From contig NZ_KZ119600.1 in the NCBI RefSeq assembly GCF_002153425.1, positions 1,029,714-1,093,713 on the forward strand: a DNA stretch of 64,000 bases. The letters run 5' to 3'. Position numbers and translations under genes: made by a program. The notes under the pieces were generated by a model that was given only the letters and a program-made list of their open reading frames with translations, was not told the origin of the DNA and did no database searches. Below are positions 1-64,000 of the stretch, piece after piece (the stretch's first letter is position 1; the number at the start of each line of letters is the position of its first letter). This DNA comes from Litchfieldia alkalitelluris (GTDB lineage: Bacteria; Bacillota; Bacilli; Bacillales; Salisediminibacteriaceae).

Positions 1-276
1 TTGTTCTCACACTTTTTCTTTCATTGGTATTTTAATGATATCTTTGGAGGTGTGATGATAGTCGCGATCACGAATATATGTATATTAATGGGAAAACAAT
101 ATAAGTTATATTTATATAATTTGAAGCGAATTTTATTATTCACTTTAATCGTTGGGGTATTTTGGGAATATATCACCCCTCTATATTATTCCAGCAGTGT
201 CTCTGATCCATGGGATGTTGTGGCCTATATGTTTGGTGGCGTTTTATATTGGATCGCATCGACAGTGAAAAAATAA
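1..276 (+). CDS. Hypothetical membrane protein, probably 5'-truncated by the window edge
   Basis: The frame is open from the first base to a stop at 274-276, giving 91 residues. A TTG sits at the very start, but no ribosome binding site can be seen, so the real start is probably upstream. The visible part is hydrophobic with about three membrane-spanning stretches and a short basic C-terminus. I do not recognise the family; VanZ-like or DUF-type small integral membrane proteins have similar layouts. No function is proposed. Confidence 0.5.
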   Translation: MFSHFFFHWYFNDIFGGVMIVAITNICILMGKQYKLYLYNLKRILLFTLIVGVFWEYITPLYYSSSVSDPWDVVAYMFGGVLYWIASTVKK

Positions 277-310
277 TACGATTGGATTTTGAGCAAAGAA
301 ATCTTTTTTA

Positions 311-343
311 GGGATAACAATATAAGTTATCCCTATTGTTATC
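311..343. other. Overlapping inverted repeats in the 277-477 gap
   Basis: GGGATAAC (311-318) pairs with GTTATCCC (326-333), and GATAACAATA (313-322) alternatively pairs with TATTGTTATC (334-343). The two stems are mutually exclusive. There is no U-tract, so a classical terminator is not supported. It could be a weak terminator for the upstream gene or a binding site. Confidence 0.3.
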
Positions 344-477
344 GTTACAATAAGCTGAATATTGAGAATTTTCTTATTTAATATATCTTTTTTGCAGGAA
401 TGTGACCTCGATATAGAGAAATAAATAAAAAGGGGTATGAAATAAGCGATCTTTTATTTTATGAGGGAGGGGTATAT

Positions 478-1101
478 ATGTATAACTTGAAGGAAAAGGA
501 ATTAATTTTTGTTTTCACAGGTCCAGACGGTTCAGGTAGGAAAACGGTTTCTAAGTTGGTTGGTAAAAGCACATTGCATATGAAGGGAGTCATTTCTTAT
601 ACCACTCGTAAACAGCGCCCATATGAAAAAGAAGGGGAAGACTATCATTATGTGAGCCGCGAAGAATTTCAGGAGGCTAAAGCAAGGGGAGAGTTTTTAG
701 AGGACGTTGAAATTCACGGGAACTTATATGGTATTAAGGAGCAGGACGTAAAGGATACTTTTGAGGAAAGTGGCTGTATATACCTTGTTTTAAATCCAGA
801 AGGTGCTGAAATATTAAAGAGATTATATGGCGATAAAGTGATTCGTTTCTTTGTTTATGCTGATCGTGATACTGTCATTGCAAGACAAGAGGAACGTGGT
901 GATGCTTCTGAAGTGATAGATATGCATTTAGCTCACTATGATGAGGATATGGCGTATAGAGATGAATGTGAGCATGTATTTGAAAACTACAAGCTTGACC
1001 ACATTGCTTTTGAGGTGACGAATACGATTGAGCATTATTTCAGATTAAAGCTTGCAGAAAAAGCAGAAGCTGCAGAAGCTGCTGAAAAGGAAAAACTTTA
1101 A
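478..1101 (+). CDS. Guanylate-kinase-like protein with altered P-loop
   Basis: 207 residues, the usual guanylate kinase length. After the nucleotide loop come the GMP-binding landmarks SYTTRKQRPYE (about 40-50), EDYHYVSREEF and the acidic EFLEDVEIHGNLYG stretch, so the fold is that of guanylate kinase. The loop reads GPDGSGRKT at residues 15-23: the invariant Walker A lysine is replaced by Arg21, followed by Lys22. The C-terminal 15 residues are an Ala/Glu/Lys tail. A GAGGGAGGGG ribosome site lies 5-8 bases before the ATG, and a strong terminator follows, so the gene stands alone. It is probably a second, divergent paralogue rather than the housekeeping gmk; ATP binding may be changed or lost. 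Confidence 0.75.
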   Translation: MYNLKEKELIFVFTGPDGSGRKTVSKLVGKSTLHMKGVISYTTRKQRPYEKEGEDYHYVSREEFQEAKARGEFLEDVEIHGNLYGIKEQDVKDTFEESGCIYLVLNPEGAEILKRLYGDKVIRFFVYADRDTVIARQEERGDASEVIDMHLAHYDEDMAYRDECEHVFENYKLDHIAFEVTNTIEHYFRLKLAEKAEAAEAAEKEKL

Positions 1102-1115
1102 AAATTTGCTAGGAT

Positions 1116-1148
1116 AGCCCCGTACAGTTAAACTGTGCGGGGCTTTTT
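1116..1148 (+). terminator. Intrinsic terminator after the guanylate-kinase-like gene
   Basis: A 14-bp stem (AGCCCCG...CGGGGCT with one G-U pair) and a tiny loop are followed by five T residues. Confidence 0.85.
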
Positions 1149-1229
1149 ACTGTTACAATAATAAACATTAGGGATAAATGAAACTTATTTTGTGTTGCGA
1201 ACATCTCCATTATAGGAAGGGGGGAGCCT

Positions 1230-1805
1230 GTGGGTGCAATAAATAAAGAAAATAGTATTAGCATTGTAGAGCGCCTTAGAAGTAATGAAGAGGACGCGTT
1301 GAGAGAATTGATGGACTTATACGGGAATGAACTGGTCCGCACGGCTTTCCTTTTAGTGAAGGACCGGTTTTTAGCAGAAGAGGTTGTTCAAGATACGTTT
1401 ATCAAAGCATTCCATAAAATTCATCAACTAGAGGAATCTGAAAAACTAAGAAACTGGTTATATATTATGACAGTAAACGGTTGTCGGGAAAAAATGCGTA
1501 GTTGGAATTGGAAAAATATATTTTTATCAAAAAGGGAAGATGAATTCCAAAAAATAGAAGGCCAAGAACAATTGCCAGAGGAGGTTCTCCTACAGGCGAT
1601 GAGGGATGAGGTTTTATATGAAAAAATTCAGGCATTACCTTATAACTACAGAGAAGTGATCGTATTGTATTATTTTCAGGAGCTATCTATAAAGGATATT
1701 GCCAATTGGTTAAGCACGAAAGAAAATACAGTCAAAACTCGGTTGGCCCGTGGGCGAAGGCTATTAAAACAGTTTTTCCAGGAAGGAGTGGAGGATCGTG
1801 AATAG
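1230..1805 (+). CDS. ECF-type RNA polymerase sigma factor
   Basis: 191 residues. Region 2 (about residues 15-75) contains the typical RTAFLLVKDRFLAEEVVQDTF block that binds core polymerase and the -10 element. Region 4 (about 125-185) carries a helix-turn-helix with ALPYNYREVIVLYYFQ and IANWLSTKENTVKTRLARGR. It starts with GTG behind AGGAAGGGGGG. It overlaps the next gene by 8 bases, so sigma and partner are translationally coupled. A TGAAAC at 1179-1184 looks like an ECF -35 element, but no well-spaced -10 partner is obvious, so autoregulation is only a guess. The family is that of SigW/SigV/SigM; the exact Bacillus orthologue cannot be assigned. Confidence 0.93.
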   Translation: MGAINKENSISIVERLRSNEEDALRELMDLYGNELVRTAFLLVKDRFLAEEVVQDTFIKAFHKIHQLEESEKLRNWLYIMTVNGCREKMRSWNWKNIFLSKREDEFQKIEGQEQLPEEVLLQAMRDEVLYEKIQALPYNYREVIVLYYFQELSIKDIANWLSTKENTVKTRLARGRRLLKQFFQEGVEDRE

Positions 1806-2118
1806 TAAAGATAGACAAAAAGAGTTGAAAGGGAAACTCGATAAGGAATTAGTGCCAGTTGTATTTAGTGAAAAAAGTAAAGTTGAAGTTCTTTCACTGA
1901 CACATCCGCAGACACTCCAGGAAAAGTTAAAGGGGTGGTGGAATAAAGACGTAACTATACCATTAATACCAATCGGTGCAGTACTTGTGCTTTTTATTAC
2001 CGTTGGATCTGTGATGGCCGTGATGGAAAACGATGTAGAAGTTCAACGTTATCTCATAGAAAAAGGTGGTAATTTATATTGGAGTGACATGCTTGAGAGT
2101 GGGGGGGACGATCAATGA
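1798..2118 (+). CDS. Single-pass membrane protein, probable anti-sigma factor
   Basis: 106 residues: a charged cytoplasmic N-terminus of about 50 residues, one membrane helix (about 54-76, IPLIPIGAVLVLFITVG) and a short outer tail. The GTG start lies inside the sigma gene and the stop overlaps the next ATG by 4 bases. Position and topology match anti-sigma factors that hold an ECF sigma at the membrane, but no zinc-binding anti-sigma motif (HxxxCxxC) is present, so the role rests on gene order and topology. The outer segment is only about 30 residues, so sensing may be done by the next protein. Confidence 0.6.
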   Translation: MNSKDRQKELKGKLDKELVPVVFSEKSKVEVLSLTHPQTLQEKLKGWWNKDVTIPLIPIGAVLVLFITVGSVMAVMENDVEVQRYLIEKGGNLYWSDMLESGGDDQ

Positions 2119-4355
2119 AAGTAACGATTAAAATGAAGCATCTCGTTCTGGGCATCGGTTTGTTTGCGATCCTGACCCTTGTGTTCTTCGTATATATAAC
2201 TCCAAAGTTAGATAGTTGGCAGATTGGAAGACAGTTGGCAGCAGGAGAAGTGGAAGAGGGAAAACAAAAAATTGTGGATAGAATCGAAGGCGATGCTCGC
2301 AACAAATTAGAGTTAATTGAAGAATATATGATTGCATCTCATTCAGAAGGCTTTGATGTCTATGTTTCTGCGGCGTTTATGAGTAGTTCAGGTGATGCAT
2401 CTAGACACTTCTTTACACGTGACGAAATGGAACCATATTTATTAATGTATCTGGAAGAAAGTAGACCCACCTTGGAAGGGCATTATATGCGAGCTGCCAG
2501 GACACTAATTAACCATTACCGAGGGAAAAGGGATTTAGAGCAAATAATTACTGTCATTGATTTGGCAACACAAAAGTTTGATCAACATGATTGGGATTAT
2601 CATGAGCTCAAGCTCGAGGAAATAGAAGCTGCAATTGATTTTAGGGAATTCGAAAAAGCTGAGCAACTGATTAGTAAGTATGAAGGGGAAATGGTTGACA
2701 TATTCTCAGATACTGACCTGCAATTGGCACATTTAAAGGGAGAGCAACTTTTTCGAAAAGGGGATAGGGAAGAAGCGATTGCTTATTTAGAAAAGGTAAT
2801 TGAGGAACACCAAGATTGGCATGATGACCTATTGGAGGAGATGGAGAGTCACCACGCTGGTGAGGGGGAATACGTCGAGCCAGGCTTAACAGGAAGCCCA
2901 TATTTTAATGACCTTGTTGATTTGTTAGATCAATTATTAACGTCGAGCCCTGATGACGATTACAGTCAGTCTACAGTGACAGGCAAGGTGAAAAAATCAA
3001 ATGGGGAACCATTATCTAATGTGCGAGTGGTTCTTCGAGATGCAAGAAAGACGGCAGTTAGTACTATGATAGATGAGCGTTATGATACGGTTACTGATAT
3101 GGATGGAAGCTTTACGTTTGAAGGAGTGAGTCCTGGCGATTATCACCTGATGCTAGGTCTCTTGTTTGAGCAAGTGGACGGTTGGGCTTGGCCAGTGGAA
3201 CCGATGGATACGATTATAGTAGAGAATGGTGAGAAAAAGGAAGTTCATGCAGAGCTTACGCCATTAATTGAAACGTATCACCCACGAGATTATGATGTAA
3301 TAAAAGACGAAGAAATCACATTTTCTTGGGAGGATTACCCAGGTGCTGAGAGCTACACACTTTTTTTAACAAGGGAGCTAAGTGAAGGCGGTAGCGCGTC
3401 TAATGTTGTTAAGGGAAATATAGAAGATAGTGAGGTTACCATTCAAGTAGATGATATATATTCACTTGGGGGTGCTTTATTTAGTGAAGAGGAATGGAAG
3501 AATAATCTTTACCCAGCTAATTTACTTGGTTTTGCAAACCCAGAAGGATCTTATTCATGGTATGTTCAGGCATATGATGGTGATGGAAAAATAATTGGGC
3601 AAAGTAACGGATATCGGCTTCGAGAAGAAACGATGGGCTCCTTACCATTTTTCTACTTGAAGGAGCGGGAATTAACGGAAGCTGATCGTTTATTAATAGA
3701 TGGAGAGATCGAGAAGGCGTATGACAAATATAAAGAGGCTGCTTTTGGTGGTGATGAGGATATTCACAGCTTGCGGATGCTGACACGTCTGAAGCATATT
3801 GAAGGTGAGTGGGGACAGGAAGCAGTTGACAACTTTTTTGCACTCGCTGAAGCCGATCCCAATCCTGAAAACTATCGAACGATTCTTAGATACTATTATG
3901 GACTTGGAAATTGGATAGAGGTAATGAATTGGTACGACAAAATACGAGAATTGGAGCCAATCAGAGTGGGCGATTCGAATTATGAAAAAGGAATGTATAG
4001 TGTCGCTTTAATAAAGAAAGGGCAATACGATGAGGCTTTGACCTTACTGTACGAAGTAATGGAAAATGATTCATATAACAATTTTGTTGGATATATGTTA
4101 GCTTTAGAGCTTTATAATGGAAAAGGCATTGATGAGGTGAAGGAGTTGGCGAAAACTTATCCTGAGCCGCATTATTATGATAATACTGATTGGCGTCCCT
4201 ATCTTGAAAGATTAGAAAACAGTGATGTAGATCTAGAAACGATTAAGGAAGCTTTGGGCTATTACTTTACTGGTGAGGAAGAGCGTCTTGGAAAAATCGT
4301 AGAAGGTAAATCTTCCTTGAGTGAATTTATTAGTAGGTTGGAAGAGATAAGGTAA
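2115..4355 (+). CDS. Membrane-anchored TPR protein with a carboxypeptidase-regulatory-like domain
   Basis: 746 residues. One N-terminal membrane helix (about 8-28) is followed by helical TPR-like repeats (about 30-250). Next comes a beta-sandwich with the CarboxypepD_reg/CnaB-like pattern: TVTGKVKKSNGEPLSNVRVVL, then TDMDGSFTFEGVSPGDYHL (about 292-350). A second beta module of fibronectin type (ITFSWEDYPGAESYTLFL) and a second TPR block (about 510-746) follow. The body should lie outside the membrane. Its ATG overlaps the putative anti-sigma gene by 4 bases, so the three genes form one operon. A role as the sensing or scaffolding partner of the ECF system is inferred; no enzyme motif is visible. 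Confidence 0.7.
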   Translation: MKVTIKMKHLVLGIGLFAILTLVFFVYITPKLDSWQIGRQLAAGEVEEGKQKIVDRIEGDARNKLELIEEYMIASHSEGFDVYVSAAFMSSSGDASRHFFTRDEMEPYLLMYLEESRPTLEGHYMRAARTLINHYRGKRDLEQIITVIDLATQKFDQHDWDYHELKLEEIEAAIDFREFEKAEQLISKYEGEMVDIFSDTDLQLAHLKGEQLFRKGDREEAIAYLEKVIEEHQDWHDDLLEEMESHHAGEGEYVEPGLTGSPYFNDLVDLLDQLLTSSPDDDYSQSTVTGKVKKSNGEPLSNVRVVLRDARKTAVSTMIDERYDTVTDMDGSFTFEGVSPGDYHLMLGLLFEQVDGWAWPVEPMDTIIVENGEKKEVHAELTPLIETYHPRDYDVIKDEEITFSWEDYPGAESYTLFLTRELSEGGSASNVVKGNIEDSEVTIQVDDIYSLGGALFSEEEWKNNLYPANLLGFANPEGSYSWYVQAYDGDGKIIGQSNGYRLREETMGSLPFFYLKERELTEADRLLIDGEIEKAYDKYKEAAFGGDEDIHSLRMLTRLKHIEGEWGQEAVDNFFALAEADPNPENYRTILRYYYGLGNWIEVMNWYDKIRELEPIRVGDSNYEKGMYSVALIKKGQYDEALTLLYEVMENDSYNNFVGYMLALELYNGKGIDEVKELAKTYPEPHYYDNTDWRPYLERLENSDVDLETIKEALGYYFTGEEERLGKIVEGKSSLSEFISRLEEIR

Positions 4356-4413
4356 TAGAGGGGGAGAGCTGAAGTCTACCTACGCTATGTTACTTCCTCT
4401 TTCATGACGGAAA

Positions 4414-4451
4414 GAAGACTGAAACCCTTACGAACCAGGATTTCAGTCTTC
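4414..4451. terminator. Hairpin between convergent genes
   Basis: GAAGACTGAAA (4414-4424) pairs perfectly with TTTCAGTCTTC (4441-4451) around a 16-base loop, between the TPR gene (+) and pepV (-). No long U-tract follows on either strand, so termination is likely but not certain. Confidence 0.5.
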
Positions 4452-4519
4452 ACTTCCCCAAATACTAGCCAAATCACTTAGCTCATTTAAGTCTCAATGA
4501 TACGTACATTAGGAAACCG

Positions 4520-5941
4520 TTAGGAAGCCAAGTAATAAAGGGCTCTGGCATAGATAGCCGTCGCTTTCAAGAGGTCGTCTATCTCCATGTACTCATCCTT
4601 TTGATGCGCAGTCATCACTTTACCAGGGAATACAGCTCCGTAAGCGACGCAGTTAGGAAGAAGGCTAGCATAGGTGTTACCTCCACTAGATAGTAACGTG
4701 GCTTCTTGCCCAGTTTCCTCCTCATATGCTTGTTGAAGGGCTTTAATCATCGGAGCGTCCCCATCTACGTGGTGGGGGTTCTTGTTTCGAACTTCACCAA
4801 TGACATATTCATATTCATTAAGGAACTTTCCAATACCATTCTCAATATTTTCAGCCTTGGCACTGACTGGATAACGCAAATTCAATTGGACAAAACCTTT
4901 GCCACCTTTTTCATAATGGAAGATAGCAGGATTTACAGTGAGTGGACCCGTAATATCATCTTCATGGTCTATTCCTATATTTTTCCCAAAATGATCTTCA
5001 TGAAAGCCTTGGTCGATTAAGGCTAAATATTTCTCTGCCCGCTTGTCCAACGATAAGCCCAGGAGAAAATTCGCTAGCTTACAACCTGCGTTGACCCCCT
5101 TGAACGGCTCCATACTATGGGAGGAGATTCCGTTTAATGTCAATGTGTGAGAGTCATTACTTGATGTGATATCGCCAGTTAAGCCGTTCTCTTTAACATA
5201 GCCTTCGAATTTTTCCCCAACATCACCTAAATCTCCAAGAATAATTGCTTTAGCAGTTTCAGGAACCATATTTGGTCTTGTCCCACCATGGAACGAAAGT
5301 AATGTAAATTCTGCAGGAGCTTGTCCAGCTTCAATATGATCTGTTGTCAATTCACATTTCACATGCATTTGTCCTTTTTCAGCATGAATGATTGGGAACA
5401 TGGCATCTGGTGCAAATCCACCGACTGGCCCACGTTCTATTTCGCGGTATGTCTTCAAGCAACTCATGCCACTTTCTTCATCTGTTCCAAATATGATACG
5501 GACATTCCTCTTTAGTGGTAGGTTCAATTCCTTCAACAATTTTACTGCATAAAAGGCCGCCATCGTTGGTCCTTTATCATCAATTGCGCCTCTTGCGTAT
5601 AATTTTCCGTCCCGAATTTCTGGTTCGAAGGGTGGGGAAGTCCATTTGCCAGTGGCAGGTACTACATCGATGTGAGTGAGTACTGCAATGTGTTCGTCTT
5701 CGTTAGAAGGTGTCGCACCTTCTAGCTCTGCGTATCCATAATAACCTTTATAATTCTTGGTGGAAAAACCTTGTTGTGTAGAAAGGTCAAGCATATGCGC
5801 AAGTGCCTTTGCAACATTTACCCCCATTGGATTTTCCTCGGACTTCGTATCAGGGTCCTTCGTACTCTCTATTTTTAATAGATCGGTGAGATCAGACAGT
5901 AAGTCATCCTTTCGTTTTAGAACTTCTTGATAAAAGTTCAT
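4520..5941 (-). CDS. pepV: Dipeptidase PepV, M20 metallopeptidase family
   Basis: 473 residues from the ATG at 5941; a TTG at 5950 is in frame, but it directly abuts the GAGGAG ribosome site, which sits 9 bases before the ATG. Visible M20 metal and catalytic motifs are THIDVVP (first zinc His and the following Asp), RGAIDDKGP (bridging Asp), GTDEESGM (general-base and zinc Glu pair) and APDAMFP. The GGNTYAS loop and a C-terminal TAHQKDEY His motif complete the site. PepV enzymes are cytoplasmic di-zinc peptidases hydrolysing dipeptides with an L-amino acid at the N-terminus, often beta-alanyl or D-Ala-containing ones. It is transcribed alone, convergent with the ECF operon. Confidence 0.92.
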   Translation of the reverse strand: MNFYQEVLKRKDDLLSDLTDLLKIESTKDPDTKSEENPMGVNVAKALAHMLDLSTQQGFSTKNYKGYYGYAELEGATPSNEDEHIAVLTHIDVVPATGKWTSPPFEPEIRDGKLYARGAIDDKGPTMAAFYAVKLLKELNLPLKRNVRIIFGTDEESGMSCLKTYREIERGPVGGFAPDAMFPIIHAEKGQMHVKCELTTDHIEAGQAPAEFTLLSFHGGTRPNMVPETAKAIILGDLGDVGEKFEGYVKENGLTGDITSSNDSHTLTLNGISSHSMEPFKGVNAGCKLANFLLGLSLDKRAEKYLALIDQGFHEDHFGKNIGIDHEDDITGPLTVNPAIFHYEKGGKGFVQLNLRYPVSAKAENIENGIGKFLNEYEYVIGEVRNKNPHHVDGDAPMIKALQQAYEEETGQEATLLSSGGNTYASLLPNCVAYGAVFPGKVMTAHQKDEYMEIDDLLKATAIYARALYYLAS

Positions 5942-6154
5942 CGGTGCCAACTCCTCACATTAATTATTTTTTCATTATTCATAGTCATTCCCATATTATA
6001 ACAAAGTGATGATGAATTTAAATCATGATAACAACCTGAAATGTTTAATTGACCCAGGAATATGTGAAAACTTTATTAAAGTTATTGAAAAAAAAAGGTG
6101 ATGCCAACAAAATAGAAGAAAATATATTCAGAGGCATTTTGTCACGGGAAAACA

Positions 6155-6170
6155 TGTGAAAATATTCACA
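6155..6170. promoter_or_regulatory. Fnr/CRP-like palindrome upstream of the TRAP operon
   Basis: TGTGAAAATATTCACA is a perfect 16-bp palindrome and an exact fit to TGTGA-N6-TCACA, the Bacillus Fnr consensus. It lies in the 309-bp gap before the TRAP genes. A plausible -10 (TATTAT, 6202-6207) puts the box centre near -51, not the classical -41.5. The rest of the gap is AT-rich with nothing else recognised. The assignment rests on motif only. Confidence 0.55.
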
Positions 6171-6250
6171 ATTCTAACACCTTTTCTGATTAATTCAATC
6201 ATATTATGTATTGATGAACACAAACCCTTAAAAGAAAAGAGGTTGTGACA

Positions 6251-7276
6251 ATGAATAAAAAAGTGAAGTTTCTAATGTTTGCAGGTTTACTTGTTTTGTT
6301 AATGGCTTGTAGTAGCCAAGGCTCGGCATTAGGTGGTGGAACATCAGCAGATGAACAAATTACGATACGCTTTTCATTTGTGAACGCACCTATGAGTATT
6401 AAAGCGTTAGCTGCTAATAAATTCGCAGAATTGGCCTACGAGAAAACGGAAGGACGTGTCAAGGTCGAAGTGTATCCAGGTGCCCAACTTTATGACGATG
6501 ATGAATCCATCGATGCTATCGTTGGTGGAAATCTTGAAATGATCGCCCCATCTGTCACAAAAATGGTAAGGTTTGATCCACGTTGGCAATATGTTGACAT
6601 GCCTTTTCTATTTGAAGATGAAGAGCATGTACTAAAATTTTTTGAAAGTGATATCGCGAGAGATCTTTTTCAATCAGAAATTCTAGAAAACAATCATTTA
6701 ATGGGAATGGTCTTCTGGCAAAATGGTTTTAAGCAATTTACAAGCACGAACAAGCCATTGAGAGCACCTGATGATTTCAAAGGGATGAATTTCAGGGTGC
6801 AAGCAGGAAGTGTGCTAGAAGCGACTTATCAGGCGATAGGTGCAGGTACAGCAACACTCTCCTTAGGTGAAACCTATGCCGCTCTCCAGCAAGGTACTGT
6901 GGATGGGACAGAAAATACATTTAATAATATTGATACGCAAAATTATGAAGAAGTGCAAGATTACCTCACCGTTAGTAACCATGGAAGAATTGATTGGGCC
7001 GTATTCGTCAATAAGCCTTTCTGGGAGTCTATGCCGTCGGAAGTGCGTGAACAAGTAGAGGAGGCCCTATTTGAAGCTACCGATTATATGAACGCAATTG
7101 CGCAAGAAGAGAACGATAAAAGTTTTCAAAAAATCAAGGAAGGGGGAAATATTGAAATATTCCAATTAACAGAAAGTCAACGACAAGAATTCCACCAAGC
7201 GTTCGATGCTGTTTATGATGAATTTGAATCGATAATAACACGTGAATTGATAGAAGGTATACGTGGCTTAAAATAG
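6251..7276 (+). CDS. TRAP transporter solute-binding lipoprotein, DctP family
   Basis: 341 residues from the ATG at 6251, 8 bases after GAGG; a GTG at 6245 is too close to the ribosome site. The N-terminus is a lipoprotein signal with lipobox LLMAC, so the protein is anchored on the outer face. The body follows DctP: a KALAANKFAELAYEKTEGRVKVEVYPGAQLYDD-like entry segment, the substrate-arginine region MNFRVQAG and SLGETYAALQQGTVDGTENTF. DctP proteins capture carboxylates (C4-dicarboxylates, sugar acids) for the DctQM permease encoded next. The exact ligand cannot be read. The Fnr-like box upstream suggests oxygen-linked control. Confidence 0.9.
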   Translation: MNKKVKFLMFAGLLVLLMACSSQGSALGGGTSADEQITIRFSFVNAPMSIKALAANKFAELAYEKTEGRVKVEVYPGAQLYDDDESIDAIVGGNLEMIAPSVTKMVRFDPRWQYVDMPFLFEDEEHVLKFFESDIARDLFQSEILENNHLMGMVFWQNGFKQFTSTNKPLRAPDDFKGMNFRVQAGSVLEATYQAIGAGTATLSLGETYAALQQGTVDGTENTFNNIDTQNYEEVQDYLTVSNHGRIDWAVFVNKPFWESMPSEVREQVEEALFEATDYMNAIAQEENDKSFQKIKEGGNIEIFQLTESQRQEFHQAFDAVYDEFESIITRELIEGIRGLK

Positions 7277-7314
7277 ACTCTTAGACTTCAGTGGTTAGTA
7301 GGGGGGCGGTGGGC

Positions 7315-7800
7315 ATGAAATGGAGCTGGATGAAGAAATGCTGGGCCTTCATTGAAGAAGTGTTGGCAGGTACTTTTATTACAGCAGGAAGCTTCGTCAT
7401 TTTGTACGGTGTTGTTATGCGATATTTCTTTAATGACCCGAAGGCGTGGGTTGTTGAGGTGTCAACGTATATGATTGTGTGGGGAGTGTTGCTAGGAGCT
7501 CCTATTGCATTAAGGAACAACCAACATATCCGAATTGATATTTTGTATGATCGGTTATCTAAATCATCAAAGTATGTAATGGATATTTTTGCAAATGCAG
7601 TAGGAGTAATTTTCTGCCTATTTTTCACATACTATGGCCTTTTAATTGTATTAGAAAGATACCCATCAGGCATGGTTTCCATGGATGTAGGTATACCCAT
7701 GTGGATCGTTTACCTTGTCCTTCCATTTTCAGGACTCTTGTTTCTCCTTCGATATATTGAGAAGCTTGCACTTGCCGTGAATGGAAAGGGGGAGAACTAA
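7315..7800 (+). CDS. TRAP transporter small membrane subunit, DctQ family
   Basis: 161 residues with four membrane helices, the standard DctQ topology. The family pattern VMRYFFNDPKAWVVEVSTYMIVWGVLLGAPIALRNNQHIRID is recognisable in pieces (RYFF, the W-EE-like segment, HIRID). The ATG at 7315 follows a G-rich ribosome site at 7301-7309; an in-frame GTG at 7291 is less likely. The stop overlaps the next ATG by one base (TAATG), so it is coupled to DctM. DctQ is the scaffold subunit needed by the large permease for Na+-driven uptake. Confidence 0.88.
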   Translation: MKWSWMKKCWAFIEEVLAGTFITAGSFVILYGVVMRYFFNDPKAWVVEVSTYMIVWGVLLGAPIALRNNQHIRIDILYDRLSKSSKYVMDIFANAVGVIFCLFFTYYGLLIVLERYPSGMVSMDVGIPMWIVYLVLPFSGLLFLLRYIEKLALAVNGKGEN

Positions 7801-9071
7801 TGGAGCTTGTTTTGTTATTTTTCCTTTTCTTCTTCCTTGTATTTATGCGAGTACCAGTGGCCATTAGCCTTGCTATAGCGACCAGTCTGTTTTTGTTCCA
7901 CGACGGATTTAATATGACGATGGTTCCTGTACGAATTTTTTCCTCTTTAACGAGTTTTCCTTTAATGGCCATTCCTGGTTTTATATTAACAGGTGTTATT
8001 ATGGCTAGGGGTGGTATGTCTAAACAACTTATTGATGCTCTAAAAACATGGGTAGGACATCTTCCAGGTGGCCTTGCTGTTGTTACCATTTTAGCCTGCA
8101 TGCTATTCAGTGCCATTTCAGGGTCAAGTCCTGCTACAGCTGCTGCCATTGGCTCCATTATGATACCGGCTATGGTTTACGCAGGGTATGAAAAGAAGTA
8201 CGCCATGGGACTCATTGCGACGGCAGGTACTTTGGGAATTCTCCTACCTCCGAGCATACCTTTAATTATATACGGAATAACGGTTGAAGAATCCATTGGT
8301 GAGCTATTTATGGCTGGAATTATTCCTGGGATTCTGCTTGGAGGGGTTTTAATAGTTTCAGCCATTTTTTATGCGAAAAAAAATGGTTTTGGAACCTCTA
8401 AAAAGGCTTCGTGGCAAGAAAGAAAGACTGCAACTTACAGAGCAATCTGGGCAGGGTTTTTACCTGTTATTATATTGGGAAGTATATACTCAGGTATGGT
8501 TACTCCTACTGAGTCTTCTGTCATTGCAGTAGCCTATGCTGCCCTAGTATCCACGCTAATTAATAGGGGAGCAAGCTTGCATGACATTCGCTACATTCTG
8601 ATGGAAACAGTCAATATTACATCCATGATTTTTCTTATTATTGGGGCAGCAAAGCTCTTTGGTTTATATCTTGTCCAAGGTCAAATTCCACATATGATTG
8701 GAGCTTGGATTGCCCAAAGCGATATGAACAAATGGCTGTTTATTATTATTATCAATATTCTATTTTTCATCATGGGGACCTTTCTTGAATCCTTGTCAAT
8801 CATTTTAATAACACTACCAATCATATTCCCTATCCTGCTCCATTTTGGGATAGATCCTATTCATTTTGCTATCATTATGATCATTAACATGGAGTTGGCC
8901 ATGATCACGCCACCTGTTGGTTTGAATTTGTTTGTGGTGAGTGGGATCGCAAAGGATAAGTTAGAAAACGTAATAAGGGGAGTATTACCATTTTTTATAC
9001 TATTTTTTATTGTGCTAGTAATCATTATTCTTTTTCCACAATTATCACTATGGTTGCCGAGCAAAATGTAA
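7800..9071 (+). CDS. TRAP transporter large permease, DctM family
   Basis: 423 residues and about 12 hydrophobic segments, as expected for DctM. Signature stretches include the LTGVIMARGGMSKQLIDAL segment, SAISGSSPATAAAIG, GTLGILLPPSIPLIIYG and, near the end, MITPPVGLNLFV. It forms the ion-coupled channel for the ligand captured by the DctP lipoprotein. It is the last gene of the dctPQM operon and is followed by a terminator. Confidence 0.92.
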   Translation: MELVLLFFLFFFLVFMRVPVAISLAIATSLFLFHDGFNMTMVPVRIFSSLTSFPLMAIPGFILTGVIMARGGMSKQLIDALKTWVGHLPGGLAVVTILACMLFSAISGSSPATAAAIGSIMIPAMVYAGYEKKYAMGLIATAGTLGILLPPSIPLIIYGITVEESIGELFMAGIIPGILLGGVLIVSAIFYAKKNGFGTSKKASWQERKTATYRAIWAGFLPVIILGSIYSGMVTPTESSVIAVAYAALVSTLINRGASLHDIRYILMETVNITSMIFLIIGAAKLFGLYLVQGQIPHMIGAWIAQSDMNKWLFIIIINILFFIMGTFLESLSIILITLPIIFPILLHFGIDPIHFAIIMIINMELAMITPPVGLNLFVVSGIAKDKLENVIRGVLPFFILFFIVLVIIILFPQLSLWLPSKM

Positions 9072-9374
9072 TAGGAGGAGAGAGGTCTAGTGTTACTGGG
9101 CCCTCCTTTTTTTTGCAAATGTAAACCTCTACCAAAGATTAACTTGAAATATTTTTACAATCCTAGGTTAAAACGAACAGTTCTCCCCACAAGATGTGAT
9201 AAAATAAATAGTTGGTAAACGGTGATACTGTAAGAAATGATTATTTTAGATACATATTTGTTCATATTTTGTTCATTTATAAATGCTAAGATAAACAACG
9301 TTAAATTTTTCAAATGCTTGGTGATAATAATTTCAAATAAAAAATATATTCAAGTAGTAAGTGGGGGGAAAAGA
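9072..9374 (+). terminator. Terminator of the TRAP operon and AT-rich leader of the RND operon
   Basis: AGGAGG (9073-9078) pairs with CCTCCT (9102-9107), followed by eight T residues, ending dctM transcription. The remaining 260 bases are very AT-rich and contain a TTTGTTCAT direct repeat near 9258-9280. No riboswitch or small gene is evident, and the promoter of the following genes must lie here. Confidence 0.65.
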
Positions 9375-10739
9375 ATGAAGATTAACGGAAAGAAATCAAT
9401 GTTGGGTTTAGTGATGCTACTATTAACCGTTCTTATAATTGGTTGTAATAATGAAACGGACGCATCAGGCGAAGAAAGTAACGCAAATGAGAACGAAGAT
9501 CCTACTTTTCCAGTAGAGGTGAATGAAGTTCATACAGGTGTATTAACAAGTGAACTTAACGTATCAGGGAATATTATGGCAGCAAAGCATATGCCCGTTA
9601 TAGCATTTATGAACGCGGAAGTAGTTGCTGTACATGTGGAAAACGGTGATACGGTAGAAAAAGGCGATGTATTAATTGAATTGGATGCAACAGATATGGA
9701 ATTAAACCTTGCCCAAGCCCAAGCGGGGTTAGACGCAGCTAAAGCGAATTTACAAAGTGCAGAATCTATGAGAGACCAGGGCATTAAGCAGGCAGAAATG
9801 CAGTTGAATCAAGCTAGAGATATGTACGATATGGTCAAAGAAGCAAGGGAAAAGGCAGAAAGTATTTCCACCAATAACAGTCAATCATCAGCGGATAGGG
9901 AAAAGGGAGAGGAGGGTCTTGATTTTGATATAAGTGCTATAACAGAAGAGATGGAGGCCCTCATGGAAAATCTTCTTGTTAGTAGTACCGCTCCTTCTGA
10001 GGCAGATGAAAGACAAGCAAGGACAGCGGTTCGACAAGCTGAAATGGGACTAGAACAGGCCAAAGGTAGTGACCAAATTAAAGCAGCTGAGGCATCTGTT
10101 AGACAGGCTGAGATCTCCGTTGAGATGGCCAAGAACCAGCAGTCGAATGCAGTAGTTACGGCACCAATGTCAGGACAGATTACTAATTTTAATGTGGTTG
10201 AAGGGGAATTAGTATCTCCTCAAGCACCTATCATGCAGTTAGTACAAATGGATGAGCCAGTTGTGAACATTAGCGTAAATGAATCCTTATTACCTAATAT
10301 TGAAGTGGGTCAAGAGGTTACGGTTGAAGTACCAACATTCAATCAAAGGTATGAAGGAGTGATCAAGCATATTGGCATTATGCCTGGAGAGCAATCTCGT
10401 GCTTATCCAGTAGAGGTTAGTATTTCAGAACCAGAAGATAATTTAAGAGTTGGTATGCATGCTAAAGTAATGATTCATACAGGGAAATCAGCGGAAGAAG
10501 TACTTGTACCGATTCGGGCTGTTCTAGAAGAGAATGGTGAACGAGTTGTTTATGTGACAACAGATGGGGAGAGTGCAGAACGCCGAGTTATTTCTATTGG
10601 GAATGAATCCTCGGAATGGTATGCAGTGGAACGTGGCTTGGAAGAAGGAGAACTCATTATTGTTAACGGTAATCATCAACTATTTGACGGAGCACTGATC
10701 AATGTTAGAAACGGAGATCAATTTAACTTGGGCGAGTAA
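9375..10739 (+). CDS. RND efflux adaptor (membrane fusion protein), lipoprotein
   Basis: 454 residues from the ATG at 9375 behind GGGGGGAAAAG; the longer open frame lacks a ribosome site. Signal peptide with lipobox LIIGC. The order is that of HlyD/AcrA adaptors: first lipoyl half (NGDTVEKGDVLIELD, about residues 80-97), an Ala/Gln-rich coiled-coil hairpin (about 100-255), second lipoyl half (APMSGQITNFNVVEGELV), beta-barrel and membrane-proximal domain ending in GLEEGELIIVNGNHQL. In Gram-positives it would sit on the outer leaflet and assist the permease encoded 48 bases downstream. Confidence 0.9.
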   Translation: MKINGKKSMLGLVMLLLTVLIIGCNNETDASGEESNANENEDPTFPVEVNEVHTGVLTSELNVSGNIMAAKHMPVIAFMNAEVVAVHVENGDTVEKGDVLIELDATDMELNLAQAQAGLDAAKANLQSAESMRDQGIKQAEMQLNQARDMYDMVKEAREKAESISTNNSQSSADREKGEEGLDFDISAITEEMEALMENLLVSSTAPSEADERQARTAVRQAEMGLEQAKGSDQIKAAEASVRQAEISVEMAKNQQSNAVVTAPMSGQITNFNVVEGELVSPQAPIMQLVQMDEPVVNISVNESLLPNIEVGQEVTVEVPTFNQRYEGVIKHIGIMPGEQSRAYPVEVSISEPEDNLRVGMHAKVMIHTGKSAEEVLVPIRAVLEENGERVVYVTTDGESAERRVISIGNESSEWYAVERGLEEGELIIVNGNHQLFDGALINVRNGDQFNLGE

Positions 10740-10787
10740 AAATTGAAGTAGTTCAAGCAACTGAAGCATTAATACGGAGGTACAAAA

Positions 10788-13700
10788 ATGAAACTCATTA
10801 AAGAATCAGTGATGCGGCCAGTTGGCGTGATCATTATTGCTCTCGTCATGATAATTTTAGGTGGCGTATCTTTATCTGGATTAAAGGTGGACTTAATGCC
10901 TGATTTAGAATTACCTATAGCCGCTGTATCAACACCATATCCTGGAGCTGCACCACAGGAGGTTGAGAATCTCGTTACAAGGCCTTTAGAAGGTGTTTTA
11001 ACTGCTACAGAAGGACTTTCTACTATTCAGTCCATTTCAACTCAAAATCAATCAGTAATTATATTGATGTATGATTTTAATACGGATTTGGACTCAGTGA
11101 TGCTGGATTTGCGCGATAGGATTGATATGGTACGACCTACTCTTCCAGACGGGGCGGATGCGCCAAGTGTGATGAGATTTGATCCTAACCAAATGCCAAT
11201 TATGCAGGTTGGTATTTCAGCAGAAATGGACTTATCTAGGTTAACATACATTGCTGAAGAAAACATCGTTCCACAGATTGAACGGATACCAGGTGTTGCT
11301 TCAGTAGGATTAACAGGTGGACAAGAACGTGAAATTTTAGTTGAACCTAACTTATCTGAGTTACAGAGATATGGACTTTCTATTTCCCAGCTAGCTCAAA
11401 TGATTGGTGGAGAAAATAGAAGTATACCTGCTGGTGAAATCAAACGTGCTGGCCAGGAGATGTCCCTTCGTATTTTGGGTGAATTTCAGTCTGTTGCGGA
11501 AATTGAAAATATAAATATTCCACTACAAACAGGGGAAATATTAAAGCTTTCTGATGTAGCAGAAGTGAAGGACACGTTTGTAGAGATGAATTCCTTTGCC
11601 TATGTGAACGGGGAGCCTACATTAAGTATGGACATCTCTAAACAGGCAGATGCAAATACGGTAGAGGTATCTGCAGCGGTCTCAGATGAATTAGATAAGA
11701 TTCAAAGTGAAATATCTCAAAATGTTACACTCACTAAAATTATGGATTCAGCTGAGTTTATTAATGATTCCATCAAAAGTGTTGCATTGAACATGCTTCT
11801 TGGGGGAGCGATGGCGATATTTGTTCTCCTACTTTTCTTACGTAGTTTTAGAAGTACATTAATTATTGGATTAGCAATACCTATTGCTGTTATATCAGCA
11901 TTTACACTCCTTTATTTTGCAGGAGAGACTGTGAATATTATTACACTTGGAGGACTAGCGTTAGGAATTGGTCTCTTGGTGGATAGCTCCATCGTTATTT
12001 TAGAAAACATCTATAAATTCCGAGAACAGGGCTATAGTCGAATAGATTCAGCGATTAAAGGGGCATCGGAAGTATCGTCTGCCGTTATTGCGGCTACTCT
12101 AACTAGTTTAGTTGTATTCGTTCCGATTGTATTTACTTCTGGTATTGCTGCAGAGTTATTTATTCCTCTTGCATTAACGGTAGGTTTTACGCTTGTTGCT
12201 GCCCTAGTTGTGGCATTAACTTTAGTACCTATGCTAGCAAGACTTTTACTACCTGAGCTGAAAGATAAGGAAGAATCTAGAGGCTTACGAAAAATCGGCG
12301 ACAAAATTGGAAATGGTCTTGATAGCTTAAATCGTGGCTATCGACGAGTTCTAAAATGGTCCATTAATCATAAGAAGACCATTGTTTTCGGAACGCTGCT
12401 TTTATTAGTTGCCAGCCTTGGAACGGTGCGCTTTGTTGGAGTAGAATTCATCCCTTCCTTTGATCAGGGAGAAATTGCAGCCAGCTTTGAAGCGCCTTCA
12501 GGAACAAGTTTTGAAGAAACAAGGGAATCATTAAGCAAAGTGGAAGAGTTTCTCCTTGAAACAGGAGCTACGGAAGTGGTAAATACTTCTATTGGTGGCG
12601 GCGGTATGATGGGTATGGGTGGTCCTGCTGATACGAATTCAGGGGATATTTATGTACGCATGCTCCCATCAAATGAAAGGGACATTACATCAAATCAGCT
12701 TATAAATGACTTAACAGAATTCGGGGAAACATTACCAGATTTTGATATAGATGTATGGGCATTTGAAAGTGACGGAATGGGTGGTAATCCCATCGATATT
12801 GAGGTAAGAGGGGACGATTTTGAAACCTTAAACCTTATTGCTGATGATATTAGAGATATTATTAGTGAAGTACCTGGTACGGCAAATGTAACCCATTCTA
12901 TGGGCGAAACAAGACCCGAAATGCAGCTTCATATAGACCGTGACTTAGCATTGCAGTATGGATTAACTTATGCAGGAATCATGGACACGGTAAGAAGTAG
13001 TGTGAGTGGGCAAGTTGCCTCACTTATGCGTACAGAAGGACAGGAAGTGAGCATTACTGTTATTTTGCCTAGGGAATATCGGGAAAATTATAACCAATTA
13101 CAGAATCTCCCACTAATGACCCAAACTGGTGATACTGTACTATTATCTTCAGTAGCGGAGTTTGTTCAAGCGGAAGGACCGAATACGATTAACCGCCAGG
13201 ATCAAAGCCGAGGGGTTTCTATAACTGGGGATATTATGGAACGAGATTTAGGTAGTGTGATAGCTGATATTGAAGCTGAACTTGATCAATATGTCTTCCC
13301 AGAAGGATATGATTTCAACACTGGTGGAGAATATGAGCAGATGATGGATACCTTTAGTGATCTAGCTCTTGCCTTAGGTTTAGCTATTTTCCTTGTATAT
13401 GCAGTCATGGCCTTCCAGTTTGAAAAAGTCCTTTATCCATTTATCGTGATGTTTAGTTTACCAGCTACATTTATTGGTATTATGGCAGGATTCCTCATTA
13501 CAGGGAGACCATTAAGCGCACCAGCTTTCATTGGTATAATCATGCTTGCTGGTATAGTTGTTAACAACGCCATCGTATTGGTGGACTATATTAATAAATT
13601 GCGAGATCGTGGCTTATCCCGTGACGAGGCGATTTTAGAAGCAGGACCAGTGAGGTTACGTCCTATTTTAATGACGATGCTTACGACCGTATTGGCTATG

Positions 13701-13931
13701 ACACCTCTTGCGATTGGTATAGGAGAGGGAGCAGAGCTACAAGCACCAATGGCTACAGTTGTGGTATTTGGTCTAGCCTTCTCAACTGTCATAACACTTG
13801 TACTGGTTCCAGTTGTTTATATTTACACGGATCAATTTACAGAGTGGTGGAAAGGTTTATTCAATCGCGATGGTCGTGGAAAAAATAAAGAAGATGATAA
13901 TAAATTGATCGAGGATCCAGAAGAAAGTTAA
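10788..13931 (+). CDS. RND-family efflux permease, SwrC/AcrB type
   Basis: 1047 residues, the normal length for hydrophobe/amphiphile exporters. One helix at the N-terminus, a large outer loop beginning PDLELPIAAVSTPYPGAAPQEVE, then five helices, a second outer loop and six helices. The proton-relay helix reads GLALGIGLLVDSSIVILEN, with one Asp where AcrB has two. The family is that of B. subtilis SwrC (YerP), which exports surfactin; the neighbouring lipoprotein adaptor supports a complete exporter. Substrate here is unknown. A strong terminator follows. Confidence 0.9.
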   Translation: MKLIKESVMRPVGVIIIALVMIILGGVSLSGLKVDLMPDLELPIAAVSTPYPGAAPQEVENLVTRPLEGVLTATEGLSTIQSISTQNQSVIILMYDFNTDLDSVMLDLRDRIDMVRPTLPDGADAPSVMRFDPNQMPIMQVGISAEMDLSRLTYIAEENIVPQIERIPGVASVGLTGGQEREILVEPNLSELQRYGLSISQLAQMIGGENRSIPAGEIKRAGQEMSLRILGEFQSVAEIENINIPLQTGEILKLSDVAEVKDTFVEMNSFAYVNGEPTLSMDISKQADANTVEVSAAVSDELDKIQSEISQNVTLTKIMDSAEFINDSIKSVALNMLLGGAMAIFVLLLFLRSFRSTLIIGLAIPIAVISAFTLLYFAGETVNIITLGGLALGIGLLVDSSIVILENIYKFREQGYSRIDSAIKGASEVSSAVIAATLTSLVVFVPIVFTSGIAAELFIPLALTVGFTLVAALVVALTLVPMLARLLLPELKDKEESRGLRKIGDKIGNGLDSLNRGYRRVLKWSINHKKTIVFGTLLLLVASLGTVRFVGVEFIPSFDQGEIAASFEAPSGTSFEETRESLSKVEEFLLETGATEVVNTSIGGGGMMGMGGPADTNSGDIYVRMLPSNERDITSNQLINDLTEFGETLPDFDIDVWAFESDGMGGNPIDIEVRGDDFETLNLIADDIRDIISEVPGTANVTHSMGETRPEMQLHIDRDLALQYGLTYAGIMDTVRSSVSGQVASLMRTEGQEVSITVILPREYRENYNQLQNLPLMTQTGDTVLLSSVAEFVQAEGPNTINRQDQSRGVSITGDIMERDLGSVIADIEAELDQYVFPEGYDFNTGGEYEQMMDTFSDLALALGLAIFLVYAVMAFQFEKVLYPFIVMFSLPATFIGIMAGFLITGRPLSAPAFIGIIMLAGIVVNNAIVLVDYINKLRDRGLSRDEAILEAGPVRLRPILMTMLTTVLAMTPLAIGIGEGAELQAPMATVVVFGLAFSTVITLVLVPVVYIYTDQFTEWWKGLFNRDGRGKNKEDDNKLIEDPEES

Positions 13932-13961
13932 TGAAGTGAATACTGAATAAATGATGAAAAG

Positions 13962-14020
13962 GAAGAGGCTGTCCCTAAAGGTCATAGATAATGACTTTAG
14001 AGGGAAAGCCTCTTTTTTTT
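13962..14020 (+). terminator. Strong intrinsic terminator after the RND operon
   Basis: AGAGGCTGTCCCTAAAGGTCAT pairs, with small mismatches, with ATGACTTTAGAGGGAAAGCCTCT, and eight or more T residues follow. Confidence 0.9.
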
Positions 14021-14036
14021 GATTTTTCGCAATGGT

Positions 14037-14253
14037 TTCGGGTAATTGAACACGATTTATTTTACCTTTACCGTGGTCCGTCATCGACTTCGAGTAATTA
14101 AAACTTAGTTTATCTTACCTTTACGGTGTTCCGTTATCGGCTTCGGGGAAATAAATGCGATTTATTTTACCTTTACAAGGATCGCTCAATCGCTTCGGGG
14201 TTCTAATTCTTATTAATACTTCCCGAAGCCACTCGCACTTGAGCGTCTTGGGT
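14037..14253 (-). repeat. 52-bp-period tandem repeat, class B (inverted copies) plus one class-A-like unit
   Basis: TTCGGG/TTCGAG landmarks recur at 14037, 14089, 14142 and 14194, a spacing of 52-53 bp. Each unit carries an A/T-rich half with ATTTATTTTACCTTTAC. Read on the minus strand these match the class B units at 63752-64000 (GCCCGAA...GTAAAGGTAAAATAAA). The last unit, from about 14219, has CTTCCCGAAGCC and resembles class A. The units are degenerate, so this array is older or no longer homogenised. Confidence 0.8.
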
Positions 14254-14572
14254 TCTATATAAATCAAAGTATCTTCAAAGAAAAAAGAGTGCCTTAATTT
14301 TTATTTAAGTAGTTCCGTTCGTGAGGAGAAAAATACAAATATAACCTTAATTCCTAGTCCAAATAGATAGCTAATTATACTAGGAGTTTTTATTGATATA
14401 ACAAGGTATTCCCTTAATTTAGTCTCTAATTGAACTCCAAATATCGCACTAAAAAACAACAGACTATTACTCATTATTCAATAATTATTTTGTATGTTAA
14501 AGTAACTACTATTTGCCTATCTAAAATAGAGTTGAATTAGGTTGAACTTGAGTAACCAGAAATGAGTTGCGT

Positions 14573-14770
14573 AAATAAGTGGAGAAATTCCGCTTATTTA
14601 TAAATTAGCAACAAAAATCACTGGAATAGAAGGAGAAATTCCGGCTATTTATTAAAAAGTGGTGAAAATAAGCCATTTTACTTTGCTTAAAGGGAAAAAC
14701 TCCGTTTATTTAACAAGAACCAAACGCAATCCTGGAGCATAAGCGGAAATACTCCGCTTATTTCAAAATT
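14573..14770. repeat. 52-bp-period repeat, class C, with dyads
   Basis: Four degenerate units share the core (T/C)TCCG(C/G)(C/T)TATTT at 14588, 14639, 14700 and 14752, giving spacings of 51, 61 and 52. The first and last units are clear hairpins: AAATAAGTGGA/TCCGCTTATTT and ATAAGCGGA/TCCGCTTAT, each with a five-base loop. No start codon or conserved frame runs through them. Confidence 0.65.
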
Positions 14771-14862
14771 TCACTACCACCCCTCAATAAATCATCCTCC
14801 CACCACCGCAATATTAAAATGAGGGAGTTTAAGAACATTTTTCATAGTATTAATCTATAATA

Positions 14863-14903
14863 AAAACCGAGACAATTTCACATAGTGAAAAGGTCTCGGT
14901 TTT
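14863..14903. terminator. Symmetrical terminator-like hairpin
   Basis: AAAACCGAGAC and GTCTCGGTTTT form an 11-bp stem extended by TTTCAC/GTGAAA. A/T runs flank both sides, so it could terminate on either strand. It lies near the right end of the inverted-repeat element. Confidence 0.6.
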
Positions 14904-15010
14904 GCTGTACCATTTTTAGTTTTCTCCATCTAAACGGAACTACTTAAATTTTTTATTAGGGCACTCTCTTTCTCCTCGAATATGAGCGTTTATCTCTTGG
15001 TCCTTCATAC

Positions 15011-15304
15011 TTAAATGGAAAGGCTGATTTCTCCATCCTCACTTATTTCAACTGTACTGTAGCTTTCAAATGTTTCTGGATTTGTAATTTCATGCTCCCC
15101 TAGCCTACCAAAGCTGTCCATATACTGTTGATACGCCTCAACGTCCTTAATAATGTGATAATAATACACTTTTTTCCCACCAGTTTCATCGGTACTTTTT
15201 AAGGAAAAACAATCATGGAATTGCTCTTTAAACCACTCTCTTGCCTGATCGTGATTTTCAAAATCAGGCATATCAGTACTGATTTCTGTAAGGTTAAACT
15301 TCAT
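15011..15304 (-). CDS. Conserved-looking small protein of unknown function
   Basis: 97 residues from the ATG at 15304, 9 bases after GAGGAG; an in-frame GTG at 15313 overlaps the ribosome site. Acidic and soluble, with no signal peptide or membrane helix. It looks like a compact alpha/beta protein (MPDFENHDQAREWFKEQF, then KKVYYYHIIKDVEAYQQYM, then a C-terminal ESYSTVEISEDGEI strand). I do not recognise the family. It stands alone between the repeat region and the divergent PadR operon. Confidence 0.6.
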   Translation of the reverse strand: MKFNLTEISTDMPDFENHDQAREWFKEQFHDCFSLKSTDETGGKKVYYYHIIKDVEAYQQYMDSFGRLGEHEITNPETFESYSTVEISEDGEISLSI

Positions 15305-15399
15305 TGTAACCACTCCTCAGTCAATACTATTTTCTAAACCTATGATGTCCTGAAATATGTCTGTCAATCCATAAAATGTAACAAATATGTAAATTATAA

Positions 15400-15475
15400 A
15401 ACAGTACCTTGTAATGAACAATAGTATATGGTAAACTTTTACTGTAGAAATAAACATAACTAGGTACTGTTCATT
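15400..15475. promoter_or_regulatory. Inverted-repeat operator region of the first PadR operon
   Basis: AACAGTACCT (15400-15409) is repeated inverted as AGGTACTGTT (15462-15471), and AATGAACA (15413-15420) as TGTTCATT (15468-15475). PadR regulators usually repress their own promoter through such dyads, so these are candidate operator halves bracketing the promoter. Confidence 0.5.
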
Positions 15476-15518
15476 ATATAGTAGTGGGTGTTAGGGTATT
15501 TTGGGAGGTGTTAACAAG

Positions 15519-15842
15519 GTGAATATTCAATTTAAAAAAGGAGTTTTAGAGCTTTGTGTACTCGTATTATTAAATAAAAAGGACCACTATGGCTACGAGT
15601 TAGTACAAAAAATATCAGAAAAATTTGCTATTTCAGAAGGGTCTGTCTATCCATTGTTACGCAGATTAACAAAGGAGGGTTACTTTACAACTTATTTAAA
15701 GGAGTCGATTGAAGGACCGTCACGTAAATATTATCACTTAACACCTGAGGGGAAAGTCTATCTTGAAAAGTTGTATCAGGAGTGGAAAGATTTTTCTATT
15801 GGGGTAAATCAATTGATTAAAGAAGGTGTTGAAAATGACTAG
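15519..15842 (+). CDS. PadR-family transcriptional regulator (module 1)
   Basis: 107 residues. The winged-helix PadR pattern is clear: [21 protein letters not shown], the recognition segment [17 protein letters not shown] and wing [13 protein letters not shown]. The GTG at 15519 lies 10 bases after GGGAGG; a TTG at 15501 is upstream of that site and unlikely. It overlaps the next gene by 8 bases. The order PadR, DUF1700, DUF4097 is a recurrent Firmicutes arrangement linked to envelope stress, and this protein probably represses its own operon. Confidence 0.9.
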
Positions 15843-16395
15843 ACAACAGTTTTTAGAAGAATTAAGGGAAGTTTTGTCTATGCTTCCCAACAAAGAACGT
15901 GAAGAAATCATGGCTGACTTTGAGGAGCATTTTGAAAATGGACTAGAAGCTGGGAAAAGGGAAGATGAAATATGTGAAGCACTTGGAAAGCCTCAGCAGA
16001 TTGGGAAGGAACTTGCTGCGAGTTATCATCTTGAAAGGGCGGAAACAACCGTTTCGCCAGGAAACATTTTCCGAGCTGTTTGGGCAATTATAGGACTTGG
16101 ATTTTTCAATTTAGTCATAGTTCTTGGACCTTTTATTGCTGTATTAGGAATCATTTTTGCTGGTTGGGTGACAGGATTAGCCTTCACAGTATCGCCAGTG
16201 TTACTAATTTTTAACTATATTATATCACCTGATGCATTTCTTCTATTTGAGTTTTTCTTTTCGTTGATTCTGAGCGGAGTTGGTATTTTCCTTTCTATTG
16301 CGATGTATTTCGTAACACGTTTTATAATTAATGGATTTATCAAATATTTATCTTACAATATGCGTCTAGTAAAAGGAGGTTTCAAGAATGCATAG
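15835..16395 (+). CDS. DUF1700 membrane protein (module 1)
   Basis: 186 residues. The N-terminal helical domain (about 1-75) has the DUF1700 pattern [47 protein letters not shown]. About four membrane helices follow. The ATG at 15835 lies inside padR behind AGAAGG. It also overlaps the next gene by 8 bases. Function is unknown; members are usually encoded with PadR and an adhesin-like DUF4097 protein, as here. Confidence 0.85.
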
Positions 16396-17233
16396 ATTCA
16401 GAATGTTGTTTATTGTAGGTGGAGTTTTGCTGGCTATTGGCCTTGTTGGTAGCTTAATGACATCTGGTTCGATGGCGACTTCTCATTCTGTTATAGAAGA
16501 GATTGTTGAACAGGAGGTAGATGACATTTATGTTTATTCCAATAATACACGGATAAACATATATCCTACTGACGAATCTACTATTAAAGTAGAATTTCAA
16601 GGAGACGTATCCAGACATCAATTAACTACGGAAGTTGAGGGAGCTTCTTTAAGTGTTCGATTAGAAGGTAAGAACCGATTGAAGTTTATTGACCTTAATT
16701 TGTTCTCTAAGCCTCAAGAATTATCGGTATTTGTTCCTGAAAGAATCTATAAGTCAGTGGAACTAGATACAAGGAATGGTAGAATTCAAGTATCAAATGT
16801 AGAAGCAGAGAACTTTCAAGTGAAGACAAATAACGGTCGCATTGAAATGAATGATATTACTAGTACGAGCATAAAGGGTTCCTCAGATAATGGAAGAATT
16901 GACCTTAGGAATGTTTCAGCTTCTAGCTTGGAAGTTCATACTCATAATGGAAGAATTGAATTGGATGGCGTACTTGGAGATATAAAGGCATCTTCAAATA
17001 ATGGTAGATTAACTTTATATACGGAGAAACTGGATAGAAACATAGAATTAGAAACACATAATGGACGAATCACAATTGAAACGGAAGAGGAACCAACCAA
17101 TGTTATATATGATGTGAAAACGAATAATGGATCAATTAGTATTATGGGAAGTAGTAATTGGGACACGTTGGTTGGGGACGGAGACCATATCGTTAAATTA
17201 ACTTCAAGAAATGGAAGTATAACTGTAGAGTAA
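16388..17233 (+). CDS. DUF4097 beta-helix protein with eight NG(R/S) repeats
   Basis: 281 residues. One N-terminal membrane helix (about 6-26) precedes an outer domain. From about residue 125 onward eight turns carry an x-N-G-(R/S)-(I/L) motif (RNGRI, NNGRI, DNGRI, HNGRI, NNGRL, HNGRI, NNGSI, RNGSI) at about 18-24-residue spacing, as in DUF4097/LiaG-like right-handed beta-helices. It should be anchored on the outer surface. As the last gene of the PadR operon it is the likely effector, but its ligand is unknown. Confidence 0.85.
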   Translation: MHRFRMLFIVGGVLLAIGLVGSLMTSGSMATSHSVIEEIVEQEVDDIYVYSNNTRINIYPTDESTIKVEFQGDVSRHQLTTEVEGASLSVRLEGKNRLKFIDLNLFSKPQELSVFVPERIYKSVELDTRNGRIQVSNVEAENFQVKTNNGRIEMNDITSTSIKGSSDNGRIDLRNVSASSLEVHTHNGRIELDGVLGDIKASSNNGRLTLYTEKLDRNIELETHNGRITIETEEEPTNVIYDVKTNNGSISIMGSSNWDTLVGDGDHIVKLTSRNGSITVE

Positions 17234-17337
17234 TATGGCGAAGTATATTTCAGAAGTAAAAAATTTGAGTTACTAAGATGTTAAAAACACTTTGTGTCCA
17301 ACCTCCTTTCTTTTTTTGGGAAAATCTATTTATTCTA

Positions 17338-17368
17338 TTGACTCTCACGTTACGTGATACTTTAAAGT
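17338..17368 (+). promoter_or_regulatory. MerR-type promoter with 19-bp spacer and central palindrome
   Basis: The -35 TTGACT (17338-17343) and -10 TAAAGT (17363-17368) are separated by 19 bp, the overlong spacing typical of MerR-activated promoters. The spacer contains the perfect palindrome TCACGTTACGTGA (17345-17357). This is what an autoregulated merR-family gene should show. Confidence 0.8.
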
Positions 17369-17391
17369 AATGAATGAGGAGGGGAAACAAG

Positions 17392-18138
17392 GTGTTAAAG
17401 GTAAAAGAGGTATCAGAACTAATTGGAATTAGTGTGCGCACACTACATCATTATGATGAGATAGGACTCCTCAGTCCCGAAAAGATGTCGGGTTCTGGGT
17501 ATCGACTATATACAGATACTGACCTGGAAATGCTGCAGCAAATATTATTTTTCAAAGAGCTAGGTTTCCCTCTTAAAAGAATCAAGGATATTATCAATCA
17601 GCCAAGTTTTAATCGAAAAGAAGCTTTGGAAACACAACGGAAAATGCTATTAGAAAAGAAAAAAAGACTAAATCAAATGCTAACTCTGATTGATAAAACC
17701 TTGAAACATGAGAAAGGAGAATTAGAATTGTCTAATAAAGAACGCTTTGAGGGCTTTGACTTTAGTAAAAACCCATATGAAGAAGAGGCGCGAGAACGGT
17801 GGGGGAATGAGGCAGTTGATAAATCTAAGAAGAAGGTTTCCAGTATGTCTACTAGTGAACAAAAGGAAATGGAAGGAAAAATGAACGCGATTTATCGTAG
17901 GCTCGCTGAACTGCGTGATTCTTCCCCAACCTCCGAAGAATCACAGGAAGCGATTAAGGAATGGTATGATTTCTTGAATAGTAATTTCGGACATCAATAT
18001 TCCTACGAGGCTTTTAAAGGCTTAGGGCAAATGTATGTAGCAGACGAGAGATTCACTAAAAATATTGACCAATTTGGTGAAGGACTTGCAAAATTTATGT
18101 CAGAAGCTATGACCGCTTTTGCTGATAAAAATAAATAA
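17392..18138 (+). CDS. MerR-family regulator with TipAS domain, Mta/TipA type
   Basis: 248 residues. The DNA-binding domain (1-70) reads [24 protein letters not shown] then [16 protein letters not shown], a coiled coil follows (about 75-110), and the C-terminal half (about 125-245) is a TipAS antibiotic-binding domain with [11 protein letters not shown] and [15 protein letters not shown]. The GTG at 17392 is preferred because GAGGAGGGG lies between it and an in-frame ATG at 17374. Such proteins (B. subtilis Mta, Streptomyces TipA) activate multidrug genes on binding hydrophobic or peptide drugs. No exporter is in its transcript, so it probably controls itself and distant targets. Confidence 0.9.
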
Positions 18139-18146
18139 TGAGTGCT

Positions 18147-18178
18147 AAGCATCCCTTACATTGAGGGGTGCTTTTTTG
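18147..18178 (+). terminator. Intrinsic terminator after the MerR gene
   Basis: AAGCATCCCT pairs with AGGGGTGCTT (one G-U), followed by TTTTTT. Confidence 0.85.
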
Positions 18179-18317
18179 TTTCAATAATCAGCTTTGAGAA
18201 CGAAAAGATGCAAAAAAAATTATACTTTTGGATACCTTACATCGATGCTGTTGTGTGGTATGTTTTATGTTGACTTCGAAGAATAATTTCCTGGATAACG
18301 AAAAGGATGGTGGCAGC

Positions 18318-19331
18318 ATGAGTAAGATAATGACATTTTTGGCCAGTATATTGTTGTTAATGACGGTAGCATGTAGTAATGAGAATAATGTGCAAGAAGA
18401 TTTGTCGCAAGAAGATTCAAACCAAGGTGAGGAAATAAATGATGAAGCAGATGAGTCTGTGGAGGACGAGGGTGAAAAGGAAGAGGAATTGGAGGAAACG
18501 GCGTCCACAGATAATATGGAAGAAGATACAGAGAGTGAAGAAGAAGTAGGGGAGTCCGAAGATGGATCTCGAGATGTAAATGAAGATACATCTGTCTTCA
18601 GTGATGATCTTGATGCAGAAAATCTACTACGCCAGTCAGCATTTGCAATGGAAGAGATTGATAGTTTGCTCACTGAAGGGGAATTTACAGTAACCACGAC
18701 AATTGATGGGATAGAGGAAAGGGAAGAAATAGCTATTAAGATGATTTTAATACTGTCTAGTGAATTGCCAATGCTACATGTGGAGACGAGTCAAATAGCC
18801 AATGGTGATGACCTCGGAAATATAGATATGTATGCATTAGAAGATGTTGTTTATATAGTGGATCATTATACGGACGAGTGGTATAAAATGCCTTTTGATA
18901 ATGATATGGCAGAGATCCACAATATGTTTAATACGATAGAAACGGACGAACTTGATCATTACGCGAATATTGGGGAGACATTTCAAGTGCTCGATCAAGG
19001 AGACCACTACGCTTTAATATTTGAAGAAGAAGGGAATGCTTTTCAATCATTTCTAACTGGCTCAACAGCTGTGGATATAGAGAGCGATTGGATATTTGAT
19101 GTTTACGGTGAGTTAGAAGGTTGGGGGAAATATGAAATCTTGATTCAAAAGGAAACATTCTACTTTTTAGGTTATAACCTAGAATTTGAACTTGCTTCTT
19201 CAGATGGTGGAATGGGCAATATGGAGACATATTATAAAGCAGGATATACCTATTCTAATTTTGATGAGTATGATGAGATTGTTGTTCCAGAGGAAGTACT
19301 GGAAAAAGCAGAATCTATATTTGAATTTTAA
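18318..19331 (+). CDS. Acidic lipoprotein, DUF6612/LppX-like
   Basis: 337 residues from the ATG at 18318 (AAGGATGGTGG ribosome site). The signal peptide ends in lipobox MTVAC. A linker of about 75 residues (about 23-97) is made almost wholly of Glu, Asp, Ser and Asn. The C-terminal domain (about 105-337) has the alternating strands of LolA/LppX-like folds, including EGEFTVTTTIDGIEE and EDVVYIVDHYTDEWYKMPF, as in DUF6612 lipoproteins. The very negative linker fits surface exposure at high salt or pH. Function is unknown. Confidence 0.75.
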   Translation: MSKIMTFLASILLLMTVACSNENNVQEDLSQEDSNQGEEINDEADESVEDEGEKEEELEETASTDNMEEDTESEEEVGESEDGSRDVNEDTSVFSDDLDAENLLRQSAFAMEEIDSLLTEGEFTVTTTIDGIEEREEIAIKMILILSSELPMLHVETSQIANGDDLGNIDMYALEDVVYIVDHYTDEWYKMPFDNDMAEIHNMFNTIETDELDHYANIGETFQVLDQGDHYALIFEEEGNAFQSFLTGSTAVDIESDWIFDVYGELEGWGKYEILIQKETFYFLGYNLEFELASSDGGMGNMETYYKAGYTYSNFDEYDEIVVPEEVLEKAESIFEF

Positions 19332-19403
19332 AAAGCTTTTCTGAGGGGATTGAGGTTGGTAACTTAGAAAAGTGTTCGCGCGCTGATTATTATCTTATGT
19401 AAC

Positions 19404-19483
19404 AGAGGCTTGGACAAAAGTGTTTTAACATTTGAGAAATGTTTGTTTTTCTTTTTAAACACTTGTTATGTCCCAGCCTCTTC
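19404..19483. terminator. Long bidirectional terminator hairpin
   Basis: AGAGGCTTGGACA...AGTGTTT pairs with AAACACTTGTTATGTCCCAGCCTCT over a broken stem of more than 20 bp. It separates convergent genes and its outer arms resemble those of the hairpin at 47050-47171. Confidence 0.75.
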
Positions 19484-19487
19484 TAAC

Positions 19488-20087
19488 TCAGACGTCATAT
19501 TTATCTGTAATTTTTCCAGCGATACCGTAAAACAACAGCTTCATAATATCCTCAGTTAAGGGTAATATCTGTGAATAAACTTCTTCCTTCTGTGAGTATT
19601 CTTTAATCATGTGGATATAAAATAAAATGGCTTCATTGGATACTTCAGGGTCAACGTACCCATCCTCTTTCCCTTGGTTAAATAACTCCATAAGCTTTGG
19701 CATCGATTTTTTCTTGTAAAAATCCTCGATATAACTCATTCCATTGGCATATTCTTTCATAAAGTAGAGATAAAAATCCTCATGTATGTTTTCGGCTGCT
19801 TGCTTTTTATTAAAAATTAATTTCTTAATTTTTTCAGGAAAAGGAATATCACTATCAAGTACTTTTTCACCCTCTTCCCATGCTTTATCAATGTAATAAA
19901 TAATTGATTCATGCACTAAATTATCTTTGCTTTCGAAATAATTGTATATCGTAACTTGTGATACTTTTGCTTTATCAGCAATTTCAGTTATAGAAACCTT
20001 CTGTACCCCAAAGTTCATGAATAAATCTAATGCAGCTTCTAAAATCTCCTTTTTTTTCAGCTCCCGTCGGCGTTGAAATCCGTCCAT
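19488..20087 (-). CDS. TetR-family repressor, probable regulator of the adjacent ABC exporter
   Basis: 199 residues. The N-terminal helix-turn-helix reads KKKEILEAALDLFMNFGVQKVSITEIADKAKVSQVTIYNYFESKDNL, standard TetR. The ligand domain is all-helical and not assignable. It is divergent from the ABC exporter genes, and two matching dyads lie in the shared 158-bp gap, so it probably represses both directions until a drug or metabolite binds. Confidence 0.88.
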   Translation of the reverse strand: MDGFQRRRELKKKEILEAALDLFMNFGVQKVSITEIADKAKVSQVTIYNYFESKDNLVHESIIYYIDKAWEEGEKVLDSDIPFPEKIKKLIFNKKQAAENIHEDFYLYFMKEYANGMSYIEDFYKKKSMPKLMELFNQGKEDGYVDPEVSNEAILFYIHMIKEYSQKEEVYSQILPLTEDIMKLLFYGIAGKITDKYDV

Positions 20088-20121
20088 TTTGCGTTCACCT
20101 CTTCTTTAGTTTAATAAAAAA

Positions 20122-20149
20122 TATGAAATAAAACAAATCATATATTTCA
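20122..20149. promoter_or_regulatory. TetR operator candidate 1
   Basis: TATGAAATA (20122-20130) and TATTTCA (20143-20149) form an inverted pair just upstream of the tetR start. The half-sites are the same as in the second dyad at 20185-20214. Confidence 0.55.
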
Positions 20150-20179
20150 AAAAAACTATTGCCAAAGGTTGGGGCTTTG

Positions 20180-20214
20180 TATAATATGAAATATATAAGT
20201 TAAAATATTTCATA
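20180..20214 (+). promoter_or_regulatory. ABC-exporter -10 element overlapped by TetR operator candidate 2
   Basis: A consensus TATAAT (20180-20185) abuts TATGAAATA (20185-20193), which is perfectly inverted as TATTTCATA (20206-20214). A possible -35 (TTGCCA, 20159-20164) is only 15 bp upstream. Repressor bound here would block the exporter promoter. Confidence 0.65.
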
Positions 20215-20245
20215 ATTTAAAGTTTTCCTTATGAGGAGGATGAAC

Positions 20246-21163
20246 ATGAGTGTACTAACAGTAAAGAATCTTACGAAAAAGTTTGGAAAATTCACCGCGC
20301 TAGATGGTGTGAATTTAGAAGTGAATAGTGGAGAAATATTTGGGTTTATTGGTCCTAATGGTGCAGGGAAATCCACTACAATACGGGTCCTCCTTGGGAT
20401 CTTAAAGGCGACAGAAGGAGATATAAAGGTTTTTGGAAAAGATGCATGGGCTGATGCTGTGGAAATTCATAAACGTGTAGCTTACGTTCCTGGAGATGTA
20501 AATTTATGGCCAAACTTAACAGGCGGTGAAGTCATTGATCTTTTTGTAAAACTAAGAGGATCAAATAACCAGAGCCGACGAGAAGAGCTTATAAAAAAGT
20601 TCGATCTTGATCCAACGAAAAAATGTCGGACATATTCAAAAGGGAATCGACAAAAGGTAGCCCTAATTGCTGCTTTTTCATCGGATGCAGATCTTTATAT
20701 TCTTGATGAGCCAACATCAGGCCTTGATCCATTAATGGAAAATGTTTTTCAGGAGTGTGTAATGGATGTGAAAAAACAAGGCAAAAGTGTCCTGTTATCT
20801 AGCCACATATTATCTGAAGTGGAAAAGCTTTGTGATAAGGTCGGGATTATTCGTCAAGGAAAGATCATTGAGACTGGTTCATTATCTGAGCTTCGTCACT
20901 TAACTAGAACACAAATACTAGTGGATACGAAACAGCCTATCACTGGATTAAGTGAGTTAAAAGGGATACATGAGGTTATTGAATCAGAGCAAGGATTATC
21001 ATTCCAAGTGGATACAGAAGAAATGGACGAAGTGATGAAGTATATTAGTCAATTCAGTATTATAAAAATTGAAAGTGCCCCACCTACGTTAGAGGATTTA
21101 TTTATGCGTCACTATGAAGGTACAGAAACAGCTTCAGATACGGGAGTGGGAGGTGGAAAGTAA
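20246..21163 (+). CDS. ABC exporter ATP-binding protein
   Basis: 305 residues from the ATG at 20246, about 7 bases after GAGGAGG. Walker A is GPNGAGKST, the signature is YSKGNRQKV, Walker B is LYILDEPTSGLDP and the switch His lies in LLSSHILSE. The C-terminal 80 residues are the extension common to drug-export ATPases. Its stop overlaps the permease ATG by one base. It powers the adjacent permease and belongs to the group annotated as polyketide-antibiotic exporters; the real substrate is unknown. Confidence 0.92.
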   Translation: MSVLTVKNLTKKFGKFTALDGVNLEVNSGEIFGFIGPNGAGKSTTIRVLLGILKATEGDIKVFGKDAWADAVEIHKRVAYVPGDVNLWPNLTGGEVIDLFVKLRGSNNQSRREELIKKFDLDPTKKCRTYSKGNRQKVALIAAFSSDADLYILDEPTSGLDPLMENVFQECVMDVKKQGKSVLLSSHILSEVEKLCDKVGIIRQGKIIETGSLSELRHLTRTQILVDTKQPITGLSELKGIHEVIESEQGLSFQVDTEEMDEVMKYISQFSIIKIESAPPTLEDLFMRHYEGTETASDTGVGGGK

Positions 21164-22764
21164 TGTCTCTTAAAAACTTAGTTGCTAAAACTGGACAGCT
21201 TTCCCGATTTATTCTCAGGCTAGATCGTATTAGAATTCCGTTATGGCTAGTAGGTATTTCGTTTTTCACATTAATTGTACCACCAGCTTTTAAAGAACTA
21301 TATGCTTCCCAGCAGGAGCGAGATGTCATGGCGGAAACGATGCAAAATCCAGCCATGATAGCGATGGTAGGCCCTGGTGATTTGGCAAACTATACTGTGG
21401 GGGCAATGACAGCACACCAGATGTTACTCATGACTGCAGTGGTCGCTGGATTAATGAGTATATTATTAGTGACTCGTCATACAAGGGCAGATGAAGAAGA
21501 TGGTCGAATTGAGATGATACGCTCCCTTCCAGCAGGTAGACTGTCTTATTTAAATGCAACATTAATAGTATCACTGATTACTTGTATTGTTTTAGCACTC
21601 ATCAATGGTGTTGGTTTATATGGATTAGGTATAGAGAGTATGGATCTAGAAGGCTCCATGCTTTATGGAACTGCTTTAGGAGCAACGGCTTTATTTTTTG
21701 CTGGAGTTACGGCCATTTTTGCGCAACTCACAGAAAGCTCTAGAGGTACAATCGGCTACTCTTTGGCGGTTCTTCTTGGAGCATATCTCTTTAGGGGAAT
21801 TACGGATGTCAGTAATGAATCATTATCGTGGATTTCACCTTTGGGATGGGTAACAAAGGCTGAAGTGTATTCTGCAAACAACTGGTGGCCGATCGTATTA
21901 ATGGTAGGGGCATCATTCGTATTGTTTGTTGTTGCAAACTATTTAAATGCCATTCGTGACTTGGAGAGGGGCTTTATGCCGTCAAAACCTGGGCGGAAAT
22001 ACGCCTCAAGGTTTTTACAAAGTCCAATGGGTCTGGCATTAAGATTACAAAAAACAGGATTGATCGCCTGGGCAGTAGGGATGTATATCCTCGGTGCATC
22101 TTACGGATCAGTGTTTGGGGACATGGAAGGTTTCTTTCAGTCAAATGAAATGATGGCACAATTACTGCAAGAGGCAGAAGGAGCGTCATTAACGGAACAA
22201 TTCCTTCCTATGTTAATGGTTGTTATCACTTTGTTAGCTACTGTACCTCCAATCATGGCAATTAATAAATTGCGTGGTGAAGAGAAGAAAGGGCGCTTAG
22301 ATCATCTCTTGGGAAGAGCTGTATCACGTGTAGAGCTAATGGGAGGATACTTAATCATTTCGATCTTGAATGGGTTTGTGATGGTGTCTTTGGCTGCTAT
22401 TGGTCTATGGTCAGCAGCTGCTGCTGTCATGGATGATCCATTGTCATTTAGCACAGTTTATGGTGCTGCAATGGGATATTATCCAGCGATACTTGTCATG
22501 ATTGGTGTTGCTTCGTTTATAATTGGATTTGTACCGAAGTGGACAAATTTCATTTGGATGTATGTATTATTTTCTTTCTTTGTTTTATATCTAGGGGGAT
22601 TATTTGATTTTCCAGAATGGGTAGGCAAGTTAACCCCTTATGGATTTGTCCCTCAGGCGCCAATTGAAGAAGTAACTTTTATGCCACTTTTCCTTTTAAG
22701 TGTACTTGGCGTTGCATTAATTTTTGCTGGTTTGGCTGGCTTTAGAAGACGAGACTTGGAGTAA
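21163..22764 (+). CDS. ABC exporter permease, polyketide-antibiotic exporter type
   Basis: 533 residues and about 12 membrane helices in two similar halves, as in TnrB3-type single-chain permeases. Each half contains the internal motif pairing a charged loop with Gly-Arg: DEEDGRIEMIRSLPAGRLSY in the first and GEEKKGRLDHLLGRAVSRVEL in the second, which is good evidence for an internal duplication. Coupled to the ATPase gene by TAATG. Controlled, by position, by the divergent TetR. Confidence 0.88.
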   Translation: MSLKNLVAKTGQLSRFILRLDRIRIPLWLVGISFFTLIVPPAFKELYASQQERDVMAETMQNPAMIAMVGPGDLANYTVGAMTAHQMLLMTAVVAGLMSILLVTRHTRADEEDGRIEMIRSLPAGRLSYLNATLIVSLITCIVLALINGVGLYGLGIESMDLEGSMLYGTALGATALFFAGVTAIFAQLTESSRGTIGYSLAVLLGAYLFRGITDVSNESLSWISPLGWVTKAEVYSANNWWPIVLMVGASFVLFVVANYLNAIRDLERGFMPSKPGRKYASRFLQSPMGLALRLQKTGLIAWAVGMYILGASYGSVFGDMEGFFQSNEMMAQLLQEAEGASLTEQFLPMLMVVITLLATVPPIMAINKLRGEEKKGRLDHLLGRAVSRVELMGGYLIISILNGFVMVSLAAIGLWSAAAAVMDDPLSFSTVYGAAMGYYPAILVMIGVASFIIGFVPKWTNFIWMYVLFSFFVLYLGGLFDFPEWVGKLTPYGFVPQAPIEEVTFMPLFLLSVLGVALIFAGLAGFRRRDLE

Positions 22765-22810
22765 TCCTTTTTAAGAATATGATGTACGTTTCCATTTGCT
22801 AAAAAGAAAG

Positions 22811-22869
22811 GTGCTGAAACACAATATGATCGAGAGTTATCGATCGAGTGTTTCAGCACTATTTTTTTT
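22811..22869. terminator. Bidirectional terminator between ABC permease and AraC genes
   Basis: GTGCTGAAACAC pairs with GTGTTTCAGCAC around an internal loop that itself contains the dyad ATCGA...TCGAT. Eight T residues follow on the plus strand, and TTTCTTTTT precedes it on the minus strand. Confidence 0.85.
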
Positions 22870-22891
22870 GGCTTTTAAACTCCAAAGGCAT

Positions 22892-23785
22892 CTACACTTT
22901 TTTTATTGGTACATGAATCTCCATACACCATTTATCAAATTCCCATGGGTGGCAGCGTTCATCATAAAACTCAAAATCAAGTTTAGAGTCATCTATTTCA
23001 TATCCAGATTGAGGGAACCATTCTTCTAAAATATATTTCCAAGTACCTTGTATGGAAGGGACGAACTCGTCTTCCGACACGATTGGAGTTGTAAATACAG
23101 CGTAGGTAGCTTCTGGAACCACCAGCGTGTACATGTCATCTAATGCACGATCAAAATCTGCTACTTCCACGCCTAACACATAAGAAAACTCATCTGTCTC
23201 CATATTAGTGTGTACGCAAATTCCATATTCACCGTGTTTCATTGTAGTTTGTGTATCATAAAGTTTTGCCTCTTTCCCCTCTATATTACATTTATCCCAA
23301 AAAGCAGGAATGTCTCTAGAATGGGCATTATTTCGTAATGTTGTTTTGAATTCATATCCCACAACTTTAAAGGACTCTCTTTTTATGATTTTCGGTTGCA
23401 TAATAATTCCCCCTGTTTTAATTTCTTTTAATTTTCCTAAATCAACTTTTGTTGGCTTTCCCATAGGTGCATGGAGCCTGTAATAGTTAGGAGGATACCC
23501 AAATGTCTTTTTGAAAGCTTTAGTAAAACCAGCGTGGGTCTCATAACCATATCGTAAAGCCGTATCTAACACTTTTTTTCCCTGGCTGATGTCATGAAGT
23601 GCAAATTGGAGCTTTCGTCTAGTCACATACTCCATCACAGGCATTCCTACGAAACTATTAAAGATTCGATAGTAATGGTAGGTTGAAAAACCAGCTAGTT
23701 GTGCTAATTCATTCACAGTAATTGTTTCGAGTATGCGCTCATCAATATAATCGAGTGTACTTTGAACATGATACATGTAGTTCAT
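22892..23785 (-). CDS. AraC-family regulator with GyrI-like effector domain
   Basis: 297 residues. The N-terminal double helix-turn-helix (1-105) has NELAQLAGFSTYHYYRIFNSFVG and the AraC signature KAFKKTFGYPPNYYR. The C-terminal part (about 125-297) is a GyrI/SOUL-like ligand-binding domain, in the order used by E. coli Rob and Bacillus relatives. These proteins activate multidrug or stress genes. It is convergent with the ABC exporter and has no obvious partner gene. Confidence 0.88.
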   Translation of the reverse strand: MNYMYHVQSTLDYIDERILETITVNELAQLAGFSTYHYYRIFNSFVGMPVMEYVTRRKLQFALHDISQGKKVLDTALRYGYETHAGFTKAFKKTFGYPPNYYRLHAPMGKPTKVDLGKLKEIKTGGIIMQPKIIKRESFKVVGYEFKTTLRNNAHSRDIPAFWDKCNIEGKEAKLYDTQTTMKHGEYGICVHTNMETDEFSYVLGVEVADFDRALDDMYTLVVPEATYAVFTTPIVSEDEFVPSIQGTWKYILEEWFPQSGYEIDDSKLDFEFYDERCHPWEFDKWCMEIHVPIKKV

Positions 23786-24008
23786 TGCGTCCTCCTTTCT
23801 AACAACATCTTAACAAGTATGTAAGTTGAATTCTTATCCTTCCTTGCTGTGTTTTAACAATTTATCATTCATATCAAATAAATAGTTATAGGAAAAATAT
23901 GTTATATTTAATAGTATATGAATCTGTGAAAGTAGGTGTTGGATGGCATATCAACACCCCTTGTCTCTGATTCCGTTAGTATCTAATTAATGAAGGAGGC
24001 GAAAGTGA

Positions 24009-25250
24009 TTGTTTGAATGGATAGAAAGACTAACTTTGTTTGAGACAGTTCTGTTCATTACTGGCATCGTCATTTTAAATCTATTATATATGTATGTTGT
24101 AAAAGCTTATATGGAAAAATATTATGCTAGAACTATGTCACCTGAGCTAGCCCTAAATCGGTTAAGGATTTTGAGTCAGTATATATACTTAATTGTTGTT
24201 TGTATTTCTAGTTTCTTTACAGCAATATTATTTATGATCAGGCTGGTGCCATATTTACATCATTTAGCAGACCCACTACATACATTAATCGCACTCATAA
24301 GTACTTTTACGTTTATTGGGATTTTGTTAACGATTAACCAATTAATTTTAATGGGGATTACGAAAAAAATTCGCCAAACGGAAGAAACAATCAAAGAAGA
24401 AATAGTTTCCTCTGTGAAAGGTCTAGCTTTTGTTTTTGTCCCAATCATGGTTTTTTTCACGTTAATTGAGTTATTACCAGAAGGATTTGTTGGGGAGATG
24501 GCATTTGTACCAATAGCTACTCTCCTACTAGTTTTCATCCCTTTAGTGAGTTCCTTGTTTATTGGAAAATTATTAAAAGCCCATATCATGCCTGAATCAG
24601 AAATTAAGGATCAGTTGCGAAATTTTATTAAGGAAAAAACGGATTTACCTGATGTGAAATTGTATATATGGCCAACGAAGAAAACAAAGGTGGCAAATGC
24701 ACTAGTTAGTGGATTTGGTAATGTTAAGGAAATATATTTAACTGACTATATGCTTGAAAATATGAAAATAAAAGAAATAGAAGCAATTTTGGCACATGAA
24801 ATTGGTCATATAAAGAAGCATCATTTATGGAAAAGGATTGCATATATCGCCATTCTTCCATTAGGGGGTTATTTATTAGGTAATGGATTTGATTGGTTCG
24901 AAGAAAATGTTATGACTATTCCTGTCTGGCTTGGCTTAACTGTTATGATCGGATTAATCATTATCTATTTGGTACTCGTATTAAACCTCATTTATCGAAA
25001 ACATGAAAGGGAAGCTGACGAGTATGTTCTTAAGCTTGGCGTAGATTATCGGGATTTTGCAGCAGGCCTGCTAAAACTCTCAGAACTAAATCAAATGGTT
25101 ACAAAAATGAATAAAGTAGATGAATCGTTTCAAACACACCCGTCTACTGCTCGGCGAGTACAATGGATCATCGAAAAAGCTGGTGGTACGATGGAGGACT
25201 TTGCAGAGTATAGAAAAGAAAGGGTAGAGGAATTAAAGGAGTCTAATTAA
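24009..25250 (+). CDS. Membrane M48 metallopeptidase, HtpX/Ste24-like
   Basis: 413 residues starting at TTG 24009, 9 bases after GGAGG. About four membrane helices precede the catalytic domain. The zinc site is HEIGH (His263, Glu264, His267), with the third ligand Glu335 in the EADEY motif after another pair of helices. A C-terminal FQTHPSTARRVQWI segment is typical of M48 proteases. The active site faces the cytoplasm in HtpX-type enzymes, which degrade damaged membrane proteins. A terminator follows. Confidence 0.88.
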   Translation: MFEWIERLTLFETVLFITGIVILNLLYMYVVKAYMEKYYARTMSPELALNRLRILSQYIYLIVVCISSFFTAILFMIRLVPYLHHLADPLHTLIALISTFTFIGILLTINQLILMGITKKIRQTEETIKEEIVSSVKGLAFVFVPIMVFFTLIELLPEGFVGEMAFVPIATLLLVFIPLVSSLFIGKLLKAHIMPESEIKDQLRNFIKEKTDLPDVKLYIWPTKKTKVANALVSGFGNVKEIYLTDYMLENMKIKEIEAILAHEIGHIKKHHLWKRIAYIAILPLGGYLLGNGFDWFEENVMTIPVWLGLTVMIGLIIIYLVLVLNLIYRKHEREADEYVLKLGVDYRDFAAGLLKLSELNQMVTKMNKVDESFQTHPSTARRVQWIIEKAGGTMEDFAEYRKERVEELKESN

Positions 25251-25284
25251 GTTGAATGAAATAGTAAAGATATCGTGTTAAAAG

Positions 25285-25333
25285 TGCTTTACTTTAGCTC
25301 AAGGACAAAATGTGCTAAAGTAAGGCATTTTTT
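25285..25333 (+). terminator. Terminator after the M48 gene
   Basis: TGCTTTACTTTAGC pairs with GCTAAAGTAAGGCA (one G-U), followed by TTTTTT. Confidence 0.85.
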
Positions 25334-25374
25334 ATGTTTTATTACAGAATAAAAGGAAGTGACAAAATAAACAA

Positions 25375-25400
25375 AACTTCGCAGAATTGACTGCGAAGTT
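25375..25400 (-). terminator. Terminator for the minus-strand gene at 25440-26255
   Basis: AACTTCGCAG (25375-25384) is perfectly inverted at 25391-25400. On the minus strand TTTTGTTTATTTT follows the stem. Confidence 0.75.
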
Positions 25401-25439
25401 TAGGAGAAGTGAAGACTAGTATATATCTAATTGAGGATA

Positions 25440-26255
25440 TTACGTTTGCATTAAGTCTGTTTTCTCAGTACTTGAATGTAAATTTGAGATGAATTTCTCA
25501 TATTGTTCATCATAAAATGTATCAATCATTTTCTGAAAATGATGAAGCAAGTATTTCTTGTATTCCATAGCAAAAGCGAGAAGATAGATTTGCTGTCCTT
25601 GAGGCAATGCTCTAAAACCATCTGTTTCATTGATCATCCATTTAACTACTTCAAGCTTCTCCTCGGTTAAGCGAGAGGGAAAGGGTTCCACTGCAAAATA
25701 AGTTAACTGATCCCTAACTACCTTTGATATACCAAATTCCTCTAGTTCTTGAACCTTGTTTAGTAAATCCAGATGCAGTATATTTTCTCCTGTCTTTAAA
25801 TGATCAGGGATATCGGGGTGAAATAAATATGTGTTCAATATAATGGGGTGGATTCCAGTATGGTTTTCAACATATTTGTATACATAATCTTTCCTATCCT
25901 GGTTCTCCTGAAAGACTTTTAAGGCGCATTTATGTATGTCCATTGCATGGGGGGAATCCATATTTAATAAGTAGCATAAAAAAGTTAACCATTGATCACC
26001 AGTAGTCATGTTTTGATGGACGATACAAGGTACGGCTTGATTGTTATTGATTTCTTTATATGCGAGATATTCTTCCAGTCCTCTAATAACCCATAGATCA
26101 CCGATTGTTGGGTCCATGGCTAAGTGGATATTAACATTTAAGGATTTATCGTGAAGCAATTCTGTTTTTCTTAAGGATAATGCTTGTTCTTGAATTTTAA
26201 TAGGCATTAATTCCTTCATTTCATGTAGGTCAACATATTTAATTTGTTTCATCAT
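25440..26255 (-). CDS. Protein with a ParB/sulfiredoxin-like N-terminal domain, function unknown
   Basis: 271 residues from the first ATG of an ATGATG pair behind AAGGGGGTGG; the second ATG is also possible. The N-terminal third has the ParB/Srx pattern of a DPTIGDLWVIRGLEEY strand-helix followed by a short strand VPCIV, where family members bind nucleotide. The Arg of RGLEEY corresponds to the DGxHR-type position, though the His is missing. The rest is mainly helical. No DNA-binding partner or ParA gene is nearby, so it is not a partition system. Soluble; no signal peptide. Confidence 0.55.
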   Translation of the reverse strand: MMKQIKYVDLHEMKELMPIKIQEQALSLRKTELLHDKSLNVNIHLAMDPTIGDLWVIRGLEEYLAYKEINNNQAVPCIVHQNMTTGDQWLTFLCYLLNMDSPHAMDIHKCALKVFQENQDRKDYVYKYVENHTGIHPIILNTYLFHPDIPDHLKTGENILHLDLLNKVQELEEFGISKVVRDQLTYFAVEPFPSRLTEEKLEVVKWMINETDGFRALPQGQQIYLLAFAMEYKKYLLHHFQKMIDTFYDEQYEKFISNLHSSTEKTDLMQT

Positions 26256-26319
26256 GTCCACCCCCTTATGCAATATATGAAATAGATGCTTGTATTATCA
26301 CTACATTTGATGGGGGAGG

Positions 26320-26370
26320 AATGTCACAAAAAAATTGCGGGACCTGGTCCCGCAATTTTTTGTGACATTC
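26320..26370 (-). terminator. Long perfect hairpin with GCGGGACC core, terminator of the K+ channel gene
   Basis: GAATGTCACAAAAAAATTGCGGGACC and its inverse make a nearly perfect 25-bp stem with a two-base loop. The U-tract is within the stem on each strand. The GCGGGACC...TTTTGTGAC core recurs at 29730-29767. Confidence 0.75.
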
Positions 26371-26387
26371 TTTATATATGATTTAGT

Positions 26388-27161
26388 TTATCTGTTATCT
26401 GAGAAGTCTTTTTTGTAAGTGTCTAATAACAATTTTAATCGTTCTATCTCAACCTCAGTGAGTTCTTCTATCCTATCCACTTCCCCTTTAATATAAGCTA
26501 TCGTTGGGCTTTCAGAATCGCTTTCCTTTTTCTTAAGAAAATAAGAAGCAACAGAGCTTGTTACCATTCCTAGTAAACCAATTCCAAAAATCATCAAGAC
26601 GATAGCAATTAATCGTCCAATCATAGTCTCTGGTGAGATATCACCATATCCGACTGTGGTCGATGTTACAATTGCCCACCATACAGCGTCAGTATAGGAG
26701 TTAATACTTGGTTCTACAAAACGAATCGGTATAGATGATATGAAAATCAAAATAACAGTACCAAGTACAACTTTATCTAAATTATTGGTTCTTATGATTG
26801 CATAAACTGGTCCTAAAATATGTTTCATGATTGCAATCGCCCGAAATAGGCGAATGATCCTTGCAAGCCGAGCTAACCTAAAAATACTGTCGAAAGGTAT
26901 AATCGCTATGATATCGAGTGGATTTTTCTTGAGATATTCTATTTTATTTTTACTTAAGATCAGTCGTGTTAAAACATCAACAACAAATATGATCCAAATT
27001 ACAAAATCCAGATTTCTAATAAATGAATTTTCAGCATGATTAAAAATAAATATAACGGATGTTAGAGCTAAAATGGCCATGAATACTTCATAAATTAACA
27101 AAAGCTTCGATTTCTTTGGAGGAGTTAAACCGTTCTCCTTATTTAGATGATTCACTTCCAT
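26388..27161 (-). CDS. Voltage-gated-type potassium channel, six-helix
   Basis: 257 residues. Six membrane helices are visible. Helix S4 carries regularly spaced arginines (FRLARLARIIRLFRA), and the pore loop has the K+ selectivity filter TVGYGD after a WWAIVTST helix. A cytoplasmic coiled-coil tail (about 215-257) probably helps tetramer assembly. It should conduct K+ across the cytoplasmic membrane. The K+/H+ antiporter gene lies just upstream on the same strand but is separated by a terminator, so they share a theme rather than a transcript. Confidence 0.92.
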   Translation of the reverse strand: MEVNHLNKENGLTPPKKSKLLLIYEVFMAILALTSVIFIFNHAENSFIRNLDFVIWIIFVVDVLTRLILSKNKIEYLKKNPLDIIAIIPFDSIFRLARLARIIRLFRAIAIMKHILGPVYAIIRTNNLDKVVLGTVILIFISSIPIRFVEPSINSYTDAVWWAIVTSTTVGYGDISPETMIGRLIAIVLMIFGIGLLGMVTSSVASYFLKKKESDSESPTIAYIKGEVDRIEELTEVEIERLKLLLDTYKKDFSDNR

Positions 27162-27278
27162 ACACCCCTTCTATTTAGTTTTTTATTATATTATCTATCT
27201 AATGCTCATTAAATTAAATACTAAATTGAACGTAACTTGATTTTGGAGGAATATTGTAGCATTAAATAACAATAAAAA

Positions 27279-27298
27279 GAGGTGCATCGCAGCACCTC
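27279..27298 (-). terminator. Terminator of the antiporter gene
   Basis: GAGGTGC (27279-27285) pairs with GCACCTC (27292-27298) around a short loop. On the minus strand TTTTTATT follows. Confidence 0.75.
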
Positions 27299-27316
27299 AG
27301 TAGAAAAATGAAGAAA

Positions 27317-28849
27317 TTAACTTACTGTTTCTTCCTCTTTTTCGTGTTCATTCACTTCTATGTCTTTAGTTTCTTCTACTTTTCTTTTTTCTATCAATTC
27401 TTTAATGGATTTTTTACTTTCACGTGAGGTAAGAACATAAAGAATATCATTTGCCAGAATTTTTGTTTTACCAGAAGGGGTAACGAGATTATTATCTCGT
27501 ATAATTGCATTAACAAGTACTTTATCTGGGAAATCGATATCATTTATTCTCTTACCACTAATACAAGAATCTTCGTCAACGATGAACTCTATTATTTCGG
27601 CATTACTTTTTCCTATGGAAACAAGTTCTAAAGAGTGAGACGATTCAACTTTTTTATTACCTGTTAGACCTAGCCATTTAGCAAAGTGAGCGATAGTTGA
27701 ACCTTGAATTAATGTTGATGTTAAAACAACGAAAAACACCACATTAAAAAACATTTGACTATTGGGAAGCCCAGCTAACATTGGGAAAGTAGCTAAAACT
27801 ATCGGAACAGCACCTCTTAATCCAGCCCAAGAAAGGAATACCTTTTCTTTAAAGGTATATTTCATTCCAATAATAGAAAGAAACACGGCTAAGGGTCTAG
27901 CAATTAAAATGAGGATAACAGAAAGTAATATACCACTTATCATTACATTTAGTGTAAACAATTGAGTTGGGAAAACTAATAATCCAAGGATAATAAACAT
28001 TAATATTTGCATCATCCAGGCGAAACCTTCATTGAAACGGAAGATAGATTGTCTGTAAGTTAAGTCTTCAGCATTACCGATAATTAATGCTGCTACATAA
28101 ACTGCAAGCAGACCACTGGCACCAATTAGTGCTGTCACACTGTATGTTAATAACGCAAATGCTAATGCAAAAACAGGATAAAGTCCACTTGAATCTAGAT
28201 TAATTCGATTGATGGCACCCGAAGCAAGTTTACCTAGTAGTAAACCAATTAATAATCCAATTCCCATTTGCCAAATGAAAGATCCTGCCAATAGTACATA
28301 GCTTGGTTGATCAGCTTGTATAAGCTGAATAAAAGATAAGGTAAGAAACACCGCCATCGGATCGTTTGTACCTGATTCAGCTTCTAATGTTGCTCCTAAT
28401 CTTTGTTTAATGTTTTGCCCCTTTAATACAGCAAATACTGCAGCAGCATCAGTAGAGCCTACGATAGCTCCGAATAAAAATCCCTCTAACCAGGAAACAT
28501 CAAGTATAAGTTTTGCGGCAACAGCAACTACAACAGTGGTTGTTATGACCCCTAAAGTTGCTAGAGCTAGCGAGGGAAATGCAACAGGTCTAACAGTAGA
28601 CCATTTTGTCTGCAAACCACCTTCAAACAAGATAATAACAAGGGCAATAATTCCAATTAATTGCGCGTAATAGGCACTATCAAAATAAATTAGCCCAAGC
28701 CCATCGCTACCGAACAACATTCCGATTGCTATAAATAGTACGAGGGCTGGCACACCTAAACGGCTTGAAAACTTAGTTGTCATTACTCCTACGATTAGTA
28801 ATAGAGCACCAAGAAGTACAACGTAATCTGGATTAAAACTGACTTCCAT
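27317..28849 (-). CDS. K+/H+ (or Na+/H+) antiporter, CPA1 NhaP2 type with TrkA-C domain
   Basis: 510 residues. About 13 membrane helices contain CPA1 landmarks: FEGGLQTKW, GAIVGSTDAAAVFAVL, the ESGTNDP motif with the ion-binding Asp, and LSWAGLRGAVPIVLA. Residues about 405-485 form a TrkA-C (RCK-C) domain, which senses ligands such as nucleotides in NhaP2/KhtU-like exporters. The C-terminal 30 residues are almost all Lys and Glu. The TrkA-C domain favours K+/H+ exchange. No c-di-AMP riboswitch was seen upstream. Confidence 0.9.
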   Translation of the reverse strand: MEVSFNPDYVVLLGALLLIVGVMTTKFSSRLGVPALVLFIAIGMLFGSDGLGLIYFDSAYYAQLIGIIALVIILFEGGLQTKWSTVRPVAFPSLALATLGVITTTVVVAVAAKLILDVSWLEGFLFGAIVGSTDAAAVFAVLKGQNIKQRLGATLEAESGTNDPMAVFLTLSFIQLIQADQPSYVLLAGSFIWQMGIGLLIGLLLGKLASGAINRINLDSSGLYPVFALAFALLTYSVTALIGASGLLAVYVAALIIGNAEDLTYRQSIFRFNEGFAWMMQILMFIILGLLVFPTQLFTLNVMISGILLSVILILIARPLAVFLSIIGMKYTFKEKVFLSWAGLRGAVPIVLATFPMLAGLPNSQMFFNVVFFVVLTSTLIQGSTIAHFAKWLGLTGNKKVESSHSLELVSIGKSNAEIIEFIVDEDSCISGKRINDIDFPDKVLVNAIIRDNNLVTPSGKTKILANDILYVLTSRESKKSIKELIEKRKVEETKDIEVNEHEKEEETVS

Positions 28850-29165
28850 TAATAATAATCCCCCTCTCTCTGTAAGTATTCATGATGTAACTATTTATAT
28901 ATAGGTAAGAACTTTACAATTGATTGAATATTGATTATTATAACATAAAAACAACCATGACGTTACATAGATGCATTTGAATGTTGTGTTATGTAACATT
29001 AGTTACACTAGAAACGTAACAGGTACTTTAAGGAGTAATGATGATAAACACATCAGGCTTATAGATAGTCGTAATTATCATTGACAAAAGAGAAATCAGG
29101 TTGCCAAAATAGACAAGTCTAGGTTTTGCCAATTATCACCTGTATATAAAGGAAGGATATTAAAG
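28850..29165. other. Divergent intergenic region: antiporter and recombinase promoters
   Basis: GTTACATA (28962-28969) is inverted at 28990-28997 as TATGTAAC, a possible binding site or stem. TTGACA at 29081-29086 with CAAAAT 18 bp later may be the recombinase promoter. Nothing else recognised. Confidence 0.4.
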
Positions 29166-29723
29166 ATGGAATTTGTGGAAGCCATAAAAGACCGTGAAAA
29201 AATTAAAGTAATTAAAGAAATCTTATTTCATCGTTCTAAACGTGATTATTTATTATTTACTTTTGGAATAAATACAGGGCTTAAAATTAGTGAAATCCTA
29301 AATATTAAAATTCATGAGATAATGGATCATAATAAAATAAAACAATTTTATGTGTTGGAAGGAAAAGAAGAAAGAGCTATTTATTTGAATGACCAAGTAA
29401 AAGTAGCGTTAAATGCCTATTTCAATGAATTACCAACAATAAAAGAAGACGAATATCTATTCCGTTCAAAAAAAAGTGAATTACCAATCACTAGACAGCA
29501 AGCATATCGAATTATTAATGCAGTAGCTAGAGAAGCAGGGATAGAATCAAAAATAGGTACACATACATTAAGAAAAACATTTGGATACCATGCTTACCGG
29601 AGTGGTGTAGCGATCTCCTTATTACAGAAAATCTTTCATCACTCTTCTAGAAGAGAAACCTTGAAGTATATAGGCGTTGACAATATGGAAATTATGCATC
29701 CAAAAATTGATGTGAATTTATAA
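29166..29723 (+). CDS. Short orphan tyrosine recombinase/integrase
   Basis: 185 residues, essentially only the catalytic domain of the XerC/D-integrase family; the core-binding SAM-like domain is missing. Catalytic residues visible are the lysine of LEGKEE (Lys67), HTLR (His133, Arg136), the second His (His159, in FHHSS) and the nucleophile Tyr168. The first catalytic arginine, normally in TGLRISE, is Lys40 (NTGLKISE). Ribosome site AAGGAAGG. It has no neighbouring phage genes, recognisable att sites or excisionase. It may be a domesticated recombinase or an inactive relative. Confidence 0.82.
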   Translation: MEFVEAIKDREKIKVIKEILFHRSKRDYLLFTFGINTGLKISEILNIKIHEIMDHNKIKQFYVLEGKEERAIYLNDQVKVALNAYFNELPTIKEDEYLFRSKKSELPITRQQAYRIINAVAREAGIESKIGTHTLRKTFGYHAYRSGVAISLLQKIFHHSSRRETLKYIGVDNMEIMHPKIDVNL

Positions 29724-29729
29724 GTGAAA

Positions 29730-29767
29730 GCGGGACCTAATATGGAAAGGTCCCGCACGTTTTGTGA
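29730..29767. terminator. GCGGGACC hairpin between recombinase and MFS genes
   Basis: GCGGGACCT (29730-29738) pairs with AGGTCCCGC (29748-29756), followed by ACGTTTTGTGAC. It sits between convergent genes and shares its core with the hairpin at 26320-26370. Confidence 0.75.
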
Positions 29768-29773
29768 CTATCT

Positions 29774-30946
29774 TTATGTTGCTTCTAGCTGCAAGTTTTT
29801 TGAACGGTTATAATATACCCGGTATAAGAGAAAAGCAATAATGGAAAGTGCGATTCCTGAGATATATGGTAAACCAATCGTAATGGAAAAGAGGAGTCCA
29901 CCTAATGGAGGGCCAATGATTCTACCTAGAGAGTCAAAGGACGAAAGCAATCCAGTCGTACTCCCATGTCCTGTTGTAGATTTCTTAGTAAGTAGGGAAG
30001 ATACGCTAGGACGGATGAATCCATTCCCGACTCCAAATACAGTAAGGAAGATGGCTGCTGTTGCAAAGCTATCCACAAATAAGATTAACCCGAAACCAAT
30101 AGCTGAGATTAATACACCTAATTGTATGACGAAACCTTCCCCTAGTTTTTTAGTTAGTCTTCCCACTAGCCCACCTTGTACTAGAGCACCTGCAAATCCC
30201 ATGATCATGAATATGTAACCAAGTTGTACAGTAGTTAAGCCAGCAGTTTCTGCGGCGAAGTAAGCGAACGTAGCTTCAAGACCTGCTAGTGATACAGAAA
30301 CAAAAAACTGCAAAAAATATAAAATAGATACAGGCCCCTTGAGCGCTCTTCTCAAAGGTGTTCTTCCTCTCTCCATTTGTCCCCTATCAGCAGCTGATAA
30401 TGATTCCTTTAATACAAACATGACTACAAAAAAGGTTAAGAGAGAAGAAATTCCTGAGATATAAAAAGGCATGTGCAAGCTTATATCAGAAAAAATGCCG
30501 CCTATAGCTGGACCAAACACAAAACCAAGTCCGACAGAGGCGCCGATAATCCCCATTCCCTTTCCACGCTCGTCTTCTCTAGTAATATCGGCTACATAAG
30601 CCATTACTGTAGGCATATTGGCAGAAGAAAGAAACCCACCGATGGTACGTGCTGCAAATAACATCCAAAGTTGTGTAGATAATGCCATTAAGAAAAAAGA
30701 TAGGGACAGTCCTGCAATCCCAATCATCATAACTGGTTTCCGACCAATTCGGTCTGAAACTCGTCCCCACATTGGAGCAAAAATAAACTGCATTAAAGAA
30801 TATACAGCCATTAAGAGACCAAGATGTGTTGGGGAGGCGCCCATTTCTTCAGCGTAGAATGGTAAAACAGGTATAATGATCCCAAAGCCGACCATGACGA
30901 GGAACATGACTGCAAATAATATAGGTAGTGCTTTCTTCTTTTCCAA
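29774..30946 (-). CDS. MFS drug/metabolite exporter, DHA1 type
   Basis: About 390 residues and 12 membrane helices. The helix 2-3 loop has the MFS signature GRVSDRIGRKPVM, and helix 5 contains the antiporter motif C-like GASVGLGFVFGPAIGG. This places it with the DHA1 family that includes Bmr, Blt and Tet exporters. The start is uncertain: TTG at 30946 is about 8 bases from GGAG, whereas GTG at 30955 directly abuts it. No regulator gene is adjacent. Substrate unknown. Confidence 0.85.
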   Translation of the reverse strand: MEKKKALPILFAVMFLVMVGFGIIIPVLPFYAEEMGASPTHLGLLMAVYSLMQFIFAPMWGRVSDRIGRKPVMMIGIAGLSLSFFLMALSTQLWMLFAARTIGGFLSSANMPTVMAYVADITREDERGKGMGIIGASVGLGFVFGPAIGGIFSDISLHMPFYISGISSLLTFFVVMFVLKESLSAADRGQMERGRTPLRRALKGPVSILYFLQFFVSVSLAGLEATFAYFAAETAGLTTVQLGYIFMIMGFAGALVQGGLVGRLTKKLGEGFVIQLGVLISAIGFGLILFVDSFATAAIFLTVFGVGNGFIRPSVSSLLTKKSTTGHGSTTGLLSSFDSLGRIIGPPLGGLLFSITIGLPYISGIALSIIAFLLYRVYYNRSKNLQLEAT

Positions 30947-31048
30947 TTCCTTCACTCCAATTTACAACTAGAACCATGATTAATACGTAAATTATAAGTT
31001 TATCCCTAAAAGGTAGTCAAATATTGTGTTTTTGAAACAAAAAATAAG

Positions 31049-31077
31049 AAAAGGTCACCAAGAATAGGTAACCTTTT
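31049..31077 (-). terminator. Terminator of the YjcZ-type gene
   Basis: AAAAGGTCACC pairs with GGTAACCTTTT; on the minus strand the stem is followed by CTTATTTTTTG. Confidence 0.75.
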
Positions 31078-31095
31078 CAGTGTAGGTCTGGAGAA

Positions 31096-31206
31096 TTAAT
31101 ATCCGTACCCGCTATATACTGCTGCACCGATAATTGCTAATAGGATGAACATGACAAGGATAAATGCAAAACCTGCATATCCTGTATAACCAGTGTGACC
31201 GCTCAT
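31096..31206 (-). CDS. YjcZ-family sporulation peptide
   Basis: 36 residues, found by reading the minus strand by eye. The sequence opens MSGHTGYTGYAGFAFIL, continues as one hydrophobic helix (about 12-30) and ends in AVYSGYGY. Gly/Tyr-rich ends around a single helix, with a YAGFAFILVMFILL core, are diagnostic of the YjcZ/SscA sporulation peptides found in spore coats of Bacillus. The ATG follows AAGGGGG by about 9 bases. An exact SigK-type promoter lies upstream, so expression should be in the late mother cell. Confidence 0.88.
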   Translation of the reverse strand: MSGHTGYTGYAGFAFILVMFILLAIIGAAVYSGYGY

Positions 31207-31245
31207 TACTATGACACCCCCTTGGAGCCGATAGAAAATACAATA

Positions 31246-31272
31246 TATAATATGGGGAAGTTGGCAACTCGT
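31246..31272 (-). promoter_or_regulatory. SigK-type promoter of the YjcZ gene
   Basis: On the minus strand AC, then 16 bases, then CATATTATA: an exact match to the SigK consensus AC-N16-CATANNNTA. The predicted transcript starts near 31238, leaving about 30 bases of leader before the ATG. The remaining 31273-31508 interval is AT-rich and must hold the promoter of the divergent amidohydrolase gene, which was not recognised. Confidence 0.75.
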
Positions 31273-31508
31273 ATAGTGAGATACCCAATTTCACGAGTAT
31301 TTTTTCTCTTTAGTTGACGATAATTTTGTGTAGACTTTTTTTATAGGTTTAACCGACTTGATTAAGATAGCAATCTAAGGTCAAAAAATATATAATATTG
31401 TTGAATTCCAATGTTCCACTTATGTTTTTTTGTCATTATACCGAAACTTCATACTGTAGAATTTTGGTGAAAAATATACTTATAGCAAGTATGAAAGGGA
31501 ATGATCGT

Positions 31509-33926
31509 ATGTCATTTAAAAATTTCCAATTAAAACATGTTGTTCTTTTAATAATTCCACTGGTTTTACTTTTTGTTATCATTAGTACGGTTTTTATGAA
31601 TGATTCTGCAACGGAGGAGGTTCCTTCAGAACAAGGAGTTGGTGAGAAAGAATCTGTAGTTGATGAACAGGATTATAATCCATTGATTGATTCAGGTTTT
31701 GAGGAAAAACTTACGTACTCAACAAATGAAGTTGTTCAACTAGCAGTCAATAGTGATTTAATAGCATTATTATTTTTAAACGAAAATAATGAGCAATTAG
31801 AGTTGGCTGTTGGGAGTATCACTTATGGAATGGAAGACGTCTTACTTTTAGATGGATTTCCAGTTGAAGAAAGGGATACATTTTCACTTGCATGGGTCCC
31901 TGACTCCACGAGTTTAATGGTAAGCTACAAGGACGGAGATGCGTGGCAGTTAGTTACTTATGATGTGACAACAGAAGAGGAAGAAGTAATACATACATTT
32001 GATGAACCAATTAGTAACATTGCATTTTCTCATGTACAAGACCATATATACTACTCACAGCCATTACCAAGTAATCCAGAAATCTCAACTATTCGAATAA
32101 ATAATTGGTCATTTGATGCGCCATTAGATATTTTTCAAATAGATTCTGGAAATAAAGTAGAAGAATTTTCTGTTGCTCCTGATCAAAATAAGCTTGCTTA
32201 TATTTTGTCAGTAGGAAATAATGAGCAAGAGTTATGGATTTACGATACAACTGTCAATGAACACAGTTTAACAGCATCCGAGTCCAAAGTAGCTCAACCA
32301 AGTTGGTCAAAAGATGGCAATCTTTTAGCTTTTTCAATAGGAAGTCATGAAGGTCAAGTTATAAATGTTATGAATGTTCATAATGAAGATCAGTGGACAA
32401 TAACAAATGATAGAGGTTATAGTACAAGCCCTTCTTGGACAAAAGATGATAATTTGATATTTTCAACTAAGGTTCAAGAAGAATTTCAAATATTTGAATT
32501 AGATATGGAAAAAACTTATGGCTCAAAACTTGCTAATGAAGAATCACCAAACTCAGAGAATATTTATGAAGAGTTTGATGCTGTAATTTTAAATGGTATT
32601 GTTGTTGATCCTGAAACTGAGACATTTAAATTTGGATATAACGTAGGTATCAAGGATAAGAAAATTGCAGCTATCACACGAGACGCAATCGAAGGGATAG
32701 ATACTATTGATGCTACAGGTAAGTTGGTGACACCTGGATTCATTGATATTCTTTCCTTTAACCCTAATGGACAAGGGGAGCATTTCAAGGTAATGGATGG
32801 TGTTACAACCCACTTAGGAATGCATGGTGCGGGAATTGAGTTTCGAACAATGTTTAATAACCTAGAAGGAGCCATGATCAATCATTTTGGAGGTGCCATA
32901 CAGCACTCACATATGAGGACGCGTTTAGGTATTGGTAGTTACGAACCTGCTACAGATGCACAAATAGAACAAATGAGAGAGATGACACACCGTGCTGCAC
33001 AAGAAGGGGCGATAGGAATCTCCCTTAGTCCAGAGTATTACCCAGGAATGACTCCAGAAGAAATTAAAGCTGTCATGGAAGTCGGAAAGGAATACGATTT
33101 AGTATCTTTCTTCCACGTTCGTTATTCAACCATGTATGGTGAGGGTGGGAATAACTTTGATGCATTAGAAGAAGTAATTGGCTACGCTAGGGAACTGGAT
33201 GTTCCGGTACAAGTACAGCACATTAATAGTACTGGTGGAACTTTTTCTATGGAAGAATCACTAGCTATGATTGATGAAGCAAGGGCAGAAGGATTAGATA
33301 TTACGATAGACATGTACCCATATAATTACTGGGCAACATGGGCGAATACAGCACGATTTTCAGAAGGATTTAGAGAAAGGTTCCAATTAGATTACTCTGA
33401 TTTGCAAGTAGCAAACTCTGAGGAACGTCTTACGGCTGATACTTTCGCACAATATCGGAGACAGAGAATTTTATTAATTGCATACGGTATTCCAGAAGAA
33501 GATGTTCGCTTAGCGATGATGCCAGACTATGCAATGGTGGGAAGTGATACGATTATGGTCCCGCCTGATTTTAATAACCACCCAAGGGGCTCAGGTACTT
33601 TTTCTCGAATGTACCGTAAGTATGTGAAAGAAACAGAAACAATACCTTTCATGAAAGCATTACGTATGATGACTAATTTACCTGTCGAGCGCTTGGAAAA
33701 CGTTGCTGAGTCTTTGCAGACAAAAGGACGTTTCCAAGTGGGAATGGATGCAGATATTAATATTATTAATTATGAGGAGATAAGAGATACTGCAGGACCA
33801 GAGAATGTAGCTAGCTTTTCTGAAGGAATTGACTATGTTTTTGTTGATGGGACTATTGTTAAAGATTTGAATGGTATCCGTAAAAATATATTCCCAGGAC
33901 AAGTCATCCGTAGTCATTTTGAATAG
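31509..33926 (+). CDS. Membrane-anchored fusion of a beta-propeller and a D-aminoacylase-like amidohydrolase
   Basis: 805 residues from the ATG at 31509, 8 bases after AAAGGGA. An N-terminal membrane helix (about 10-30) is followed by TolB/PD40-like propeller blades (about 60-355; QPSWSKDGNLLAFS and SPSWTKDDNLIFS are typical) and an amidohydrolase domain (about 365-805). The latter resembles N-acyl-D-amino-acid deacylases: GFIDIL (410), FFHVR (His536), VQHINS (His571), IDMYPYN, MVGSDT (Asp680) and FSRMYRKYV. The HxH metal pair after GFID is replaced by Leu415 and Phe417. The enzyme would act outside the cell. Loss of one metal site may mean a mononuclear or altered enzyme. Confidence 0.82.
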   Translation: MSFKNFQLKHVVLLIIPLVLLFVIISTVFMNDSATEEVPSEQGVGEKESVVDEQDYNPLIDSGFEEKLTYSTNEVVQLAVNSDLIALLFLNENNEQLELAVGSITYGMEDVLLLDGFPVEERDTFSLAWVPDSTSLMVSYKDGDAWQLVTYDVTTEEEEVIHTFDEPISNIAFSHVQDHIYYSQPLPSNPEISTIRINNWSFDAPLDIFQIDSGNKVEEFSVAPDQNKLAYILSVGNNEQELWIYDTTVNEHSLTASESKVAQPSWSKDGNLLAFSIGSHEGQVINVMNVHNEDQWTITNDRGYSTSPSWTKDDNLIFSTKVQEEFQIFELDMEKTYGSKLANEESPNSENIYEEFDAVILNGIVVDPETETFKFGYNVGIKDKKIAAITRDAIEGIDTIDATGKLVTPGFIDILSFNPNGQGEHFKVMDGVTTHLGMHGAGIEFRTMFNNLEGAMINHFGGAIQHSHMRTRLGIGSYEPATDAQIEQMREMTHRAAQEGAIGISLSPEYYPGMTPEEIKAVMEVGKEYDLVSFFHVRYSTMYGEGGNNFDALEEVIGYARELDVPVQVQHINSTGGTFSMEESLAMIDEARAEGLDITIDMYPYNYWATWANTARFSEGFRERFQLDYSDLQVANSEERLTADTFAQYRRQRILLIAYGIPEEDVRLAMMPDYAMVGSDTIMVPPDFNNHPRGSGTFSRMYRKYVKETETIPFMKALRMMTNLPVERLENVAESLQTKGRFQVGMDADINIINYEEIRDTAGPENVASFSEGIDYVFVDGTIVKDLNGIRKNIFPGQVIRSHFE

Positions 33927-33950
33927 AAGGACTGACTTATACTGAAATGA

Positions 33951-33984
33951 AGCCCTCGATCAAGAACGATTGAGGGCTTTTCTC
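33951..33984 (+). terminator. Terminator after the amidohydrolase gene
   Basis: AGCCCTCGATC pairs with GATTGAGGGCT (one G-U), followed by TTTTC. Convergent with the DUF4173 gene. Confidence 0.8.
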
Positions 33985-34016
33985 ATTTTCAATCCTATTA
34001 TATAAATCACGTCTTG

Positions 34017-35492
34017 TTAATTATTGTCTTCTAGGTTAACTTCTCGTAGAGCTACTTTTGCACGTTCCCGAGATAAATTATAGGAATACCAATTCAATTC
34101 TCCTAATTCCCGTTCTTTCTCCATCAGAATTGTCCTTAAGTGATCCATGTCAGGGTCATCTTTGTATTTCTGATATAAGTCAGTAAGTTTAGGGACTGCA
34201 GAGGAGGACAATCTCTCTAAATAATAATAATCTATTTTACCTGTTTGTTCGTACCTTTCTATGTTTTTCGAGACGATTATTTCGTCAATCCCAATTAGAT
34301 TTATTCCAACATAAAACAAGAGGGAGAAAATAATATAGAAACGGGCAAGTGATAATCGTTGTATCCAAACTTTCAATAAGCTAAAGGCGAAGATTACGAT
34401 TAAGTAGATCATGGCTGCATGTGCAAAAATTCTCGCATACGTATAGCCATAAGCTTCTTCATACATTAGTAATCGCATGAAAGCTGAAGTAAGCATAATT
34501 CCACTGAAAAGAATAAGTAATGTCCATTGAATCTTTATGAAGACATTTGGCATTTTCATAAATCGAAGGGTAGTCGCAAGTGTTCCGAAGTTAATGAGCG
34601 TTACAACTAAAAGCTCAAAGAATCCTCGGCGAGCATATTCCGCATAAGTTAGTCCTGTATTTGTTAAATCGCCTCCACTAAAAAAGTATTGAAATTGGAC
34701 GATTGTAAACAGAAGATATATCAAATTCATACAAATTAGAACGGTTGCTACGATAGTGGAATCCCACTGTCCCTTAGCTATCACTGAATGACTCAATCCA
34801 TTAGGGGGAGCGTGATGCCTCTGTTTCCTTTTTTTTCTGAGTATTAAAAGATAGGATAAAAACACTAGCGTAAGTAGAGTAATTCGTATCAAATCCCAGA
34901 AAACACTTAAGTTAATACTTAATAGAAAATTTGGAATGGATAAAAATAAATTAGCAAATTCTGCATCTGCCATTAAAAGTAAATTGACGACGATAAAAAG
35001 TAATGGGAATGCAATGATTAATCCGATTGTAATTTTTTTACCTGTATTATAGGTCCCTGCACCAATGTTTCTTTTACTAGATCGAGTTGTCATCTTGATA
35101 ATTGTTCCAGCCCCAGATAAGGTTTGTGCTAGTTTAAGTTTTGTGTAATGAAGAAACTTAGGCGTGTGCCATGATAGGTTACTCGGACTTGTTAAAACGA
35201 TGGTATGAGCGAGAATTAGGATAGGAATAAGAATGTAATTGAGCACATTAAAGATTGGGTTTGAGTAGATGAAATAGCAGATACTTAATGCGCCTATAAT
35301 AAAAATTAGTAGCCCACTTATACGTTTATGGGTAAAGGGCTCTTTTTTTTGCTGCCAGAAAAAAATGGTGTAAAACACTAGTATAAACATACTGTAAAAA
35401 ATACCAATTGGACTCTTAAATAGAGCGATATTTGCGATGACAGCTAACAAAATACAGGCTAATAGGAACAGTAAATTTTTTTCAATCTTCAT
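34017..35492 (-). CDS. DUF4173 polytopic membrane protein
   Basis: 491 residues with about 12 membrane helices. The diagnostic segment YAEYARRGFFELLVVTLINFG (cited in part: YARRGFF) marks the DUF4173/DUF4153 family. A soluble C-terminal tail (about 415-491) is charged and helical. Function is unknown. Two perfect 19-bp palindromes lie directly upstream, and the PadR/DUF1700 pair is next on the same strand, so it is probably part of a PadR-controlled envelope regulon. Confidence 0.82.
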   Translation of the reverse strand: MKIEKNLLFLLACILLAVIANIALFKSPIGIFYSMFILVFYTIFFWQQKKEPFTHKRISGLLIFIIGALSICYFIYSNPIFNVLNYILIPILILAHTIVLTSPSNLSWHTPKFLHYTKLKLAQTLSGAGTIIKMTTRSSKRNIGAGTYNTGKKITIGLIIAFPLLFIVVNLLLMADAEFANLFLSIPNFLLSINLSVFWDLIRITLLTLVFLSYLLILRKKRKQRHHAPPNGLSHSVIAKGQWDSTIVATVLICMNLIYLLFTIVQFQYFFSGGDLTNTGLTYAEYARRGFFELLVVTLINFGTLATTLRFMKMPNVFIKIQWTLLILFSGIMLTSAFMRLLMYEEAYGYTYARIFAHAAMIYLIVIFAFSLLKVWIQRLSLARFYIIFSLLFYVGINLIGIDEIIVSKNIERYEQTGKIDYYYLERLSSSAVPKLTDLYQKYKDDPDMDHLRTILMEKERELGELNWYSYNLSRERAKVALREVNLEDNN

Positions 35493-35521
35493 GTGATAAA
35501 CTCCTCTTCATTAAAGTTTTA

Positions 35522-35540
35522 TACATAGAATTTCTATGTA
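35522..35540. promoter_or_regulatory. 19-bp palindrome, PadR operator candidate 1
   Basis: TACATAGAATTTCTATGTA is perfectly symmetrical (8-bp arms). It lies 30 bp upstream of the DUF4173 start and matches the style of PadR sites. Confidence 0.65.
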
Positions 35541-35603
35541 TATATTTATATTAAATTAACCTTTTCAGGTTTTGGCAGAAATAACATCCTGTTCTAATTT
35601 ATA

Positions 35604-35622
35604 TACATAGTTTTTCTATGTA
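35604..35622. promoter_or_regulatory. 19-bp palindrome, PadR operator candidate 2
   Basis: TACATAGTTTTTCTATGTA has the same outer arms as the palindrome 82 bp away, centre to centre (about eight helical turns). It lies between the stop of the DUF1700 gene and the DUF4173 promoter. Confidence 0.65.
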
Positions 35623-35641
35623 GGTTATCAAAAAAACAACC

Positions 35642-36292
35642 CTATAGTGATCGGAGTATTCCCCAACGAAAACCTGTATAACTTATAGGGTATAAGATGA
35701 TTGTACATAGAATACATGCAATGATAAATGGCTGAGATAATAATGGGTCAAACCACCCAAGCGGTATAACTCGAAAAACTACCAGAGCCATTAAGATTAA
35801 ATTGGGTAATAAGGTAATATAGAATGTTCTATATAAAAGTTTTCTTCCACCGAAACCAAACTCTTTACCAATTTCGTATCCGAGTAGACCCCAAAAAACC
35901 ATGTAAAGCACCATAATCACGGTTGGAATACTTGTGAGAAACCCCCATAATTCATTCGTTATTGTTAAGGGCACAAGGTGATAAACAATGGTTAGGCCAA
36001 TGCCAATAATAAAGAAAATTAAATTAGTGGATATAAATGTCCACTGCGTTTTCGCCGGAGTTACCTCGAATTCCTGACGATACATTGCAGCGAGTTCCTT
36101 TGGAGAACCAACTCTTTCAAGCAATTTTTCCATTGCTTCTGTTTCAGTAACATTCTGGTTACACAAGATGTCTTCTAAAACATCGTCTAGATGTAGATCA
36201 ATTTCATCTAATATTTCGTCAGCATGGGGGACAGTTTTTAATTCTTCTTTTAATGTATCGATATAATCCTGTTTAGATTGAATCATAACCAT
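35642..36292 (-). CDS. DUF1700-like membrane protein (module 2)
   Basis: 216 residues. The N-terminal domain (about 1-75) has the pattern [12 protein letters not shown]...[15 protein letters not shown]...[19 protein letters not shown], a DUF1700/HAAS-type helical prefix. Four membrane helices follow. Several starts are possible; the ATG at 36292 is best spaced from GGGAGA. It overlaps the padR gene by 20 bases. Role unknown; the layout repeats that of module 1 at 15.5-17.2 kb. Confidence 0.8.
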
Positions 36293-36620
36293 TTCCATTT
36301 CTCCCAATTACCTTATCAATTGCAGTAACAAAATTTTTCCATTCCTTCGTTTTTTGTTCAAGAATCGCTGTACCGTTTTCGGTAATCTTGTAATATTTTC
36401 TGGATGGCCCTTTCGGCTGTTTACTCCAATAAGACTCAATTAATTCTTGCTTTTCGAGCTTATGGAGAGCAGGATATAGCGTTCCCTCCTTTACTTGAAG
36501 GGCGTTCTCGCTCCTTTTTTCCATTACCTTTACGATCTCATAACCGTACATATCCTTTTCAGTAAGAAGTTGTAGTAGAAGGAGGGAGGTACTTCCTTTT
36601 ACAAGCTCTCGATTAAACAT
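36273..36620 (-). CDS. PadR-family transcriptional regulator (module 2)
   Basis: 115 residues. Winged helix with the segments [39 protein letters not shown] and wing [14 protein letters not shown], all standard for PadR. The ATG is preceded by AGGTAGGTGATAAC. A weaker dyad TACCT...AGGTA (36630-36648, also 19 bp long) lies over its own upstream region. The twin palindromes in front of the DUF4173 gene are likely further targets. Confidence 0.9.
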
Positions 36621-36629
36621 GTTATCACC

Positions 36630-36648
36630 TACCTAGAAATAAAAGGTA
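36630..36648. promoter_or_regulatory. Weak 19-bp dyad upstream of padR module 2
   Basis: TACCTAGAAATAAAAGGTA has 5-bp symmetrical arms and the same overall length as the palindromes at 35522 and 35604. Possible autoregulatory site. Confidence 0.4.
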
Positions 36649-36710
36649 TACTCTGTTATTGCCAATTATAACTAATTCATAAAAAATTTCAACTAGTATT
36701 TTTTGCTATA

Positions 36711-36858
36711 GTGAAAATAATTATTTTGTGTTGGTGTTCATTACAGTCCATTCGCTTTCCGTGGGCGGCTGGTGAGCCTCCTCGATGCTTCGCATCTGCG
36801 GGGTCTCACCCCTGCCTTTGATCCCACAGGAGTCTCATGGACTTACACTCACACCAAC
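36711..36858 (+). repeat. Dispersed Bacillaceae intergenic repeat, copy 1
   Basis: A GC-rich block in an AT-rich gap. It starts GTGAAAATAATTATTTTGTG, has short inverted ends GTTGGTGT (36730) and ACACCAAC (36851), and contains CCGTGGGCGGCTGGTGAGCC and GGAGTCTCATGGACTTACA. Similar blocks are common in Bacillaceae genomes. No coding potential is apparent. Confidence 0.75.
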
Positions 36859-36917
36859 TTAGTTCTAAAAATTTTTATCTTACATGATGCAATTTTTTTA
36901 TTACATGTTAGGCTACT

Positions 36918-37043
36918 GTGAAAATATTAATGTTGTGTTGGTGTTCATTACAGTCCCTTCCCTTTCACGCAAGGTGCAAGCGCGACATCTGCTCAGTCTT
37001 CGCAGTGTCTTCTTTGCCGTGGGCGGCTGGTGAGCCTCCTCAT
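36918..37043 (+). repeat. Dispersed intergenic repeat, copy 2
   Basis: It repeats the start of copy 1 (GTGAAAATATTAATGTTGTG, then GTTGGTGTTCATTACAGTCC), carries an internal block rich in GCAAGGTGCAAGCGCG and TCTTCGCAGTG, and rejoins copy 1 at CCGTGGGCGGCTGGTGAGCC. The two copies lie in direct orientation about 207 bp apart in the 512-bp gap 36621-37132. Confidence 0.75.
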
Positions 37044-37132
37044 ATTTATTATTCCACGGTTGTCACGGGTCAACCATTAAATAGCATAATTTAACAAGAA
37101 TAAATATTTGTTTGAAACAGGAGGAATGCAGC

Positions 37133-37933
37133 ATGTATTATCCGTATCATCAACCAAATTCACAAATACGAGGACCACAACAAGCACAACCAGGTCAACA
37201 TTTATATCAAGATTCGGGTTACTCTTATTATTGGGGGAGTCACCCATCACACTATTATGAGAGAGGTCCAATGCCACCAACAGCACCTTGGCCATCAATT
37301 GATGAGAGACAGCAGCCATTGCGAGGGCAAGCAACATGGACTGAGGGTGGTGATGTAACGAGGTGTGGTATACCTTGGTCACATAATCAATATATGACGG
37401 CAGCAGTAGGGACAAATACGCCCTACCGATGTGGGCAAACGTTAAGAATTAGAAATCTTACATCATCTGATCAAAGGGAAATTGACGTCATAGTAGTTGA
37501 TCAAGTGGCTGAATATCCACAAACAAAAGTAAATTTACACCGTCGTGCCTTTGAGGCTTTGGGAGCAGACCCAAGAGAAGGAATTATTGATGTTCAAATT
37601 ATACCTGGATCTGATTCAGGGCAAGGAATACCTATAGGTGTAGGCCAAACACCAAGTCCAGGAGAGGCAGGATTACCGGGGCAACTAACAAATGGCATGG
37701 GGCAAGTAAATGTCTGGGGGCAATATTTTATAGGAGTAGTACAGTCTGCGTTTCCAGGAATGCAAGTTGCAAATTTCAGATCAGTAGAAAGGGTGGAGAA
37801 GTCTCCTGAACTAATTGAGGAAACATTTGAGATACAATTGCAGTCTCAGCAAGAACAAATAACTGTCAGGGGAACAATTAATTATAATCCAGTATCAAAT
37901 AAAGTGAAATCCGTGGAGTTTAATGAAATATAA
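37133..37933 (+). CDS. Double-psi beta-barrel protein with C-terminal DUF3889 domain
   Basis: 266 residues from the ATG at 37133 behind GGAGGAA. A Pro/Tyr/Gln-rich N-terminus (1-60; no signal peptide) recalls spore-coat proteins. Residues about 65-155 form an RlpA/expansin-like double-psi barrel (GQATWTEGGDVTRCGIPW, RCGQTLRIRNL, IDVIVVDQ, VNLHRRAFEALG). Residues about 195-265 match DUF3889 (QYFIGVVQSAFPGMQVANF). A CATAATTTA at 37085-37093 resembles a SigK -10, but the AC is 18 rather than 16 bases upstream. A spore-surface or wall-binding role is inferred. Confidence 0.75.
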   Translation: MYYPYHQPNSQIRGPQQAQPGQHLYQDSGYSYYWGSHPSHYYERGPMPPTAPWPSIDERQQPLRGQATWTEGGDVTRCGIPWSHNQYMTAAVGTNTPYRCGQTLRIRNLTSSDQREIDVIVVDQVAEYPQTKVNLHRRAFEALGADPREGIIDVQIIPGSDSGQGIPIGVGQTPSPGEAGLPGQLTNGMGQVNVWGQYFIGVVQSAFPGMQVANFRSVERVEKSPELIEETFEIQLQSQQEQITVRGTINYNPVSNKVKSVEFNEI

Positions 37934-37937
37934 AGAA

Positions 37938-37973
37938 ATGTGGCTGCTTGAATTAACGACCAAGCAGCCACAT
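37938..37973. terminator. Hairpin between convergent genes
   Basis: ATGTGGCTGCTTG pairs perfectly with CAAGCAGCCACAT around a 10-base loop. Confidence 0.8.
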
Positions 37974-37982
37974 GTATAGTTC

Positions 37983-39245
37983 TTAATTTTCTTTTTTAGA
38001 CAAGGTAAAGGCTTGTTTTAGACTATCTTTAAAGGAGAATTTACCGTACATAAGTACGCCACCTTTATAAATACGGGCTGCAATAAACATGATTATGATG
38101 CAACTTATAGTTAGGATTGCTAAGATTAAGATGATCTCCCATGTTGGTACAGTTCCCATTCCTATGCGTAGGAATAATAGCTGTGGTGTAAAGAAAGGAA
38201 CATAGGATAATACTTGGATGAATGCTACATCTGGCGTATTAAGACCAAATATGGAGATGAATAAGGCAATGATAGCAAGGAAGATTAACGGCTGTAGAGC
38301 TTGATTAACTTCTTCAGCACGGCTTACAAGGGCTCCAAGCATAGCTGCAACGCCACCATAAACAAAATATCCTAATATGATTAGCAGTAAAGCGTAAAAA
38401 ACTAAGGTCGGATCAAGTACTTCCGTAAAGATCATATCGAAGAAGTCATCTCCACTAACACTCACACCAATAATCCCAGCCACGACTATAGCACCAAGGT
38501 TTACAAGACCTGCAATACCAATTCCAATAATCTTACCAAGCATTTGTGTAACAGGATTCACACTAGATACAATTAATTCCATAACACGGGAAGACTTTTC
38601 CGTTGCCACCTCTGTAGCAATCATCGTTCCAAATGTTAGTACAATCATATAAATGGCAAAAACAAGGAAGTAGACCATCCAGTAGGCTTGCATGTGTGTT
38701 TCAACGGTTTGAACTTCTCCCCCTTCGTGAAGTGGTAACTCATTGAATAAAACTGGATAATAAATAAGTGCTAACTCTTGTTCATTTAATCCAAGTTCAT
38801 TTGTCATGACTGCTTCCTTAATCCGCTGTACATCGTGATTAACATCTTGAGCAATCATAAAATCATTACCATTACTATAAAATTCGGCCACAATATTCTC
38901 ATTATTTCCTGAAAGATGAAGGACATAATCATGTTCATCATCTCTTGCCGCATCGAGGGCACTGTCTAAATTTTCAGTAGTCTCAACATATTGAAATCTA
39001 CCATCTTCATATGATGAAAGCATATCAGTAAATAATCCACCATACTCCGTCTCATCTATCACTGCTACTCGAGGGAGGTCACGGTCTGCATCGTCACTTG
39101 AAAAAGCATCGATAATATTGTTTATATTAGTTAATGCAAATACAAGTATTGCCATGGAGAGGGTTGAAAAAATAAACGCTTTTGATTTTAACCTTCTACC
39201 TGCTGTATGCGCTACTGTAGTCCAGAAATTATTCATTTTTTTCAC
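37983..39245 (-). CDS. yhaP: ABC-2 exporter permease, YhaP/NatB type
   Basis: 420 residues, almost exactly the length of B. subtilis YhaP. One N-terminal helix (about 23-43), an outer domain of about 140 residues, then five to six helices. The conserved loop EVATEKSSRVMELIVSSVNP after the second helix marks the NatB/YhaP permease family. It overlaps the ATPase gene by 17 bases and works with it as an exporter. NatAB exports Na+; the substrate of YhaPQ is not established, so ion export is only one option. Confidence 0.85.
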   Translation of the reverse strand: MKKMNNFWTTVAHTAGRRLKSKAFIFSTLSMAILVFALTNINNIIDAFSSDDADRDLPRVAVIDETEYGGLFTDMLSSYEDGRFQYVETTENLDSALDAARDDEHDYVLHLSGNNENIVAEFYSNGNDFMIAQDVNHDVQRIKEAVMTNELGLNEQELALIYYPVLFNELPLHEGGEVQTVETHMQAYWMVYFLVFAIYMIVLTFGTMIATEVATEKSSRVMELIVSSVNPVTQMLGKIIGIGIAGLVNLGAIVVAGIIGVSVSGDDFFDMIFTEVLDPTLVFYALLLIILGYFVYGGVAAMLGALVSRAEEVNQALQPLIFLAIIALFISIFGLNTPDVAFIQVLSYVPFFTPQLLFLRIGMGTVPTWEIILILAILTISCIIIMFIAARIYKGGVLMYGKFSFKDSLKQAFTLSKKEN

Positions 39246-40131
39246 CTCCTGCTTTGTCTATAAAGATATCATGTAGTGAAGGCTCTTCAACTTCAAATTT
39301 TCTTGCAAAACCTGTTTCGGCTACGTTATAGAAGATATCCTCTGCGATTTTCTCGTTTTCTACTTTGACTTTAGCCCCGTCTTTTGTTTTATCTAGTGAA
39401 ATGATTCCAGGGACGGAACGGAGAAATTCTAGATCAAAATCTGCATGAATGTTAATTGTTTTCATGCCATAGGACCTTTTGATTTTTCTAAGATTTCCTT
39501 GAAGAACTGCTTTCCCTTGCTTGAGCATAATCAATTCTTCGCATAATTCTTCCACATTTTGCATTTGATGACTAGAGAATAGGATCGTTGTGCCAGCCTT
39601 CTGCATATCTAGTACAGCAGATTTGAGCATATCTGAATTCACAGGATCTAGACCACTAAATGGCTCATCTAATATAAGGAGCTCAGGTTTATGTAAGACA
39701 GCAGCCATAAATTGAATTTTTTGCTGATTCCCTTTAGATAGTTCTTCAATCTTTTTATTCTCGTATTCTGGTACTTGGAATCGGTCGAGCCAATGACGCA
39801 TCTCCGTAATAATATCGCCTTTAGACATGCCCTTTAATTTCATTAAGTAAATCAGTTGTTCTTTTACTGTAAGTTTCGGAAATAATCCCCGTTCTTCAGG
39901 TAGGTAACCAACTAGTTTCGTTCGCTTATATGATAGTGGTTTTCCCTCCCATGCAATGGACCCTTCTGAAGGATCGAGTAGTCCGAGGATCATACGGAAT
40001 GATGTTGTTTTTCCTGCTCCATTCGCACCGAGCATCCCGAACATTTCTCCTCTATCAACAGTTAAGGATATGCCGTCTACAGCATAATCATTGTTGAACT
40101 TTTTCCTAATGCCGTTCATCACTAAAGTCAT
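39229..40131 (-). CDS. yhaQ: ABC exporter ATP-binding protein, YhaQ/NatA type
   Basis: 300 residues from the ATG at 40131, 9 bases after GGGAGA; longer in-frame starts lack a ribosome site. Walker A GANGAGKTT, signature LSKGNQQKI, Walker B LLILDEPFSGLDP and switch segment FSSHQM are intact. The C-terminal 90 residues match the extension of YhaQ-like ATPases. It is first in a two-gene operon with the permease. Confidence 0.87.
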   Translation of the reverse strand: MTLVMNGIRKKFNNDYAVDGISLTVDRGEMFGMLGANGAGKTTSFRMILGLLDPSEGSIAWEGKPLSYKRTKLVGYLPEERGLFPKLTVKEQLIYLMKLKGMSKGDIITEMRHWLDRFQVPEYENKKIEELSKGNQQKIQFMAAVLHKPELLILDEPFSGLDPVNSDMLKSAVLDMQKAGTTILFSSHQMQNVEELCEELIMLKQGKAVLQGNLRKIKRSYGMKTINIHADFDLEFLRSVPGIISLDKTKDGAKVKVENEKIAEDIFYNVAETGFARKFEVEEPSLHDIFIDKAGGEKNE

Positions 40132-40614
40132 AAGCTTTCTCTCCCTTTTTTTCTTAACATCTCGTTCATTCCAGTTTTTGTGGTCGATGACCAAGACGCT
40201 GCGGTTTTCTTAAACCCTCCATTGCATTTACGTTTCGTTGTTAGCAAAAGTTGCAAATTACGAAAAAATATTTTGACGTTACTAAACTATTAATATGGTC
40301 ATTGCTCCATTTACATTATCATTGACAATTTACAAAATCAACTAGGCATTGTGAGAAAATTATGAAAATGCGAGTTGTTCTGTCAATAATCTACACGTTT
40401 TCGCATGGTTTTCAATCATATTGGCAAGGTATGGAATATTTATTGATGCTTTCTATTAATGTATAGTTTATAATAAGAAGAAAATTATTTCTGATAATTC
40501 GAAAATTAAACATGCATATTTAGAGACTTTTTGAACAGGTTTTACATATCTTAATTAGGGTTAAGCTAACATAGATTTAAGACAAGCATTATTGCAATTA
40601 GGAGGACTGTTGTT
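40132..40614. other. Gene-free gap before aroK
   Basis: About 480 AT-rich bases holding the divergent promoters of yhaQ and aroK. A TATAAT lies at 40469-40474, but no convincing -35 is 16-18 bp upstream. No small gene, repeat or riboswitch was recognised. Confidence 0.4.
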
Positions 40615-41163
40615 TTGGAAACGAGAGATATACCAATAAGAGAAAAAAATATCATGTTCATTGGATTTATGGGTGTTGGGAAAACAACGATAGGAAATCT
40701 TGTAGCGAAAAAGCTTTATCGAGATTTTATTGATATTGACCATGAAATCGAACAGGAATATGGAATGTCTATTCCAGAGATATTTAGTGAAATAGGGGAA
40801 GAAGCTTTTAGAAAAAAAGAAAAGGAAGTCATATCGACTATTTGTCAAAAAAAATTGAAAGTCATTTCCGTTGGAGGTGGCGCATTTTTACAAGAAGAAG
40901 TAAAACAATTGTGTCTTGATTCCTGCATTGTATTTTATTTAGATTTGTCATGGGGTTCCTGGAAAGAAAGGGTAAATTTAATTATTGATAGCCGACCTGT
41001 GTTAAAAGGGAAATCCATGGAGGATATGGAAAAGTTGTTTTATGAACGACAGGAGATTTATGCTAACCATCATTCAAAAGTTAATGTTGATAAGAAGGAA
41101 GCAGAGGAAATTGCAGAGCATGTTGTAGATTCAATCAAATTGTCATGGGAGTTATATGAATAA
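40615..41163 (+). CDS. aroK: Shikimate kinase
   Basis: 182 residues starting at TTG 40615, 8 bases after AGGAGGA. P-loop GFMGVGKTT, the shikimate-binding IDIDHEIEQEYGMSI (Asp-x-Asp), EEAFRKKE (Arg), VGGGAF (Gly triple) and the lid SRPVLKG (Arg) are all present. It phosphorylates shikimate in the route to chorismate. The next gene, 36 bases on, encodes 3-dehydroquinate dehydratase, two steps earlier in the same pathway. Confidence 0.92.
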   Translation: METRDIPIREKNIMFIGFMGVGKTTIGNLVAKKLYRDFIDIDHEIEQEYGMSIPEIFSEIGEEAFRKKEKEVISTICQKKLKVISVGGGAFLQEEVKQLCLDSCIVFYLDLSWGSWKERVNLIIDSRPVLKGKSMEDMEKLFYERQEIYANHHSKVNVDKKEAEEIAEHVVDSIKLSWELYE

Positions 41164-41199
41164 AGTCTGTTATAAATGATCTACTGGGAGATGAGTTGA

Positions 41200-41964
41200 G
41201 TGAGTGGAACATTGCATGTGAAGGGACTTACGATTGGCGAAGGGACACCGAAGATATGTGTACCGATGGTAGGGACCACAGAAAGACAGTTAGAAGAAGA
41301 AGCGCAACATTTATGTTCATTACACTTTGATATGGTGGAATGGCGAGTAGATTTTTTTGGGGAATCAATTGATCTAGAACATATAATAACGATGCTAAAG
41401 AAGATTCGTAGGATTTTAGAGGATAGACCAATCTTGTTTACTTTTCGTACAAAAAAAGAAGGTGGGGAAAAGGAGATAAGCTCATCACAGTACTTTTTCA
41501 TGTATCAGGAAGTAGTGAAGTCAAGATTAGTTGAGTTCATTGATTTGGAATTATTTCAAAATGGAGAAGGAATGAAAGAAACAATAGATTTAGCTCATCA
41601 GTATGGTGTCTTAGTGGTTCTCTCTAATCACGATTTTGAAAAGACACCATCGAAAGAGGAAATCATTAGTCGATTACGACAAGCTCAAGAGCTCGGTGGT
41701 GACATACCAAAAGTTGCTGTCATGCCGAATGATCCGTCAGATGTACTACGATTGTTAGATGCAACCTATGAGATGAAAAGAGATTATGCAGACCGCCCCA
41801 TTATAACAATGTCAATGGGTGGTGAAGGAACGGTTTCTCGTTTGGCTGGAGAGATATTTGGTTCAGCAATAACTTTTGGAGCTGCAAGTAAAACTTCTGC
41901 TCCTGGTCAATTGAATGTTAGTGAATTAAGACAAGTATTATCACTAATACATAAAAATATTTAA
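41200..41964 (+). CDS. aroD: 3-dehydroquinate dehydratase, type I
   Basis: 254 residues from GTG 41200, 9 bases after GGGAG. The type I landmarks are the substrate-binding EWRVDFF, RTKKEGG, the catalytic His in LSNHDFEKTP and the Schiff-base lysine in DIPKVAVMP, plus SMGGEG and SAPGQL at the C-terminus. It converts 3-dehydroquinate to 3-dehydroshikimate. Paired with aroK. Confidence 0.94.
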   Translation: MSGTLHVKGLTIGEGTPKICVPMVGTTERQLEEEAQHLCSLHFDMVEWRVDFFGESIDLEHIITMLKKIRRILEDRPILFTFRTKKEGGEKEISSSQYFFMYQEVVKSRLVEFIDLELFQNGEGMKETIDLAHQYGVLVVLSNHDFEKTPSKEEIISRLRQAQELGGDIPKVAVMPNDPSDVLRLLDATYEMKRDYADRPIITMSMGGEGTVSRLAGEIFGSAITFGAASKTSAPGQLNVSELRQVLSLIHKNI

Positions 41965-42129
41965 CCATCTTTTTACTCAACACCAGAGTGAACGGGATGT
42001 AAGGACATAGATCATACTGCTTAGGAACTATGACAAATCTTATTGAAAATAATACTTTCGTATAATTGGTGTACATGTACTCCCTATTTTAAAATGGTAA
42101 GGAAAGTTTTACAGAAGGAGGTGAGATAA

Positions 42130-42408
42130 ATGAGTGAGGCGGCTGTTGAGCAACAAAGGGTACAAGGGCTGAGTGAGCAGGAAGAAGTAGTACCTGTTAC
42201 AGGGTGGCTTATTTACCTGTTAGTTATGTTGATTCCTCTTGTAAATATCGTCATGCTATTTGTTTGGGCATTTGGCGGTAACGTTAACAAGAATAAGTCG
42301 AACTTAGCTAAAGCATCCTTGGTTATGGCATTAATTAGTATTATTCTTTCTATCGTTTTCTCCATATTTATGGGAGCCTTTATCTCCAGTATTCTAAGTG
42401 GATTATAA
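42130..42408 (+). CDS. Small two-helix membrane protein
   Basis: 92 residues: a polar N-terminus (1-25) and two hydrophobic helices (about 27-48 and 60-90) joined by a GGNVNKNKSNLAKAS loop. The pattern GWLIYLLVMLIPLVNIVMLFVWAFG with a small polar loop is common in short DUF4190/DUF805-like proteins; I cannot name the family. The ribosome site AGAAGGAGGTGAG is nearly ideal, suggesting high expression. Confidence 0.75.
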   Translation: MSEAAVEQQRVQGLSEQEEVVPVTGWLIYLLVMLIPLVNIVMLFVWAFGGNVNKNKSNLAKASLVMALISIILSIVFSIFMGAFISSILSGL

Positions 42409-42417
42409 GGAAAAGGC

Positions 42418-42451
42418 AGCTTGAGGAAATCATTCCTCAAGCTCTTTTTTT
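42418..42451 (+). terminator. Terminator after the small membrane protein gene
   Basis: AGCTTGAGG pairs with CCTCAAGCT, followed by CTTTTTTT. Confidence 0.88.
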
Positions 42452-42568
42452 GTATTCCACTCCATGTATGAAGGCAGAAATGTTCATTATTCATTCATAT
42501 TCATATATTATGATAGATAAAAATCGATTTTTTCAAAGAGTGGTAAGGCTGAATGGAGGGAACGGAAG

Positions 42569-43522
42569 TTGAGGAAGCGGTATGAAAATCTGGACGGTGT
42601 TAAGAATAGCCATACGATAGGGGATATGTTTCGATGGATGAAGGAGAGGCGAAGGAAAGAGAAGGAGAAAGATCTAACTACTACAATTTCACATACAGAA
42701 AAAACATATGCAAAGGAAATTTGTGAAAATCGTAGTGTGTCAACTTATACATGGATCGGGCATGCTAGTTTCCTTTTACAAATGAATGGCTTGAATATAT
42801 TGATGGACCCTGTCTATGGAAAACGAATGGGTTTTTCCAAAAGAATGACAGAACCTGGACTAACTATAGAACAGTTGCCAGAAATAGATATTGTCGTTAT
42901 TTCACATGGACACTATGATCATCTTGAATTTCCCACATTGAAAAAATTGAAGGGCACTCCTACCTTTTACGTCCCGGCAGGAATGGGAAAACTCTTTAAG
43001 CGAAAAGGTTTTAAAAACTTTATTGAGGCAAATTGGTGGGATACATTGAAGCATGAGGATATTGAAATACATTTTGTTCCAGCACAACATTGGACAAAGA
43101 GAGGGATATTTGATACGAATACATCTCATTGGGGTGGGTGGATTTTTCAGTCATCTGACGAATCGTATTATTTCGTGGGTGATACTGGCTACTTCCGAGG
43201 GTTTAAGGAAATTGGGGAGAGATACAATATAGAAACGGTATTTATGCCTATTGGTGCATATGAACCAGAGTGGTTTATGAAAACCTCCCACATTAATCCA
43301 GAAGATGCGATTCAAGCTTTTAAAGAATTGGGTAGTAATACTTTTGTTCCTATGCATTACGGTGCCTATCGTTTGGCTGATGATACTGGTCCAGAGGCTT
43401 TGGAGCGTTTAATTAATGCCTGGAATGGACAAGGTATGTCAAATCAAAAATTAGATGTTTTGAATCTAGGAGAAACTCGTTTTGGTGTGAAAAGTGTAAG
43501 GGAAAAACAACAATTGAAATAA
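42569..43522 (+). CDS. MBL-fold metallohydrolase, NAPE-PLD/UlaG-like
   Basis: 317 residues from TTG 42569, about 9 bases after GGAGGG. The binuclear metal site is complete: SHGHYDHLEF (HxHxDH), PAQHW, VGDTGY and a final MHYG. The early segment TWIGHASFLLQMNGLNILMDPV and WGGWIFQS are typical of the NAPE-PLD/UlaG lineage. Substrate unknown; relatives act as phosphodiesterases or lactonases. Cytoplasmic. Confidence 0.87.
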   Translation: MRKRYENLDGVKNSHTIGDMFRWMKERRRKEKEKDLTTTISHTEKTYAKEICENRSVSTYTWIGHASFLLQMNGLNILMDPVYGKRMGFSKRMTEPGLTIEQLPEIDIVVISHGHYDHLEFPTLKKLKGTPTFYVPAGMGKLFKRKGFKNFIEANWWDTLKHEDIEIHFVPAQHWTKRGIFDTNTSHWGGWIFQSSDESYYFVGDTGYFRGFKEIGERYNIETVFMPIGAYEPEWFMKTSHINPEDAIQAFKELGSNTFVPMHYGAYRLADDTGPEALERLINAWNGQGMSNQKLDVLNLGETRFGVKSVREKQQLK

Positions 43523-43681
43523 TTCCTGAATCCGTCCGCCAGTAAAGTATTCGGGTAATTATTAGAAAAAAATGTAACTATGTCATGCAAGGTAATTTCT
43601 TCAAATATGAATAGAAACTATTTCTTTTTTCTTTATCCCTGTTACAATGAAACAGTTAGAGAATGAAAAGAGGTGGTTTTG

Positions 43682-44248
43682 TTGATCTTAGAAGCGATTA
43701 TCATATTTATAGCACAGTTGCTGTATGTTCCTATCCTTACTTTAAGAACGATTATGATGGTAAAGGGGCTAAAAGGAAAAGCAGCAGGTATTGGTATTTT
43801 AGAAGGTGTTATTTATGTCGTAGCTATCGGTCTTGTATTAACTGATTTAACAAATTATTATAATATGGCTGCTTACGCCATTGGTTTTGGAGTAGGTTTA
43901 TATATAGGAGCATTAATAGAGGAGAAACTCGCTATCGGTTATGTGACGATTGAAGCAAATATCCCAGAAAAAAACCAAGCGTTAATTGATCGTTTGAGAG
44001 AAGTTGGATTCAGTGTATCCACATCATCGGTGGATGGAATCTCAACGACACGTTATTTACTTTACTGCACAGCAAGAAGGGATAGAGAAAAAGAGTTTTA
44101 TAGAATTGTGGATCAATTTGAAGAGAATGCTTTCGTTGCATCATTCGAACCACGTAATTTTAAAGGTGGATACATTACGAAAGCAATGAAACAACGACGA
44201 GAACTTTTCTTAAAAAAGAAGAAGAGTAAAGCAGAACAATCTAGTTAA
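43682..44248 (+). CDS. DUF2179 membrane protein, YebE-like
   Basis: About 188 residues; adjoining TTG codons (43679, 43682) and a GTG (43673) are possible starts, the TTG at 43682 being best spaced from AAGAGG. Three membrane helices ([28 protein letters not shown] is diagnostic of the YebE group) precede a cytoplasmic DUF2179 domain (about 100-175). DUF2179 proteins are unassigned; some relatives bind small ligands. Confidence 0.83.
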
Positions 44249-44262
44249 TAAAATGTGTTACC

Positions 44263-44313
44263 AGCCTGTTTTAGGAGTGATGTCCCTCTCCTATAGCAGG
44301 CTTTATTTATTTT
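44263..44313 (+). terminator. Terminator after the DUF2179 gene
   Basis: AGCCTGTTTTAGGAG pairs with CTCCTATAGCAGGCT (small bulges), followed by TTATTTATTTT. The remaining 220 bases before glpD are AT-rich; no antiterminator structure of GlpP type was recognised. Confidence 0.75.
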
Positions 44314-44532
44314 GGTAATCGGTTTTACTTGTTTTTTCTGATAAAATGATACATAACAGATACTACCTTTAAATGATGATAAATACATCACAACCCACAT
44401 ATCCCGAATATCTAAACTGTCCAAATCATATATGTATCTTCAGACTATATAAAACTAGGAAAATGATGAAATTTTCAATGGCGTCAAATGAAAGAAAGTG
44501 GACCATCATCTAAAAAGAGAGAGGGTGGCAAT

Positions 44533-46203
44533 ATGTCAAAATCATTTTCTGCAATGGAGAGAACTAATTACCTTAAAAAGATGAGTCAGAAAAAACTTGA
44601 TGTGCTCATTATTGGCGGTGGAGTTACTGGAGCGGGAATAGCTTTAGATGCGACATCAAGGGGATTATCAACAGGCTTAGTGGAAATGCAAGATTTCGCT
44701 GCAGGGACTTCCAGTAGATCAACCAAATTAGTACATGGTGGCCTACGTTATTTAAAACAGCTAGAAGTGAATTTAGTACGGGAAGTAGGGAAAGAACGGG
44801 CAATTGTCTATGAAAATGCTCCTCACGTCACTACTCCTGAGTGGATGCTTCTCCCAATTAGAAAAGGTGGGACCTTCGGAAAGCTTTCAACTTCACTTGG
44901 ATTAAGGGCATATGATTTTTTAGCAGGAGTAAAGAAGTCTGAACGGAGGAAGATGTTAGATAGGGAAGAGACACTTAAACGCGAGCCCCTTTTAAGGAAG
45001 GAAGGGCTGAAAGGCGGCGGATTATATGTGGAATATAGAACGGACGATGCCCGATTAACGATAGAAATTCTGAAAGAGGCTGTAAGTAGAGGAGCCCTTG
45101 CTGTCAATTATGCCAAGGCAGAACGATTAATGTATGACGGGAAAAAAGTAGTGGGGGTCGTCGTTCGAGATATTATAAAAGATAAGACATACTCAATATT
45201 TGCTAAAAAAGTGGTGAATGCAGCTGGCCCATGGGTAGATACGTTTCGGGAGCAGGACCGTTCAAAAGAAGGTAAACGCCTTTATTTAACAAAAGGTGTT
45301 CATCTCGTGGTCGATCAAACTAAATTCCCACTAAAACAGGCAGTGTATTTTGATACTGAAAAGGATGGACGAATGGTCTTTGCCATTCCTCGTAATGGAA
45401 AAACCTATGTCGGTACAACCGATACTTTCTATGATGATGACCTTGTAAATCCTAGGATGACGCAAGAGGACTTAGACTACGTGCTTTCTGCAACGAACTA
45501 TATGTTTCCAAATGTGCAATTAGGTGAAACTGATGTGGAATCTAGCTGGGCTGGACTTAGGGCTCTTATCTATGAAAAAGGAAAAAAAGCTTCGGAAATA
45601 TCTAGGAAAGATGAAGTGTTTGTCTCAGAATCTGGCTTAATTTCCATAGCAGGAGGCAAATTAACAGGGTATCGGAAGATGGGGGAAAAGATTGTAGACC
45701 TCCTTTGTAAAGAGTTGGGGTTAAATGCTAAATGTGTAACGGAGCATTTACGCTTATCAGGCGGAGATGTGGGAGGTTCAAAGAGCTATAATTCTTTTAA
45801 AAATGCTAAACTACAACGTGCTCAGGAGTTATATATCGATGAAAATGAAGCAATAAAACTAATAGATCTATATGGGTCGAATGTGGACTGTGTGTTTGAG
45901 CTGATAGAAAAATATGGGGACGTGACTATGCGCTCTGGTCTTCCAAAGGAAATATATGGTTCCCTTGTATATGGAATAGAGAAGGAAATGGTAGTAACTC
46001 CACTAGATTTTTTCCATAGACGAACGAGTACTTTAATATTTGATATTACTTGGGTGGAAAAGTGGAAAGAACTAGTTTCTGGATTTATGGGAGATTATTT
46101 TCAATGGACGGTGAATGAGGAAAAAAAGCATTTACAAGATCTAAAAAGAGAAATTGATTTTGCAAAGAAAACGATGGAACGTGTCAGGAACACTAGACCA
46201 TAG
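44533..46203 (+). CDS. glpD: Aerobic glycerol-3-phosphate dehydrogenase
   Basis: 556 residues from the ATG at 44533 (GAGAGGGTGG ribosome site), the normal GlpD length. The FAD loop is VLIIGGGVTGAGIALDA, followed by the family block TSSRSTKLVHGGLRYL, and further conserved segments TKGVHLVVD, FAIPRNGKTYVGTTDT and GGKLTGYR. The C-terminal domain (about 390-556) is the DAO_C cap. The enzyme oxidises sn-glycerol-3-phosphate to dihydroxyacetone phosphate and passes electrons to quinone at the inner membrane face. plsY, which uses the same metabolite, lies 175 bases downstream. Confidence 0.95.
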   Translation: MSKSFSAMERTNYLKKMSQKKLDVLIIGGGVTGAGIALDATSRGLSTGLVEMQDFAAGTSSRSTKLVHGGLRYLKQLEVNLVREVGKERAIVYENAPHVTTPEWMLLPIRKGGTFGKLSTSLGLRAYDFLAGVKKSERRKMLDREETLKREPLLRKEGLKGGGLYVEYRTDDARLTIEILKEAVSRGALAVNYAKAERLMYDGKKVVGVVVRDIIKDKTYSIFAKKVVNAAGPWVDTFREQDRSKEGKRLYLTKGVHLVVDQTKFPLKQAVYFDTEKDGRMVFAIPRNGKTYVGTTDTFYDDDLVNPRMTQEDLDYVLSATNYMFPNVQLGETDVESSWAGLRALIYEKGKKASEISRKDEVFVSESGLISIAGGKLTGYRKMGEKIVDLLCKELGLNAKCVTEHLRLSGGDVGGSKSYNSFKNAKLQRAQELYIDENEAIKLIDLYGSNVDCVFELIEKYGDVTMRSGLPKEIYGSLVYGIEKEMVVTPLDFFHRRTSTLIFDITWVEKWKELVSGFMGDYFQWTVNEEKKHLQDLKREIDFAKKTMERVRNTRP

Positions 46204-46378
46204 TATTTCTAATAACGCTCACCTCTCTTAGGAAAAGATTACTAAGTTTTCCATAAAAATAATTAAATTTAAATAAACTTTATCAATAATAGCTATAAAA
46301 AATAGTATTAACAATATATAATGGAATCTATAAGTCTATTTATTGTTCGTGATGTCGAAACATAGAGGTGTGAGGAAC

Positions 46379-47041
46379 ATGGAAAACTACATTTTAATAT
46401 TGTTGGCTTATTTAATTGGCTCCATTCCTTTTGCACTGATTGTTGGAAAGCTTAAAAGTGGAGCCGATGTCCGAAATTATGGAAGCGGGAATCTTGGAGC
46501 AACGAATAGTATTCTCGTATTAGGGAAGAAAGCAGGGGTCATCGTATTATTAGGTGATGTTGGTAAAGGAGTTCTTGCTACGACATTACCAGCTCTTTTC
46601 CAAAGTAATGTTAATCCTATATACATTGGAGTTGCTGTAGTATTGGGGCATTGTTTCCCTGTTTTTGCAGGCTTCCGAGGTGGGAAGGCAGTTGCTACAA
46701 CAGCTGGAGTTCTCATCAGTTATAATCCATTGATGTTTCTAGTTGGTTATGGTGTATTTTTTATCGTTATGTACCTAACAAAATATGTATTTATGGGTTC
46801 CTTATCAATAGGTGTTGCCCTTAGTATGTTTTCTTTATATATAGGTGATCAAGGCTTAGTCCTTTTATTTATACTATTTTCATTTTTCATGGTGTACTTA
46901 CACCGTGTGAATATAACGAACTACCTTGCTAATAAAGAGGTAAAAATTACAGAGAAAAAGAGAATTAGAAAATATCAGGAAGATATGCAAAGAGAATTTG
47001 CAGGAGATATTGAAATTGTCAATCAAGATTCAGGAGCATAA
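46379..47041 (+). CDS. plsY: Glycerol-3-phosphate acyltransferase PlsY
   Basis: 220 residues from the ATG at 46379 behind GAGGTGTGAGG; an earlier in-frame ATG at 46352 has no good site. Five to seven membrane helices and the three PlsY motifs: GSGNLGATN, a KGxLA-type GDVGKGVLATTLP with HCFPVFAGFRGGKAVATTAG, and a later SLSIGVALSMF region. It transfers acyl from acyl-phosphate to glycerol-3-phosphate, starting phospholipid synthesis. Confidence 0.94.
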   Translation: MENYILILLAYLIGSIPFALIVGKLKSGADVRNYGSGNLGATNSILVLGKKAGVIVLLGDVGKGVLATTLPALFQSNVNPIYIGVAVVLGHCFPVFAGFRGGKAVATTAGVLISYNPLMFLVGYGVFFIVMYLTKYVFMGSLSIGVALSMFSLYIGDQGLVLLFILFSFFMVYLHRVNITNYLANKEVKITEKKRIRKYQEDMQREFAGDIEIVNQDSGA

Positions 47042-47049
47042 AACATACA

Positions 47050-47171
47050 GAGACTGGGACAGTTTGAATGTTTAATTGAAAATACGAATTATGTAATATT
47101 TTAGGGGAGCTCCCTTTTAATGTGCATTATTCGTATTTACATTGGTAAAACATTCATGTCCCAGTCCTTTT
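47050..47171. terminator. Very long bidirectional hairpin between plsY and the ger operon
   Basis: GACTGGGACA pairs with TGTCCCAGTC at the ends, with inner arms GAATGTTT/AAACATTC and AAATACGAAT/ATTCGTATTT, making a broken stem of about 30 bp around a 40-base interior. TTTTT follows on the plus strand. It separates two convergent operons and resembles the hairpin at 19404-19483. Confidence 0.75.
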
Positions 47172-47179
47172 TGTTGTCC

Positions 47180-48298
47180 TTAATGGATAGTACCTGTTGA
47201 TGTGATTCTTGGCTCTACATGAACTGTAATGTTTGCCCTCTGGAAAATATCATTCCAGTACTCTTTACTCCAGTTACTACGATCTTTTTTACGGAAGTTA
47301 TCTCCAATTGCAATTGGGTCAATCCTCAACTCCTGAAACTTATTTAAGGAACCTAACAAGGATTCTTCGATGGCATTACTTAATTTTTCCTCCACTTCTC
47401 CCCTTTGACCGTGAACAGATAAATCTGATTTCCCTGTATAGTCAACGACGGCACCTGTTATATATAAATAAATATAGATCTCAGGATTGTTTGGATCCCC
47501 GTTCGTTTTTATATTTCGTGAAGAACGGATGAAGTTGAGGACAATGACAGAATCTTCACCTTCATTTTCACCGTCATTAGGAAGGTTATAGGAAATGTCT
47601 GATGTCTTTCTATTTCTTTTAATACTCTCCACTATTTTAGCTTCTTCCCTCTCAATGGTAGAAATGAATTTATCTTCTTTAAAAAGGGCAACCTTTGTTA
47701 GCTTGATGGAGTCTCCAGATTTTTCAATATATGGTGCTAGTGAGTCTGAAACTTGACTCGTTACATGGCGTATAAAGTGATGAATTGTTGTAAATGGACT
47801 AAATGCAGTGATGGTAGAAGGCTTCAACAACTGGTTTAAGTACCTGTTAATATCAGGCTTATCATGGTAATCACTATTAAGCAAATCTTCTACTGTTCCT
47901 CCACCAACAACTGCCAAATAGGAATTGGTCCCAACTCTAGGGTCGCGGTAAAGATTTTCTAATACCTCCCAAACACCTACTTCTCTAGCAAATTCTTCAC
48001 TAAATAAAATGACACGTAGCTGCGCGGTAGATAATAACTTTTCAGACTTTGTTGAACCTTCCATGATTGCACGGTGTGGAGACTCTACCTCTACAGTGAA
48101 TTTCTGAACCTTTGTTTCCGCGTCTTTTTCTGGTTGAGGTAAAGTTAAGGTCACCTTCATATGCCCTTCTTCCTCTCCCATATCAAAGCCCATCACACCA
48201 ACCATTCCATAATTTTCTATTGTTGGCTGTTCAAAATCATTAATGCACCCAGTAAGCAATAACACTAGCATAATATACAATGAAAAAAGTCTCTTCAT
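47180..48298 (-). CDS. Spore germination receptor lipoprotein, GerC family
   Basis: 372 residues. Lipoprotein signal with lipobox LLTGC. The GerAC-family body includes VGVMGFDMGEE near the N-terminus, VESPHRAIMEGSTKSEKLL, the LAVVGGGTVEDLL segment and a C-terminal DPIAIGDNFRKKDRSNWSKEYWNDIFQRANITVHVEPRI pattern, of which W-x-x-x-Y/F-W is typical. It overlaps gerB by 4 bases. Anchored on the outer face of the inner spore membrane, it is required for nutrient germinant sensing. Confidence 0.92.
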   Translation of the reverse strand: MKRLFSLYIMLVLLLTGCINDFEQPTIENYGMVGVMGFDMGEEEGHMKVTLTLPQPEKDAETKVQKFTVEVESPHRAIMEGSTKSEKLLSTAQLRVILFSEEFAREVGVWEVLENLYRDPRVGTNSYLAVVGGGTVEDLLNSDYHDKPDINRYLNQLLKPSTITAFSPFTTIHHFIRHVTSQVSDSLAPYIEKSGDSIKLTKVALFKEDKFISTIEREEAKIVESIKRNRKTSDISYNLPNDGENEGEDSVIVLNFIRSSRNIKTNGDPNNPEIYIYLYITGAVVDYTGKSDLSVHGQRGEVEEKLSNAIEESLLGSLNKFQELRIDPIAIGDNFRKKDRSNWSKEYWNDIFQRANITVHVEPRITSTGTIH

Positions 48299-49407
48299 GA
48301 CGCTGAGGCTTCCTTTCCTTTATTTCTCTTTTCCCTGTTTTTTACCTTATAAAGCATTAGTAGGAAGATAGGCAATAGGATTAATACGTATCCTGCTATG
48401 ATGATCCATTTATCGTATATTAAAGCTTGGACATATATAGGTATTGGACCTAGTACGATGAAAAGGGCAACACTGGCTATGAAGTACAAATGCCACGTTT
48501 TGTTTTTGTGCTTACTAAATAACGCATCTACCCCTTTTTTTGCTGTCCAAAGGTATATAGAAGCTTTGGATAAGACTAGGAGGACATATAAACTTATTCC
48601 TAGCGTCTCTATGCGTTCCACATTTGATAAGACTACTGCCTGATATAAATTAAGTAAGGGGTAGAGAAGGTTCTCAAGCTGCCATCTTGAAAAATAGACA
48701 ATACTAGCTACACAAATGAGCCCAATGAAAATGATAGCTAGCCAAATGCCAATAGCAGCATGTTTATATGCCTTTTTTTGATTAATGATATATGGGTAAA
48801 AAAACATAATTAATGCAAAGCCAAGCATGATTTGTGATCCTTCAAAGAAAGCATGTCCCCAATCTTTTAAGCTATGTTCGAACCTTGGATACAGATGATG
48901 AAAGTTTGAATCAGCAAATGCCCAGTTACTGTAATACCCCATCCATACTGTTAAGAAAAAGGAAAGAATAGAGAACCTGGCAATGGATTTAATACCACCA
49001 TTTATGATTGCGATCATGACGATAAAAAAGGTGATAGCAATCATCGTGATAGTATAATCTGGCATTGTAACAGATTGAACTAGACGGATGTATAATTTAC
49101 TCGTGTTGGCAACTTGGATAGTCGAATAAATAAGGATGAGTAGATTTAAAAGTTTTCCCACTGCTTTACCAGTTAGTTTCTCGTTAATGACATAAAGGGT
49201 ATCATCTGGAAATTTACTACCAAGAGAAGTCATTGGCTTTAAAAAAATCATGGCTACAATGCCAAATAAAATAACTACCATCCACATGTTATACCCAACA
49301 TGACTGAGGTTATGAGGGATAGTAAAAAGAGCAATCCCCCCCAGACTACAATGGAGGAGAAAAATGACATGATATTTATTTAACTTTTTAAAATTCCCTT
49401 TGTCCAT
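48295..49407 (-). CDS. Spore germination receptor permease, GerB family
   Basis: 370 residues and ten hydrophobic helices of the amino acid-polyamine-organocation fold used by GerAB proteins. The TMs include the family-typical FTIPHNLSHVGYNMWMVVILF and AFFEGSQIMLGFALIMFFYPYI. Members bind the germinant (amino acid or nucleoside) within the membrane; the ligand here cannot be predicted. It lies between gerA (5-base gap) and gerC (4-base overlap). Confidence 0.92.
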   Translation of the reverse strand: MDKGNFKKLNKYHVIFLLHCSLGGIALFTIPHNLSHVGYNMWMVVILFGIVAMIFLKPMTSLGSKFPDDTLYVINEKLTGKAVGKLLNLLILIYSTIQVANTSKLYIRLVQSVTMPDYTITMIAITFFIVMIAIINGGIKSIARFSILSFFLTVWMGYYSNWAFADSNFHHLYPRFEHSLKDWGHAFFEGSQIMLGFALIMFFYPYIINQKKAYKHAAIGIWLAIIFIGLICVASIVYFSRWQLENLLYPLLNLYQAVVLSNVERIETLGISLYVLLVLSKASIYLWTAKKGVDALFSKHKNKTWHLYFIASVALFIVLGPIPIYVQALIYDKWIIIAGYVLILLPIFLLMLYKVKNREKRNKGKEASAS

Positions 49408-49412
49408 ATAGG

Positions 49413-50912
49413 CTACTCCTCATCCAATGGCCTGGATAACTGTTTTTTCGAACGTGATAGTCCAGACCTTGTTACTAAAAACTGTATAGGTGCACGTAAT
49501 ATACTGTTTAATGTATCTGTCCAATGTCTAGGAATAACGGGAGTCATATATGGTGACCCGAGTGATGTTAAGTTTAAGAGGTGATTAAGAAGCCAAGCTA
49601 AAAAGATCATTTGCCCATACATTCCTAGTAAACCAGCAGCAAAGATGAAACCATATCGCACTAAACGAATGGCGTTACTCATTAAGAAGTTTGGTGGTAG
49701 GAAGGATAGCAGGGCTGATACAGCTACTAGAACGATTAATACATTACTTGCTAGACCTGCTTCCACTGCCGCGGTCCCAATAACAATACCTCCAACAATA
49801 CCAATCGTTTGACCGATCTTGGTAGGCATGCGTGCCCCTGCTTCCCGGAGTACTTCAATTACTAGTTCAATGATGAGTACTTCAAGTACAGGAGGAAAGG
49901 GTACTTGAGTTCTAGACTCAGAGAGCATGATTAACAAATGTGGTGGAAGCATTTCAGGATGGAAAGTAAGAACAGAGACATAAGTGGACGTTAACAAGAT
50001 GGATATAATAAATCCAAATAACCGAATCGTTCGTAACATCGTTGCAGTTGTCCAGCGGTTATAGAAATCTTCCGGGCTTGTGAACATTTCAAAAAAAGAG
50101 GCTGGTAGTATAGCAGCCTCAGGACTACCATTTAACATGATGATTATCCTTCCATCAAGCAGAGCTTCCGTAGCATTATCTGATCGAACAGTTATACCGT
50201 GTTGAGGGAAGGGGGATAAAGGTTTGTCCTCCAGCATTTGTTTAAAAATCGGCAAGCCAACAAATCCCTGATATTCAACATTCCTAACCCTATCCATGAC
50301 CCGTTTTACATTCTCTTTGTTTGCAATATTCTCCATGTACAGAACAGCAACAGTATTTTGTGTTTCTGTACCCAGTGTGAAAAATTTTGTTTTTAGATTA
50401 GGTGAAATTATTCTCCTTTTAATTAAAGAAAGACTTGAGTTTAATGTTTCAGTCAATGAGTCTTGTGGCCCCATGACCGTTGTTTCGTTTTCTGCAGAGG
50501 TGATTGAACGCTCTGGGACACTGTACGTATCAATCTTAATCACGAGCTCCCGTTGAAGAAAGAATAGGATAGTTTGGCCGCTCATAATATCATGAATCAA
50601 AGTTTCAAGGTCTTCTAAATCTGCTTTACTACTGTTTTTCAAAACTTCTTCAGGTCCATAATTCTCAGAAACTTGATTTAAAGGGGTGAGAACTAGATCT
50701 TGTAAAACGCTACCTTGAACAAGGGTATCTATATAGATTAATAACGCTTTTTCTCCATTAATATCTATCTCATTCTTTTTTAAATCATCAATATTTACGA
50801 GTTGTTCATTTAGATTAGTGAGTGTTACCCTGTGCTTACTTGTCTTAGGTTTCGTGCTGTGCTTTGATTCAGTTGTAGTTTCTATTTGTTTCTTAAACCA
50901 GTTCCAAAACAA
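49413..50912 (-). CDS. Spore germination receptor A subunit, GerA family
   Basis: 499 residues from TTG 50912, 8 bases after AGAGG; an in-frame GTG at 50921 overlaps that site. A large soluble N-terminal domain (about 1-270) precedes about five membrane helices. Family blocks are visible: GYVEN-like NVEYQGFVGLPIFKQML, DGRIIIMLNGSPEAAILPASFFEMF, DFYNRW and PFPPVLEVLIIELVIEVLREAGARMPTKIGQTIGIVGGIVIG. It is the first gene of a complete gerABC receptor operon. Such operons are expressed in the forespore under SigG, but no clear SigG promoter was recognised in the 200 bases upstream. Confidence 0.93.
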   Translation of the reverse strand: MFWNWFKKQIETTTESKHSTKPKTSKHRVTLTNLNEQLVNIDDLKKNEIDINGEKALLIYIDTLVQGSVLQDLVLTPLNQVSENYGPEEVLKNSSKADLEDLETLIHDIMSGQTILFFLQRELVIKIDTYSVPERSITSAENETTVMGPQDSLTETLNSSLSLIKRRIISPNLKTKFFTLGTETQNTVAVLYMENIANKENVKRVMDRVRNVEYQGFVGLPIFKQMLEDKPLSPFPQHGITVRSDNATEALLDGRIIIMLNGSPEAAILPASFFEMFTSPEDFYNRWTTATMLRTIRLFGFIISILLTSTYVSVLTFHPEMLPPHLLIMLSESRTQVPFPPVLEVLIIELVIEVLREAGARMPTKIGQTIGIVGGIVIGTAAVEAGLASNVLIVLVAVSALLSFLPPNFLMSNAIRLVRYGFIFAAGLLGMYGQMIFLAWLLNHLLNLTSLGSPYMTPVIPRHWTDTLNSILRAPIQFLVTRSGLSRSKKQLSRPLDEE

Positions 50913-51144
50913 GGGTATCACCTCTTTTACTTATCTAGCAGTAAGCAGTTAGTTTAACAATTAACTAACAGGTTATAAGGGATAGTATTCTTCAGTGGAA
51001 AATCTTTTATGCACCCCCGACTATTGTGCTTATCTACGTTATAATGAAAGGGTAGTAAGAAAAGAGCGGAGCGAGTAGCCTGCAGTGAGTTCAAATACAC
51101 CATGACTATTTTCAGGGTAGCTATTATTGAAGGGGGAGGATTTT

Positions 51145-51663
51145 ATGGTGGGCGAACACTTAGTAGTCATGCATGGTATGAACGGAACAAGAGTAGAGGT
51201 GTTTATGAAAGCGTTGGAACTACTGGATTCAAGATTTGAGAGAATCGTTGTGGAAGAGTTAGTAAATCTTGATAGGGATATTGTGTTGGAGAGAACACGC
51301 GAAGGATCCATACCAATTGTACATATAAAGTCATTGGAAAAAATGCAAGACATAAATGATAAACTACATACTATCTCCGTCATGAAGGTTTATATATGGG
51401 AAACATTATCTGCTGTTGAAGAAAGGTTGCGCAAACAACACGTCAATTCAGAACTGATAGCACAGATTATTTCAGAAGCACACAGTGAATTAAATGATTT
51501 ACGTAAGAAAAATAAGTTCAGCCTATATGACCAAATTGTTGATCTCAGCCTTTCCCCCGTAGATGCAGGTCTTCAATTCATTTACGATTTATCAGAGGAA
51601 AACTACAACAGAGAAAATAATTTAGATATATTAGAACAATACATAGAAAAATTAAGTGAGTAA
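51145..51663 (+). CDS. Hypothetical protein, mostly helical C-terminus
   Basis: 172 residues from the ATG at 51145 behind AGGGGGAGGA; an in-frame TTG at 51127 precedes that site. Soluble. The N-terminal third looks alpha/beta (MVGEHLVVMHGMNGTRVEVFMKALELL, then IPIVHIKSLEKM); its GMNGTR loop faintly recalls a nucleotide-binding loop but lacks the Walker lysine. The C-terminal two thirds are helical. Not recognised; it is divergent from the ger operon. Confidence 0.65.
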   Translation: MVGEHLVVMHGMNGTRVEVFMKALELLDSRFERIVVEELVNLDRDIVLERTREGSIPIVHIKSLEKMQDINDKLHTISVMKVYIWETLSAVEERLRKQHVNSELIAQIISEAHSELNDLRKKNKFSLYDQIVDLSLSPVDAGLQFIYDLSEENYNRENNLDILEQYIEKLSE

Positions 51664-51694
51664 GCGCAGATTAAATATCTGGCGCTTTTTTTTT
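51662..51694 (+). terminator. Terminator after the hypothetical gene at 51145
   Basis: AAGCGCAGAT pairs with ATCTGGCGCTT (one bulge), followed by nine T residues. Confidence 0.85.
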
Positions 51695-51699
51695 ATGAC

Positions 51700-51749
51700 G
51701 ACAAGCGAATGGACTGTAACGAACCCCAACACAAGAATAGTATTTTCGC
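51700..51749 (-). repeat. Dispersed intergenic repeat, inverted fragment (copy 3)
   Basis: Read on the minus strand, about 50 bases (GCGAAAATACTATTCTTGTG, then GTTGGGGTTCGTTACAGTCC and ATTCGCTT) match the start of the repeats at 36711 and 36918. The fragment stops before the GTGGGCGGCTGG block. Confidence 0.75.
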
Positions 51750-51835
51750 GGTAGATAATTAATAAGACAGGCAAATTAAGTAAATGATAAAAAATATTCT
51801 TATAATCGGATTGAAATGTAGAAAGGAGATTTCTA

Positions 51836-53365
51836 ATGGCAAAAGTAGCAGAACAAAGAAGAGGCTTATTCCAACGTTTCCTTGATTTCGTGGAAAAGTT
51901 AGGAAACAAGCTCCCCCACCCAGTAACACTATTTGCCTTTTTAGCGTTACTTGTCATAGTTTTATCTGCATTATTTTCATGGATGGGGATTCATGTAGAA
52001 CACCCCGGAGAAGAGGATACGCTAGTTTATATTCAGAACCTCCTAAGTGCTGAAGGTTTAGAATACATATTTACAAGTATGGTTGCAAACTTCATTGGCT
52101 TTGCTCCTTTAGGGGTTGTGTTAACAACTATGCTTGGTATAGGGTTGGCAGAACGGACAGGCTTAATTAGTGCATGTCTCCGTGGTTTTGTATTGGCAGT
52201 TCCTAAGCGGTTAATTACAGCAGGTTTAGTTTTCGCAGGGATCATGTCGAGTGTGGCTTCAGATGCAGGATATGTTGTTCTTCCACCTTTAGGTGCAGTT
52301 ATATTTGCCGCATTGGGGCGTCATCCCCTTGGAGGTCTAGCAGCAGCATTTGCAGGGGTTTCGGCTGGTTTTAGTGCAAACTTATTTTTATCGGCAACAG
52401 ATGCAATGCTTGGAGAACTAACTATTCAGGCCACAGAAATTATTGATCCTGTATACGCACAAGGTATGAATATTGCGATGAACTATTACTTCATCATAGT
52501 TTCAGTCTTCTTATTAACATTCATCGGGGCTTGGGTAACAGAAAAAATCGTGGAGCCTAGGCTAGGAGAGTATAAAGGAGCATTTAGGGAAGATATTGAG
52601 GGGTTGAGTAGACAGGAAAAGGTAGGTTTAATTTGGGCAGGCATTGCATTATTCGTATCGATTATTCTGACTGCACTCTTAATACTTCCTGAAAATGCAC
52701 CATTAAGAGGGGCGGAAGGAGAGATTATTAGGTCACCCTTTATGTCGTCCTTAGTACCAATTATTGCCCTTTTATTTTTTATTCCAGGTTTTGTTTATGG
52801 AAAGGTGACCAAGAACATTCAGGATGATAAAGATGTAGCAAATCAACTTTCAGATACAATGGCTTCGATGGGAATGTTTATCGTACTTGCCTTTACTGCA
52901 GGTCAGTTTGTGTCCTTCTTTGCTGAAACAAATATGGGGCTCGTTATTGGTGTATATGGAGCTGAGTTTTTACAATCGATTAATTTATCAGGTGTACCGC
53001 TTATTATTGGATTTATAATAGTAGCAGCATTTATTAACTTATTTATCGGAAGTGCATCAGCAAAATGGGCAATGATTGCTCCTATATTTGTGCCAATAAT
53101 GATGAGGCTAGGATATTCTCCTGAAATGACCCAGATGGCTTATCGTATCGCCGATTCAACAACAAATATAATCTCACCTTTGATGACTTATTTTGCGATT
53201 ATCATTGCATTCGCACAAAAGTATGACAAGAACATGGGGATAGGCACTTTAATTTCTGTCATGTTTCCATATTCCATTGTATTTACGATAGCTTGGTCAT
53301 TGATGTTAATTATTTGGATGTTCCTTGGGATAGATCTTGGACCAGGCTCTCCAATCTTATATTAA
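51836..53365 (+). CDS. AbgT-family transporter (p-aminobenzoyl-glutamate transporter type)
   Basis: 509 residues and about 11-13 membrane helices. AbgT signatures are LGNKLPHPVTLFAFLALLV near the N-terminus, FIGFAPLGVVLTTMLGIGLAERTG, SVASDAGYVVLPPL, AGVSAGFSANLFLSATDAML and the later NLFIGSASAKWAMIAPIFVPIMM with DSTTNIISPLM. E. coli AbgT imports p-aminobenzoyl-glutamate, while other members export sulfonamides. No abgAB hydrolase is adjacent, so direction and substrate are open. A terminator follows. Confidence 0.92.
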   Translation: MAKVAEQRRGLFQRFLDFVEKLGNKLPHPVTLFAFLALLVIVLSALFSWMGIHVEHPGEEDTLVYIQNLLSAEGLEYIFTSMVANFIGFAPLGVVLTTMLGIGLAERTGLISACLRGFVLAVPKRLITAGLVFAGIMSSVASDAGYVVLPPLGAVIFAALGRHPLGGLAAAFAGVSAGFSANLFLSATDAMLGELTIQATEIIDPVYAQGMNIAMNYYFIIVSVFLLTFIGAWVTEKIVEPRLGEYKGAFREDIEGLSRQEKVGLIWAGIALFVSIILTALLILPENAPLRGAEGEIIRSPFMSSLVPIIALLFFIPGFVYGKVTKNIQDDKDVANQLSDTMASMGMFIVLAFTAGQFVSFFAETNMGLVIGVYGAEFLQSINLSGVPLIIGFIIVAAFINLFIGSASAKWAMIAPIFVPIMMRLGYSPEMTQMAYRIADSTTNIISPLMTYFAIIIAFAQKYDKNMGIGTLISVMFPYSIVFTIAWSLMLIIWMFLGIDLGPGSPILY

Positions 53366-53370
53366 TTTGT

Positions 53371-53412
53371 AACGCTTGGCTACCTTATAAAAGGTTAAGT
53401 CAAGCGTTTTTC
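53371..53412 (+). terminator. Terminator after the AbgT gene
   Basis: AACGCTTGGCTACCTTAT and its inverse ATAAAAGGTTAAGTCAAGCGTT form the stem, followed by TTTT. Confidence 0.8.
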
Positions 53413-53580
53413 CGTTATTAAGCTAGCTACAATTAATAATTGCAGTAGAAAATCCTTTCTTTTTTCTCTGAGTTTAGTAAAATAAGAATTGTTAGATAAC
53501 AATACCGTCATGTTGTTAAACCATATATACTCCTTTCAGCATCTAGGGAAGGTTAAAAAAATAATAAAGGGGTGGAGAAC

Positions 53581-54420
53581 TTGTCTATTAGATTTTTTGA
53601 ATCATTGAGGGAATTTTTTATTAATAATAAAGAACAGTTTGAACAACATTTATTAGAGGAAGCAGTAAATGTAAAAGATAAGATAGAAGAGATTCACCAA
53701 ATTGGGAAAATTAACCTTGTAAAGAATGCACATACATTAACTTTGGCAGTAATAGATGAACGTAATGAGGATCTCGATGTTTTAGCAAAAAAAGAAGGAG
53801 AATTGTGGGCAAGGGCGTCACTGACAATTGAATTTAAATTAGAATGGATTCAATCTGTAAGAAGGACACTTTGGGAGTTTCTATACCAATACAATGTACT
53901 TAAACAATCAGAAAGTAGTAGTCTCGAAGCATTCTTTAGGATGGAAAAAAAATACAATGATTTAATCGATAAATTCTTAAATGGCTTCTTTATTAGTTAT
54001 TCTAAATCGAAGGATGACATGCTGGCTGAACAACGTAGGTTAGTGGAAAGTTTGTCTGTTCCTATCATCCCAGTTACAGCTACAACGGGAGTACTACCTC
54101 TAATTGGTAACATTGATGAATTTCGCATCAAAATAATGGAGGAAAAAGTTTTTCAACAAATTAGTAAATCAAAAATTGAAACCATTGTTTTAGACCTTTC
54201 AGGTGTTGCTTATGTGGAAAATGATATTATAGATCATCTAGTTCGGATCATTGATGGTTTTGGTATGATGGGGTGTAAAACAGTTATAACTGGTATTCGT
54301 CCAGAAGTGGCAAAAAGTATGGTGATAAATGGAATGAGTTTCGAAGATAAGGCGGAATCGAAGGGTACTCTACAATCGGCACTATTGGAGTTTTTTTCAG
54401 AAACACAGATCTCTAATTAA
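53581..54420 (+). CDS. RsbR-family stressosome-like protein with STAS domain
   Basis: About 279 residues from TTG 53581 (AAGGGGTGGAG ribosome site); an in-frame GTG at 53572 overlaps that site. The N-terminal half (about 1-150) is helical, like the non-heme globin-like RsbR sensor. The STAS half (about 155-275) begins SVPIIPVTATTGVLPLIG, continues ETIVLDLSGVAYVEND and ITGIRPEVAKSM. Relatives in B. subtilis (RsbRA-RD) form stressosomes and control SigB. At the usual phosphorylation-site context VDT this protein has VEN, and the second site Thr is Ser, so phosphoregulation may differ. No rsbS/rsbT is adjacent. Confidence 0.83.
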   Translation: MSIRFFESLREFFINNKEQFEQHLLEEAVNVKDKIEEIHQIGKINLVKNAHTLTLAVIDERNEDLDVLAKKEGELWARASLTIEFKLEWIQSVRRTLWEFLYQYNVLKQSESSSLEAFFRMEKKYNDLIDKFLNGFFISYSKSKDDMLAEQRRLVESLSVPIIPVTATTGVLPLIGNIDEFRIKIMEEKVFQQISKSKIETIVLDLSGVAYVENDIIDHLVRIIDGFGMMGCKTVITGIRPEVAKSMVINGMSFEDKAESKGTLQSALLEFFSETQISN

Positions 54421-54431
54421 TCAAATGATTT

Positions 54432-54477
54432 AAGGCTGTACTGAATTGTCAACTTGACGTTTCAGTACAGCCTTTTT
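54432..54477. terminator. Bidirectional terminator
   Basis: AAGGCTGTACTGAA pairs perfectly with TTCAGTACAGCCTT, followed by TTT on the plus strand. Between convergent genes. Confidence 0.85.
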
Positions 54478-54487
54478 AAGGGGGGAA

Positions 54488-54931
54488 TTATCTATTCAAA
54501 TATAAGAGTTTTTCTTCTTGTTTTAAAAAATCATGAAATATTTTGAATGCGCGGTATGGCTTTTCGTGAAGTGCATCGAGATACTGTTCTTTAGCTGGAT
54601 CAGGTAGTATCTCACTGTTAGAAATGCGAGATTGGATATAGTCGAGACTTGTTTCCTGCATTTTTTTACTGTAATGTTTAGATTCTTTGAAGAATGCGAA
54701 CCCTAATGCACCAGCAACAGCCAAAATTAAAATAAAGAAGGTTATTTCACTAGTCATTGGAAAATAAATAATTACGGTATATAGATTAATGATAGAAAAA
54801 AAGATTAGTGGTATGGAAACAAGGCCAAATAGGAGGTTTTTTTTCATATATGGAGATACCTTTCCTTCCACAACAGCCAGTTCTTTTTTTACAAATGGTG
54901 ATTCTTCATCAGCTTTAAAGAATTTCATCAT
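54488..54931 (-). CDS. DUF5392-like membrane protein
   Basis: 147 residues. A polar N-terminus (1-30), two membrane helices (about 34-56 and 61-83) and a charged helical tail with QETSLDYIQSRI and DALHEKPYRAFKIFHDFLKQEE. The layout fits DUF5392 (B. subtilis YwnF-like) proteins, a tentative match. The GAGGAG ribosome site is 9 bases before ATGATG. It lies 25 bases downstream of the methyltransferase gene on the same strand, so they may share a transcript. Confidence 0.65.
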   Translation of the reverse strand: MMKFFKADEESPFVKKELAVVEGKVSPYMKKNLLFGLVSIPLIFFSIINLYTVIIYFPMTSEITFFILILAVAGALGFAFFKESKHYSKKMQETSLDYIQSRISNSEILPDPAKEQYLDALHEKPYRAFKIFHDFLKQEEKLLYLNR

Positions 54932-54956
54932 GCACCACGCTCCTCGGTGTGAACTA

Positions 54957-55517
54957 TTATTTGATTGCCTCGTATATCCTCATAGGTGGAATGTTTCGGA
55001 ATAAATAATTATCATTTACTTCAGGAAATTGATGATACAAATAGTGAAGCAAGTGCTCATCTCTTTGGAAGAAAGTCTGGTAAGGTAAAAACTTTCCACC
55101 TTTTTTTAAAAGTTTGTGTGTCTTTTGGACAACGGATAGTCTACCATTATGTGTCATTAGGGAGAATGGAATACCTGATAAAACATAATCAACCTCTTCA
55201 TCGTAATCTTCCATGATTTTATCAATGAATTCTGCGTTCCCCTGGTGTACTTTCAATCTATGATCTTGTATATTTCCCCCTAAATAATTTGCGAAATTAG
55301 GATTTAGTTCAACTGCAATAATTAAAGAGTCGTCTGTAAGGTGATTCAGTAAGTATTCTGTGAAAACTCCTGTTGCAGGTCCGTATTCGATGATGACAAG
55401 ACGCTTCTCAAAGTCTATCCTTTTGCAAATTTCTGCTACGCAACTTTGTGAAGTCGGGGTAATGGAAGCGATTTTCGGATCTTTAAAAATATTTTTAATG
55501 TACTCCTTCGTACTCAT
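54957..55517 (-). CDS. SAM-dependent methyltransferase, phospholipid N-methyltransferase-like
   Basis: 186 residues. Class I fold: the N-terminal SITPTSQSCVAEICKRID helix, motif I VIIEYGPATGVFTEYLL, acidic loop end of strand 2 VELNPNF, and motif IV-like SGIPFSLM. The pattern follows COG3963 phospholipid N-methyltransferases and the related rRNA dimethylases. The target is uncertain. Upstream neighbour on the same strand is the alarmone synthetase gene, 36 bases away. Confidence 0.8.
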   Translation of the reverse strand: MSTKEYIKNIFKDPKIASITPTSQSCVAEICKRIDFEKRLVIIEYGPATGVFTEYLLNHLTDDSLIIAVELNPNFANYLGGNIQDHRLKVHQGNAEFIDKIMEDYDEEVDYVLSGIPFSLMTHNGRLSVVQKTHKLLKKGGKFLPYQTFFQRDEHLLHYLYHQFPEVNDNYLFRNIPPMRIYEAIK

Positions 55518-55553
55518 GAATATATCCTCACCCTTTTGTAAAATGAATTCTAA

Positions 55554-56303
55554 TCATCTATGTGCAGTCAAATATGTTTTTAATAAATCATAGGGAATGG
55601 AGACTCTCTCATTGTTAATATCCAAAAGATTACTATTATCATCTTCATTCCAGTGAGCTTCTTCCCTCAAAGTGTTAATTTCCCTATGGATAGACTCCAT
55701 TCTTTTATCAAGCATCGCAGCAGAAATAGCAGCATCACGAAGTTCTTCCACTAACCTCTCTGGAATTTCGCTATTATATTTGTAATAAATTTTGTGTTCT
55801 AAACTAGCCCAAAAATCCATGGCGATCGTCCTAATCTGAACTTCAACATAAACTTGTTCCTCGCGGTCGGACATGAAAATTGGAATTTGAACGATTAAAT
55901 GAAGACTTTGATATCCATTTGGCTTAGGGTTTTTTATATAATCTTTGACCTCCACTACAGTGAGATCTTTCTGATTTTGAAGCATATTGCTCAATTCATA
56001 AATATCAGAGATAAATGAACAAGTAATTCGTATACCAGCAATATCACGAATCTTCTCCTTAATGAGTGGGAGGGACATATCATACTGTTTTTTACGGACC
56101 TTTTTGACAATACTTTCAGGGGATTTTACCCGCGATTTTATATGTTCAATAGGATTATAATCGTGAATGTATTGAAACTCTTGCTTTAATATATCAATTT
56201 TTGTATTCATTTCATCGAGTGCGAATTTATAAGACATCATAAACCTTGTTATTTCATTTTTTATGGTTTTCAGGTGATTCATGTCAATCGTCTGTTGAAC
56301 CAT
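55554..56303 (-). CDS. Small alarmone synthetase, GTP pyrophosphokinase (RelQ/RelP type)
   Basis: 249 residues from the ATG at 56303, 9 bases after AAAGGAG; a TTG at 56312 directly abuts that site. The synthetase motifs are clear: KSPESIVKKVRKK, DIAGIRITCSFISDIYEL, NPKPNGYQSLHLIV, EVQIRTIAMDFWASLEHKIYYK. The hydrolase, TGS and ACT domains of long Rel are absent. It makes (p)ppGpp from ATP and GDP/GTP. It is longer than the usual about 210 residues owing to a C-terminal extension. RelQ versus RelP cannot be decided by eye. Confidence 0.9.
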   Translation of the reverse strand: MVQQTIDMNHLKTIKNEITRFMMSYKFALDEMNTKIDILKQEFQYIHDYNPIEHIKSRVKSPESIVKKVRKKQYDMSLPLIKEKIRDIAGIRITCSFISDIYELSNMLQNQKDLTVVEVKDYIKNPKPNGYQSLHLIVQIPIFMSDREEQVYVEVQIRTIAMDFWASLEHKIYYKYNSEIPERLVEELRDAAISAAMLDKRMESIHREINTLREEAHWNEDDNSNLLDINNERVSIPYDLLKTYLTAHR

Positions 56304-56645
56304 GGTTGACAACTCCTTTGAGTTTACTAATGTTTAATAGTCATTTTTTAAATCCATTTCGTATTTACCCTCTTATAGAAAAAAATAAGCTCTGTTTCAT
56401 TACTTTTTTTAAAGTCTAAATGACTGACCGTACGTTCAATAAAAGAATTAACAATATAGATTGTTAGTCATTGGATTGAGACATACCCTTTGATGCAATA
56501 TATAATATAACAAAGCAATATGAACAGAAAATGAACAAAGTAAAAAAAATAATCAACAACGTTTAGTTCTATGAAGTGGTTTTGACCAATTGGTCAACGT
56601 AGGGGTATAATAAATGATGTAATGGATAGTGAGGGGTGAAGACCA
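56304..56645. other. Divergent gap with a TetR operator
   Basis: About 340 AT-rich bases between the alarmone synthetase and tetR genes. Besides the operator/promoter at 56582-56611, nothing was recognised. Confidence 0.4.
56582..56611 (+). promoter_or_regulatory. tetR promoter covered by a 16-bp perfect palindrome
   Basis: TTGACCAATTGGTCAA (56582-56597) is fully symmetrical. Its left end doubles as a -35 (TTGACC), and TATAAT (56606-56611) lies 18 bp further on. A repressor bound here would exclude polymerase, pointing to autorepression by the TetR encoded just downstream. Confidence 0.75.
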
Positions 56646-57509
56646 ATGTTAGAAAAAGAAAAACTTATTATAGAAGCAGCCATCAAGCTTTTTTCCATAA
56701 AAGGATTTGATGCAACATCCATTCAAGATATTGCAAATGAATGTGGGATTGCTAAAGGTTCTTTTTATTCCTATTTTAAATCGAAAGACACCTTATTATT
56801 AGAGACACTAAAGTATTATTTCAACAAAATACAAAGCCGTGTTGAATCTGTTGAAGAATTAGACTTAGAGCCTAAGGAAAAGTTTATTAGAAGGCTGACT
56901 TATTATTTTGAAGGTGTCTTTGAGCATAAGGAATTCATTATTACACAGGCATACGAACAGGCTATTCCATTAAACAAAACAATAAAAAGAGAGCTCTATC
57001 GAAGACAGCAACGTACGAGAGAGCTATACAGGATAGGATTATTATCATTATATGGGAACAAAATTGAACCATATATCTGGGACCTTTCCATTATGATGGA
57101 AGGAATGTTTCATGCCTATATCCGAATTTATCTTTTAGATGAAAAAGGATTAGAAGTGGGAAAGTTGTCCAAGTATATAGTTAACCGAATAGATAGTGTT
57201 GTGGAGGGGCTCCTACAAAGTGGAGAAGAACCAATTTTGTCTATTGATGATGTTAATTATATTAATCGATTATTAGGTAATGCCCCAGAAGATGAACGGA
57301 ACAAAGTATTTAAGCTAATAAGTGAGATGAAAAATGTGCTATCTGTTCGAGAAGACAGGGAGGATTATCTTGTTTCGTTAGAAGTGTTAGAAGAAGAGCT
57401 GAATAGGGAAAAACCTAGGCAGCCTGTTATTCAAGGAATGATTTCTAATTTTAAAGGCGTTAAAGAAGTGGACAAGTATTTAAATGAAATCAAACCCTTA
57501 TTAAAATAA
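56646..57509 (+). CDS. TetR-family regulator with extended C-terminus
   Basis: 287 residues, longer than the usual about 200. The DNA-binding domain (1-50) reads KLIIEAAIKLFSIKGFDATSIQDIANECGIAKGSFYSYFKSKDTLLLE. The ligand domain spans about 55-195, and a further charged helical stretch (about 200-287) is additional. TTGACCAATTGGTCAA upstream matches the TGACC/GGTCA half-sites used by several lipid- or drug-responsive TetR proteins. No exporter is adjacent, so it may act mostly on distant genes. Confidence 0.88.
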   Translation: MLEKEKLIIEAAIKLFSIKGFDATSIQDIANECGIAKGSFYSYFKSKDTLLLETLKYYFNKIQSRVESVEELDLEPKEKFIRRLTYYFEGVFEHKEFIITQAYEQAIPLNKTIKRELYRRQQRTRELYRIGLLSLYGNKIEPYIWDLSIMMEGMFHAYIRIYLLDEKGLEVGKLSKYIVNRIDSVVEGLLQSGEEPILSIDDVNYINRLLGNAPEDERNKVFKLISEMKNVLSVREDREDYLVSLEVLEEELNREKPRQPVIQGMISNFKGVKEVDKYLNEIKPLLK

Positions 57510-57618
57510 AGTTTTTTCCATTCATTTTTTGTTCATATTTCCATGGTATTGTAGTGAATATATTTATGAACTCTTTAATAAACACCTATATAAGATAGAA
57601 CGGGTGAGAAGGAGATTA

Positions 57619-57759
57619 ATGAACAAAATGATTAAGGATATAGAATTAAAAAAGCAAAAACTAGAAAAACTTGTTTCAAAGCTGCAGAAGCAAGGGGTTC
57701 ATGCAGAGCTGTGTATGAGAAAGTATCCGTCTCAAAAGCAGAGGAGAGACAATATATGA
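57619..57759 (+). CDS. 46-residue coiled-coil-like protein coupled to the two-component system
   Basis: The ATG at 57619 follows AGAAGGAG closely, and the stop overlaps the response-regulator ATG (ATGA). The protein is very basic and begins with a heptad-like helix (MIKDIELKKQKLEKLVSKLQKQG), here cited in part as IELKKQKLEKLVSKL. It has one Cys. I do not recognise it. A good ribosome site and 4-base overlap argue that it is translated; the function may be regulatory or simply to couple translation. Confidence 0.55.
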   Translation: MNKMIKDIELKKQKLEKLVSKLQKQGVHAELCMRKYPSQKQRRDNI

Positions 57760-58451
57760 AACAACAAATAAAGATACTAGTTATAGAAGATGATCCAAAT
57801 ATTAGTGATCTAACTGAATTATATTTGATGAAGGAGGGCTACCAAGTCATAAAAGCCTTAGATGGTGAGGCTGGACTAGCTCTTTATTATGATGAAAATC
57901 CTGATTTTATCATATTAGATATTATGCTACCTAAAATGGACGGGTGGGATGTATGTCAGGAGATTAGGAGAGACCGCCCGATTCCAATCATCATGATTAC
58001 TGGAAAAGGGGAAAGCTATGATAAAGTGAAAGGCTTGGAATTAGGGGCTGATGACTATATTGTAAAACCCTTTGATCCTAAAGAAGTGCTGGCTAGAATA
58101 AAAGCAGTATTACGTAGAACGAATCCACAGTTTTCATCACAAGAAAATGTGGAACTACCAGATTTGAGTATTAATATGCAGGAACATAAAATCATTGTAA
58201 ACCAAAAGGAAATCACCTTGCCACCTAAGGAGTTGGAGCTATTATTTTTCTTAGCGTCCAATCCAAACCAGGTTTTTACACGGCAGCAGTTGTTGGACCG
58301 CGTTTGGGGATATGATTATGATGGGGACTACAGGACAATTGATGTGCATATAAAGCGGCTTCGGGAAAAAATGCATCTAGGATCTGAGAGTTGGAACTTG
58401 AAAACAATTCGTGGTGTTGGTTATAAATTTGAGGTGTATGATGTTATCTAA
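57756..58451 (+). CDS. Two-component response regulator, OmpR family
   Basis: 231 residues from the ATG at 57756, 8 bases after GAGGAGA. Receiver domain (1-120) with the acidic pocket EDD, phospho-acceptor Asp55 (ILDIMLPKMDG), conserved Thr in MITGKG and Lys in YIVKPFDP. The C-terminal winged helix (about 135-228) has LPPKELELLFFLASNPNQVFTRQQLL and VDVHIKRLREK-like IDVHIKRLREK. Its stop overlaps the kinase start region, so the pair is coexpressed. Targets unknown. Confidence 0.93.
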   Translation: MKQQIKILVIEDDPNISDLTELYLMKEGYQVIKALDGEAGLALYYDENPDFIILDIMLPKMDGWDVCQEIRRDRPIPIIMITGKGESYDKVKGLELGADDYIVKPFDPKEVLARIKAVLRRTNPQFSSQENVELPDLSINMQEHKIIVNQKEITLPPKELELLFFLASNPNQVFTRQQLLDRVWGYDYDGDYRTIDVHIKRLREKMHLGSESWNLKTIRGVGYKFEVYDVI

Positions 58452-59859
58452 ATTAAGGAAGAAACGCAAAGGAATGTTCATCAAGCTATTCACAACTTAT
58501 ATAGTCATTCTTTGTATTTCGTTTATTATGATTGGTTTAGTAGTTAATACAATGGCTCACAATGAAATAATTAAACGTTATCATAATGCCTTTGACCATC
58601 AGAAAGAAAAGGTGATCCAATACTTTGAAACTGCCGAATCTGAGGGGTGGGAGCAAAGTATACTCACTTCTTCTTTAGAACTTGCACTAAATCAAGAAGA
58701 CAGGGTTGCAGTTTTTCTAATTGATGAGTATGGTGGAGTGGATTACAATCCGAAGCTATTTGAAGAATATGATATGGAAATGTCACTCCGAGAACTCGCC
58801 ATGAGTGAAGAAGAGACATCCATGCGCCTTCACACAGAGGATCGGGTTGTTTATTTTATGTCAGGGCCGATTGAAATTTTGACAGAAGATAATCCTAAAC
58901 ATACGATTACGATGGTATTTCATGAATTTGATCAAGAATTAAAGCAAATAAGCAGTATTATTCATATTACAGTTCTCGTGGCGATCATTATTGCTGGCAT
59001 CATTATTTTTTATACTTCAAGAAAAATGACGTCTCCATTAAGGGAGATGAATCATAGTGCTTTGCAATTTGCAAAGGGAGATTTTTCTCACAGGGTAAAT
59101 ATCAAGTCGAAAGACGAAATTGGCCAGCTTGCTGAAACCTTCAATTATATGGCTAAAGAATTGGCCAGTATAGATCAGATGAGAAAAGACTTTGTTGCAA
59201 ATGTTTCCCATGACTTACGCTCCCCTTTAACTTCTATAAAAGGATTTTTAGGTGCGATGATGGACGGGACGATTCCGCAAGAACAGCAATACAAATATTT
59301 CTCTATCATGAAAAATGAAACAGAGCGTCTTATGAAACTCGTAAATGATTTATTAGATATGGCTAGGTTGGAAGCGGGACAGATGGAGGTGGAACCAATA
59401 TCCTACAATTTTTCTGAACAGCTCCGTTTAACAATAGCTAAAATGGAACCAACTTTGTCTGAAAACCAGCTTGATATTGAGCTATTAGGTGAGGAAGAAG
59501 ATGTTTTTGTTCACGCAGATCCGAACCGTATGGAGCAAGTCTTAGTAAATCTTCTTCAAAATGCTGTGCAGTTCTCTAAAGAGAAGGGAAGCATCGATGT
59601 AGCGATTATGAAGGAAGGGGATAATGCTACCATCAGGATACGTGATTACGGGCACGGTATGAGTGAATCAGATGTGAGATATATTTGGGAAAGGTTTTAT
59701 AAAAAGGATAAAGCAAGATCTAGTAAGAGTGGCACAGGAATTGGATTATCGATTGTAAAACATATTATTGATTTACACGATACAACTATTAAGGTGGAGA
59801 GTGATTTGGATAAAGGAACAACCTTTACCTTTACCTTACCCCTTGCAAAGCTTAAATAA
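58441..59859 (+). CDS. Two-component sensor histidine kinase
   Basis: 472 residues from the second ATG of ATGATG (58441), six bases after GAGG. Two membrane helices (about 15-38 and 175-200) flank an outer sensor of about 135 residues. HAMP follows (about 200-252), then the HisKA box VSHDLRSPL with phospho-acceptor His257, N box NLLQNAVQF, G1 RDYGHGM, F box IWERFYK and G2 GTGIGLSIVK. It overlaps the regulator gene by 11 bases and should phosphorylate it. The outer domain gives no ligand clue. Confidence 0.93.
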   Translation: MLSKLRKKRKGMFIKLFTTYIVILCISFIMIGLVVNTMAHNEIIKRYHNAFDHQKEKVIQYFETAESEGWEQSILTSSLELALNQEDRVAVFLIDEYGGVDYNPKLFEEYDMEMSLRELAMSEEETSMRLHTEDRVVYFMSGPIEILTEDNPKHTITMVFHEFDQELKQISSIIHITVLVAIIIAGIIIFYTSRKMTSPLREMNHSALQFAKGDFSHRVNIKSKDEIGQLAETFNYMAKELASIDQMRKDFVANVSHDLRSPLTSIKGFLGAMMDGTIPQEQQYKYFSIMKNETERLMKLVNDLLDMARLEAGQMEVEPISYNFSEQLRLTIAKMEPTLSENQLDIELLGEEEDVFVHADPNRMEQVLVNLLQNAVQFSKEKGSIDVAIMKEGDNATIRIRDYGHGMSESDVRYIWERFYKKDKARSSKSGTGIGLSIVKHIIDLHDTTIKVESDLDKGTTFTFTLPLAKLK

Positions 59860-59863
59860 ATAG

Positions 59864-59908
59864 AAACCTTAGGGGCCGACTACACGGAGTTGACGGTTCC
59901 TAAGGTTT
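59864..59908. terminator. Terminator after the two-component operon
   Basis: AAACCTTAGG pairs perfectly with CCTAAGGTTT; an inner GCCGACTAC/GTTGACGG region adds partial pairing. Between convergent genes. Confidence 0.75.
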
Positions 59909-59947
59909 AATATATTTATCTTATTTAATGAGTGCTCTCACGTTTGT

Positions 59948-60454
59948 TTAATAGGATTTTAGTTTTCTTGAATACCGCAACGACACCTGTTGTTCTCCAG
60001 TTTCCGTTTCAGTAAATCTTTTTTCTTTAAGTGAAAATCCTCGTGCTTCATAGAAAGGGAGTCCCCTATCATTATTTTCTTGGACGGAAACCCATTGTTC
60101 CGAAATCCCTTCTTGAATTTGCTGATGGGTTAACTCTTTAAGTAGCTTTCTCCCAACCCCTTTATATCTAAAATTTTCGTCAACATAAAGTACAAATATT
60201 TCTCCTGTTTCTTCTTTCGTTTTTCCACCACCAATTACTCCGACAACTTCTGAATGAAGTAATGCGACGTAAGAGTAAGATCCTGCTTCTATGTCTTTCT
60301 TAACTCGTTCGTAGTTGTACCAGTATTCTATATTTTTGGCTTGATATTCTTCGCTTAATATCCCTTCAACTGTTTGTCTCCAACCTCTTGAACAAATATC
60401 AGCAATAGCTTCTGCATGGGTTATTTCAGGATTTTTAATTAGAATATAGTTCAT
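59948..60454 (-). CDS. GNAT-family N-acetyltransferase
   Basis: 168 residues. The acetyl-CoA binding motif A is present as VLYVDENFRYKGVGRKLLKELT (R-x-x-G-x-G/A in RYKGVG). A motif-B-like C-terminus reads VQENNDRGLPFYEARGF. The N-terminal segment ADICSRGWRQTVEGILSEEYQA is typical of a broad GNAT group. Cytoplasmic; substrate unknown. It lies 40 bases downstream of the S9 peptidase gene on the same strand. Confidence 0.87.
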   Translation of the reverse strand: MNYILIKNPEITHAEAIADICSRGWRQTVEGILSEEYQAKNIEYWYNYERVKKDIEAGSYSYVALLHSEVVGVIGGGKTKEETGEIFVLYVDENFRYKGVGRKLLKELTHQQIQEGISEQWVSVQENNDRGLPFYEARGFSLKEKRFTETETGEQQVSLRYSRKLKSY

Positions 60455-60494
60455 TTAGTAAGCACCTCTGTTTTTTCATGTAGAGATGAAACCC

Positions 60495-62318
60495 CTATGC
60501 TTGCTTCCCTTTTAAGTGTTTATTCAGAAACTCTAGTATTGCTTTGAAGCCAGTTATGCGATTAATCTTTTTCGAAAAACCATGTCCCTCATCTTCAAAA
60601 ACCAGGTATTCTATTGGTACTCCATTGTTCCTAACTATATCTACAATCTCATCAGACTCCACCTTTAAAACCCTAGGGTCATTGGAGCCTTGAAGGACGA
60701 TTAAAGGCTTGCGAATTTTATCAGCATGAAACAGGGGAGAAATACTTTTTAAATATTCTTCAGAAGTAAAAGGGTCACCTATTTTTTTATAAAGGGCTTC
60801 ACGCATTGTCTCCCACCATGACGGGATACTCTTCAGCGTACGAACCCAGTTTGAGACACCGAAAATATCAACGCCTACTTGAAATTCTTCTGGCTGGAAC
60901 GCTAAGGCAGCCAATGTCATGTAACCACCGTAGCTTCCTCCAATAATACCAATTCGGTTTTCATCGATATATCCAGTAGAAGCAAGGAAGGATTTCGATT
61001 CAATACAATCGGCCAGATCCACTTCGCCATGTTTTAAGTCAGCCATTTTGAAAAATGTTTTCCCGTACCCTGAACTTCCACGGTTGTTCACAGCAATTAC
61101 TGCATATCCATGATTAGCCAAGTATTGCAGTAATGGATTATAATCCACCCTTGACTGTCCTCCTGGCCCACCATGAACCCAAACGAGGGCTGGGATCTTA
61201 TCTCCTGGTTTTATATCCTTGGGCTTGTAGTAGATCGAAGGTATTTCCAGGCCATCAAATGACGGATATCGAACTACTTCTGCCTTTACTAAATCTGCAG
61301 GATCAATCTCAGGGTTCAATGTATTTGTTAATTTGTCGAGTTTATTTTTTTCTAGATTATACACATATAAATTACTAGGTGAGTTCGATCCATTAAGAAG
61401 GAAAGTCATGATTTTTTCATCTAGGGAAAAATTGACGCTAGTTATTTGTCCATCTGGTAGTTCTGGCAGAGTTACTTCATTATTTGTACCAGTATGAAAG
61501 ATTTTTACGTCAGTGTGTGCATCCCTATTAATACTAAGCTTTATGTATGTATGATTATGGGTAAAAGATAGGTCTTCTACATGCCAGTCTGTTTTGTAGA
61601 CTACTTCAACTTCCCCCGTTTCTAAGTGCATTTTAGATGCATACAAGAATTCGTGATCCTTATCTGTAATGTAGTAGAGATACTTTCCATCTTCACTAAA
61701 GGCCTGTGGCGCATATTGTATGTCCGTATCTTTATGTGAAGTTAGAGCTTCCAATTTTCCAGTGTTTATATGGAAAATGTACATGTGAGAGGAATTCGCG
61801 TTGTCGAATTTAGTCAATGCCAATGTTTCATAGTCTTTTGATATAGCAGAGAACTCCACACCCAGTTCGTTTTTGAAGATAAGTCTTTTCTCAAACGTAT
61901 CAATATCCATTGAATAGACATCTGCAAATTTTGGATCCCTTTTATTTGAACCATATAAAAAGCTTTTTCCGTCAGGGGCCCATTGGAAGAATGTTGCCCT
62001 TTCCTCTTTATCAGGTGTCAAATCTCGTGTTGTTCCATCTTCCTTCTGTAGGTAGATGTGTAAAATTTCATTCCCACCTTGATCGCTCAAATAGAGGAAA
62101 CGATTATCACCAGGTTGCGGAACAAAGGAAATGGCGTAGCAAGCATCTTCTTTCGAGTTGGTTAACTGTTTAGCTTCTCCTCCATTGGAAGGTATGGAGT
62201 AAACATTAAAGACCCCAGATCGATCGCTTGTAAAAATAATTTTTTCCCTATTTGCTGAAGGTGCGTTGTTAACTACTGTCTCCGTATTAATAAACTGCTC
62301 AATGGTATACTTTTTCAA
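60495..62318 (-). CDS. S9 family serine peptidase (prolyl oligopeptidase / acylaminoacyl-peptidase type)
   Basis: 607 residues. The N-terminal part (about 25-340) is a WD40/PD40-like propeller (repeated S-x-DG-K/R-x-L segments). The C-terminal alpha/beta hydrolase (about 355-605) carries GGSYGGYM with nucleophile Ser462, Asp547 in GSNDPRV and His579 in EDEGHGF. The oxyanion region WVHGGPGGQ is intact. No signal peptide, so it is cytoplasmic and trims short peptides that pass the propeller pore. It is probably cotranscribed with the GNAT gene. Confidence 0.9.
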   Translation of the reverse strand: MKKYTIEQFINTETVVNNAPSANREKIIFTSDRSGVFNVYSIPSNGGEAKQLTNSKEDACYAISFVPQPGDNRFLYLSDQGGNEILHIYLQKEDGTTRDLTPDKEERATFFQWAPDGKSFLYGSNKRDPKFADVYSMDIDTFEKRLIFKNELGVEFSAISKDYETLALTKFDNANSSHMYIFHINTGKLEALTSHKDTDIQYAPQAFSEDGKYLYYITDKDHEFLYASKMHLETGEVEVVYKTDWHVEDLSFTHNHTYIKLSINRDAHTDVKIFHTGTNNEVTLPELPDGQITSVNFSLDEKIMTFLLNGSNSPSNLYVYNLEKNKLDKLTNTLNPEIDPADLVKAEVVRYPSFDGLEIPSIYYKPKDIKPGDKIPALVWVHGGPGGQSRVDYNPLLQYLANHGYAVIAVNNRGSSGYGKTFFKMADLKHGEVDLADCIESKSFLASTGYIDENRIGIIGGSYGGYMTLAALAFQPEEFQVGVDIFGVSNWVRTLKSIPSWWETMREALYKKIGDPFTSEEYLKSISPLFHADKIRKPLIVLQGSNDPRVLKVESDEIVDIVRNNGVPIEYLVFEDEGHGFSKKINRITGFKAILEFLNKHLKGKQA

Positions 62319-62614
62319 AATCTTTCCCCTCCTTGTCCTTTATTAATAGGTTCGCTGTTTAAGACTATAATCCTTTTTTTTACATAATTAGTCTTGGGCG
62401 TCTTGGAAGTAGGAGTAATGTAATGTGAAGGGGGTTGGCTGGTTTGAGAGGATGCGGGGTGGGGTTTTTGAGGAGAGGGGGTTGGGGGGCAGGGATGGCG
62501 GATTAGGGGAGAGGGGGGAGACGGGATGCGGAGGACGGGGACGGGAGAAAATTTATGTAGAGGTGCTTGATGTGAGGTTATGGAGTGGAGTTAAGGTACT
62601 ATTCGATGATGGAA
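62319..62614. other. Gene-free stretch with a G-rich tract
   Basis: After an AT-rich promoter region of the S9 gene, the plus strand becomes extremely G-rich from 62430 to 62545, with about eleven runs of three to six G. An open frame of 79 codons through it is low-complexity and has no credible family features, so it is not called. Confidence 0.6.
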
Positions 62615-63706
62615 GTGCCCGAAGTGTCTGGGAGTTCGGAGCTTCGGGCAGTAAAATGAGTTGATAGTGCCCGAAGCGTTTAGGAGTTCGGAGCTTCGGG
62701 CAGTAAAATGAATTGATAGTGCCCGAAGTGGTAGAGAGTCGCTTGCTCCGGGCAGTATTATGAGTTGATAGTTCCCGAAGTGTCTGGGAGTTCGGAGCTT
62801 CGGGCAGTAAAATGAATTGATAGTGCCCGAAGTGGTAGAGAGTCGCTTGCTCCGGGCAGTATTATGAGTTGATAGTTCCCGAAGTGTCTGGGAGTTCGGA
62901 GCTTCGGGCAGTAAAATGAATTGATAGTGCCCGAAGCGTTTAGGAGTTCGGAGCTTCGGGCAGTAAAATGAGTTGATAGTGCCCGAAGCGTTTAGGAGTT
63001 GAGTGCTTCAGGCACCAATATGAGTTGATAGTGCCCGAAGTGGTAGAGAGTCGCTTGCTCCGGGCAGTATTATGAGTTGATAGTTCCCGAAGTGTCTGGG
63101 AGTTCGGAGCTTCGGGCAGTAAAATGAGTTGATAGTGCCCGAAGCGTTTAGGAGTTCGGAGCTTCGGGCAGTAAAATGAATTGATAGTGCCCGAAGTGGT
63201 AGAGAGTTCGGAGTTCTGGGCAGTAATATGATTAGATAGTGCCCGAAGCCATCAGGATTTCTGTGCTTCGGGCACTAATACGAGTTGATAGTGCCCGAAG
63301 CGTTTAGGAGTTCGGAGCTTCGGGCAGTAAAATGAATTGATAGTGCCCGAAGTGGTAGAGAGTTCGGAGTTCTGGGCAGTAATATGATTAGATAGTGCCC
63401 GAAGCCATCAGGATTTCTGTGCTTCGGGCAGTAAAATGAGTTGATAGTGCCCGAAGCGTTAGAGAGTCGCGTGCTCCGGGCAGTATTATGAGTTGATAGT
63501 TCCCGAAGCGTCTGGGAGTCGCGTGCTTCGGGCATTATTATGATTTTATAGTTCCCGAAGCGTTTGGGAGTTCAGTGCTCCGGGCACTAATATGAATTGA
63601 TAGTGCCCGAAGTGTCTGGGAGTTCGGAGCTTCGGGCAGTAAAATGAGTTGATAGTGCCCGAAGCGTTTAGGAGTTCGGAGCTTCGGGCACTATTAAGAG
63701 TTGGTG
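62615..63706 (+). repeat. 52-bp tandem array, class A, 21 copies in exact register
   Basis: The landmark GT(G/T)CCCGAAG recurs every 52 bp exactly, from 62615 to 63655 (20 intervals in 1040 bp). The commonest unit contains GCCCGAAGC and its perfect inverse GCTTCGGGC around a 15-base loop, then GTAAAATGA(G/A)TTGATA. Several unit types alternate to give higher-order repeats of 104 bp (62719-62926, again at 63031) and 156 bp (63135 and 63291). Because 52 is not a multiple of 3, frames shift in every unit; it is not coding. Confidence 0.95.
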
Positions 63707-63751
63707 GATCCTGAATCAATAAAAGCAACAAAGAATCAATATGAATTAATT
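63707..63751 (+). repeat. Degenerate transition unit between array classes A and B
   Basis: About 43-45 bp from TCCTGAATCAATAAAAGCAA to the first class B unit, with TCCTGAA in place of GCCCGAA. It appears to be a decayed unit with a 9-bp deletion. Confidence 0.6.
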
Positions 63752-64000
63752 GCCCGAACCAGAAGAGCCGACCTTGTAAAGGTAAAATAAATTGGTTTTA
63801 ATTGCCCGAAAGAGATGAGCCAACCTTGTAAAGGTAAAATAAATTGGTTTTAATTGCCCGAAGGCGAAGAGTCGACCTAGTAAAGGTAAAATAAACTGGA
63901 TTTAATTGCCCGAACCAGAAGAGCCAACCTAGTAAAGGTAAAATAAACTGGATTTAATTGCCCGAACTTGAAGAGCAACCTAGTAAAGGTAAAATAAAAC
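63752..64000 (+). repeat. 52-bp tandem array, class B, running off the window end
   Basis: GCCCGAA recurs at 63752, 63804, 63856, 63908 and 63960, exactly 52 bp apart. Each unit also has (T/A)GTAAAGGTAAAATAAA and TTTAATT. The last copy is cut by the window edge. The same unit occurs inverted and degenerate at 14037-14250. It shares the 52-bp length and GCCCGAA start with class A, suggesting a common origin. Confidence 0.93.

Follow-up and report, generated by a model that had tools for sequence, protein, structure and literature searches.

A tandem array of 52-bp units in Litchfieldia alkalitelluris as a member of a genome-wide satellite class with a candidate NERD-domain partner

Results

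Two adjacent 52-bp arrays in the window

The window, a stretch of 64,000 nucleotides from the genome of Litchfieldia alkalitelluris, ends in two tandem arrays. Array 1 (62614..63705, + strand, taken as the strand on which TGCCCGAA reads) is built of 21 units of 52 bp that carry TGCCCGAA or TTCCCGAA, as seen both with TRF (62614-63703, period 52, 21.0 copies) and in a unit table set up in fixed register, where the units are free of indels and differ from the consensus by 2-11 mismatches each. The first-pass annotation, made from the sequence alone, had described a 21-copy array of exact 52-bp units, and this description holds, its coordinates (62615-63706) being off by one. An inverted box, present as TTCGGGCA, TCCGGGCA and variants, lies 27 bases after TGCCCGAA/TTCCCGAA, and CCCGAAG occurs in 21/21 units. 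No ORF longer than 86 aa overlaps the array, and the period of 52 bp is not divisible by three, indicating that it is non-coding.

The gene flanking array 1 (60495..62318, - strand) encodes a 607-aa protein, which we take to be S9-peptidase-like, and its start faces the array. The flank of the array itself (62381..62613, + strand) is G-rich and C-poor (46% G, 6% C); it carries eight runs of four to six G and might form a quadruplex. On the other side, a junction of 40 bp (63706..63745, no strand) leads to array 2 (63746..64000, + strand, continuing to approximately 64096 beyond the window), which is absent from the first-pass annotation and consists of 52-bp units with TGCCCGAA and AAAGGTAA. 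The two arrays differ in sequence, their common element being TGCCCGAA at 52-bp spacing; this pattern has 20 matches in the window (both arrays, both strands) versus 0 in 100 shuffles.

Comparison of array 1 to phages and plasmids by blastn gave no match, and the Rfam scan of 56000-64000 (E-value limit 1) gave a single one, at 25.3 bits versus a gathering score of 44. We found no orthologous locus of the window array within the genus, where homologues of the flanking protein were at most 34% identical, or were parts of paralogues from L. alkalitelluris itself.

Array 1 includes 14 distinct units among its 21, and some of them recur in blocks. Units 3-4 are identical to 5-6 and differ from 9-10 by one base in total, as had been noticed initially; units 11-12 are identical to 14-15, and the proposed extension of this repeat to a triplet (11-12-13 and 14-15-16) is approximate, units 13 and 16 showing three differences. 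When compared to 5000 reorderings of the units, near-identical doublets (P 0.0008), near-identical triplets (P 0.0096) and exact doublets (P 0.027) were in excess. Over the array as a whole, similarity at lags of two and three units was not significant (z +0.5 and -0.5), and thus the satellite-like higher-order organisation put forward in the first-pass annotation survives as local duplication, and not as a uniform period of 104 or 156 bp. Periods of the 104/156 type were reported by TRF for other arrays, and 15/54 arrays have some lag with z < -3. The 9-bp dyad likewise exists; its attribution to 'most units' was overstated, since the exact pair GCCCGAAGC/GCTTCGGGC is found in 7/21 units and an 8-bp version in 9/21.

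An abundant class of satellites

A search of the genome with two window units, a check suggested from the outset, yielded 93 BLAST places that resemble them, nine of the best corresponding to the window array itself. The pattern TGCCCGAAG occurs 232 + 183 times in the genome versus 18 + 11 times for the reversed pattern. In twenty evenly spaced stretches (400 kb), we counted 11 arrays of the 51-53-bp class, one of which has 2.0 copies; extrapolation to the 4.88 Mb of the genome gives roughly 130. TGCCCGAA is present in none of the consensus units listed for this genome, and some families have a period of 51, indicating that several families of similar length and dissimilar sequence coexist in one genome. 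Array 1 is therefore best regarded as an ordinary solo member, and the interest lies in the class. A tandem array of a different kind, with 10 copies of 128 bp at 97%, was seen at C1:213337-214661 (L203 13337-14661).

Repeats of constant size and variable sequence were described by Subirana and Messeguer (2021; PMC8161180), with 51-53 nt repeats in approximately 30% of the Bacillus species of that study. Two of the B. cellulosilyticus families in its Table 1 match units of genome G007, and the window array falls within the same class by its period (51-53 nt) and copy number (at least 4). A unit of genome G001 was in turn found unchanged in a contig of Evansella tamaricis, and these two matches suggest Evansella as the genus. 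No function was known to the authors, who reported neither sequence conservation from one species to another nor a protein partner, and who suggested small RNAs or nucleoid proteins. The view that this organisation is rare in bacteria does not hold for the present genome, with a density of 11 arrays per 400 kb, and the proportion of species in that survey also speaks against it. The first-pass annotation had counted a known repeat family with an established role against its reading: the class is indeed known, and the role is not established.

The arrays are not evenly placed with respect to genes. When considering gaps with an ORF on both sides, as delimited by a simple longest-ORF script, 39/122 of those with an array are convergent versus 111/798 of the other gaps of at least 80 bp (Fisher 4e-6). 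In loci from other genomes, the array is co-oriented with both neighbours in 29 cases and opposed to both in 11, a bias that hints at a link to transcription; the corresponding values for L. alkalitelluris loci are 4 and 5. Conservation of position was considered and not retained: 3/8 array sides in relatives have an array at the L. alkalitelluris homologue as well, versus 2/98 (P 0.003), in a comparison of small numbers for which 20/40 of the L. alkalitelluris stretches and those of G003 had been chosen for their arrays.

A core in fixed phase across genus labels

Scanning of genome contigs for three copies of TGCCCGAA at 52-bp spacing identified at least 107 stretches. Among the matches listed, 103 arrays from other genomes, representing 49 species and 21 genus labels (some of the record names look wrong), could be put in register. 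They reveal a core that is composed of TGCCCGAA and of GG..A starting 30 bases after the TGCCCGAA start, and that is found under 16 genus labels among these matches. This second box (GG at 31-32, A at 35), which was not part of the search pattern, is present in 81/103 arrays and 38/49 species of the listed matches, and 30 other offsets average 0.027 and reach at most 0.097; TGCCCGAA arrays that do not carry it (11/49 listed species) were kept in all counts. Of the 1028 intervals measured between motif copies, 929 are exactly 52, and positions 9-27 hold little information between arrays (0.01-0.33 bits). The core contradicts the 'no sequence conservation' of PMC8161180 for the TGCCCGAA class; in that paper this was something observed and does not define the satellites.

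Several individual records deserve mention. A 'Bacillus subtilis DE0224' record (L108) contains a TGCCCGAA array with box 2, and the strain is perhaps misnamed; Table 4 of PMC8161180 gives no 51-53-nt repeats for B. subtilis. In the 'Chryseobacterium sp. ISL-80' record (L048, L065, L133), the proteins that flank L048 share 94-97% identity with their counterparts in Cytobacillus oceanisediminis (L117), so that this name looks wrong. In two Neobacillus species, the same gap is occupied by 52-bp arrays that differ in sequence and retain the period (L066 621-855, L121 5228-5572); this gap presumably lies between rnr and smpB. Arrays of about 20-21, 32 or 42 bp were seen in stretches of G009, G016 and G038 (L233-L242, L253-L262, L293-L302), and a separate partner protein may exist for the 20-21-nt class of PMC8161180.

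A dyad maintained by Watson-Crick pairs

Covariation was analysed on 77 cluster representatives of the 103 arrays from other genomes, with consensus units at most one mismatch from TGCCCGAA. Among these listed matches, the six top column pairs (40-48, 39-49, 38-50, 37-51, 41-47 and 36-52; z 3.5 to 7.9) form a stem, each shows four Watson-Crick types, and the next-best pair has a z of 3.1. With one array per species of the listed matches, the Watson-Crick fraction of the stem is 0.61 versus 0.30 when partners are shuffled (maximum 0.37). Within arrays, the loop varies most, and box 2 and the arms vary least. A second hairpin at unit positions 9-27 was considered and rejected, the values not being above those of shuffles (mean z -0.25 and -0.30).

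We then compared one-sided changes away from Watson-Crick pairs, which lead either to G-U (G-T in DNA) or to A-C. The GU:AC ratio is 49:69 with the window arrays left out, 31:29 for arrays next to co-directional genes as read on the sense strand, and 63:71 over families, the latter being calculated from those arrays, 71 among the 164 of 170, whose best stem is reached by at most 3/60 shuffles; by this plain best-stem measure 71/164 arrays stand out, and a strong dyad is thus not universal. As a control on the same data, tRNA acceptor stems gave 24:4, in a rough count (24/539 pairs in 'other', some stems out of register) that concerns pairs between genes, the array counts being changes within arrays. 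An RNA helix made from one strand should favour G-U, and since no such excess is seen, constraint on DNA is favoured; an RNA hairpin as the unit of selection was thus rejected for lack of wobble asymmetry. The dyad is kept by Watson-Crick pairs with no strand preference. This pattern would be compatible with hairpins or cruciforms in DNA, with a need for hairpins in the transcripts of both strands, and with template switching. The first-pass annotation had envisaged rows of hairpins in transcripts or single strands: such dyads do exist in the class and are under constraint, and the missing G-U excess speaks against selection of RNA hairpins from one strand.

A NERD-domain subfamily next to the arrays

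All-against-all comparison of 244 ORFs flanking the arrays identified one recurrent neighbour, a NERD-domain (PF08378) protein of approximately 300 aa. Five of these neighbours served to build an HMM, which was run against 3024 ORFs in the fetched loci. For all nine strong hits (the five, two more that were already known as neighbours, and two new ones), an array lies 15-203 bp away on the 3' side; none accompanies the three weak hits. Most of these loci had been fetched for their arrays, and subfamily genes were thus subsequently picked by protein homology alone. In this set of ten genes from five genomes, 10/10 are followed by a 51/52-bp array of 3.3 to 11 copies, which starts 27-267 bases into the 601-base downstream stretch; the baseline, measured in evenly spaced stretches of two genomes, is 11/484 ORFs with an array downstream. 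In genomes G089 (contig 13) and G094 (contig 39), a TGCCCGAA pair lies approximately 70-110 bp downstream of the NERD gene.

The NERD genes found in L. alkalitelluris lie elsewhere than in the window. An array follows each of the five subfamily genes and also one of the four other NERD genes, a sixth and more divergent one; the remaining three, outside the subfamily, had no 51-53 array in the stretch examined. The six NERD genes with arrays have six array families beside them, and each NERD gene examined is adjoined by its own unit sequence. Next to two of the genes outside the subfamily, we observed an open frame that resembles a restriction-endonuclease-type protein by eye (L313, C1:896900-897500) and a degenerate 38-bp repeat of 3.2 copies (L315, C1:4495450-4496050).

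All seven complete linked members score above the Pfam cut-off for PF08378 (43-67 bits versus 22.1). QID or QLD followed by (D/E)(I/V)K is present in the 7 linked members that are complete in this region, and the lysine is invariant in 9/9; D followed by (D/E)xK presumably corresponds to the PD-(D/E)XK nuclease motif. In the nine aligned members a CxxC...CxxC pattern (zinc ribbon) is invariant, and the C-terminal region is conserved; the structure model (pLDDT 82.7) has a helical C-terminal part. Among the top PDB matches in Foldseek are PD-(D/E)XK nucleases, with probabilities of up to 0.99 and a best E-value of 1.2e-3, none being below 1e-3, and they include the Nt.BspD6I nickase, Card1/Can2, R2 endonuclease, Bax1 and McrC. 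We regard the linked protein as a putative PD-(D/E)XK nuclease. According to PMC9040797, there had been no earlier work on what NERD does in bacteria.

Co-occurrence of the subfamily with the arrays

At a limit of E 1e-30, the subfamily is present in 111/299 genomes of the order, and TGCCCGAA pairs are present in 30/299. The subfamily is found in 29/30 genomes with TGCCCGAA pairs versus 82/269 without them (Fisher 5e-13, from lists matched by eye and in a test that ignores kinship; genomes and genes are related, so that P values here are too small). The exception, G010, has TGCCCGAA pairs and only distant NERD proteins, with no strong subfamily member. In sampled genomes, 51-53 arrays were seen in 5/5 that carry the subfamily (L. 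alkalitelluris, G003, G007, G016 and G017, the G003 stretches having been chosen for arrays) and in 0/6 that have no strong member (G009, G026, G031, G038, G040 and G047), G026 and G038 having weak NERD matches (E 1e-16 to 1e-18); the value of 0/6 leaves out two G038 arrays counted by script (103/104 bp), whose unit we read as approximately 20 bp. Subfamily members were sought in plasmids (limit 1e-20), phages (1e-10) and viral contigs, with no match.

Solo arrays from evenly spaced stretches share the family of the array linked to a NERD gene of the same genome, with identities of 0.81 in G016 and 0.63 in G017 (shuffle maxima 0.52 and 0.51). In L. alkalitelluris, three arrays with 51-bp units resemble the one that follows the sixth NERD gene, at identities of 0.69-0.90 (0.53 shuffled). 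By whole-unit identity, 17/39 arrays fall into one of the five other linked families, some barely above shuffles, leaving 22/39 unassigned. Array 2 belongs to the family beside the NERD gene at C1:719303-720202 (identity 0.67 versus a shuffle maximum of 0.52). Array 1 is not above shuffles, either in comparison to the five NERD-linked arrays (0.46 versus 0.52) or to L156 (0.46 versus 0.48), and shares with linked arrays only the box and the period.

Discussion

We propose, with a probability of roughly 60%, that the window array belongs, as a solo array, to the genome-wide 51/52-bp satellites, and that the trans-acting partner of these satellites is the chromosomal NERD-domain subfamily. The arrays would be binding or cutting sites of the putative NERD nuclease. 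The protein could recognise either the inverted boxes or a hairpin or cruciform formed by the unit, with approximately one site per five helical turns (51/52 bp). If it binds or nicks there and neighbouring units then serve as the template for repair, the unit would stay at 51/52 and the arrays would be homogenised and expanded; such repair would give the repeated two- and three-unit blocks. Solo arrays would be seeded at tolerated places, in excess at the 3' ends of convergent genes, and would be acted on in trans. The host could gain from this arrangement through the nucleoid, supercoiling or defence, or the two components could be a selfish pair; both are possible. A further step, which we advance tentatively and at somewhat less than even odds, is that a NERD nuclease and its cognate satellite constitute a two-component system of its own kind, in which each paralogue maintains and disperses its own family in trans, and in which the fixed period reflects the length of hairpin-forming DNA that the protein covers.

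Other explanations account for part of these observations. The arrays could act as RNA, as 3' extensions or small RNAs with hairpins involved in stability, sponging or processing, a possibility discussed in PMC8161180 and PMC8625621; the NERD protein would in that case either have RNA as its target or be under the control of the array 3' of its gene. This would fit the preference of arrays for 3' ends, the 29:11 orientation bias in loci from other genomes, the consistent location of the array 3' of the NERD genes examined, and the presence of B. coagulans arrays in RNA-seq according to a passage of PMC8625621. G-U is not above A-C even on the sense strand (31:29, and 49:69 overall, versus 24:4 in tRNA), and no Rfam family reaches its gathering score in 56000-64000, which makes a role in RNA unlikely. 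Neutral satellites, arising by slippage and unequal recombination, would explain the local block duplications of array 1, the equal numbers of G-T and A-C changes and the location at convergent 3' ends; covariation can come from template-switch mutation, which would supply the dyads, and the NERD link would reflect shared tolerant sites. Such a process leaves unexplained the 10/10 arrays downstream of subfamily genes as well as the fixed-phase core found under 16 genus labels among the matches listed and the constant 51/52 spacing (929/1028 intervals exactly 52), and we regard it as rather improbable.

A general DNA-binding protein could also coat phased sites as a nucleoid or supercoiling platform, with the NERD protein as one user only. 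The period close to five turns and the excess at convergent gene ends are in agreement with this possibility, which was proposed in PMC8161180; given that the core and dyads differ between families of one genome and that each NERD gene examined has its own unit sequence beside it, it appears quite doubtful. The suggestion of the first-pass annotation that a bound protein would sit on one face of the helix would be compatible with the 52-bp period, and 51-bp families occur in the same genome. The last candidate, arrays of the REP/BIME type generated by RAYT (Y1) single-strand transposases, draws on the hairpin-forming units (the 8-bp dyad in 9/21 window units), on the long Y1 ORFs of the L. alkalitelluris genome, and on Y1 matches in 9/9 genomes of the genus. 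G017 contradicts it, since a 51-bp array of 33 copies is found there in a genome that gave no Y1 match, barring a Y1 gene that escaped the search or has disappeared, and none of five Y1 loci in L. alkalitelluris has a 52-bp array within approximately 1.5 kb; a Y1 transposase as array maker is thus very improbable. Separately, we note that four Y1_Tnp (RAYT-like) ORFs of 158-266 aa and one of IS200 type lie on C1 (L167-L170).

The proposed NERD partnership would give a first candidate partner to the constant-length satellites, which have been enigmatic as regards function, partner and the reason for 52. The subfamily lies immediately ahead of the arrays and tracks them across an order, which renders the question testable in common laboratory strains, and the little-studied NERD domain gains a candidate substrate. 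The core, the strand-neutral dyad and the NERD link go beyond the published accounts that we found; in our literature search, which covered papers outside subscription, no paper named both the NERD domain and tandem repeats, and three, PMC10910872 among them, mention NERD and repeats.

Known systems offer partial parallels. In CRISPR-Cas, a partly palindromic constant part alternates with a more variable part near a nuclease-type gene, and the units described here resemble this layout, a comparison also drawn in PMC8161180. They differ in that the variable parts of array 1 are near-copies and not unique spacers, so that its unit table does not show near-identical repeats separated by unique spacers, and in that approximately 130 arrays per genome are expected by extrapolation. 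A passage of PMC10910872 places NERD among putative CRISPR auxiliary genes. With respect to other NERD (PF08378) proteins, the linked subfamily is distinguished by its zinc ribbon, its helical C-terminal part and its linkage to satellites. REP/BIME elements with RAYT consist of hairpin units near 3' ends, with regular spacing and a dedicated protein family, all of which are features also seen here; the partner here is NERD and not Y1, a Y1 match is not found in every array-bearing genome (G017), and the unit is fixed at 51/52 bp. The closest relatives are the 52-nt Bacillus satellites (PMC8161180). Like the present arrays, they are non-coding, keep one period while varying in sequence, form several families within a genome and carry short signals in each unit; the present arrays differ from them by the core shared under 16 genus labels among the matches listed and by the linked NERD subfamily. 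NERD proteins and their arrays would join CRISPR-Cas and RAYT-REP as a further 'gene plus repeat array' arrangement.
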